Below are positions 1 to 29,826 of a DNA stretch of 29,826 nucleotides, piece by piece. The stretch's first letter is position 1. Each line of letters begins with the position of its first letter. Made by a program: the position numbers and the translations under genes. The stretch is from a virus. The notes below the pieces were generated by a model that was not told the DNA's origin, made no database searches, and saw only the letters and a program-made list of their open reading frames with translations. Where the stretch lies: the IMG/VR virus record IMGVR_UViG_3300021168_000073, positions 1-29,826 of that record; one strand, written 5' to 3'.

Positions 1-84
1 CGGGCCGTCTTTAAACTTAACATGCTCATCGCCTAGTTCCCATTTCTCTTCTTGCATCTTTTGTTCTATAAAACTATTACCCAT
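1..84 (-). CDS. Partial hypothetical protein, cut by left window edge
   Basis: An ATG at 84-82 on the minus strand follows a strong AAGGAGGAG ribosome binding site at about 89-97 and opens a frame that runs off the left edge without a stop (28 codons seen). The visible N-terminus, MGNSFIEQKMQEEKW, is charged and probably helical. No family is recognised. It lies directly downstream of tRNA-Ser(UGA), and its ribosome binding site almost touches the tRNA's encoded CCA, so it continues the alternation of tRNAs and small genes seen along this arm. Confidence 0.7.
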   Translation of the reverse strand, partial: MGNSFIEQKMQEEKWELGDEHVKFKDGP

Positions 85-98
85 ACTACTCCTCCTTA

Positions 99-194
99 TG
101 GCGGGTGCGGTAGGATTCGAACCCACGGAGCCGGGTCTTAACCGGCTCAACGGTTTTCAAGACCGCCGCCTTAATCCATCTCAGCCACACACCC
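99..194 (-). tRNA. tRNA-Ser(UGA)
   Basis: The minus strand folds as a class II tRNA. The 7-bp acceptor is GGGTGTG with CGCACCC, the anticodon stem-loop CGGTCTTGAAAACCG has anticodon TGA, the variable arm is long, and the T-arm is GTGGG-TTCGAAT-CCTAC. Discriminator G and an encoded CCA (99-101) follow. The long variable arm and UGA anticodon fit serine. Confidence 0.95.
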
Positions 195-199
195 GTTAA

Positions 200-409
200 T
201 TAGCTAATCAATTCCTTATAACGTTGTTCAAATTTCTTCTTGGCAAAATGTATAACCGTAATTCTTTGATCGTTTTCAAATAAACTACGATACACTTCCT
301 CTGCCATTCGTTCAGCAAACTCTTCTATACTGGTAATATCGGCTAGTTCGTTACCGCTCTGAATTAATGGATTCGAAAATGGATTTATAACAGTCCATTC
401 TGTACGCAT
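200..409 (-). CDS. Small hypothetical protein (69 aa)
   Basis: This 69-residue acidic protein is encoded between two serine tRNAs. Its ATG follows a good AAAGGAAC ribosome binding site, and the frame ends 5 nt before tRNA-Ser(UGA). The middle of the protein (about residues 25-50) looks helical and rich in Glu/Arg. No motif is recognised. The tight fit between two tRNAs suggests expression from one processed transcript. The gene is probably real; its function is unknown. Confidence 0.75.
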   Translation of the reverse strand: MRTEWTVINPFSNPLIQSGNELADITSIEEFAERMAEEVYRSLFENDQRITVIHFAKKKFEQRYKELIS

Positions 410-423
410 TTGTTCCTTTCTTA

Positions 424-513
424 TGGCGGAAGGTGCAAGATTTGAACTTGCGAACCCACTTCAGGGTTGCCGCGTTAGCAGTGCGGTGCTTTAAACCACT
501 CAGCCAACCTTCC
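424..513 (-). tRNA. tRNA-Ser(GCU)
   Basis: Class II tRNA on the minus strand. The acceptor is GGAAGGT with ACCTTCC, the anticodon loop CTGCTAA carries GCT, a long variable arm is present, and the T-loop is TTCAAAT. Discriminator G and an encoded CCA (424-426) follow. It decodes AGC/AGU Ser codons and complements the Ser(UGA) tRNA 230 nt away. Confidence 0.95.
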
Positions 514-576
514 ATAAAACTAAACCCTACAGCTATACTACCACCGTAGGGCCAATTTGTCAAGCTTTAATTTCAA

Positions 577-732
577 TTAATCTATGTTTATCAATTCTAG
601 CAATTTTTTTATAAGATTCCTAACTGCTGGATTTTTCATAGCCCTTATTCTAGTTGCTAGCTCTGTTGCTACTGATATTCCCTCTAATATTTCTTCGTGA
701 GTGGCAGTGCCATAATCTTTTTTCTTTGCCAT
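577..732 (-). CDS. Small hypothetical protein (51 aa)
   Basis: The start is the ATG at 732-730, preceded by AAAAGGAT. A longer upstream reading of the same frame would run through tRNA-Leu and is rejected. The product, starting MAKKKDYGTATHEEILEG, is 51 residues, with a basic N-terminus and a helical C-terminal half rich in Leu/Ile. No family is recognised. It sits between tRNA-Leu(UAG) and tRNA-Ser(GCU). Confidence 0.7.
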   Translation of the reverse strand: MAKKKDYGTATHEEILEGISVATELATRIRAMKNPAVRNLIKKLLELINID

Positions 733-742
733 ATAATCCTTT

Positions 743-825
743 TGGTGCCGGTAGAGGGACACGAACCCCCAATCCTTTCGGCGGCAGCTTCTAAGGCTGC
801 TGTGTATGCATTCCACCATACCGGC
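743..825 (-). tRNA. tRNA-Leu(UAG)
   Basis: Class II tRNA. The acceptor GCCGGTA pairs with TACCGGC, the anticodon stem-loop GCAGCCTTAGAAGCTGC has TAG in the loop, and the variable arm is long. Discriminator A and an encoded CCA (743-745) follow. It decodes CUA (and CUG by wobble). This matters because a leader peptide at 8655 contains three CUA codons. Confidence 0.95.
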
Positions 826-951
826 TTATCTCTTAAATTCGATATGCCAACCGTCGCCATATATCCAACCGGAATCCATGTCTTGTTGCATACAATAACC
901 TTTGACATTATTTCTTAGAATACGGGCAGCTAGTAATCTTAACCATTTCAT
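826..951 (-). CDS. Very small hypothetical protein (41 aa)
   Basis: An ATG at 951-949 lies just after AAAGGATTAAT, a good ribosome binding site. The frame gives 41 residues (MKWLRLLAARILRNN...IEFKR) and its TAA ends at the first base outside tRNA-Leu(UAG). The N-terminus is basic and amphipathic (K/R with L/I/W). Packing between tRNA-Tyr and tRNA-Leu and the good ribosome binding site support a real gene. No homologue is recognised. Confidence 0.6.
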   Translation of the reverse strand: MKWLRLLAARILRNNVKGYCMQQDMDSGWIYGDGWHIEFKR

Positions 952-961
952 ATTAATCCTT

Positions 962-1050
962 TGGTGCGTCAGGATGGAGTCGAACCACCTATCCGCGAAT
1001 GCAGGGCAGATTTACAGTCTGCTGTAACAAGCCGAAGTTACCTCTAACGC
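962..1050 (-). tRNA. tRNA-Tyr(GUA)
   Basis: The acceptor GCGTTAG pairs with CTGACGC, the anticodon stem-loop GCAGACTGTAAATCTGC has GTA, the variable arm is the long one typical of bacterial tRNA-Tyr, and the T-arm is GGTGG-TTCGACT-CCATC. Discriminator A and an encoded CCA (962-964) follow. Confidence 0.95.
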
Positions 1051-1056
1051 ATAATT

Positions 1057-1135
1057 TGGTTCGGGGAGTGGGATTTGAACCCACGATAGCTGGCTTATGA
1101 GGCCAACGCTTTGAGCCGGACTAAGCTATCCCCGT
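1057..1135 (-). tRNA. tRNA with CAU anticodon (Met or Ile2)
   Basis: The anticodon loop CTCATAA has CAT. The D-stem is GCTT/AAGC and the T-arm is GTGGG-TTCAAAT-CCCAC. Discriminator A and an encoded CCA (1057-1059) follow. Six acceptor pairs form, but the terminal pair is A1-A72, a mismatch. A 1-72 mismatch is an initiator feature. However, the anticodon stem lacks the three consecutive G-C pairs of initiators and the D-stem has C11, as in elongators. Elongator Met, or Ile decoding AUA through lysidine at C34, are both possible. Confidence 0.9.
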
Positions 1136-1148
1136 ATAAACTTAACGA

Positions 1149-1361
1149 TACTCGCTACCGGGACAATATGCAATATACAATTTGCAAAAGTCAATAAACA
1201 CTTGTGAGGTAGTTGTTCCCGGTGCAATATGCACGTCTAATCCAGTAATGAAACTGGCAGATTTCAATGGTAATCCGGGGGTCATCCTCAAGCAAGGAGG
1301 TTAGCGTTTCCGCTAATCCTTCTCGAATGTAGCCGGTTTCCCGGCAGTTTGGTAGCGAGTA
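1149..1361 (-). ncRNA. Candidate structured non-coding RNA, about 213 nt
   Basis: Read on the minus strand, a perfect 11-bp helix (1351-1361 with 1149-1159) closes a domain with no open frame. Inside are a GCCGG-GAAA-CCGGC hairpin (1332-1345), a 9-bp hairpin with one bulge and a GAAA loop (1298-1320), a helix 1286-1290 with 1205-1209 stacked near 1275-1279 with 1218-1222, a CCAGT/ACTGG hairpin (1242-1257), a short hairpin at 1222-1234 and a TGCAA/TTGCA hairpin (1169-1186). Both tetraloops read GAAA only on the minus strand, the strand of the neighbouring tRNAs. I cannot match it to a known class. Confidence 0.6.
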
Positions 1362-1370
1362 CCGGATGAA

Positions 1371-1931
1371 TTAGAGGATTTCGTACTTCTTCAGTACGGA
1401 AACTTCCTTTTCATCAAGCTCAATTTCTGTTGAAACGTTCAAATGCAAAAGCTTGTCACTAATGGACTGCTTAGCTTTGCGAAGTTTGTTAATATCTGAC
1501 TTGTACTTTTCAACAGTTTCCTTGGTCAGAAGACTAACAGTTACAGCATCCTTTGAGCGTCCATAGGAATCCTTCTGCGCTACCGCGTCCGCAATGATGG
1601 CGCTGATTGTCTTAGCATCTAAAGCAAAGGCCGTTGTAGACGCAAGCTGCTTCAAAAAGGCAGAGGTTTTTTCGTTTAATGCAAGTTCGGTTAGCAGCTT
1701 TGCGATTCCCGCGCTTGCACTAGCCTCGCCCACTTTGGTACGTAGTGAATACAGGACTTCAATTAGACTAAACTTTTTCGCAATAGTCTGCGCTAACTTC
1801 TCGTCGGCTATCTGAAGTGCATCGGAAACTACATCATACTTACTAATAGTTGTAGTCCCAACAAATCCCTCATTAATTTGTTCATTAATGAGTAATTGCA
1901 GCGCATTTGCTTTTCTTAAACTAACCTTCAT
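1371..1931 (-). CDS. Hypothetical helical protein (186 aa)
   Basis: The chosen start is the ATG at 1931, which follows GAGAGGAGAAACAA; an in-frame start 7 codons upstream has no comparable ribosome binding site. The product is almost entirely helical and rich in Lys, Ala, Leu and Glu, with heptad-like stretches around residues 60-110 and 140-175 that could form coiled coils. There is no signal peptide or membrane segment. It slightly overlaps the upstream gene ending at 1921. No family is recognised, and the last codons abut the structured RNA at 1149-1361. Confidence 0.75.
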   Translation of the reverse strand: MKVSLRKANALQLLINEQINEGFVGTTTISKYDVVSDALQIADEKLAQTIAKKFSLIEVLYSLRTKVGEASASAGIAKLLTELALNEKTSAFLKQLASTTAFALDAKTISAIIADAVAQKDSYGRSKDAVTVSLLTKETVEKYKSDINKLRKAKQSISDKLLHLNVSTEIELDEKEVSVLKKYEIL

Positions 1932-2235
1932 TTGTTTCTCCTCTCGTGTCAACCCATTGCAGTTTTCCGTCTACTGCGTCATAATGGGGAATTTCTTTAA
2001 TCTTCATTTCACAGAACTTGATAATGTCTTGGTACATTCCCATTGGACAATTCTTTGATGTACAACCGTCAAACAAAACTTCTACCACTTCAAAATGATC
2101 TGGATCGAATCTTGGACCGTCAAAGTTAAACGTTATAGAAGGATGGTCATTGATGATTGTAAGTTCATGGACGGCCCCATCCTCGTCTGTATATGATCCT
2201 GTTGGTCCGTATTCGTTTCCTGTCCATTCTGTCAT
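1921..2235 (-). CDS. Hypothetical protein (104 aa)
   Basis: The ATG at 2235-2233 overlaps the stop of the preceding gene (TAATG) and has AGAGGATT upstream, so translation is probably coupled. The product, starting MTEWTGNEYGPTGSYTDEDG, is acidic with several aromatic residues and two cysteines near the middle (GCTSKNCPMG). It resembles small globular phage accessory proteins in composition only; no family is recognised. Confidence 0.7.
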   Translation of the reverse strand: MTEWTGNEYGPTGSYTDEDGAVHELTIINDHPSITFNFDGPRFDPDHFEVVEVLFDGCTSKNCPMGMYQDIIKFCEMKIKEIPHYDAVDGKLQWVDTRGETNEG

Positions 2236-2435
2236 TAGAATCCTCTTGGGCATCCCCATTGGGCCGGGGAAGGAACACTTGGTATAATTTTCATTTCGGG
2301 TTTAAGTTCTACATAATGACCATTGACTGTGTCTCGTGTGTACACACATGTATCACAGAACTGGATAGAATTTAGCTTGGCAAGTCGTTCTTGTACTTTT
2401 TTACATAGAGGACATTTATACGTGTATAGCGCCAT
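2235..2435 (-). CDS. FmdB-like zinc-ribbon protein (66 aa)
   Basis: The N-terminus MALYTYKCPLCKK is followed about 18 residues later by FCDTC, giving two C-x2-C knuckles (Cys 8/11 and Cys 27/30). This is the pattern of the small FmdB-type zinc ribbons often found in phages and bacteria. A good ribosome binding site (AGGAG) precedes the ATG. The C-terminal half is unstructured-looking and Pro-rich (PSVPSPAQW). The exact role is unknown; zinc binding follows from the four cysteines. Its stop overlaps the next gene's start. Confidence 0.7.
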   Translation of the reverse strand: MALYTYKCPLCKKVQERLAKLNSIQFCDTCVYTRDTVNGHYVELKPEMKIIPSVPSPAQWGCPRGF

Positions 2436-2443
2436 TACTTCTC

Positions 2444-2668
2444 CTAACTAAAGTTTACAATTCCATCTGAATCAACAATCGCACTTGAAGCATCTACCCA
2501 AAATCCATTAATAGCTTCAAAATCAAACTTGTTCCTTTTTACTACTCTGGTTTCGGCGCTGCATTTTGTGATTCTAAATCCTTTAGCATGGCCCTTTAAC
2601 GGGACAATATCATCGTCAAATACTATAGGCCACTCTTCATCTTTAGTAAACATTACACGAAATGCCAT
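2444..2668 (-). CDS. Hypothetical protein (74 aa)
   Basis: A 74-residue protein starting MAFRVMFTKDEEW, with GGAACGC before the ATG. It has alternating hydrophobic and charged residues suggestive of a small beta-rich fold, and no recognised motif. It lies between tRNA-Pro and the zinc-ribbon gene, with 8 nt to the latter, so the two are likely co-transcribed. Confidence 0.7.
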   Translation of the reverse strand: MAFRVMFTKDEEWPIVFDDDIVPLKGHAKGFRITKCSAETRVVKRNKFDFEAINGFWVDASSAIVDSDGIVNFS

Positions 2669-2683
2669 GCGTTCCTTTCAAAA

Positions 2684-2760
2684 TGGTACGGGTTGCTGGA
2701 TTTAAACCAGCGATCTTCTGCTCCCAAAGCAGACGCGTTATCAGGCTTCGCTAAACCCGT
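2684..2760 (-). tRNA. tRNA-Pro(UGG)
   Basis: The acceptor ACGGGTT pairs with AACCCGT, the anticodon stem-loop TCTGCTTTGGGAGCAGA has TGG, and the T-loop is TTTAAAT. Discriminator A and an encoded CCA (2684-2686) follow. Confidence 0.95.
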
Positions 2761-2850
2761 ATAAACTCAATGACCGTTGACCGGCCTTTACATCCTGCTG
2801 TTACGGTCCAGAACAGGTTCTATGGAGTAAAGGGTTTCCCAGTCCAACAT

Positions 2851-2925
2851 TGGGGTGTAAGGTAGGATTTGAACCCACATAAACCGACGCCACAGGTCGG
2901 CGCATTACCTATCTGCCACTCACAC
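2851..2925 (-). tRNA. tRNA-His(GUG)
   Basis: The acceptor GTGTGAG pairs with CTTACAC, the anticodon stem-loop CCGACCTGTGGCGTCGG has GTG, and the T-arm is GTGGG-TTCAAAT-CCTAC. Discriminator C73 and an encoded CCA (2851-2853) follow. The base at position -1 is T, not the G that bacterial tRNA-His genes normally encode. The 90 nt between this tRNA and tRNA-Pro hold no gene that I can see. Confidence 0.93.
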
Positions 2926-2935
2926 AAAACTTAAA

Positions 2936-3146
2936 TGGCCCGTTCTGTTTCCAAGTGGGCCAATCTCAGGCTGTTTAGGCCAGAACAAGATCATTGCTAT
3001 TAACTTCAACCGAAGTTGAAACGCCAGCAATCATTTTGTCGTAAATGCTTGTTTCAGCAGTTACTTGTTTGATTCTCGTATACGGTGAGCATCAATCCCG
3101 GCACGTCCACTACACTACATTATACTGTCGAAACCTTGGCACACCC
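2936..3146 (-). ncRNA. ssrA: Permuted tmRNA, coding piece (5' mature half)
   Basis: Transfer-messenger RNA rescues stalled ribosomes. On the minus strand the piece begins GGGTGTG (3146-3140), then CCAAGGTTTCGACAG, matching the conserved tmRNA 5' segment. GGGTGTG pairs with CACATCC of the acceptor piece at 3262-3268, giving 7 bp with G3-U70, the alanine identity pair. ACGTGC (3106-3101) and ATGTAGT (3120-3114) pair with the acceptor piece to form P2. A resume frame starts at 3058. After it, GTTCTG (2986-2981), TGGCCC (2962-2957), CAGAAC (2947-2942) and GGGCCA (2941-2936) form an H-type pseudoknot in the correct order. No T-arm follows, so the gene is permuted. Confidence 0.87.
2975..3058 (-). 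other. tmRNA proteolysis-tag reading frame (27 codons plus TAA)
   Basis: The frame starts with GCT (Ala resume codon) after AAGTAACT, reads AETSIYDKM and continues to SNDLVLA before TAA at 2977-2975. A hydrophobic, Ala-ending C-terminus is what tag-dependent proteases recognise; most bacterial tags end in A-A, so L-V-L-A is slightly atypical. At 27 residues the tag is longer than the common 8-15. The middle of the frame contains a TTCAAC-TTCG-GTTGAA hairpin. The exact resume codon is inferred from the tmRNA layout. Confidence 0.7.
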
Positions 3147-3257
3147 AAATTAATTAGCCCATGTGCATTACGCATTTGCACTCTCTAGAGGTTGCTGTAA
3201 ACGACTTGCGAGGAAGTGACCTTGCAACTCAATTTGGGCTAAACTTATTACAAAACT

Positions 3258-3326
3258 TGGTGGATGTGAGCGGACTCGAACCGCTGTCCAATATTACTTC
3301 ATGTAACTTCATACGTGCGTACTTAA
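3258..3326 (-). ncRNA. ssrA: Permuted tmRNA, acceptor piece (3' mature half)
   Basis: The minus strand reads TTGGACAGCGG-TTCGAGT-CCGCT-CACATCC-A-CCA, the T-arm, acceptor strand, discriminator and encoded CCA (3260-3258) of a tmRNA. Upstream, GTTACAT (3307-3301) and GCACGT (3318-3313) are the 3' strands of P2. The piece is transcribed before its 5' partner, and about 111 nt (3147-3257) separate them as the intervening segment. That segment contains its own AGCCCA/TGGGCT helix, and processing would excise it. The upstream end of the piece is not defined by sequence alone. Only about 100 nt (3340-3440) without a gene lie upstream. Confidence 0.85.
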
Positions 3327-3442
3327 AATGTTTTTCCCGGTAGGATTACTTCTCGCCAAACTATTGTAATAGATTCAGCCTTTGCCTACGCACCGCTAGC
3401 AAGACGGCATGGCTTGGTGTTTACCACTACGGGAAAAGTTGT

Positions 3443-3715
3443 TTACAGCTTTGCTACAGCAGCAGCAAGTGCAGCTACAGCATTCTTAACATCAGTCTTA
3501 GTATCGGTAACAACTGTCTCAACAACAGGAACTACCTTTGCCTTGATTGCAGCTACATCAGCCGCAAGGGTTGGTGATACACCAGAAACAACAGACTCAA
3601 CCTTTGTTTCTACAGCAGACAGTGATGCATTTACCTTTGAGCGAAAGCTAGAGTTGGAAATATAATCCACCAACGCATATAATCCTGCCGCTCCTAATCC
3701 GACTTCAATTAACAT
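3443..3715 (-). CDS. Small Ala/Val-rich helical protein (90 aa)
   Basis: The ATG at 3715 follows TATAGGAGATT. Residues 3-20 (hydrophobic, with Gly/Ala) could be a membrane anchor or signal. The rest is a long amphipathic helix rich in Ala, Val, Lys, Asp and Thr with 11-residue periodicity, like phasin- or apolipoprotein-type helices. It lies upstream of the tmRNA. No family is recognised. The C-terminus ends in a run of Ala/Val/Leu. Confidence 0.7.
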   Translation of the reverse strand: MLIEVGLGAAGLYALVDYISNSSFRSKVNASLSAVETKVESVVSGVSPTLAADVAAIKAKVVPVVETVVTDTKTDVKNAVAALAAAVAKL

Positions 3716-3790
3716 ATTTTAAATCTCCTATATAGTTATGACAATTAGGGCATCAACGATTGTTGAAGCCTCCACCACCTTATGTTTCCG

Positions 3791-4213
3791 TTAAGGAACG
3801 GGTTCTATCTGTCGTTCGTCTTCTATGCTTTCAAAACCTATACTAACATCAGTTTTTATGTTTGTCAAGCTTTTTTTCAAGGCTAATCTTTCAATTGTTC
3901 TTTCTCGCTTCTCTTTCATTCTACGTTGTGCCCACTGTTTCTTAGGTAGTGCATCTTTGTGTTCCCGTGTAACGAATACGCAGAATTCAGCGATTTGTGT
4001 TAAACATAAGTTATCGAACAACATTGAATCCAGCGGGAAGAAACAATATTTCTTCCAAGCTCCATACCATTCAACGTGACCAAGCAAGATATGCTTTAAT
4101 CCGAATACGTTGAATTTGCGGGTTTTAGCACCCGGTTTTCTAGGCCCATCGTCAAAAAATACCATGTGGCTACTTTTGAACCACTTCTCGTCGATTCGCT
4201 GGATTCCCGTCAT
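3791..4213 (-). CDS. Conserved-type phage hypothetical protein (140 aa)
   Basis: The product begins MTGIQRIDEKWF and contains FDDGPRKPGAKTRKFNVFG, then GHVEWYGAWKKYCFFPL and LCLTQIAEFCVF. The W-Y-x-x-W-K-x-Y-x-F-F-P core followed by an I-A-x-F motif recurs in small phage proteins of unknown function. The C-terminal third is charged and helical. In-frame starts at 4225 (ATG) and 4252 (TTG) exist, but none has a clear ribosome binding site. The longest form would overlap the upstream gene by about 23 nt, suggesting translational coupling. Confidence 0.7.
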   Translation of the reverse strand: MTGIQRIDEKWFKSSHMVFFDDGPRKPGAKTRKFNVFGLKHILLGHVEWYGAWKKYCFFPLDSMLFDNLCLTQIAEFCVFVTREHKDALPKKQWAQRRMKEKRERTIERLALKKSLTNIKTDVSIGFESIEDERQIEPVP

Positions 4214-4229
4214 TTCTAAATACATGATA

Positions 4230-4625
4230 TCATGGTTTCGGTAACTTGTCAAGTGCTTTTTGTAACTTTTTTATTGCGGCACTTTGATCTTTAGTAACCT
4301 CTCGGACCAAATATCCTAAATGATATGCAAATAACTCTTCCTCGTGTGTAGCGCCTATCCACTTAAATAGTGTCGATACAGCATGGTAGCATTCATGTGT
4401 TATCTGGTTACTGTCGGCATTCATCTTGAATACTAAATAGGAATAACTTTGGTTAGAGAACTTTATATGAAACGCACCTGTGGTTTCATCCCCCATGTCA
4501 GTGTTTTTGGCTAATAAACCCTGGCTTATCAACACTTTAGAGGTTTCTTTTAAACTTTCTGTAAATATGACATAAATACGATAGTCGTATAGAGGAAGGG
4601 GTATAAAGGTTTTAAATTCCATCAT
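4230..4625 (-). CDS. Putative zinc metallopeptidase-like protein (131 aa)
   Basis: An H-E-C-Y-H motif (ITHECYHAVSTL, near residues 76-87) matches the HExxH zinc-binding signature. It is followed about 10 residues later by THEEELFAYHLGYL, which could supply the third ligand, as in minimal gluzincin or ImmA-type domains common in phages. The protein is short and lacks other recognisable domains. Its ATG overlaps the TGA of the DNA polymerase gene (ATGA), so it is likely coupled to the polymerase. The substrate is unknown; activity is inferred from the motif only. Confidence 0.65.
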   Translation of the reverse strand: MMEFKTFIPLPLYDYRIYVIFTESLKETSKVLISQGLLAKNTDMGDETTGAFHIKFSNQSYSYLVFKMNADSNQITHECYHAVSTLFKWIGATHEEELFAYHLGYLVREVTKDQSAAIKKLQKALDKLPKP

Positions 4626-7330
4626 TTACTCCAATAAGGTCCAATGTTATAGTCGAATTCCATAATAACTTTTTTCATTTTAATAGCTGCTGCTCGTTTA
4701 AATGCATCTCCTATTAAAGCTGCAACTAATGAGCCATATTGTTTAGGGCAACTTACCACGAGTTCATCGTGTACGAATTTAATAAGCTTTGCACGATACT
4801 GCGGTAAAGTATGCCACAAGAACGGTTTACCATCGGGATCATAACCAGCGCCCATCGCAATCTTTGCAATACTGGCATTAGTTCCCTGAATTCGCATGTT
4901 CTTACCTTGGCGCTCAATGCTATTAGACATTTGATAATAGCTTCGAGAAATTTCATTCGCTGTCGGCTTTCTATGCGTTAATTCAAACTCTTCATCCTTT
5001 GTAGGTTTACGTCCCTTTGCAGTTACGAACGCATTGAGATTACGTTCCTTATCTTCATCAGAAAGACGTAACATCTTCTCGTTATATTCTTTACAGTTCT
5101 CTGTAGCCCTTGCGTGCGTGGGTTGAGGAAGGATTCTCCTACGACCATATAAATCGAACGCTTTGAAATCACGCGCTGCTTTTTTACCAGAAGCTTCTAG
5201 GTATTTCCAAACACCCGGATTCTTCTGCTCGTGAAGTGCCATTAATTGCTTTGCTACTTTTAATGGCTTCTTAATATTAGCAGCAAGCGTTGCAGGACCG
5301 CCGCCATAGGCAAGTAAGAAGTTACAAGCTTTGGTATCGTCACGGCGTACTTTATGACCCGGACATTTGCACTTCTCTTTTTTAGGATCGCCGGGTTTCG
5401 CTTTAGGATATTTCGCTAATGACTTTTCATCGTGTGGAATATAGTACTTGCAATCTGGCAATGCCTCTTTATGCCATTCTGTTTCGTAAAGCAGTTCGGT
5501 TCCGGCAGAGTGTAAATCTTCTCCGCGTTCGAATGCACCTACCCATTGAGGATCGCCAGAGTCTTCAGCAATGATGCGTAGTTCTGCACCGGACATATCA
5601 GCAGTGACGATTACATATTCTTCAGCATGAGTCTTGCAGAAACACGCACATTCACTGCAAACCAACGGTCCACTAGGGTCAGGAAATACGGACTCATTAC
5701 AGCAATCACTGAGTTGTATATCTTCATTAGGATCATCGGCAATAAAACAGTGACGCACTTCCGTATCTTGTGGAAGATTCTGCCCGTTCGGTTGAGATGA
5801 ACTACTGCGGCCTGTACCGGCATCATATTGATTAAACGTTGAATGCAAACGTCCATCGCCGGGATGTAACCAGCCTTCCTCTTTACCGGGTTTCGTTTTC
5901 CATTGTGTCGCCCATGCATCCCCATATGTTCCAATTTCCTTGGAAACACCATGATATTCCCGAATTAATTTCATTACAGGAATATGTTCATATTTCTCTA
6001 ACAGTTCATCGTCAAGTGTTTCAATCTTCGCTAGTTGTTTGAAATTGTCTCGCAAACAATGCATAAGCTGTGCGTCTGAACCATAGTTAATTAGTGCTTC
6101 GCCTTCGCAGTCGGCTTTGAGTTTATTAATCTTGGTACGTTTCTTTTTTAAGTCACCGCATTCTTTCTTAAGAACCTCTTTCAAAGCTTTCCGATCCTGT
6201 TCAATCTGTGATAACTTTATCTGTAATTGTGCTGCTTCTGATTGCAATTCAGGCGTATCGGGAAACTTTTTAAGCTGTTTGTTTATCTCTTTTATTTTCA
6301 ATAGTAAAGTAATCTCTTCGTCGAAAGGAATATTATAGGATTTCCACTTAAGTTCTAGTGCGGCAATCTTCGCATCATCAATAGCCTCATGCTTAGACCC
6401 TACAATTGGAATGAAAATCTTATCCAAACTTTTGAGAATTTCTTCTAATCTTACTTTTGACTTGGCTACACGAGCTAACCAACGTTCTGTGTCGATACGT
6501 TCCCCGTGTACGTGCATAAAAACGAATGCGCCCAGTGCCTCGTTCTCAATTTTAATAACTTCATGTAGATTATCACCAAGAATCAAACTATCAAGATAAC
6601 AAAGCTGTTCTGCTAGTTTTGGCTTTCCTGCTTTCTCTAAACTTGCAACGGTTTCTCCACTTGCAATAATATTTTGGAACATCTTGATTGCTAACGGCAT
6701 ACGTGTATCTAAGGCAGCGTATTCGTACTGAGCGTCGGTTATTTCATCTTCAAGATTAAATGAGGTTTGGAGTTCTTTATCTATGATTACACCAAAATAA
6801 CGCTCGGCCATTGAATCCATTGCGTAAAAATCGTAATTCTTAAGAGATGCCTTTCCGCCTAAACCCGCGTATAAGCACTTTTCAGCTAATAGACAATCAT
6901 ACCAACCATACGCCGCTATTCCGAACATCCAATATAAACTTTCGCACTCAAAGCTTAAATTTACACCCGTTTTAATCCACTTATCTGAACATAAATAAGG
7001 AGTTAACTTCTGTAATAATTGCTGTAATTTAGGCGCTTTATGGAGATTCTTACCGTATTCTCCCTGACAATCATAGAGTAAATCGGCTGAATTATCGCAA
7101 AATGCTCTCAAATCTATGACATATTGTTCTTGTGCGGTACCGAATTGCATGGTACGCATTCTGCGCCAATAAAAGTCGTTAGTGACTGTAGTTTCAACGT
7201 CATAGCCGAAATCTGGTGTTTTTTCTAAAAAGTTTAGCAACTTTTCTACGCCGTCTGCATCTAATACTTTAACGATGTTTGGTGGCGGATTCAAGACCAG
7301 TGGTTTTAGTTCGCGTTCTTTAATTAGCAT
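4622..7330 (-). CDS. DNA polymerase I (family A) with 3'-5' exonuclease domain
   Basis: A 902-residue family A polymerase for phage DNA replication. The proofreading domain shows Exo I as GYDVETT (D44, E46), with further exonuclease-type motifs in the first 230 residues. The polymerase domain has motif A as VTADMSGAELR (about 570-582), motif B as VRRDDTKACNFLLAYGGG (about 660-677) and motif C as VHDELVV (about 850). All catalytic Asp/Lys positions are kept. Cysteine clusters just before motif A (DCCN, VCSECACFCKTH) and motif B (CKCPGH) suggest zinc-binding insertions. No 5' nuclease domain is present. The promoter at 7339-7366 places the transcript start within about 2 nt of the ATG, and no ribosome binding site is seen. 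Confidence 0.96.
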   Translation of the reverse strand: MLIKERELKPLVLNPPPNIVKVLDADGVEKLLNFLEKTPDFGYDVETTVTNDFYWRRMRTMQFGTAQEQYVIDLRAFCDNSADLLYDCQGEYGKNLHKAPKLQQLLQKLTPYLCSDKWIKTGVNLSFECESLYWMFGIAAYGWYDCLLAEKCLYAGLGGKASLKNYDFYAMDSMAERYFGVIIDKELQTSFNLEDEITDAQYEYAALDTRMPLAIKMFQNIIASGETVASLEKAGKPKLAEQLCYLDSLILGDNLHEVIKIENEALGAFVFMHVHGERIDTERWLARVAKSKVRLEEILKSLDKIFIPIVGSKHEAIDDAKIAALELKWKSYNIPFDEEITLLLKIKEINKQLKKFPDTPELQSEAAQLQIKLSQIEQDRKALKEVLKKECGDLKKKRTKINKLKADCEGEALINYGSDAQLMHCLRDNFKQLAKIETLDDELLEKYEHIPVMKLIREYHGVSKEIGTYGDAWATQWKTKPGKEEGWLHPGDGRLHSTFNQYDAGTGRSSSSQPNGQNLPQDTEVRHCFIADDPNEDIQLSDCCNESVFPDPSGPLVCSECACFCKTHAEEYVIVTADMSGAELRIIAEDSGDPQWVGAFERGEDLHSAGTELLYETEWHKEALPDCKYYIPHDEKSLAKYPKAKPGDPKKEKCKCPGHKVRRDDTKACNFLLAYGGGPATLAANIKKPLKVAKQLMALHEQKNPGVWKYLEASGKKAARDFKAFDLYGRRRILPQPTHARATENCKEYNEKMLRLSDEDKERNLNAFVTAKGRKPTKDEEFELTHRKPTANEISRSYYQMSNSIERQGKNMRIQGTNASIAKIAMGAGYDPDGKPFLWHTLPQYRAKLIKFVHDELVVSCPKQYGSLVAALIGDAFKRAAAIKMKKVIMEFDYNIGPYWSK

Positions 7331-7338
7331 CGATTTAC

Positions 7339-7366
7339 ATTATAGCATAAATATTAAACAAGTCAA
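7339..7366 (-). promoter_or_regulatory. Sigma70-type promoter of the left (replication) arm
   Basis: On the minus strand, TTGACT (7366-7361), a 16-nt spacer and TATAAT (7344-7339). Only 8 nt separate the -10 box from the polymerase ATG (7330), so the mRNA should be leaderless or nearly so. Confidence 0.8.
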
Positions 7367-7390
7367 GCTGAAAATAATTAAAAATAACTG

Positions 7391-7419
7391 TTGACAAATA
7401 AATAATAGTTTGCTATAAT
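7391..7419 (+). promoter_or_regulatory. Consensus sigma70-type promoter
   Basis: TTGACA (7391-7396), a 17-nt spacer and TATAAT (7414-7419): a perfect match in both boxes and spacing. It is divergent from the polymerase promoter 25 nt away and reads into sequence without a gene. Confidence 0.85.
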
Positions 7420-7425
7420 GGAAAC

Positions 7426-7790
7426 ATTAGCGTGGATTTTTCACGACTGAGGGGCAGTGATTGACAGTCCTGCTAGAGCCCTTAGCGCAAATGGTAAGCG
7501 GTGAAGTCTTCTGGAATTAACCAGAACTGAGGTTTTGTCCGGTGAGTAGGTACAAAACAGGAAACCGTCTCTAATGAATGCGTGATTGTACAAAATGGAG
7601 GAATTGGTAGTTCCTTCACGGACCCATATAAGAGTATTTTATATGAAACCGTTTTAGAGAGAACCACTTAGACGCGCTCAGTGCGGTTGCATACTAAAGC
7701 AAAGAACTGAGACGGGAATTAATTTGGTTAAGTTTGAGGCAGGAACCTCTGACCAGATGTTCTTATTCGACGGCAAATAATCTATATACT
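7426..7790 (+). ncRNA. Candidate structured non-coding RNA driven by a consensus promoter
   Basis: No credible plus-strand ORF fills the 460 nt between the promoter and the next gene. Several helices are visible: TTCTGG/CCAGAA (7509-7526), GTTTTGT/ACAAAAC (7532-7558), TCTCTAA/TTAGAGA (7568-7574 with 7654-7660) enclosing AGGAA/TTCCT (near 7599-7616) and CATATAA/TTATATG (7625-7645), CTCAGT/ACTGAG (7677-7711) enclosing TTGC/GCAA, and GAGG/CCTC within GGT/ACC (7727-7753). I see no group I core, RNase P, 6S or tmRNA signature. A stretch near 7480-7530 is faintly tRNA-like but lacks a T-arm. The 3' end is a guess. Confidence 0.5.
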
Positions 7791-7887
7791 CACAAAAAAA
7801 GCGTATACTGTACTTTATCAGGTATATATCACTGGTAAGGTCAAGAGATACGTTTCTTCTCAGGCAATAATAAATAAGATATTAAAT

Positions 7888-8355
7888 ATGTTAAAACTTA
7901 CTTTTAAATTACCTATAAAATTTAAACAAGTAAAGATAGAGGATAGATTATCCTTTTTAAAATCACATTTAAAATTAAATGAAGAAAATGTTTATATTGA
8001 GACACTTAGGACTAGGCGTAGTGGGTTTAACTGCTCAAAATAATATCTTTTTCCATTAAACGGTAAAAGTTGTTACATTTGCCAAGGAAAAGCAGAATTA
8101 CGTCATCATGTTGTTCCTTTAGTAAAAGGCGGTCGAAATAGGCCATCGAATATTGTTCCCCTTTGTCATAAGTGTCATTGTTTAGTTCATCCTCATATGC
8201 AAAAGGGAGCGAAAAATACAAGATTTAAATTAGAACATCGACCTATTATTAAACCGGCACTTTGCAAACCAGCACAAGAAATAGTTGTAATCCCGCCTAA
8301 GTCAAAGAATATTTTTGAGAATTGTAATACATTTTCTGATGCAGTGATTTTATAA
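7888..8355 (+). pseudogene. HNH endonuclease gene interrupted by an in-frame TAA
   Basis: One frame runs from ATG 7888 to TAA 8353 with a single TAA at 8041-8043. The first part (51 residues) is MLKLTFKLPIKFKQ...GFNCSK. After the stop the same frame continues with SCYICQGKAELRHHVVPLVK, then SNIVPLCHKCHCLVHPH, which is a clear HNH domain with zinc knuckles (C-x2-C, H-H, N, C-x2-C-H). A single-base change creating TAA, or stop readthrough, would explain this. No start codon with a ribosome binding site lies just after the stop, so re-initiation is unlikely. It is probably a decayed homing-type endonuclease. Confidence 0.75.
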
Positions 8356-8364
8356 AAAGGATAA

Positions 8365-8511
8365 ATGGCAATATATTCCGACCCACAAGGTATGACAAAA
8401 AGACAGAACTTAATGAAATTGCGTATTTTAAAGCGAAAAGAACGTAAAATTAATATCAATAAAAAATCTTTTTCTCATTTAGAATCAAGACCTTACAATA
8501 AAAAGAAGTAA
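8365..8511 (+). CDS. Very small basic protein (48 aa)
   Basis: The ATG at 8365 follows AAAAGGATAA and opens 48 codons to TAA 8509. The product (MAIYSDPQGMTKRQNLMK...PYNKKK) is very Lys/Arg-rich and could bind nucleic acid. It lies 9 nt after the broken HNH gene. The good ribosome binding site supports it; no family is recognised. Confidence 0.5.
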   Translation: MAIYSDPQGMTKRQNLMKLRILKRKERKININKKSFSHLESRPYNKKK

Positions 8512-8527
8512 ACATTTCCAAAACTCA

Positions 8528-8536
8528 TGATATAAT
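8528..8536 (+). promoter_or_regulatory. Extended -10 promoter candidate
   Basis: TGATATAAT (8528-8536) is an extended -10 element; the -35 region is weak. The same ATGATATAAT string precedes the HNH gene at 22124. It would drive the hairpin RNA and leader upstream of the first virion gene. Confidence 0.5.
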
Positions 8537-8542
8537 TGTAGT

Positions 8543-8630
8543 TAGAGTTAGATTAAAACCTTACGAGGGAATAGGGACGTTTTGGCTCCTCTAGCGTGTG
8601 AAAGCACGTTCCAAAACGCTCCCTTATTTT
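8543..8630 (+). ncRNA. Candidate small RNA or terminator-type leader hairpin
   Basis: Downstream of the extended -10 box is a hairpin of about 50 nt: GGGA (8574-8577) and CGTTTTGG (8578-8585) pair with CCAAAACG (8611-8618) and TCCC (8620-8623), with an inner CGTG/CACG (8595-8608), followed by TTATTTT. Promoter plus terminator would give a transcript of about 90 nt, or a first attenuation point for the virion operon. Confidence 0.5.
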
Positions 8631-8654
8631 AAAACTATACACGGAGGAATAACA

Positions 8655-8684
8655 ATGCTAGGGCTAAATCTACAAACGGTTTAG
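8655..8684 (+). CDS. Leader peptide MLGLNLQTV overlapping a terminator
   Basis: A strong ribosome binding site (CGGAGGAATAACA) precedes ATG 8655. Nine codons follow before TAG at 8682-8684: Met-Leu-Gly-Leu-Asn-Leu-Gln-Thr-Val, with all three leucines as CTA. The reading frame covers the whole 5' arm and loop of the terminator at 8661-8687 and stops inside its 3' arm. A ribosome on this ORF would therefore control whether the hairpin forms. This is the layout of an attenuator, but a competing antiterminator helix was not identified. Confidence 0.45.
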   Translation: MLGLNLQTV

Positions 8685-8696
8685 CCCTTTATTTTT
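8661..8696 (+). terminator. Intrinsic terminator/attenuator before the virion operon
   Basis: GGGCTAAA (8661-8668) pairs perfectly with TTTAGCCC (8680-8687), followed by TTTATTTTTT. The ribosome binding site TGGAGTAA of the next gene starts directly after the T-run, as it does after the terminator at 27820. Confidence 0.85.
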
Positions 8697-8706
8697 TGGA
8701 GTAACT

Positions 8707-8970
8707 ATGCCGCTAAACAACTTTGTACAGCAATATACTGTTACAGCAACCGCTACGGCGCTTGCAAATAATCCGGTCTACACTTCAGTATTTCTTACTG
8801 CAAAGTCTACGAATACCGGTATAGTGTACGTTGGTTTCTCTTCTGCCGTGTCGAGTAGTAATGGCTATCCCCTTGAGAAAGGAACATCGGTTGTACTTAA
8901 ACCGGGGAACACTGATGCCATCTATATTGTAGGTACCGCCTCAGATGTTGTCTCCGCAATAGGGAGTTAA
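8707..8970 (+). CDS. Small virion-type hypothetical protein (87 aa)
   Basis: An 87-residue protein rich in Thr, Ala, Val and Ser, probably all-beta. It starts MPLNNFVQQYTVTATATAL and contains GIVYVGFSSAVSSSNGYPLE and a following GTSVVLKPGNTDAIYI. The motif of a ligand-free beta sandwich with G-x-P-L-x-x-G resembles small head or tail decoration proteins found beside phage fibres. The start is supported by TTTGGAGTAACT right after the terminator T-run. It opens the virion operon, 3 nt before the next ORF. Confidence 0.7.
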   Translation: MPLNNFVQQYTVTATATALANNPVYTSVFLTAKSTNTGIVYVGFSSAVSSSNGYPLEKGTSVVLKPGNTDAIYIVGTASDVVSAIGS

Positions 8971-8973
8971 CAC

Positions 8974-9507
8974 ATGGCATTTGATAGAATATTTCGAGGC
9001 GCACCAATTTCTACAGACGTTACACCAGCAAGTCCAGCGTCACCAAACTTAGGCGTAGATATTATTAATGATATTGTTTACGTGAATACCGGCAATGGTT
9101 GGGTACAAATTGGACCCATGTCTGGTATTACACAACTTACAGGAGACGTTACAGCGGGACCGGGAAGTGGTTCACAAGCTGCAACACTCGCTAACACAGC
9201 CGTTACACCCGGTTCATATACTAGCGCAAACATTACAGTAGATTCAAAAGGTAGAATTACTGCTGCCGCTGCGGGCGGTGCAACTGTTAACTTTGCTGAC
9301 AATGAAATTCCAACTGGTGCGATTAATAGTTCAAACGTAACGTTTACACTTGCACATACTCCGGTTGCTGGCTCACAGAGCGTATTTGTCAACGGCATTC
9401 TTATGCAAGCCGGTGCAGGAAAAGATTATACCATTTCGGGAGCAACAATTACACTTGCTGTAGCCCCTACCACGGGAGGTAACGTCCTTGTTAATTACAG
9501 ATATTAA
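8974..9507 (+). CDS. Tail fibre/adhesin-type protein (177 aa)
   Basis: The first 50 residues (FRGAP...PNLGVD...VNTGNGWVQIG) match the N-terminus of the protein at 22676 (FQGAP...PNVGID...SAGNGWVPLA), suggesting a shared virion-attachment module. Residues about 55-105 (ITQLTGDVTAGPG, then SYTSANITVDSKGRITAAAAG) follow a repeat style common in phage tail fibres. The C-terminal part (PVAGSQSVFVNGILMQAG..DYTISG) is a small beta domain also common in fibres. The ribosome binding site is GGGAG. The next gene starts inside its last codons. Confidence 0.75.
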   Translation: MAFDRIFRGAPISTDVTPASPASPNLGVDIINDIVYVNTGNGWVQIGPMSGITQLTGDVTAGPGSGSQAATLANTAVTPGSYTSANITVDSKGRITAAAAGGATVNFADNEIPTGAINSSNVTFTLAHTPVAGSQSVFVNGILMQAGAGKDYTISGATITLAVAPTTGGNVLVNYRY

Positions 9508-10897
9508 GAATAAACTATTATTCGTAGGCGTGCTTTTACTTGCGAGCGTGACATTATCCGCACAAAGTAAAGTTGACCTTACACAAAACGTTAGAGGCGT
9601 ACTACCTCTTGCAAATGGTGGAACAAATAATACATCAGGAACGGCAACTAACCTAACTGGTACTCCTACCCTCCCTAATGGAACTTCTGGTACTACTCAA
9701 TCTCAAGCTGACGGGACTACAAAGTTAGCAACTGACGCCTACGTAGATACAGGTTTAGCAGCAAAACAAAACACACTTACTTTACCACTTTCTCCTACAA
9801 ATGGTGGAACTGGGCAAGATACTCATACATCAACAGGTGTAGCTCAGGTAGCAGCAGGAACGTGGTCCGTAAGTACCGCACTTGCAAGCGTGACGACAGC
9901 GATAACACAAACCCAATTAGATAATTCTACAAAAGTTGCAACAACTGCATATACAGATTTAGCAGTAAGTAACGCAGTAGCAGGAGTAAATCCAGCCGTC
10001 GCAGTTTTAGCATCTTCTACAGCCAGTATTACAGGAACTTATACCCAAGTTGGGGGCGGTATAGGGGATACATTTACTGTGACGGCTACTGGAGCTTTCA
10101 CACTCGACGGAATTTCAATTAATACAATCGGCCAAAGAGTACTACTGAAGGATCAGTCGCCAGCTTCTCAGAATGGGGTGTATACAGCAACCGTCGTGGG
10201 CGCTACAGGAATATCTCCTGTTTTCACCCGTGCCTTAGACTACGACACACCTTCGGATGTAAACAACACAGGTACTATTCCTGTACAATCAGGAACATCT
10301 AATACTACAACAAGTTGGCTATTAATTTCTCAAGTAACATCAATTGGATCAGCGGGATCGTCACTGACTTACGCGAAATTCTCACTTGCACCGTCAACAC
10401 TAGTGACAGCGTCGTCCCCCGGCGCTGGAGTCGCACACTTTGCAGGAGGCACACAAGCGGTTACTTCATCCCCGGTAGTTGGTTCTGATATGACTAACAA
10501 TACTGTGACTGCAAATCAGCTTGCTACTCAGTATAGTAAGGGTTCATGCACGGAAGCGTGGGGTGGAAGTGGTACATCGTTCGCGCTAACTTCAGGTGAT
10601 GATGCAATATCAAACAACACTTGCTACAATGATTCAGGTGTAACCCGCACTATCACAGCAGTTAAATGCCGTAGCGATAATTCTAGCAATACTACAACGG
10701 TTAATCCCACATTTGGCTCAGCCGGAACAGGAACAACTATTCTTAGTGGAGCGTTGACTTGCGGAAATAGTTATGCTTATTCATCTACTGGAACAGTAAG
10801 TAATGCATCATGGACAACTGGAACAGGAATTGATCCAGTAATGGGTGGTACTTTAACTGGAACCTCGATAGCAGTAATTGTGGAGTATACATTCTAA
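9488..10897 (+). CDS. Signal-peptide-bearing tail fibre-like protein (469 aa)
   Basis: The TTG start at 9488 is supported by GGGAGG at 9474-9479, 8 nt upstream, and overlaps the previous gene by 20 nt. Residues 1-27 (K-N-K, a hydrophobic core, then VTLSAQ) form a Sec-type signal peptide with likely cleavage after SA. The mature part is low-complexity Thr/Ser/Gly/Asn/Ala with phage-fibre phrases (LPLANGGTNNTSG, NGGTGQDTHTSTGVA). A domain near residues 165-300 contains GQRVLLKDQ and NGVYTATVVG, which recur in phage tail fibres. Probably a receptor-binding or fibre protein; the export signal is unusual. Confidence 0.75.
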   Translation: MLITDIKNKLLFVGVLLLASVTLSAQSKVDLTQNVRGVLPLANGGTNNTSGTATNLTGTPTLPNGTSGTTQSQADGTTKLATDAYVDTGLAAKQNTLTLPLSPTNGGTGQDTHTSTGVAQVAAGTWSVSTALASVTTAITQTQLDNSTKVATTAYTDLAVSNAVAGVNPAVAVLASSTASITGTYTQVGGGIGDTFTVTATGAFTLDGISINTIGQRVLLKDQSPASQNGVYTATVVGATGISPVFTRALDYDTPSDVNNTGTIPVQSGTSNTTTSWLLISQVTSIGSAGSSLTYAKFSLAPSTLVTASSPGAGVAHFAGGTQAVTSSPVVGSDMTNNTVTANQLATQYSKGSCTEAWGGSGTSFALTSGDDAISNNTCYNDSGVTRTITAVKCRSDNSSNTTTVNPTFGSAGTGTTILSGALTCGNSYAYSSTGTVSNASWTTGTGIDPVMGGTLTGTSIAVIVEYTF

Positions 10898-11619
10898 TGA
10901 AAAACATGCGCTTTCTTGTTGCGTTATTACTTCTGTGTCTAACAGTCACAAGTGCGCAGGATACTCAGGTAATTACTACACGCCGTAGGTCCGGGGGTCC
11001 TGCTGTAGCTTCTCTAGTTACGTCCAACGGCGCTGCCGCAAACTCCGTTACTTTGACGGGCGTGCAGGTGGGTGATCTTGTTGTATGTGCTGTGCAGAAT
11101 GACTCTCTTACCACTAGCGGTACTATGAGCGATGGAACTTCATCGCTGACACCGTTAGCTCAATTCAACTCAGGTAGCGCTCCCGGTAATCAGTTTTTCT
11201 ACATCCTGTCCTCGGTCGCCTCTGGGTCCGTGACCTATACGCCAAGTCTTACTGGAAGTATTCAAGAATGTTTCGAGTTTCACGTAACAGGGGGCAAGAC
11301 TTGGCACTTTGATGCTGATAATCAAAACGGGGTCGGGGGTGGGACTTCGGTAACTACAGGTAACATCACAACCACTGGAGGCAATAACTTAGAAGCGGTG
11401 GTTTTTGTCAATAAGCTGAAGAACATTGCTTCTTCAGTATCGAACCCGTTAATCGACGGGATTACACCTATTGAGCCAAGCTGGTCGCCAATTGGCGGGG
11501 CTAATCAGCACGAGTATTATCTGATCCCTACTACCGGATCGTTTACCGGACAAGGCACCCTGACCTACGGCACGAGCACTAACTGGGTTGCTGGCATCAT
11601 CGCATTCAAAGCTTCATAA
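10897..11619 (+). CDS. Exported adhesin-like virion protein (240 aa)
   Basis: Start and upstream stop overlap (TAATG). MKNMRFLVALLLLCLTVTSA is a textbook Sec signal peptide followed by Q-D. The mature part is Ser/Thr/Gly-rich beta sequence with GVQVGDLVVCAVQNDSL near residue 57 and regularly spaced aromatic strands, like lectin or jelly-roll fibre tips. No catalytic motif is seen. Two hairpins with T-runs follow the stop, closing the adhesin operon. It is either a fibre tip that is exported before assembly or a secreted accessory protein. Confidence 0.7.
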   Translation: MKNMRFLVALLLLCLTVTSAQDTQVITTRRRSGGPAVASLVTSNGAAANSVTLTGVQVGDLVVCAVQNDSLTTSGTMSDGTSSLTPLAQFNSGSAPGNQFFYILSSVASGSVTYTPSLTGSIQECFEFHVTGGKTWHFDADNQNGVGGGTSVTTGNITTTGGNNLEAVVFVNKLKNIASSVSNPLIDGITPIEPSWSPIGGANQHEYYLIPTTGSFTGQGTLTYGTSTNWVAGIIAFKAS

Positions 11620-11666
11620 TAGCTTAAAAAGGGCCACCGAATCGTTAGATTCCTAACAGCGTGGTC

Positions 11667-11692
11667 ATGGGGTGTAAAGCCCCATATTTTAT
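11667..11692 (+). terminator. Intrinsic terminator after the adhesin genes
   Basis: ATGGGG (11667-11672) and CCCCAT (11680-11685) form a 6-bp stem, followed by ATTTTAT. A smaller GAATC-GTTA-GATTC hairpin lies just upstream (11639-11652). Confidence 0.65.
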
Positions 11693-11694
11693 AA

Positions 11695-11722
11695 AGAGGG
11701 GTGTCTAAAAGCGCCCCTTTTA
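11695..11722 (+). terminator. Second tandem hairpin before the JAMM gene
   Basis: AGAGGGG and CCCCTTTT (11695-11720) form a stem with a 12-nt loop, followed by TTTACC. It ends 4 nt before the GGAGG of the next gene, so it could also affect translation. Confidence 0.45.
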
Positions 11723-11732
11723 CCGGAGGATC

Positions 11733-12152
11733 ATGTTCTCGAAAGTGAAAGTGAACAAAGGGGCTTTAAATCACTTTCGGAAACGCGCACGAGAGGCTTT
11801 TCCCCTTGAGATTCAAGCCTATTGTATAGGTAGAGTCGTATCTGTTAATGAAATTGAAATTACAAAGTTTGTTTATCCTAAAGAATACGCCACACAGACT
11901 CGTGAAAAAGTACAATGGTATCAAGCTGAATTAGATGAAGTTAAAGCCAAAGCAATAGAAATGGAACAAATGATAATCGGTGATATCCACAGCCACCCCT
12001 CGTGGGACGCGGTAATGAGTCCATCCGATTACGCTGCATGTCTAGAACAAGCCGCTCACATAGCGGGAATAGTTTCTGTTAATAATGGAAAAACGAGAGC
12101 ACGTTTCTGGACACCAACTTCCGCCCTACCTTGTAAGATTATATACACTTAA
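11733..12152 (+). CDS. JAMM/MPN+ metalloprotease domain protein (139 aa)
   Basis: H86-S-H88-P, seven residues, then S96 and D99 fit the JAMM motif HxHx7Sx2D, and E26 (FPLE) can be the catalytic glutamate. These proteins are zinc isopeptidases or proteases; phage members include tail-assembly proteases such as lambda K. Here the gene precedes the terminase rather than a tail module, and there is no NlpC/P60 domain. It could trim a virion protein or act on a host conjugate; the substrate is unknown. The ATG at 11733 follows CCGGAGGATC. Confidence 0.85.
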   Translation: MFSKVKVNKGALNHFRKRAREAFPLEIQAYCIGRVVSVNEIEITKFVYPKEYATQTREKVQWYQAELDEVKAKAIEMEQMIIGDIHSHPSWDAVMSPSDYAACLEQAAHIAGIVSVNNGKTRARFWTPTSALPCKIIYT

Positions 12153-12177
12153 CAGTAATTCTTTTTGAGGAGAAAGA

Positions 12178-12645
12178 ATGAAATCAAAGAAAGACCTTAT
12201 AAAAGAAGACTTTTATGAATTTCTTGAAAAATCAGAAATCCCACTAGAAGAATTTAAAGACTGGTACGCTAAGAACTTTTTAAAGATTCCGGTAGGCGTG
12301 TTACGTAAGCTTATGGCACGTATGAATCGAATTGCCGACGACGAGCGTTTAGGTCCAAATCGCAGACTCTTAGCGACATATCAATCTTCATATTGGTCTG
12401 CTAAACTTGCAGGAGATTCTACTGAAGAGGCTTTACTATCTGCTGTAATACTTGGCGAGTTCGTTAATCGTAACGGCTTTAAACTGTACGATAAATCTGA
12501 ACAGCCACAGAACGGCGCGGGAGATGGAAGCGGTCAAAGTAAGCTAGAAATTGCAGCATTATCAAATCTAAAAGAAGCGTTTTCAGTAATGAAGGGAAAT
12601 CTCAAAGAGGAGGGATTTTTACCCAATGACACAGCCGCAATTTAA
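12178..12645 (+). CDS. Hypothetical protein upstream of packaging genes (155 aa)
   Basis: A helical, charged protein (MKSKKDLIKEDFYEFLEK...) with a middle segment PVGVLRKLMARMNRIADDERL and a Gly/Gln-rich linker near residue 112, followed by another helix. It follows GAGGAGAAAGA. Its place before the terminase and its small helical fold would suit a small terminase or DNA-binding packaging subunit, but there is no motif to confirm that. Its end overlaps the next gene by 20 nt. Confidence 0.65.
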   Translation: MKSKKDLIKEDFYEFLEKSEIPLEEFKDWYAKNFLKIPVGVLRKLMARMNRIADDERLGPNRRLLATYQSSYWSAKLAGDSTEEALLSAVILGEFVNRNGFKLYDKSEQPQNGAGDGSGQSKLEIAALSNLKEAFSVMKGNLKEEGFLPNDTAAI

Positions 12646-12865
12646 AGTAAATAAAAGTGAAGCCGATGCCTTCGCTAAAGTATGGAATTATAAAGGTATA
12701 GCAATTCATTTAGACGACGCTTCAATACAATTTGCTACAGACTTTTCAAACGTCGTTCTTCGCAATTTTATAGGGATGTGTCAAGCACAAGCCGAACTAG
12801 AGGCAAAACAGAAATCTAATAAAATTATCGTTGAAGGGCTTGACAAAGATATCGTAACCAAGTAA
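12626..12865 (+). CDS. Hypothetical protein (79 aa)
   Basis: Its ATG lies within the end of the previous gene, with GAGGAGGGA about 10 nt upstream. The 79-residue product (MTQPQFKVNKSEADAFAKVW...) has a helical middle with FSNVVLRNFIGMCQAQAELE. No family is recognised. It ends 13 nt before tRNA-Asn, so protein genes and tRNAs share a transcript here too. Confidence 0.65.
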   Translation: MTQPQFKVNKSEADAFAKVWNYKGIAIHLDDASIQFATDFSNVVLRNFIGMCQAQAELEAKQKSNKIIVEGLDKDIVTK

Positions 12866-12878
12866 GATAAAGGTTCAT

Positions 12879-12953
12879 TGGCAAGTCGTATAATGGTAGT
12901 ACGGCGAACTGTTAATTCGTACGGCATTGGTTCGAATCCAATCTTGTCAGCCA
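12879..12953 (+). tRNA. tRNA-Asn(GUU)
   Basis: The acceptor TGGCAAG pairs with CTTGTCA, the D-loop has AATGGTA, the anticodon loop CTGTTAA has GTT, and the T-loop is TTCGAAT. Discriminator G and an encoded CCA (12951-12953) follow. It is one of two tRNAs inserted in the virion arm. Confidence 0.95.
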
Positions 12954-12954
12954 T

Positions 12955-13030
12955 CTCTCCTTAGTTCAATTGAATAGAGCAACGGGCTACGAACCCGTAA
13001 ATGCAGGTTTAAGTCCTGTGGGGGAGGCCA
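12955..13030 (+). tRNA. tRNA-Arg(ACG)
   Basis: The acceptor CTCTCCT pairs with GGGGGAG (with wobbles), the anticodon stem-loop ACGGGCTACGAACCCGT has ACG, and the T-arm is GCAGG-TTTAAGT-CCTGT. Discriminator G and an encoded CCA (13028-13030) follow. A34 would need conversion to inosine by the host TadA to read CGU/CGC/CGA. Its 3' acceptor strand also serves as a ribosome binding site. Confidence 0.93.
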
Positions 13031-13035
13031 TTTTG
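13020..13035 (+). promoter_or_regulatory. Ribosome binding site embedded in tRNA-Arg acceptor stem
   Basis: GGGGGAGG (13020-13027) is both the tRNA acceptor 3' strand plus discriminator and a near-perfect Shine-Dalgarno. It lies 5 nt before TTG 13033, the only plausible start outside the tRNA. Translation and tRNA maturation would exclude each other on the same molecule. Confidence 0.6.
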
Positions 13036-13545
13036 GAAGAAATATATAGAGCAGAAAATGGTGCCAGAATATTCGTAGGTGATGATTTAGATTACGAAAA
13101 GATTAAAGATAAACCTAATTGGAAGTCCTGTCGTATGTGTAAGTACGGAGCCGGTGGACACCAACAGACATTAGGTTATACAACCCTAGGCGCTCCAAAA
13201 GGTAAACATTATTTATCTATTGAAAAGGGCGATCACATGGCTATAAATATTATAGACATGGATGATCCTAATATGATTCCGTGGAAATGTATTACGGATG
13301 CATTGACCTATGTTAAAAAGCAAATGGACGAGGGGTATCATGTACTCATTGCTTGTAATTCAGGTCATAGTCGGGGTCCGACAACTGGATTGATGTTCCT
13401 ACGGGCTATTGGAGAATTACCGTATCATTTTGTAAAAGCAGAACAAGTCTATAGAGCCCTTTATCCTAAATACGATCCGGGTATGGGTATGAGACAAACA
13501 GCACGATCACGTTGGTCTGAACTTGATAACATGGAGAATAAATAA
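13033..13545 (+). CDS. Dual-specificity/tyrosine phosphatase-like protein (170 aa)
   Basis: The start is taken as TTG 13033 because upstream codons in this frame lie inside tRNA-Arg. The motif HVLIACNSGHSRGPT carries C108-x5-R114, the P-loop of cysteine phosphatases; MDDPN near residues 76-80 offers a general-acid aspartate. In canonical enzymes the residue before the catalytic Cys is His (HC); here it is Ala, so activity needs testing. Two further cysteines (SCRMCKYG) lie near residue 33. It may act on phosphoproteins, or be an inactive binding module. The stop overlaps the next ATG (TAATG). Confidence 0.75.
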   Translation: MEEIYRAENGARIFVGDDLDYEKIKDKPNWKSCRMCKYGAGGHQQTLGYTTLGAPKGKHYLSIEKGDHMAINIIDMDDPNMIPWKCITDALTYVKKQMDEGYHVLIACNSGHSRGPTTGLMFLRAIGELPYHFVKAEQVYRALYPKYDPGMGMRQTARSRWSELDNMENK

Positions 13546-14198
13546 TGGCTAATTCAGAAGATGATGTAAAAGATCAAGTTCGACAGACAAAGCAAAACAT
13601 CAAAGATGCTGTGACATTAAAGCCGCAACGTCAGGCCGCTTCTGATACCATTTCACACGCCATACAAGGCGCAGAAAACACTGTGAAAGGATGGGCAGGA
13701 AAGGCGGCGGATTTTATGCTTGGTCCGGCTGATAAGCGCCCGGACCTTTCTGCAAAACCCCAACCTAAAACACCAAGTTATAAAGACGGCACGGATTACG
13801 TTCCTAAGACCGGCAAAGCTTTGCTTCATAAGGGCGAAGCAGTACTAAATAAAGATGACGCATCGAAACATAGAGAGGCAAAGGGAATGACTGCTAAATA
13901 CGACGTAGCCGATGAATTAGGCGGAAAGAAAGAAACAAAACCGAAGAAAGAAATCAAGCATATGCATATCAAACATGCTGCTAATGGCGGACATATTATT
14001 AAGCATGAACATACGCACCCTGAGCACCACCCGGATGAAGAACATACTACGAAGACTGATGATGAATTAGCGAGCCACGTACTTCAGAATATGGGAACCC
14101 CTAATCCCGGTGAAGCCGAAGCGGACGCCGGTCAATCAGGTATCCCCGGAGCAGCACCCGGAGCGGCAACACAAGCTCCTCCATCGGCAGGAATGTAA
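13545..14198 (+). CDS. Disordered His-rich phage protein with tape-measure-like motif (217 aa)
   Basis: The N-terminal third is helical. Near residues 78-108 it contains YKDGTDYVPKTGKALLH followed by GEAVLNKDD. This G-T-x-Y-V-P-x-T-G-x-A-L-x-H-x-G-E-A-V phrase recurs in phage tail tape-measure and related structural proteins. A His-rich stretch (residues about 140-175, many H with E/D/K) could bind metal. The C-terminus is Pro/Ala/Gly-rich and disordered. It may be a small internal virion protein; the exact role is unknown. Confidence 0.65.
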   Translation: MANSEDDVKDQVRQTKQNIKDAVTLKPQRQAASDTISHAIQGAENTVKGWAGKAADFMLGPADKRPDLSAKPQPKTPSYKDGTDYVPKTGKALLHKGEAVLNKDDASKHREAKGMTAKYDVADELGGKKETKPKKEIKHMHIKHAANGGHIIKHEHTHPEHHPDEEHTTKTDDELASHVLQNMGTPNPGEAEADAGQSGIPGAAPGAATQAPPSAGM

Positions 14199-14210
14199 TA
14201 GAGGTTTATC

Positions 14211-14420
14211 ATGGCAGATAGTAAACACGAAACAGTAAAATTATCCCATCACCGAGTTGTGATGCATTTGCATAAAGGCGGACTTCATAGGGCACTTGGA
14301 ATTAAAGAAGGCGAAACAATTCCGAAAGAGCGCATTGAAGAGGCCATGCACAGTAATAATGAACACGTTGCTAAGATGGCTAATTTAGCTCACACAATGG
14401 GTGAATGGCATAAGAAATAA
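14211..14420 (+). CDS. Small basic His-rich protein (69 aa)
   Basis: A 69-residue protein (MADSKHETVKLSHHRVVMHL...) that follows AGAGGTTTATC. The segment HKGGLHRALGIKEGETIPKE resembles a short phage motif often seen directly before terminase genes, but no family name can be assigned. It ends 21 nt before the terminase ATG and is likely co-translated with it. Confidence 0.65.
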   Translation: MADSKHETVKLSHHRVVMHLHKGGLHRALGIKEGETIPKERIEEAMHSNNEHVAKMANLAHTMGEWHKK

Positions 14421-14441
14421 GTAGACAGGAGAATCTACAAC

Positions 14442-16484
14442 ATGAAGTTAGAAAAATTAAAACAACTTTATAATGATTGTAGAGTTCTCCCAAATTATCA
14501 GTATGCAAATTTACCAGCAGAAGAGTTTCTTAACAAAGCTTTGAAGAGTTTTAGCAAGGTTTCAGATAAGCAAAAGAAACAAATTTTAGAGTCTTGGGGT
14601 AAAGTATTAGGTAAGTCCATAAAAGATTTAACAGTTGAAGAAATCCACGAATTAGCGAACCTGCGGTTTTTGGCACAGAGCAACCTTTATTTTCTTTGCC
14701 ATTTACTTGAAAGTTATAATGAGGTAACAGTCAGTACACATGAGGAAATTTGTAACGATTTCTTCGTGCAAAAAGACCCCACTTTTACCGTATTCAAAGA
14801 TTTTGCTAATCAATACACAGAATTAAAAGATAGAATGCTTTTAGTTCCCCGTGGAGGCTTTAAATCTAGTATTGATATGGCGGATTGTATCCAATGGGTA
14901 TTATGCTTCCCGGCCATCACTATTCTTATTCTTACAGGAGTTTATGACCTTGCAGGCGACTTCGTAGGAGAAATTAAGCGTCACTTTACACTCGAAGAGA
15001 CTGGCGGATTTGGTGCTAAAAATAAAGCCCTGTACGGCCCAAGAAAGATCATGGATAAGCAGACAGGTGAATGGTCAGAAAGTATGTTTCAAATACTTTT
15101 TCCTGAGCATTGCATTACACCGACTGATGGCACAATGTTTGAATATCAGACGCCTGCTGAATCAGACAAGAAAGAACCAACAGTTAGAGCGGCATCGATT
15201 GAACAAGCACTATCTGGTTCCCACTTTGACATATTAAAACTAGATGACGTTGTGACCAACGAGAATAGTCAAACACCTGATAGAATGCTTAAGATCAATA
15301 AGCAAATAGAAATCAATAAAGCCATGATGAACCCATATGGGTTTTTCGATGTTATTGGAACGTGGTATGACGAAAATGATTTCTATGGTATTACCATTCA
15401 CCAAGAGGAAACCTTTGCAAAAGAGCAAGGTATTGTTGAGGGTATATATGGTTCAGTAGACAGCGGAAGATTCAATAGCTCAGTCTATTGTAGAATTTAC
15501 CTCCGCGCAGCATGGTGGCCTACCGAGGCGGCACTTAAAGCTGGAAAGATTGAAGATGAAATGACAAAGGAAGATTGGGAACTATGGTTTCCAGATCGTC
15601 TTACGTATGAGTTTTTATCAAAGGAAAAGAAGACTGATAAAACCGGAACCACTTTTGCTATTAAGTATTTGAATGATCCGCGCAAGATGCATAAGGTAAA
15701 ATTCCCAAGAGAATTGCTTATTCGTCGTACGCTACCCCATCATCAGTTACCACCAAGCGGAAATGGGATCATTGTAACCGCTGTAGATACAGCCTACAGT
15801 ACAAAGAATTGGGCAGACTATACAGTTATTTTGACCGGTCTTATCTTCGGTGGACGTTTCTATATTGTAAATATGGTACGTGGACGTTTCAACGAAGATG
15901 ATTTACCAAAAGTCATTGCACAGACAGCTTATAAATGGAAGCCAAAAAGGATTTCTATTGAAGACTCAGTAGGTGTTAAGTGGTTTGGTAAAGAACTTCG
16001 TCGAGAAATGGACAGGCTTCAAATATCAATTCCAGTAGAATATGTATCACTAGGATATGGAAGTAAGTTACGTTCAAAGCAATTAAAAGCAAAACCAGTT
16101 CTAAGACTATTAGGCGATGAACGTTTATATTTTCTGAATTCATGCGAAGGGCTTGAAGATATCTATAATGAAATGTCACAGTTCACAGGAACAAGTGACG
16201 ATAAACATGATGATATTGTTTCAGCCATTTCTTTGCTAGTAGAACAATATAGCGGGTATGCAGACGTAGATAGTCGCATCAATTCTGTAAATCAAGATTA
16301 TGTATTAAATCAGAAATCCATAGAGGTTTATAACAGAACGTATTGTTTAGGTAAGTACGCGCAATACAATGAAGTAGGACCGATAGATGAAAACCCTGTA
16401 ACAAACTACCAAATCGATAAAGCCCAAACGCAAAGCGTCGTACAAGATTCTTATATTGATCCCTTGCAAGACTTATTTCGTTAA
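14442..16484 (+). CDS. Terminase large subunit
   Basis: This packaging motor pumps DNA into the procapsid. The ATPase domain has a Walker A-type loop LLVPRGGFKSS (about residues 132-142) and Walker B ILKLDDVV (about 264-271). The C-terminal RNase H-like nuclease shows VTAVDTAYS (about 446), ISIEDS (about 504) and DDKHDDIVSAIS (about 586), the usual acidic triad. At 680 residues it is longer than most terminases, with a helical N-terminal extension of about 90 residues. It follows AGGAGAATCTACA. It is followed by a small gene and the portal gene. Confidence 0.95.
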   Translation: MKLEKLKQLYNDCRVLPNYQYANLPAEEFLNKALKSFSKVSDKQKKQILESWGKVLGKSIKDLTVEEIHELANLRFLAQSNLYFLCHLLESYNEVTVSTHEEICNDFFVQKDPTFTVFKDFANQYTELKDRMLLVPRGGFKSSIDMADCIQWVLCFPAITILILTGVYDLAGDFVGEIKRHFTLEETGGFGAKNKALYGPRKIMDKQTGEWSESMFQILFPEHCITPTDGTMFEYQTPAESDKKEPTVRAASIEQALSGSHFDILKLDDVVTNENSQTPDRMLKINKQIEINKAMMNPYGFFDVIGTWYDENDFYGITIHQEETFAKEQGIVEGIYGSVDSGRFNSSVYCRIYLRAAWWPTEAALKAGKIEDEMTKEDWELWFPDRLTYEFLSKEKKTDKTGTTFAIKYLNDPRKMHKVKFPRELLIRRTLPHHQLPPSGNGIIVTAVDTAYSTKNWADYTVILTGLIFGGRFYIVNMVRGRFNEDDLPKVIAQTAYKWKPKRISIEDSVGVKWFGKELRREMDRLQISIPVEYVSLGYGSKLRSKQLKAKPVLRLLGDERLYFLNSCEGLEDIYNEMSQFTGTSDDKHDDIVSAISLLVEQYSGYADVDSRINSVNQDYVLNQKSIEVYNRTYCLGKYAQYNEVGPIDENPVTNYQIDKAQTQSVVQDSYIDPLQDLFR

Positions 16485-16494
16485 GGAGTGTTCC

Positions 16495-16656
16495 ATGACG
16501 GGAAAAACTCTAGGACAGATTAAAGAGTCTATTCTAACGAATTATAAGAAAGATTTTCCCGGTGAGGCGATAAATGGTAAAGTGTTTGCAACCTACGTCT
16601 TAGATAGATACGCAAAATTGTTATATAAAATTTACCAAAAAGCGGAAAAGAAATAG
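16495..16656 (+). CDS. Small hypothetical protein between terminase and portal (53 aa)
   Basis: The start ATG 16495 follows TTAAGGAGTGTTCC; upstream codons of the same frame lie in the terminase gene. The product (MTGKTLGQIKESILTNYKK...) is basic and helical, 53 residues, with a Lys-rich C-terminus. It sits 10 nt from the terminase stop and 9 nt from the portal ATG. No family is recognised. Confidence 0.65.
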   Translation: MTGKTLGQIKESILTNYKKDFPGEAINGKVFATYVLDRYAKLLYKIYQKAEKK

Positions 16657-16665
16657 GGAGCTACA

Positions 16666-18777
16666 ATGGCGGTAATTCAACCGGATACTGGAAATACACA
16701 AAGAGAATTGACTCCGCAGGATTACAAAGCGAACGGAGTACTGAATAATACAGGTGCAGAAATTGCCCTTGTAGTAGGCTCCGCAACAAAAGCAGAGCAA
16801 TTCATCCAAAATAAGCAGTACGCATTGCTTTGGAGAGATGCGGATTTGTTATACCAATCTCCGCGTCCAATGTCCGTATTTGAAAATACTTACATTTTGG
16901 AACCAAACGTACAGCGTTTTACAGTAGCTAAAGTTGTAAACTCAATTGTTCCACAATTATACAAGGGTTTATTTTATGAAGACCCGCCAATGGTGCTTCG
17001 TCCGCGTCCCGGTGTTTCACAAGATGTAATTGATGCTAAGACGGCTTTATTTTCAACACTATTAGATGATTGTAATTTCAAGATCGAAACTAAAATAGGT
17101 CTTGAACAAATGGCAACATTCGGTACAGGTATTTGGAAATGGGGAATTAAGTACAAAGAAATTATTACCAAGAAACGTAAAGCGACAGTAGATAAGGTAT
17201 CTGGTGGCCCACAAGGTTACGAAGATACTGCAATGATTCCACAAGATAAGCCGCCCGTTATTGAAATTACCAAACGCTATGCTCCTAGACCTTTTATAGA
17301 AAGCAAGCAACTCGATAAGGTTTTAGTTGACCCACATTGCTGTGTAGGCGATATTCGTAGAGCAGATTTTGCCATCGATCAACGCTACATGGATTATTAT
17401 CAACTTAGTGATCTTATCAAAGGTATACAAGAATTACCCGAAGGCCATCCAGATAAAGCAGGATGGATACTACCCTCTGAGAGTGATTTAAAGGCATGGT
17501 TCATGCCGCCCACTGAAGCCGGGGAATTAGGAAATTCTGTTACCGATCAAGCGATGTACATTCGTGGGGTAGTTCACCACGCCGAAGAGATAACGAATCA
17601 AGTTTCACCGGATTTACTATTACAGAAATTAGAAGTATTAGAATATTGGGATAAGAGACGTAAGATTATCATTATCCAGAGAAAGCACAAACTTTACTCT
17701 GGCGTGAACAATTTTGGAGTTCTCCCATTCTTTTCAGCTAATTGGTGGAATAGACCAAAAGCATTTTACGGAATGGGATTGGGCCTGATTGTCGGACAAA
17801 ACCAGCGCGTTGACCAAGGAACCATCAATGCTATCCTGAAAATCCTGTCATTTGGTGTTAATCCAATCTACCTGCGTCGTAGAGATAGTAACTCACCTAC
17901 GCAGATGATTCGTACAGGGATTGGAAAAATCCTGACAGTAGATACGGAAGTTGAGAAGGCGTTTAAACTGTTGGAAACTCCTAAAGTTCCTACGGATGTT
18001 TGGAGTGCGCTGTCAGAATCCGAAAAAGCTACAGAAAGTAGCAGCGGAGCAGACCAACAGCTTGTACAAGGCTCTAGTTCCGGCCCAAGATCATCGATGG
18101 GACGTACCGCAACGGGTGCAACTAATCTAGCGGGTGCTTCGGCAACCAGACTAGATGGACCGCTTGATAACTTTATTGAACAAGTGTTCAAACCGTGGCT
18201 TTATGTCTTAGATATGCTCGTATTCGAGAACTTCTCGGATGCCGAAATATACAAAATACTTGGCGAGGAAATGGGCAAAGACTTTGAACTGTCGATGCAA
18301 GATTTCCATGACGCTATTATTGAGTATGAGGTATTAGCCGGTGCATCGCTCGCAGCGAAGAGAACCATGTCGCAATCAATGACCCTGATTACGCAGATTT
18401 TCGAGAACCCAACGATTCAAGAAAACCTCGCGGATATTAATGAGGAATATATTGATTTCAAAGAAATTCTCAAGATGTGGATGCAAGCAAGTGAGTGGAA
18501 AGACTTCAACGATATAGTAAAGCCGATGACGCAGGCCATGAAAGATAAACGAAAGGCTCAGTCGCAGGCAGCACAACAGCAATCAAAACTAGCCACACAG
18601 CAAAAGATTAGTCAGCAAAATGCCCAACAGAAGTCACAACTTCAACAAGAGGCAATTGATGGCCGTATCAAAGAAAGACTTGCTGTAGGGGCGGTATTAA
18701 ATAGTACTAAAGCGGAAGCCAATACTGGTGAGCCTGATACTTCAGGTCTTGGCGGTCAAGAAGCACCCGTAGAATAA
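16666..18777 (+). CDS. Portal protein
   Basis: A 703-residue protein placed between terminase and scaffold/capsid genes, as portals are. The middle contains GVLPFFSANWWNRPKAFYG and GLIVGQNQRVDQGTINAILK, matching the helical crown/wing region of podovirus-type portals. The C-terminal 90 residues are Gln/Lys-rich coiled-coil (QSQAAQQQSKLATQQK) ending in a disordered tail, as in portal barrels. It forms the dodecameric ring for DNA entry and tail attachment. It follows GGGAGCTACA. Confidence 0.88.
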   Translation: MAVIQPDTGNTQRELTPQDYKANGVLNNTGAEIALVVGSATKAEQFIQNKQYALLWRDADLLYQSPRPMSVFENTYILEPNVQRFTVAKVVNSIVPQLYKGLFYEDPPMVLRPRPGVSQDVIDAKTALFSTLLDDCNFKIETKIGLEQMATFGTGIWKWGIKYKEIITKKRKATVDKVSGGPQGYEDTAMIPQDKPPVIEITKRYAPRPFIESKQLDKVLVDPHCCVGDIRRADFAIDQRYMDYYQLSDLIKGIQELPEGHPDKAGWILPSESDLKAWFMPPTEAGELGNSVTDQAMYIRGVVHHAEEITNQVSPDLLLQKLEVLEYWDKRRKIIIIQRKHKLYSGVNNFGVLPFFSANWWNRPKAFYGMGLGLIVGQNQRVDQGTINAILKILSFGVNPIYLRRRDSNSPTQMIRTGIGKILTVDTEVEKAFKLLETPKVPTDVWSALSESEKATESSSGADQQLVQGSSSGPRSSMGRTATGATNLAGASATRLDGPLDNFIEQVFKPWLYVLDMLVFENFSDAEIYKILGEEMGKDFELSMQDFHDAIIEYEVLAGASLAAKRTMSQSMTLITQIFENPTIQENLADINEEYIDFKEILKMWMQASEWKDFNDIVKPMTQAMKDKRKAQSQAAQQQSKLATQQKISQQNAQQKSQLQQEAIDGRIKERLAVGAVLNSTKAEANTGEPDTSGLGGQEAPVE

Positions 18778-18843
18778 AGCCGGTGGGAGTTAGGTACTTC
18801 ATCGTCCACTTGAAAACCCTAACGAATTCCATAAAGGAGAAGT

Positions 18844-19197
18844 ATGGAAGTAGATTTCACATTCAAACCAGAATTAGTTTTAGATCAACAAGAGATAGCA
18901 GAACTTGCGGCGGTCATAGGACAGCCCGGATTTAAAGTAGTTGCGAAAATTCATAGAACTTGTGTAGATTGGTTTGTAAGACAACTGATTAATACAGACG
19001 TTAAAGATAAAGACGCAATTATAGCACGGCACATGCAGTCACAAACGGCTGCTCAATTATATACATTGGTATTAGATTCGATTAATAACACAGTGGACGA
19101 GTATATACACTCGCGCCCATCAGATAAACCAGTAGACGCAGTTCAAGGGTTAGATTTTGGAGAGGATTCGAACACGGAGGAGGATAGCGTTCTATGA
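18844..19197 (+). CDS. Hypothetical protein before scaffold (117 aa)
   Basis: A 117-residue acidic, helical protein (MEVDFTFKPELVLDQQEIAE...) that follows AAAGGAGAAGT. Its TGA overlaps the next ATG (ATGA), so it is coupled to the scaffold-like gene. The C-terminus is very acidic. Position and size suggest a head-assembly accessory. No family is recognised. Confidence 0.7.
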   Translation: MEVDFTFKPELVLDQQEIAELAAVIGQPGFKVVAKIHRTCVDWFVRQLINTDVKDKDAIIARHMQSQTAAQLYTLVLDSINNTVDEYIHSRPSDKPVDAVQGLDFGEDSNTEEDSVL

Positions 19198-20108
19198 GTG
19201 AACAACAGGAATTAGAAGTAAAGAAGTACATCTATCAACCGACAGATGAAGACGGCAGACCAATCGGCGGGAAACAAGTTCTGGAATATACGACCCACGA
19301 GGAACTAGCAGACAAGTTAAGGGAACAGAACGTACTATTAATTCGTAAACTACGCCAAGAGACACGTAAAGTACGTTTAGGGATTGTCGATGACGAGGAA
19401 ATTTCAGCCGATACACCACGTTTTCAAGGTTTTACGGATTTCCATCCCCGCGATTTAAGCGATGAAGAACGTTATGATTTGGCTCGGAAACTACAAGACC
19501 CTACCACAGCTTTTGAAGCAGTAAATACCATTGTAGAAGCGCAAGTAGGCGCACCTTTAAGTGATATTGGAGCTAAATTAAGCGCTGGCGAACGGGAAAA
19601 CTTGTCATTACGGGCAAAAATTGAAGCTAATGCTTTCGTGAATGATAATCCTGATTATTACAAGTGTCAGGAAAACTTTGAAGCCATTACTTCATGGATG
19701 GTCCGTTATGATTTAGCGCCCATCAAGGCTAACTACCAGAAAGCATATGACACCCTAAAGGCACAGGGCGTTTTGATTTTAGGAGCCGCGCCGACTCCGG
19801 TTGCGACTCCGGTTGCCGAAGCAGCACCAGTTGTAGAACCAGTAGTTGTGGAGCAAGCACCGCCCGTTTACCCCCGCATTGCGAGTGGGTTAAATAACGA
19901 TAATAGTTCCTCAGTCGGACCGATTATTCCAACTGGTAGCGATATTGTATACGAAGTTATTTCTAACGGCCAGAAGCGCATTCTTACAGGTTTACAAGCA
20001 ATTAAGGCTATGCCAAGTGAGGAGTATAAAAAGCGTCTTCTACAAGATAAGGAATTCGGTAAGAAAGTCGATAGACTAGAAGCAGAGGCAAGAAAACCGC
20101 GAGTATAA
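19194..20108 (+). CDS. Scaffold-like head assembly protein (304 aa)
   Basis: The layout is portal, this gene, then capsid, which is the usual site of the scaffold. The sequence is charged and helical up to residue 195, then has a Pro/Val/Ala linker (TPVATPVAEAAPVVEPVVVE), then a helical, basic C-terminal part. Scaffolds are typically helical with a basic C-terminal capsid-binding segment. No protease motif is seen. The role is inferred from position and composition. Confidence 0.7.
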   Translation: MSEQQELEVKKYIYQPTDEDGRPIGGKQVLEYTTHEELADKLREQNVLLIRKLRQETRKVRLGIVDDEEISADTPRFQGFTDFHPRDLSDEERYDLARKLQDPTTAFEAVNTIVEAQVGAPLSDIGAKLSAGERENLSLRAKIEANAFVNDNPDYYKCQENFEAITSWMVRYDLAPIKANYQKAYDTLKAQGVLILGAAPTPVATPVAEAAPVVEPVVVEQAPPVYPRIASGLNNDNSSSVGPIIPTGSDIVYEVISNGQKRILTGLQAIKAMPSEEYKKRLLQDKEFGKKVDRLEAEARKPRV

Positions 20109-20109
20109 G

Positions 20110-20538
20110 ATGATCGTTAGAGAATATGACGTTAAAGACTTACGCTCTGTTTTTACTATCAATAAAACCTGTCATCAAAAACCACAACCTAATGTAGAAC
20201 TTTTGGAACAATTGCATAAAGGTCAAACATGGGTTGCTGTGGAAAATAATGAAGTGGTTGGTTTTTTATTATCTACTTACAAAGAAGGTCCATATGTTTA
20301 CAACATTGCCGTACTTCCTGAACATAGAGGAAAAGGAATAGCAACGGAATTGTTTAAAGTATGTCATCAATTTTACAATGGAATGGGTTATATATATCTA
20401 TACGTAGATGTAACTAATCCAGCCCAAAAACTATACTTCGATTTGGGGTATAGAGTTAAACGTATCAAAGAGGATTTTTACGGACATATGCAAGATGCAT
20501 TAGTCATGATAAAACTTCTCAATATTTCCGCTGAATAG
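20110..20538 (+). CDS. GNAT-family N-acetyltransferase (142 aa)
   Basis: The acetyl-CoA-binding motif A is clear: NIAVLPEHRGKGIATELF (about residues 76-93), with R-G-K-G-I-A as the Q/R-x-x-G-x-G/A loop. Downstream, YLYVDVTNPAQKLYFDLGY and the next residues give the usual motif B. The full length (142 residues) matches a single RimI/N-acetyltransferase domain. It is inserted between scaffold-like and capsid genes, 1 nt after the former, like a moron. It could acetylate a phage or host protein or a small molecule; the substrate is unknown. Confidence 0.9.
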   Translation: MIVREYDVKDLRSVFTINKTCHQKPQPNVELLEQLHKGQTWVAVENNEVVGFLLSTYKEGPYVYNIAVLPEHRGKGIATELFKVCHQFYNGMGYIYLYVDVTNPAQKLYFDLGYRVKRIKEDFYGHMQDALVMIKLLNISAE

Positions 20539-20571
20539 ACGACGTGAGTTTTCATTCAGCAAAAAAAGATT

Positions 20572-20664
20572 CACAGTCGGATTACTGTAAGAATCACCAA
20601 TAGCGTGAGGCAACTTCGGTTAGAGTCTTAACTGAAGTAAATGAACACACAGTCGGATTACTGT
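20572..20664 (+). repeat. Duplicated 17-nt hairpin in the capsid 5' untranslated region
   Basis: CACAGTCGGATTACTGT occurs at 20572-20588 and again, identical, at 20648-20664. Each contains a 5-bp ACAGT/ACTGT stem. Between them is a 10-bp hairpin (20613-20622 with 20629-20638). Confidence 0.8.
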
Positions 20665-20729
20665 TGTAAGTAGTTTACGCGATAAAGGACATGAAAAGGA
20701 AAATCTATAATTTCTGGAGGGAAACTAGC

Positions 20730-20747
20730 TTTTCCTGAAAAGGAAAA
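20730..20747 (+). promoter_or_regulatory. GAAA-loop hairpin sequestering the capsid Shine-Dalgarno
   Basis: TTTTCCT (20730-20736), GAAA, AGGAAAA (20741-20747) is a 7-bp GNRA hairpin that contains the AGGA ribosome binding site of the capsid ATG 20754. A second GAAAAGGAAAA copy at 20693-20703 could compete for TTTTCCT and release the site. Confidence 0.6.
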
Positions 20748-20753
20748 CAAAAC

Positions 20754-21695
20754 ATGGCTAATTATAGCCCGTCGAGTAATAGTCAGTCAAATCTGCCTCA
20801 ATCAACAGTACGCTATTACGACAAGAAATTCCGCGAAAACCTGAAGGCACAGACTCCTTTCGTAGCTTGCTCAGAACGTCTTGACTTGCCTATGAAGTCT
20901 GGTAACCAATATGAAATGTTCATGTATGTACCTCTGGCCGCTAACACAGCACAAACTACAGAAGGTACAGTTGGTTCAGGTATCTCGGTACAAGTACTAA
21001 CTACAACTGCAACCATCGGTGAGTATGCCGATTACGCAAACTTCTCAAGTCTATCGCTTGCTACCGCAATTGACAACACTGTTGAGAATGTGGCGCGTGA
21101 ACTTTCATACCGCCTTGGTGAATCTCTTAGCGCACTTGTCCGTGCAACTGCTGACGGCGCAAACGCTATCGATTCTTCAGTACTAACACAGCTTGGTGCA
21201 ACAAGCTTAACCTCATTCACAACTCTGTCATTGAACCAGATTCGTAACTCTGTACAGAGTCTTGCAGGTCGTTCGGTTCGTCCGTTCGACGAAGCTTCAA
21301 AGACATTCTGCGGTGTAATCCATCCGTTTGCGCTTGGTGACGTTCTTGCTGACAACAGCAACAATGCTCCAATCGATATCTTGAAGCACACCCCAGTGGG
21401 TCTTGCAAGAATGGAAGACTTAATTTCTGTAGACCTTACAGAAATGATCGAACTCCCTTCAACCGGTGTTCGTTTCTTCCAGACAAACCAAGTTACCAGC
21501 ACTGCGAACTATAAGAGCGTAACCGGTCTGACCGCGCTTCGTACTTATATCTTCGGACGTGATGGTATCTTCTCTATCAAGCTTGGCGCACAAGGCGACA
21601 CAGGCTTTGGAGATGGTGAATGGTCGAACATAAAATGTAACATCGTGCAAAATGCCGAGCCTTCTAACTGTGGGCTCGTTATAACTAGTCTATAA
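20754..21695 (+). CDS. Major capsid protein, N4-gp56-like, exon 1 (unspliced frame)
   Basis: Residues match the style of the N4-gp56-like capsid family: YYDKKFRENLKAQTPFVAC near residue 22, SLATAIDNTVENVARELSYR near 102, VRPFDEASKTFCGVIHPFAL near 179, and RTYIFGRDGIFSIKLGAQGD near 265. This coat protein forms the head shell. The unspliced frame ends at TAA 21693. The expected C-terminus is found downstream in two pieces: a displaced segment at 21701-21747 in another frame and an exon at 21948-22023 after a group I intron. Full-length product requires splicing. Confidence 0.9.
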   Translation: MANYSPSSNSQSNLPQSTVRYYDKKFRENLKAQTPFVACSERLDLPMKSGNQYEMFMYVPLAANTAQTTEGTVGSGISVQVLTTTATIGEYADYANFSSLSLATAIDNTVENVARELSYRLGESLSALVRATADGANAIDSSVLTQLGATSLTSFTTLSLNQIRNSVQSLAGRSVRPFDEASKTFCGVIHPFALGDVLADNSNNAPIDILKHTPVGLARMEDLISVDLTEMIELPSTGVRFFQTNQVTSTANYKSVTGLTALRTYIFGRDGIFSIKLGAQGDTGFGDGEWSNIKCNIVQNAEPSNCGLVITSL

Positions 21696-21700
21696 TGACA
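21666..21700 (+). other. 35-nt hairpin-like insert interrupting the capsid frame
   Basis: Without these 35 nt, codons AEPS would join directly to VADPEGLIPGW, a natural capsid sequence. The insert starts near AACTGT and ends near GACAGT, so its ends (ACTGT/ACAGT) are complementary, with an inner TTAT/ATAA helix. It shifts the frame by 2 and contains the TAA. It also holds AACTAGTCT, which can pair with GGACTAGTT at 21732-21740. Confidence 0.6.
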
Positions 21701-21747
21701 GTAGCCGATCCAGAAGGGTTAATTCCGGGCTGGACTAGTTACAGGGT
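21701..21747 (+). other. Out-of-frame capsid C-terminal segment (VADPEGLIPGWTSYRV)
   Basis: In frame 2 relative to the upstream capsid frame, codons read V-A-D-P-E-G-L-I-P-G-W-T-S-Y-R and end in GT, which the exon-2 G completes to Val. Followed by HFTTSLGPDTT, this reads as one continuous capsid C-terminus. It therefore looks like genuine capsid coding sequence that is no longer in frame with exon 1. Confidence 0.7.
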
Positions 21748-21947
21748 AAAGGTAAAATTGCCCTGTCTAAATTTCTCCTGATTGACTTGGAAGCTGAAAT
21801 GGCTAACAGGGCGCAAGCGTAATGGCAGCGTGAACGACTAAGCGGAGAAACTTCGTAAGAAGATGCGATAGTCTGAACTGCATGGAAAAACAACATGCAG
21901 AGGTAGACAGAAATGATCTACCACTGAGAAATCAGTTAACAAATTTG
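21748..21947 (+). mobile_element. Group I self-splicing intron in the capsid gene
   Basis: P1 is ACAGGGT (21741-21747) with GCCCTGT (21760-21766) and ends in the required U-G pair. P3 is TTTCTCC (21772-21778) with GGAGAAA (21844-21850). P7 is GACTA (21836-21840) with TAGTC (21869-21873) in the typical GTGAACGACTA...GATAGTCTGAAC context. P8 is CTTC-GTAA-GAAG (21851-21862). P9-type hairpins lie at 21878-21900, 21902-21922 and 21923-21936. The 3' splice site at G21947 is chosen because splicing there gives an open capsid frame; an imperfect P10 (21950-21956 with 21752-21758) supports it. The intron is about 200 nt and has no ORF inside. Confidence 0.85.
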
Positions 21948-22023
21948 GCATTTTACAACATCTTTAGGCCCCGATACTACGATCAGAATCAGGGAAATTG
22001 ATGCCGCGAGTGCAATAAGCTAA
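21948..22023 (+). CDS. Major capsid protein, exon 2
   Basis: From G21948 the frame reads (V or L)-HFTTSLGPDTTIRIREI and then DAASAIS before TAA 22021. This is a convincing capsid C-terminus and matches the N4-gp56-like style. It joins in frame either to the displaced segment ending at 21747 (giving SYRV-HFTTS) or to exon 1 cut at 21691 (giving VITSL-HFTTS). Both joints leave two bases of a codon before the splice, so both are in frame with exon 2. Confidence 0.85.
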
Positions 22024-22037
22024 ACAACTTACAGACA

Positions 22038-22078
22038 CAAGGGTGTTGGTATTTTACTAATACCCTTGGTTCTGGTTT
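22038..22078 (+). terminator. Hairpin terminator after the capsid gene
   Basis: CAAGGGTGTTGGTA (22038-22051), loop TTT, TACTAATACCCTTG (22055-22068): a 14-bp stem with a few G-U pairs, followed by a moderate T-rich run. Confidence 0.6.
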
Positions 22079-22107
22079 ATTGTACACTTCTAGGAACTTG
22101 ACACGTA

Positions 22108-22116
22108 TGATATAAT
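22108..22116 (+). promoter_or_regulatory. Extended -10 promoter of the HNH gene
   Basis: TGATATAAT (22108-22116) is identical to the element at 8528-8536. The -10 box ends 7 nt before ATG 22124, so the mRNA is predicted to be leaderless. Confidence 0.6.
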
Positions 22117-22123
22117 AAGTATT

Positions 22124-22675
22124 ATGCGTAAATTGAATATAGCGGGACAAAAATTCGGAATGTTAACTCTTATTGAAGTAGTAGGAGTCAACAAAGCTAA
22201 ACAAAGAATGTGGAGATGTATTTGTGATTGTGGAAAAGAACATTTTGCCGGACAAGCACACTTAACAACAGGAAAAGTCTCCAGTTGTGGGTGCTTTCGT
22301 AAGACAAAAAACCGCACACATGGAATGTGCCGTACTCCAGAATGGTTTGCTTACCAACATGCAAAACAACGCTGTAAGGCTAATCATTCAAAGCACGAAC
22401 ACTATTTTGACCGTGGCATACGATTTAATTTTACTTCCTTTGAAGAATTCTTTAACGAGGTAGGATTAAGACCTTCCGATAAGCATTCATTAGATCGAAT
22501 TGACAACGACGGTAATTATGAAGTAGGAAATGTAAAATGGTCTACTAAATCGGAACAGGAAAGAAATCGGCGTTGTAACAATTGTACTGCACTAAAACAA
22601 AGAATTAAAGAACTTGAGGCGCAAGTCGCTTCACACTTCGCAGACGGGTGCTCTCATCTGCAAAAGGAGAAATAA
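22124..22675 (+). CDS. Free-standing HNH homing endonuclease (183 aa)
   Basis: The N-terminal zinc-knuckle region (WRCICDCGKEHF...VSSCGCFRKTKN) and the core LDRIDNDGNYEVGNVKWSTK are typical of phage HNH endonucleases with an AP2-like or zinc N-terminal domain. Two C-x-C pairs are kept. The C-terminal 40 residues form a coiled coil. The gene lies 100 nt downstream of the intron-bearing capsid gene, outside the intron. A collaborative role, cutting intron-less capsid alleles and so spreading both, is plausible. Its stop abuts the next ATG. Confidence 0.9.
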   Translation: MRKLNIAGQKFGMLTLIEVVGVNKAKQRMWRCICDCGKEHFAGQAHLTTGKVSSCGCFRKTKNRTHGMCRTPEWFAYQHAKQRCKANHSKHEHYFDRGIRFNFTSFEEFFNEVGLRPSDKHSLDRIDNDGNYEVGNVKWSTKSEQERNRRCNNCTALKQRIKELEAQVASHFADGCSHLQKEK

Positions 22676-23179
22676 ATGGGCTTGCTTAATCAAGTATTCC
22701 AAGGAGCGCCTTCAACGGCGGCTTCGGGAGGTTTGCCAATTGCCCCTAACGTTGGAATTGACACCGTAAACGGTGCTCTCTATATGAGTGCAGGTAACGG
22801 TTGGGTTCCTCTGGCAAACATCAACGCTAAGGCGATTGCATCAGCACAGGTTGCTAATAATGCAAACGTTCTAACATATACCGCTCCAACGAGCGGACTT
22901 TATGAAGTTCAACTTTATGAAGTTTCTACAAACACCCCTACCGCTGCAACTTTGCCAGCTATTACGGTTGTATATACTGACCTTGATGCCAACGTTTCCG
23001 TAACGGATACTCTGGCAAGCGTAGGATCAGTAGCCGCAGCCGGGGTAGTTAACCAAGGTGTCTTTATTGTAAACGTAAAGGCCGGTGGTACTATTGTAGT
23101 TGCAACAACTAGCTATGCAGCCGGAAGCGGTACAGCACTAGCGTACACCGTTAAGGCTCGCGTGGCATACAGCGGCTAA
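22676..23179 (+). CDS. Virion protein with shared N-terminal module (167 aa)
   Basis: FQGAP, PNVGID and SAGNGWVPLA in the first 45 residues match the N-terminus of the protein at 8974. The rest is a beta-rich Val/Thr/Ala sequence with YTAPTSGLYEVQLYEVST near residue 65, a typical jelly-roll strand pattern. It is probably a head decoration or fibre-like virion protein. The start is 1 nt after the HNH stop, with AAAAGGAGAAA as its ribosome binding site. Confidence 0.7.
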   Translation: MGLLNQVFQGAPSTAASGGLPIAPNVGIDTVNGALYMSAGNGWVPLANINAKAIASAQVANNANVLTYTAPTSGLYEVQLYEVSTNTPTAATLPAITVVYTDLDANVSVTDTLASVGSVAAAGVVNQGVFIVNVKAGGTIVVATTSYAAGSGTALAYTVKARVAYSG

Positions 23180-23209
23180 TTAGAATATAAGGAGAATATA
23201 AAAAAAACC

Positions 23210-24403
23210 ATGTCTAATATTCAAGAATCTTATCCTACTCAAACTACAGGTTTGGGTGTAGCCGCGAAAATCGCTGTCCAAGGTAACTTAGGAACAAGCA
23301 CGATTCCCGGCAAAAATAACGTAGTCCTTTCAGTTGGTGGAGCTAACGGACAAACAAGTTTTCAATTAAACCCACAAGTACAGGATGCCTCCGGCGCAGA
23401 ATATAACCCCGGAACAGCATTCGTTCTTACTAGTGTTGGCACATCTTCACCCGGAGCATTGACTCTGAGTGCAGTTGCGGCATCAGTGAACGGTACAGCG
23501 GTTTACACAGGTACTATTACAAGTGGCGGTTCAAACGCTTTCGTCGGCCTATTATTTACTGTAGCCGGATTCGTTGGCGCAAACAATAATGGCGTGTTCG
23601 TGGCAACAGCTTCAACTACAACCACACTAACATTAGCTAACGTAGCAGCAACAGCGGAAAGCGCATCAGCTACTGCAACTTCAGAAGAGGGTGTAGCTGT
23701 TTATACAGGAACTATTGGTGTAAAAGCTAACAGTCTTGTTGGACAGACTTTCACAGTCGCGGGATTCGTAACTACTCCGTCAAATAACGGTACATTCATT
23801 TGTACAGCGAACAACGGGAGTACTACAATCACACTTGAGAACAACTTCGCGGTTTCTGAAACACATGCAGCGACAGCAACATCTCAAGAAACTAACGAGA
23901 ACGTATTCGTTATTAGCTCAGTAGCTTCTACAAGTGGCGGCGTAGCAGTTTACACCGGAACAATCGGTGTTGCAGCCAGTAGCCTTGTTGGAAAGACATT
24001 CGTTGTGACGGGCTTCGTAACTACTCCTGCTAACAACGGGACATTCGTAGCAACCGCGAATAACGGAAGCACGACATTAACTCTTGCAAATACAGCGGCG
24101 GTAGCGGAAACTCATGCGGCAACTGCGACTGGTCAACCAGTTCAGGCTGAGTTAACATATCTAGTTTATCCTGCGAAGACACTGACAGGTAATACCTATC
24201 AGCCTTCAGGAACAGCGACAGCAATTGCAACTGTTTCGGCGTCTGGTGTTGTTACAGCCGTTGCACCGGGTAATGTGGAAGTTGAAGTATCTTATCCAAC
24301 ATTCAGTAACGCAATTGGGGCCATTGTTTCTAGTGGAAACCCCATGAATGGTCTACCAATCATGAAGATTTACGCAACTGTAAACGTACAAGTACTACCC
24401 TAA
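23210..24403 (+). CDS. Repeat-containing Ig-like virion surface protein (397 aa)
   Basis: Three tandem beta-rich repeats begin at AVYTGTI (about residues 97, 163 and 246), each followed by FTVAGFV or FVVTGFV, NNGTF and TTxTLxN. The last about 80 residues (TATVSASGVVTAVAPGNVEV-like) resemble a bacterial Ig-like (BIG2) domain. Such domains decorate phage heads or tails and bind carbohydrates weakly. The repeats are similar in protein and diverged in DNA. A long spacer (GGAG to ATG about 14 nt) precedes the start. Confidence 0.75.
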   Translation: MSNIQESYPTQTTGLGVAAKIAVQGNLGTSTIPGKNNVVLSVGGANGQTSFQLNPQVQDASGAEYNPGTAFVLTSVGTSSPGALTLSAVAASVNGTAVYTGTITSGGSNAFVGLLFTVAGFVGANNNGVFVATASTTTTLTLANVAATAESASATATSEEGVAVYTGTIGVKANSLVGQTFTVAGFVTTPSNNGTFICTANNGSTTITLENNFAVSETHAATATSQETNENVFVISSVASTSGGVAVYTGTIGVAASSLVGKTFVVTGFVTTPANNGTFVATANNGSTTLTLANTAAVAETHAATATGQPVQAELTYLVYPAKTLTGNTYQPSGTATAIATVSASGVVTAVAPGNVEVEVSYPTFSNAIGAIVSSGNPMNGLPIMKIYATVNVQVLP

Positions 24404-24429
24404 TCATTTGTCTACTTCGGGAGGAGAAT

Positions 24430-24732
24430 ATGCATAATGATAACGACAATGATGAATATATAGCGGTCATCAAAAGGCAAAATCGGGTTCTACGGAGAAC
24501 ACATTCTATTCTCCGTAGAAACCTTCAGAAATCTAAGATGTATTCAGATGAATTATTCTTACAATTATGTGAGAATCAAAAATCTGATGCTGAAATAGCT
24601 ATGGAAAAACTGTGGACGCTAGGCGGATTTGAAAACCAGTGCGGTCCAGAGGATTATAATTATATCGTCGCGTCCTGTTTAGATCATCTAAATAAGGCAA
24701 CCGCCTTAAGCCGTAGCTTAGAAATCAGTTAA
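24430..24732 (+). CDS. Hypothetical protein (100 aa)
   Basis: The N-terminus is Asn/Asp-rich (MHNDNDNDEY) and is followed by an Arg-rich helix (KRQNRVLRRTHSILRRN). No family is recognised. The coding sequence contains a perfect 12-bp hairpin (24488-24520) that may control elongation or mRNA stability. It follows GGGAGGAGAAT. Confidence 0.65.
   Translation: MHNDNDNDEYIAVIKRQNRVLRRTHSILRRNLQKSKMYSDELFLQLCENQKSDAEIAMEKLWTLGGFENQCGPEDYNYIVASCLDHLNKATALSRSLEIS
24488..24520 (+). repeat. Perfect 12-bp intragenic hairpin
   Basis: TTCTACGGAGAA (24488-24499) and TTCTCCGTAGAA (24509-24520) are exact complements around a 9-nt loop, inside a coding sequence near its start. Confidence 0.75.
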
Positions 24733-24741
24733 CAAGTTTTT

Positions 24742-24888
24742 CTGTATATAATACAGTAAGGCGGGTGGATTACCCTAATTACCTATTATATACGGTTTTT
24801 CTTCAATTCCCGTCAGGTGTGTACATGCCGGGTGAAGAGACTGCTACCAATTCGTAAATTTCACTCTAGAAGCGTAATTGAATAGCAG
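24742..24888 (+). ncRNA. Candidate structured RNA/5' leader
   Basis: Four helices fill the 188 nt between two genes: CTGTA/TACAG (24742-24756), GGGT/ACCC (24763-24775), CTTCA-CCCG with CGGG-TGAAG (24801-24812 with 24829-24837), and CTGCTA/TAGCAG (24841-24888). The first hairpin overlaps a TATAAT (24747-24752). It may be a cis-regulatory leader of the gene at 24921 or a small RNA. Confidence 0.4.
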
Positions 24889-24920
24889 ACATATATTAAT
24901 GGCAGATATAGAGGAGATAA

Positions 24921-25580
24921 ATGCCAGAACCAACGCTACAAGAAATACAAGCTTCACAGGGAACTAGACTTCAGGAAACTGCACCTTGGGAATCATACGA
25001 TTCGGAATTAACCGGTCCTAAAATGACCCCGGAATTGGCCGCACAAGTTGCGGAGTACGCACAAAAGCGTTATCAAGATGCACCAGTCAGTTCACAAACT
25101 CAGGAAGTCTTAGCTGAGAGTCGGGAAATTAACGAAGAAATAGCGAAACAATATCAGTGGTTAATGCCAGAAGATTATTCCGATGTAGAGGCGAGAGTCG
25201 GTAGGGTAATGGATCATGCCGAGTTTATAACCAAGCTACGCCAAGCTAGTATACCTTGCTATTATACACAACACCCACACGCAGATAAACTTACACTTTT
25301 ATGGCAACCAAACGGAGTCGAGCAATTAGAGGTTGCATGTTGGGTACAGTTCGGTAAAATGCCTGAACTATCTATTATGAATTTCGATCAATATGGAGCA
25401 CCGTTAGCTGAAAGACGCAGAGGGTGGCGTACGCCTCTTCTGCAACTTATACTGAAAGGCATTATAACTGAAGATAAAGCTAATGAAGTCTTTGGTAAAC
25501 CACGTTTAGACAAAGCATTTGATAAATACAATTCAACCCTACAAGCATTTAGAAATGCAGGTAGTAGATTAGCTGATTAG
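24921..25580 (+). CDS. Hypothetical protein in head-tail region (219 aa)
   Basis: A 219-residue, charged mixed alpha/beta protein starting MPEPTLQEIQASQGTRLQE. The segment IPCYYTQHPHADKLTLLW and later RRRGWRTPLLQLILKGIITE suggest a folded domain with a basic C-terminal helix. No family is recognised. It follows GAGGAGATAA and is followed within 15 nt by the next gene. Its position between capsid and tail genes suggests a head completion or tail-joining role. Confidence 0.65.
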   Translation: MPEPTLQEIQASQGTRLQETAPWESYDSELTGPKMTPELAAQVAEYAQKRYQDAPVSSQTQEVLAESREINEEIAKQYQWLMPEDYSDVEARVGRVMDHAEFITKLRQASIPCYYTQHPHADKLTLLWQPNGVEQLEVACWVQFGKMPELSIMNFDQYGAPLAERRRGWRTPLLQLILKGIITEDKANEVFGKPRLDKAFDKYNSTLQAFRNAGSRLAD

Positions 25581-25594
25581 GAGGAAATCAACCA

Positions 25595-26218
25595 ATGGGA
25601 AATTTACAAGATATTGCAGGGGCATCTGTTCCGCTAGCCGAACCAAATGTTAAAGCAACGGTAGCATTGCCTGAAACCAAAGCATCTGGTAAGCAGGAAT
25701 TAGCGAACCTAGAACTAGAAGCAAAGCGTTTAGAAATTGAGGAAAGACGCCTAGCGGTTCTGGAAAAGAAAGCAAACGTACAAGACTTAGAGGAACGTCT
25801 AGCCGAGCGCGAATTAAAGCGTGAAACTGTCAGACAGAGAAGCAAAATTAACGGGGAAACTTTAAAACAGCTATCTCGTAATGATGATATGGTGCAGAAA
25901 CGTTGTAACCACAAGAAAGGCGGAAACGGAGCCAATGGCGTTATCGGTGGACAGGGTGACGATTCACAGTATGCCGTTATGAAGCATACATTTGCCAATG
26001 GCGATATGTGGGTACGTTGTTTGCGTTGCGGTAAGACATGGAAGCCTGTAAATCGTACTGCCTTTGCCTCAGATGAATTATATCTCAAGGCAGTAGCGCA
26101 GTATGAAGCGGCTGTTAACTTTCAGACTCGTAACGTGCCGTCTTCATCGATTCAGTTCCGATTCAGCGATAATGGCGACTATTACAGACAAGTTACTGAC
26201 AGTACTAACTTAAGATAA
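25595..26218 (+). CDS. Coiled-coil protein with zinc ribbon (207 aa)
   Basis: Residues about 30-85 form a long Glu/Lys/Arg/Leu coiled coil. From about 107, KRCNHKKGGNG and later WVRCLRCGKTWKP supply C, H and C-x2-C ligands of a zinc ribbon. The C-terminal tail is Ser/Gln/Asn-rich. It lies between the head-tail-region gene and the tail genes. The combination suggests a virion assembly scaffold or nucleic-acid binding factor; no family is assigned. It follows GGAGGAAATCAACC. Confidence 0.7.
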   Translation: MGNLQDIAGASVPLAEPNVKATVALPETKASGKQELANLELEAKRLEIEERRLAVLEKKANVQDLEERLAERELKRETVRQRSKINGETLKQLSRNDDMVQKRCNHKKGGNGANGVIGGQGDDSQYAVMKHTFANGDMWVRCLRCGKTWKPVNRTAFASDELYLKAVAQYEAAVNFQTRNVPSSSIQFRFSDNGDYYRQVTDSTNLR

Positions 26219-26226
26219 GAGGAAAC

Positions 26227-26451
26227 ATGCCAAGCGCAAACGCTACGATTCCATTCACAACAACGGCATTTGGTAATTTTACCTTAGCTCATAACTTGGG
26301 GATTGTTCCAACAACCGTTATTTTTGAATTTACCGATGGCGGTAGTGTGTGGTTTCAACCACTACGATACGATGCTACTAACTTATATTTAGTAGCATCG
26401 GCTCCCGGCGTTACCGGAGTGGTAATTGTATACGCATCATGCGATTGTTAA
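26227..26451 (+). CDS. Small beta-rich virion protein, paralogue of downstream N-terminus (74 aa)
   Basis: FTTTAFGNFTLAHNLGIVP and YDATNLYLVASAPGV match, almost residue by residue, the first 75 residues of the protein at 26461 (FTTSASGNFTLPHNLGVIP, YDATNLYLVASAPGV). It is a stand-alone copy of that domain, which could be a small virion subunit or decoration protein. The C-terminus ends in C-D-C. The coding sequence contains a perfect 11-bp hairpin at 26370-26400 that the paralogue lacks. Confidence 0.7.
   Translation: MPSANATIPFTTTAFGNFTLAHNLGIVPTTVIFEFTDGGSVWFQPLRYDATNLYLVASAPGVTGVVIVYASCDC
26370..26400 (+). repeat. Perfect 11-bp intragenic hairpin
   Basis: CGATGCTACTA (26370-26380) and TAGTAGCATCG (26390-26400) pair around a 9-nt loop. 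The homologous stretch of the neighbouring gene has different synonymous codons and does not form the hairpin. Confidence 0.7.
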
Positions 26452-26460
26452 GGAGTAAAA

Positions 26461-27813
26461 ATGGGATTACCAAGCACCCAAGTAGCGTTTACAACATCAG
26501 CATCCGGTAATTTCACTTTACCACACAATTTAGGAGTTATACCGGGTTCTGTTATTTTCGAGTATACTAGCGGCGGTGCTGTCTGGTTTCAAACCCCAAC
26601 AAAATATGACGCGACTAATCTTTATCTAGTAGCATCGGCTCCGGGCGTACAAGGCTATGCTATCATCTTTGCGAGCACGACTCCCTCATGTGTAGTTTTT
26701 GGTAATTCTACTATAAGATTACAAGAAGTTGTGGACGATGCTTCAACGTTAGGTGATGTTGCACCAGCCTTATCTACAGGCGGCTTTTCAATGGCTCCTG
26801 CTTTGTCAATGGCTAATGATGTAATGCAGCAATTGATTAACGGCGGTCCCGGTGGACAGCCTTACAACTGGAAATGGAATCGTTATAATATTGCACCATT
26901 TAATACGATTAGTTGCCAGCAAGACTATATGATTCCCGGTCTAGTTAACCTTGGGTGGATTGAAAGTTCATGGGCAGTTAATATTAATCAAACTTCTGTT
27001 CCCAAGCAAAAGATGTTTTTGGAAGTTCATAAAGACTTACTGGTTACGAATAATCAAAATACGTATCCGGGTAAAATTGGTTGGTTACCTAATAGTATGT
27101 TAATGACCGGTACTTGGGGCCAACACCCGCTAGGACCGACAGCAGGTTTCCCATCAGGTGAAACTACAGTTGCCGGACCCGGACAAACCGGACAGCAAAA
27201 CCCCGGACCCGGTGTAATCTATACAAACCCACAAGGGAATTTAATTACGCCTATAAATGCCACTACAAATATTACCGATCCATACGGGCATTTATGGACA
27301 TTGACTACTTTCGGCACATGTGGGGCTACGGAACCAATTTGGCCAACCAATCCTACATATCCTACATTCCGTAATCCAAATATTCTTGCCACTACAGTAG
27401 TAGATGGTACAAGTGTTTGGACAGCTATTAATCCACAGGGACAAGGATTTAGAATATCGCCAATTCCTTCGCAAACTGGAACTGTCTGGAATATCGAAGT
27501 AGTTGGGCAAATGCGTGCCCCAAGATTCTTTAATACACAACAGTATATTAATCCAATTCCTGATGACTTTGAATGGGCCTTTAAACAAGGGTTCTTTGCT
27601 GAGTGCTTTAGACGCAACCCTGATCCGAAAGTTCGTTCAAAGTATCCACAAGAACGTCAACTATGGTTAGAGTCTCTTGACAAGGCCGTTCGTCAAGCAG
27701 ACCGCGAGATGGATGACTTCGGTTTTTATCCGACTAATATGATAATGGACACTGGTTGGGGAATACAACCAATCAATCCCGCACAGCCTTTTGGCCCTTG
27801 GCCGGGATGGTAA
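26461..27813 (+). CDS. Tail/neck protein with fused N-terminal beta domain (450 aa)
   Basis: The N-terminal 75 residues duplicate the protein at 26227. The rest contains YNWKWNRYNI, SCQQDYMIP and GWIESSW, then a long Pro/Gly/Thr loop region and a C-terminal DDFEWAFKQGFFAECFRR with RQLWLESLDKAV. The W-x-W-N-R...QQDY...GWIE...PDxx core with helical C-terminus is shared with the next gene. It is likely a tail tubular or adaptor protein. The loop region (residues about 200-330) is much longer than in the paralogue. Confidence 0.75.
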   Translation: MGLPSTQVAFTTSASGNFTLPHNLGVIPGSVIFEYTSGGAVWFQTPTKYDATNLYLVASAPGVQGYAIIFASTTPSCVVFGNSTIRLQEVVDDASTLGDVAPALSTGGFSMAPALSMANDVMQQLINGGPGGQPYNWKWNRYNIAPFNTISCQQDYMIPGLVNLGWIESSWAVNINQTSVPKQKMFLEVHKDLLVTNNQNTYPGKIGWLPNSMLMTGTWGQHPLGPTAGFPSGETTVAGPGQTGQQNPGPGVIYTNPQGNLITPINATTNITDPYGHLWTLTTFGTCGATEPIWPTNPTYPTFRNPNILATTVVDGTSVWTAINPQGQGFRISPIPSQTGTVWNIEVVGQMRAPRFFNTQQYINPIPDDFEWAFKQGFFAECFRRNPDPKVRSKYPQERQLWLESLDKAVRQADREMDDFGFYPTNMIMDTGWGIQPINPAQPFGPWPGW

Positions 27814-27819
27814 TAACTA

Positions 27820-27861
27820 CGGGAGACGTATGGCAAATGCCCGTCTCCCGCTTTTATTTTT
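27820..27861 (+). terminator. Intrinsic terminator between the two tail paralogues
   Basis: CGGGAGACG (27820-27828) and CGTCTCCCG (27842-27850) form a 9-bp perfect stem, followed by CTTTTATTTTT. The next gene's TGGAGTAAA ribosome binding site begins at once after the T-run. Confidence 0.85.
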
Positions 27862-27871
27862 ATGGAGTAAA

Positions 27872-28801
27872 ATGGCAAATTCTTCTATCACGTTGGCTCA
27901 AACAATGGATTGGGCGAAGAGGTTTATATTCTTAAGACCCCAAAATGCAGGTAATTTTAACGAACCCGCCCTTACCAGTGCCAACACTATTTTACAAACG
28001 ATTATTGGCCCTCCTTTCGCATGGCGCTGGAATCGTGCCGTAATTGGCTTTATTGCAAATGTTGGACAACAAGATTATACCATTTTTAACTGGACAGCCC
28101 TTACTCCTGTAAGTATTGGCTATGTACTTATTGACAGTAATGGCAACGCACAGCAAGTCACTACAGCCGGTACAACCGGGGCATCTTTACCGACATGGAA
28201 TGCAACTGGTGGCGGTATAACAAATGATGGCAGCGCAAAATGGACAAATCAAGGAGCCTTTCCGAGTCAAAACGCGAGTACATCATATCAGTTTGGCTGG
28301 ATTGAAAACGCATCCATTCAAGAGACTGATTACAATTCCAATAGTTGTCAAACGGCATGGAGACAAATTACTCCTCAACTTGACTTAGCATTAGATTCAA
28401 ACCAAGCCCGTCCACACAGCATATCGGCTCAATACGACAATGCAAACAATAGTGTTACCTTTAGATTGATGCCAGCCCCGGATAAAGCGTATCCTGTGGT
28501 TATCCAGATTCAACAGAAGCCGTCTATCATTACGAGTACACAGTCATTATGGTCACCTATTCCAGATGAATACTCTCGTCTTTATAATTGGGGCTTCTTG
28601 AGTCAAATGTATATGTACGCAGATGATCCCCGTTTTCAATTGGCTAATCAGAAATTTATTACTAATCTATTAAGCACGGCGGAAGGTCTTTCTGAAACAC
28701 AGATGAACATTTGGCTGAATAATTGGCAACAAATTACCGGAAGCCCTATTGTTAAGGTTGATAATATTTCACAAGGTCGTCAGGGAAGGATAGGATTATA
28801 A
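27872..28801 (+). CDS. Tail/neck protein, paralogue of preceding gene (309 aa)
   Basis: The start is ATG 27872, after TATGGAGTAAA; upstream codons of this frame run through the terminator hairpin. The protein shows FAWRWNRAVI, VGQQDYTI, FGWIENASI, then IPDEYSRLYNWGFLSQMYMY, and QLANQKFITNLL, matching the core of the protein at 26461 without its N-terminal beta domain. Both probably form part of the tail tube or neck as in podovirus tail tubular proteins. A helical C-terminus (QMNIWLNNWQQITG) ends the protein. Confidence 0.8.
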   Translation: MANSSITLAQTMDWAKRFIFLRPQNAGNFNEPALTSANTILQTIIGPPFAWRWNRAVIGFIANVGQQDYTIFNWTALTPVSIGYVLIDSNGNAQQVTTAGTTGASLPTWNATGGGITNDGSAKWTNQGAFPSQNASTSYQFGWIENASIQETDYNSNSCQTAWRQITPQLDLALDSNQARPHSISAQYDNANNSVTFRLMPAPDKAYPVVIQIQQKPSIITSTQSLWSPIPDEYSRLYNWGFLSQMYMYADDPRFQLANQKFITNLLSTAEGLSETQMNIWLNNWQQITGSPIVKVDNISQGRQGRIGL

Positions 28802-28802
28802 T

Positions 28803-29084
28803 ATGCCAAGAACCGCACTCACTGTTAACACGTTTCAAAATCCCGATGGGAGTCCGGTTGCTAATGGTTATCTATTGATTTCATTAAACCAAGACGGTAG
28901 TGTAAATAATACGCAACTTCAGTTTAATCAAGTTAAAGTACTCTTAGATAGTAGCGGAGTTATCACAGGCAGTCCTACTTTTTGGCCCAATGCTAGTATA
29001 TCCCCGCCCGGAACTTACTATATTATATCAGTTTATTCCGCATCAGGGCAATTAGTTGCAGGGCCGAACAAACTCACAGTTTAG
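28803..29084 (+). CDS. Small beta-rich tail protein (93 aa)
   Basis: MPRTALTVNTFQNPDGSPVA followed by NGYLLISLNQDGS, then VLLDSSGVITG and PPGTYYIISVYSASG. This N-G-x-L-x-x-x-L...D-x-x-G-x-I...P-G-T-Y-Y pattern matches small phage tail/fibre domains resembling carboxypeptidase-regulatory (Ig-like) folds. The stop of the previous gene is 1 nt upstream. It probably serves as an adaptor for the adhesin that follows. Confidence 0.7.
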   Translation: MPRTALTVNTFQNPDGSPVANGYLLISLNQDGSVNNTQLQFNQVKVLLDSSGVITGSPTFWPNASISPPGTYYIISVYSASGQLVAGPNKLTV

Positions 29085-29092
29085 GAGAATAC

Positions 29093-29826
29093 ATGAAGTT
29101 TTTAAAATCAATTGTAGCTAGTTTAATGATTTGGTCACTATTTATCACCCAACTTCCGGCCCAACAGCCACAATTGACCGGGGCACCAAATTTTGCGGTT
29201 AATGCACAAGTGACGAATGGTGTAGCACCGGGATATGCCCCCCTATCTAATGGTGGATTAGTCTTGAACATTGGTCCGGGTACATCTTTTTGCTCAGGAA
29301 CTATCGTACAATATGCGGGTGGTAATATAACTCTTACCGCAAGCAATACAAATTATGTATACCTTGATACGACTTTAAGCTGCGCACCGGGCCATAATAC
29401 AACTGGGTTCTCCGGTACTACAATTCCTATAGCTGTAGTAGTTGTGGGATCATCTTCATTTACGAATACAAACATTGCTGACGCTAGAACCTTTTTCTCT
29501 ACGGGTGTAAGCGCTCCTGCACCGGCTGCATTTGGTTCTATCACAAGCGGAACTAACAATGCAGCAGCTATGCATGTAGGCACGGGTGCGAGTCTAGATG
29601 CTACGGGCAGCGGAACAATTAATGCTACTGCGGAAAACGGTGTAGCTTGTACCGGAACCCCCACTACGGGACAAGTTTGTACAGCTACAGGTTCAACTAC
29701 TGCTACATGGCAAACTCCAGCAGGAGGAGCCACAAGTTTCAATACTATTACTAATGGTACAAATACAAATACATTACATGTAGGCACGGGCGGAACCCTA
29801 GACACGACAGGTAGTGGTATTATTAA
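29093..29826 (+). CDS. Signal-peptide adhesin/tail fibre, partial (right edge)
   Basis: ATG 29093 follows TTTAGGAGAATAC and the frame is open to the window edge (about 244 codons). MKFLKSIVASLMIWSLF with TQLPAQ is a Sec signal peptide, likely cleaved after PA. The mature part starts with TGAPNFAVNAQVTNGVAPG and is Gly/Thr/Asn-rich. Near residues 157-185 and 227-244 the phrases MHVGTGASLDATGSGTI and LHVGTGGTLDTTGSGII are repeats of one beta motif. A large repeat-containing fibre or adhesin is likely. The C-terminus is not in the window. Confidence 0.75.
   Translation, partial: MKFLKSIVASLMIWSLFITQLPAQQPQLTGAPNFAVNAQVTNGVAPGYAPLSNGGLVLNIGPGTSFCSGTIVQYAGGNITLTASNTNYVYLDTTLSCAPGHNTTGFSGTTIPIAVVVVGSSSFTNTNIADARTFFSTGVSAPAPAAFGSITSGTNNAAAMHVGTGASLDATGSGTINATAENGVACTGTPTTGQVCTATGSTTATWQTPAGGATSFNTITNGTNTNTLHVGTGGTLDTTGSGII

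Follow-up and report, generated by a model that had tools for sequence, protein, structure and literature searches.

The window, the whole stretch of 29,826 bases that was analysed, is a virus record whose genes include a family A DNA polymerase, a large terminase, a portal and a major head protein. Judged from its sequence, it is part of the genome of a tailed phage kin to Tunturiibacter phage Tunturi_3, whose host belongs to the Acidobacteriota. Tunturi_3, isolated on Tunturiibacter psychrotolerans, is the closest annotated phage by terminase (54.9% identity across the whole protein). ARAGORN finds seven tRNA genes on the minus strand of the window and two on the plus strand. A protein with a Prok-JAB domain (11733-12152, 4.6e-9) lies within the structural gene region.

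The minus strand at 2936-3320 encodes a circularly permuted (two-piece) tmRNA, a reading proposed in the first-pass annotation of this phage tRNA cluster and now confirmed. The Rfam model RF04321 (tmRNA_permuted) matches 2975-3318 of the minus strand over the full length of the model (73.2 bits, E 1.7e-12), and the ARAGORN call in the window is tmRNA* (permuted), on the same strand. In the order of transcription, the acceptor piece comes first, then an intervening segment of 111 nt, then a coding piece that starts at G3146 (Table 1). This is the permuted order: the 3' tRNA-like half is encoded upstream of the 5' half. Between the two halves GGGUGUG pairs with CACAUCC at 7 of 7 positions, including G3-U70, the pair on which the charging of tmRNA with alanine depends. 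The other parts that had been read from the letters are present as well: a T-arm and acceptor with CCA upstream of a tmRNA 5' end, at about the places assigned to them, a P2 helix across the two pieces, and a tag frame of 27 codons.

Table 1. Features of the tmRNA locus and its neighbours in the window.
Feature	Position	Strand	Basis or remark
Acceptor piece (exact 5' end approximate)	3258-3320	minus	RF04321 match, stem pairing and covariation
P2, core of 3' strand	3313-3318	minus	within acceptor piece
T-arm	3269-3285	minus	within acceptor piece
Acceptor stem, 3' strand	3262-3268	minus	within acceptor piece
Discriminator A	3261	minus	within acceptor piece
Encoded CCA	3258-3260	minus	within acceptor piece
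Intervening segment, 111 nt	3147-3257	minus	expected to be processed out (predicted removal)
Coding piece: tRNA-like 5' domain, tag frame, 3' hairpin/pseudoknot (3' end approximate)	2936-3146	minus	RF04321, pairing
Acceptor stem, 5' strand GGGUGUG	3140-3146	minus	within coding piece
P2, core of 5' strand	3101-3106	minus	pairs with 3313-3318
Tag reading frame AETSIYDKMIAGVSTSVEVNSNDLVLA and stop UAA	2975-3058	minus	27 codons plus stop
3' structure past the tag	2936-2969	minus	two candidate helices
Helix UGGCCC (2957-2962) with GGGCCA (2936-2941)	2936-2962	minus	supported by covariation
Possible second helix	CUGAG (2965-2969) with CUUGG (2951-2955)	minus	not above shuffling
tRNA genes, seven (Ser, Ser, Leu, Tyr, Met, Pro, His)	99-2925	minus	ARAGORN; downstream of tmRNA, same strand
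Phage family A DNA polymerase gene	4622-7330	minus	conserved upstream neighbour of tmRNA in relatives

Upstream of the acceptor piece, at 3330-3435 of the minus strand, there may be a leader element. The candidate has complementary ends (UUCCCG and CGGGAA) and a common stretch, GUGGUAAACACCAAGCCAUG, and appears in three phages (that of the window, L125 and L465/L504); its folding stability is not unusual (z -1.23). Scans for promoters and terminators gave counts near or little above chance (promoter-like sites: 9 found, 5.8 expected). In L504, positions 1231-1334 of the plus strand, upstream of the tmRNA, match the YrlA (Y RNA-like) model weakly (31.9 bits, cut-off 69, E 0.0043).

Folding of the single sequence 2936-3330 gives a stability that is not unusual (z -1.06), and this counts against the reading. 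Relatives were gathered with a profile of the DNA polymerase, yielding 29 viral contigs which with Tunturi_3 make 30 records; the same profile found no relative among genome contigs, and blastn of the tmRNA against the phage collection gave no match, Tunturi_3 included. RF04321 scores above its cut-off in 23 of the 30 records, counting L124, a longer contig of the phage in the window (polymerase 100% identical), and the 23 collapse to 17 distinct sequences. The helix strands were chosen by eye with conserved anchors as guides, a procedure biased towards pairing, and the shuffling statistics ignore kinship between the sequences. On these terms the acceptor stem is paired in 119 of 119 cells in the 17 relatives (0 of 2000 shuffles as good) and P2 between the pieces in 98 of 102 (0 of 5000 shuffles as good). 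The acceptor stem has changed in compensatory fashion, with 3, 4 and 4 pair types at positions 4 to 6, while G3-U70 is invariant. An automatic rule finds the stem in 17 of 24 sequences (the window and 23 loci) and G3-U70 in all 17. Homologues that had lost the pairing of acceptor and P2 would have spoken against the first-pass annotation; the pairing has been kept.

The same annotation had described an H-type pseudoknot past the tag, and here the relatives bear out one half of it. The helix GGCCC/GGGCC covaries, with pairing in 60 of 60 cells across 10 relatives. The second, CUGAG/CUUGG, is paired in 59 of 65 cells across 13 relatives, a result that 342 of 5000 shuffles match and that does not stand clearly above shuffling.

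Some relatives depart from the common pattern at the 3' end or in the T-loop. L512 has CCC in place of CCA after the discriminator base, so that its 3' end would need a CCA-adding enzyme of the host, or is altered. The T-loops are non-standard in L498 and L508 (GGCGGCA and GGCAGAA) and in L511 and L513 (UAGCAUA). Those of L498 and L508 resemble the GGCGGUA of three alphaproteobacterial tmRNAs; the rest of the clade has UUCGANN-like loops.

The gene also keeps its place. Of the 22 viral records that RF04321 matches, 21 have the tmRNA on the strand of the DNA polymerase, at a distance of 490-2396 nt downstream of it. In the exception, L479, the tmRNA stands at the opposite end of the contig (98.6 kb), which would be compatible with a circular map. 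In Tunturi_3 (PP885686), it is about 1.2 kb downstream of the polymerase. It is unannotated in that record, the word tmRNA is absent from the main text of the Tunturi_3 paper (PMC11924767), and ARAGORN does not find the permuted tmRNA there. Annotators should be aware that this program misses some phage forms. The 7 records with no RF04321 match have only 254-2283 nt of contig left downstream of the polymerase. The data fit a tmRNA that is a core gene of the clade, a claim limited by these short-ended records, above all by L482 and L490, where the remaining 2.28 and 1.35 kb of contig contain no tmRNA.

It is worth asking whether a more ordinary gene could masquerade as a permuted one. A standard one-piece tmRNA can be rejected for the window: the unpermuted model RF00023 gives no full-length match above its cut-off of 47 bits. 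Its matches are confined to two parts, in swapped order, which at 45.0 and 31.4 bits fall short of that value. Had the unpermuted form alone scored, the claim of permutation would have fallen; instead it is RF04321 that matches in full. As for the older clade models, the window's sequence scores 45.8 bits with RF01850 (beta_tmRNA), short of the cut-off of 84, and has no match listed with RF01849 (alpha_tmRNA, cut-off 50 bits).

RF04321 is by itself no proof, because the model also scores where a standard tmRNA is directly preceded by a tRNA or by another tmRNA. This came to light in the Acidobacteriota. RF04321 scores above its cut-off in 9 of 297 sampled genomes, matches that were first taken for permuted tmRNAs of hosts. 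They were rejected as such, since each of the 9 matches overlaps a standard one-piece tmRNA (149-198 bits). ARAGORN, run on 6 of the 9, calls a standard tmRNA in all 6, directly preceded by a tRNA-Asp in 5 of them; in the sixth (L640) a second RF00023 match (110.5 bits) lies just upstream of the standard tmRNA. Another 79 of the 297 genomes have weaker RF04321 matches, below cut-off, the check for overlap covering the 9. False annotations of permuted tmRNAs may arise in this way.

One might then suppose that the phage locus is a non-functional remnant or an artefact, either a piece of a tRNA next to a standard tmRNA or host DNA picked up by accident, and the false matches just described lend the idea its substance. 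Yet the acceptor and P2 stems covary across diverged phages, the genomic place is conserved, and the window contains no standard 3' half. For the window, the artefact of a tRNA beside a tmRNA is excluded: the acceptor halves not only pair but covary in relatives, and no tRNA call by ARAGORN falls on the acceptor piece. I find the notion of a remnant or artefact scarcely credible.

The likely host presents a different picture. Among 100 genomes of the family to which an Edaphobacter lichenicola genome belongs, 83 have RF00023 matches above cut-off, that genome's own scoring 165.6 bits. (Members of Edaphobacter have in part been renamed Tunturiibacter.) The two-piece form of the phage thus appears to differ from the form in the likely host phylum, because the sampled tmRNAs of Acidobacteriota are one-piece, the host being deduced by way of Tunturi_3 and the phylum represented by a sample. 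Where, then, did the phage gene come from? RF01850 is the best of the older clade models for 13 of the 16 relatives examined, none of which reaches 84 bits with it, and RF01849 is best and above cut-off in 2 of 16 (L498 and L508). Over a 157-nt excerpt, the 17 relatives have identities of 0.46-0.61 with the best alphaproteobacterial permuted tmRNA and 0.61-0.76 with the best permuted tmRNA from other viruses, a comparison too weak to name a donor.

The tags encoded by the clade are of uncommon length. Leaving aside L494, whose contig ends inside the tag, all 16 relatives with a complete frame have an open tag with a stop, ending in alanine in 15. Their lengths are 12, 14, 26, 26, 26, 27, 27, 28, 28, 30, 33, 33, 34, 35, 36 and 37 residues, the starts being set by eye from conserved upstream sequence and uncertain by about one codon in L491, L497, L502, L504 and L508. 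Tags of alphaproteobacterial tmRNAs have 10-13 residues (30 ARAGORN calls in 32 loci, mostly the best-scoring ones), and those of Acidobacteriota 8-10 (18 ARAGORN calls, all one-piece, in 19 loci). The tag of mycobacteriophage Bxz1 tmRNA is also about 25 residues long. For other viral permuted tmRNAs, ARAGORN made 371 calls in 461 loci among the matches listed, a few members of the clade included; 189 of these calls have 10-residue tags and 76 have 20 or more (20-33), some of them probably miscalls. Among the matches listed, the distribution of tag length in viral permuted tmRNAs looks bimodal.

Might such tags act beyond marking proteins for the usual proteases, perhaps steering them elsewhere or serving as peptides, on top of the rescue of ribosomes? 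That 14 of the 16 relatives have tags of 26-37 residues, set against the short ones of alphaproteobacteria and Acidobacteriota, invites the thought, as do the YD[KE]M core and the LVMA or LVLA end found in five of them: L495, L497, L504, L513 and L499, the last being the window's sequence. In this subgroup 19 differing codon pairs are synonymous and 38 non-synonymous, which is weak evidence of translation. But the tags vary strongly, two are short, several end in LAA like ordinary degrons, and, judging by the 76 of 371 calls, long tags are not confined to the clade. I consider an additional action of the tags unlikely. A broader proposal, that a core permuted tmRNA foreign in form to the host phylum carries long, lineage-specific tags that do more than feed the usual proteases, is little better than a long shot. 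If true, it would make trans-translation an effector pathway of the phage in a lineage of soil phages.

I propose instead that the gene form, the conserved pairing, the synteny and the open tag frames observed in these phages are best explained by a working phage-borne two-piece tmRNA, which I hold to be quite probable. The phage would then bring along an RNA of its own for rescuing ribosomes, as the first-pass annotation had inferred. The transcript of a permuted tmRNA is cut by tRNA-processing enzymes, base pairs hold the pieces together, and SmpB is the partner, according to PMC11915505 and PMC9004378. From sequence I infer how the phage RNA would be expressed, processed, charged and used in tagging, and what benefit it might bring. 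A precursor would be transcribed leftward, and tRNA-processing enzymes of the host would cut out the intervening segment, leaving the acceptor and coding pieces held together through the acceptor stem and P2. The alanyl-tRNA synthetase of the host would charge the RNA by virtue of G3-U70, and SmpB would bring it to ribosomes stalled on broken mRNA. That SmpB would need to be the host's, since none is found in the 30 related records, many of them fragments. Translation would restart at GCU, adding the phage-specific tag of 27 residues before normal release. The likeliest benefit would be that ribosomes stay in use as mRNA is broken down during infection. A release-factor-like protein with an RF-1 domain is encoded in 3 of the 30 related records, Tunturi_3 (gp125, 33669-34007) and those behind L487 and L473, 2 of them above the Pfam cut-off; it could be a second ribosome-rescue factor beside the tmRNA.

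An opposite role can be imagined, in which the phage RNA ties up SmpB or the ribosome sites of the host's one-piece tmRNA, with no rescue for the phage. The likely host phylum does possess its own one-piece tmRNA for such a competitor to oppose, and there is a precedent of sorts in phage DS6A, which, as described in PMC4131195 and PMC11915505, carries little beyond the tRNA-like domain, a kind of molecule that inhibits tmRNA. A tag frame would be superfluous in a pure competitor, yet every one of the 16 complete relatives keeps its tag open and terminated, and I judge this role very improbable.

The first-pass annotation implied that two-piece tmRNAs are rare in phages, which the evidence does not bear out. 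PMC9004378 reports a scan of 18,146 phage genomes, of which 402 encode 133 unique tmRNA structures; 53 of the 133 are two-piece forms, 50 of these 53 from marine or aquatic samples. Permuted-pattern scans of viral contigs gave at least 120 matches at each of three spacer ranges, and so the kind is common; the matches of a separate, looser scan, with only 16 fixed bases, are probably due to chance. The phage form itself is therefore already published. What is new is a two-piece phage tmRNA in a soil clade linked to a phage of Acidobacteriota, in a conserved place and with long tags, which extends to soil a form known until now chiefly from marine and aquatic phages. Full-text literature searches, whose scope took in few subscription papers, turned up no description of a permuted tmRNA from a phage of Acidobacteriota.

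Among the closest parallels are two-piece tmRNAs of marine phages such as the Methylophilales phage Melnitz (PMC9004378), which likewise encodes a permuted ssrA whose form has its closest counterpart outside the host lineage. The Melnitz gene is alphaproteobacteria-like and marine, whereas that of the window belongs to a soil clade, sits beside the DNA polymerase and encodes a 27-residue tag. The two-piece tmRNAs of alphaproteobacteria share the permuted order and the acceptor identity with the window's and differ in their shorter tags. The one-piece tmRNAs of Acidobacteriota, unlike the window's, have the standard gene order and tags of 8-10 residues; their general role is the same. Tunturi_3 is the nearest cultured member of the clade and so offers a cultivable phage and host whose two tmRNAs can be distinguished through their sizes, their processing and their tags. 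The targets that phage tmRNAs tag, and the reason for the tagging, thus become directly testable. The Tunturi_3 tmRNA is like the window's in clade, in its place by the polymerase, in G3-U70 and in its long tag (about 33 residues), and differs from it in an intervening segment of 25 nt rather than 111, the acceptor stem sequence GGGCUUG and a tag that ends in MLAA.
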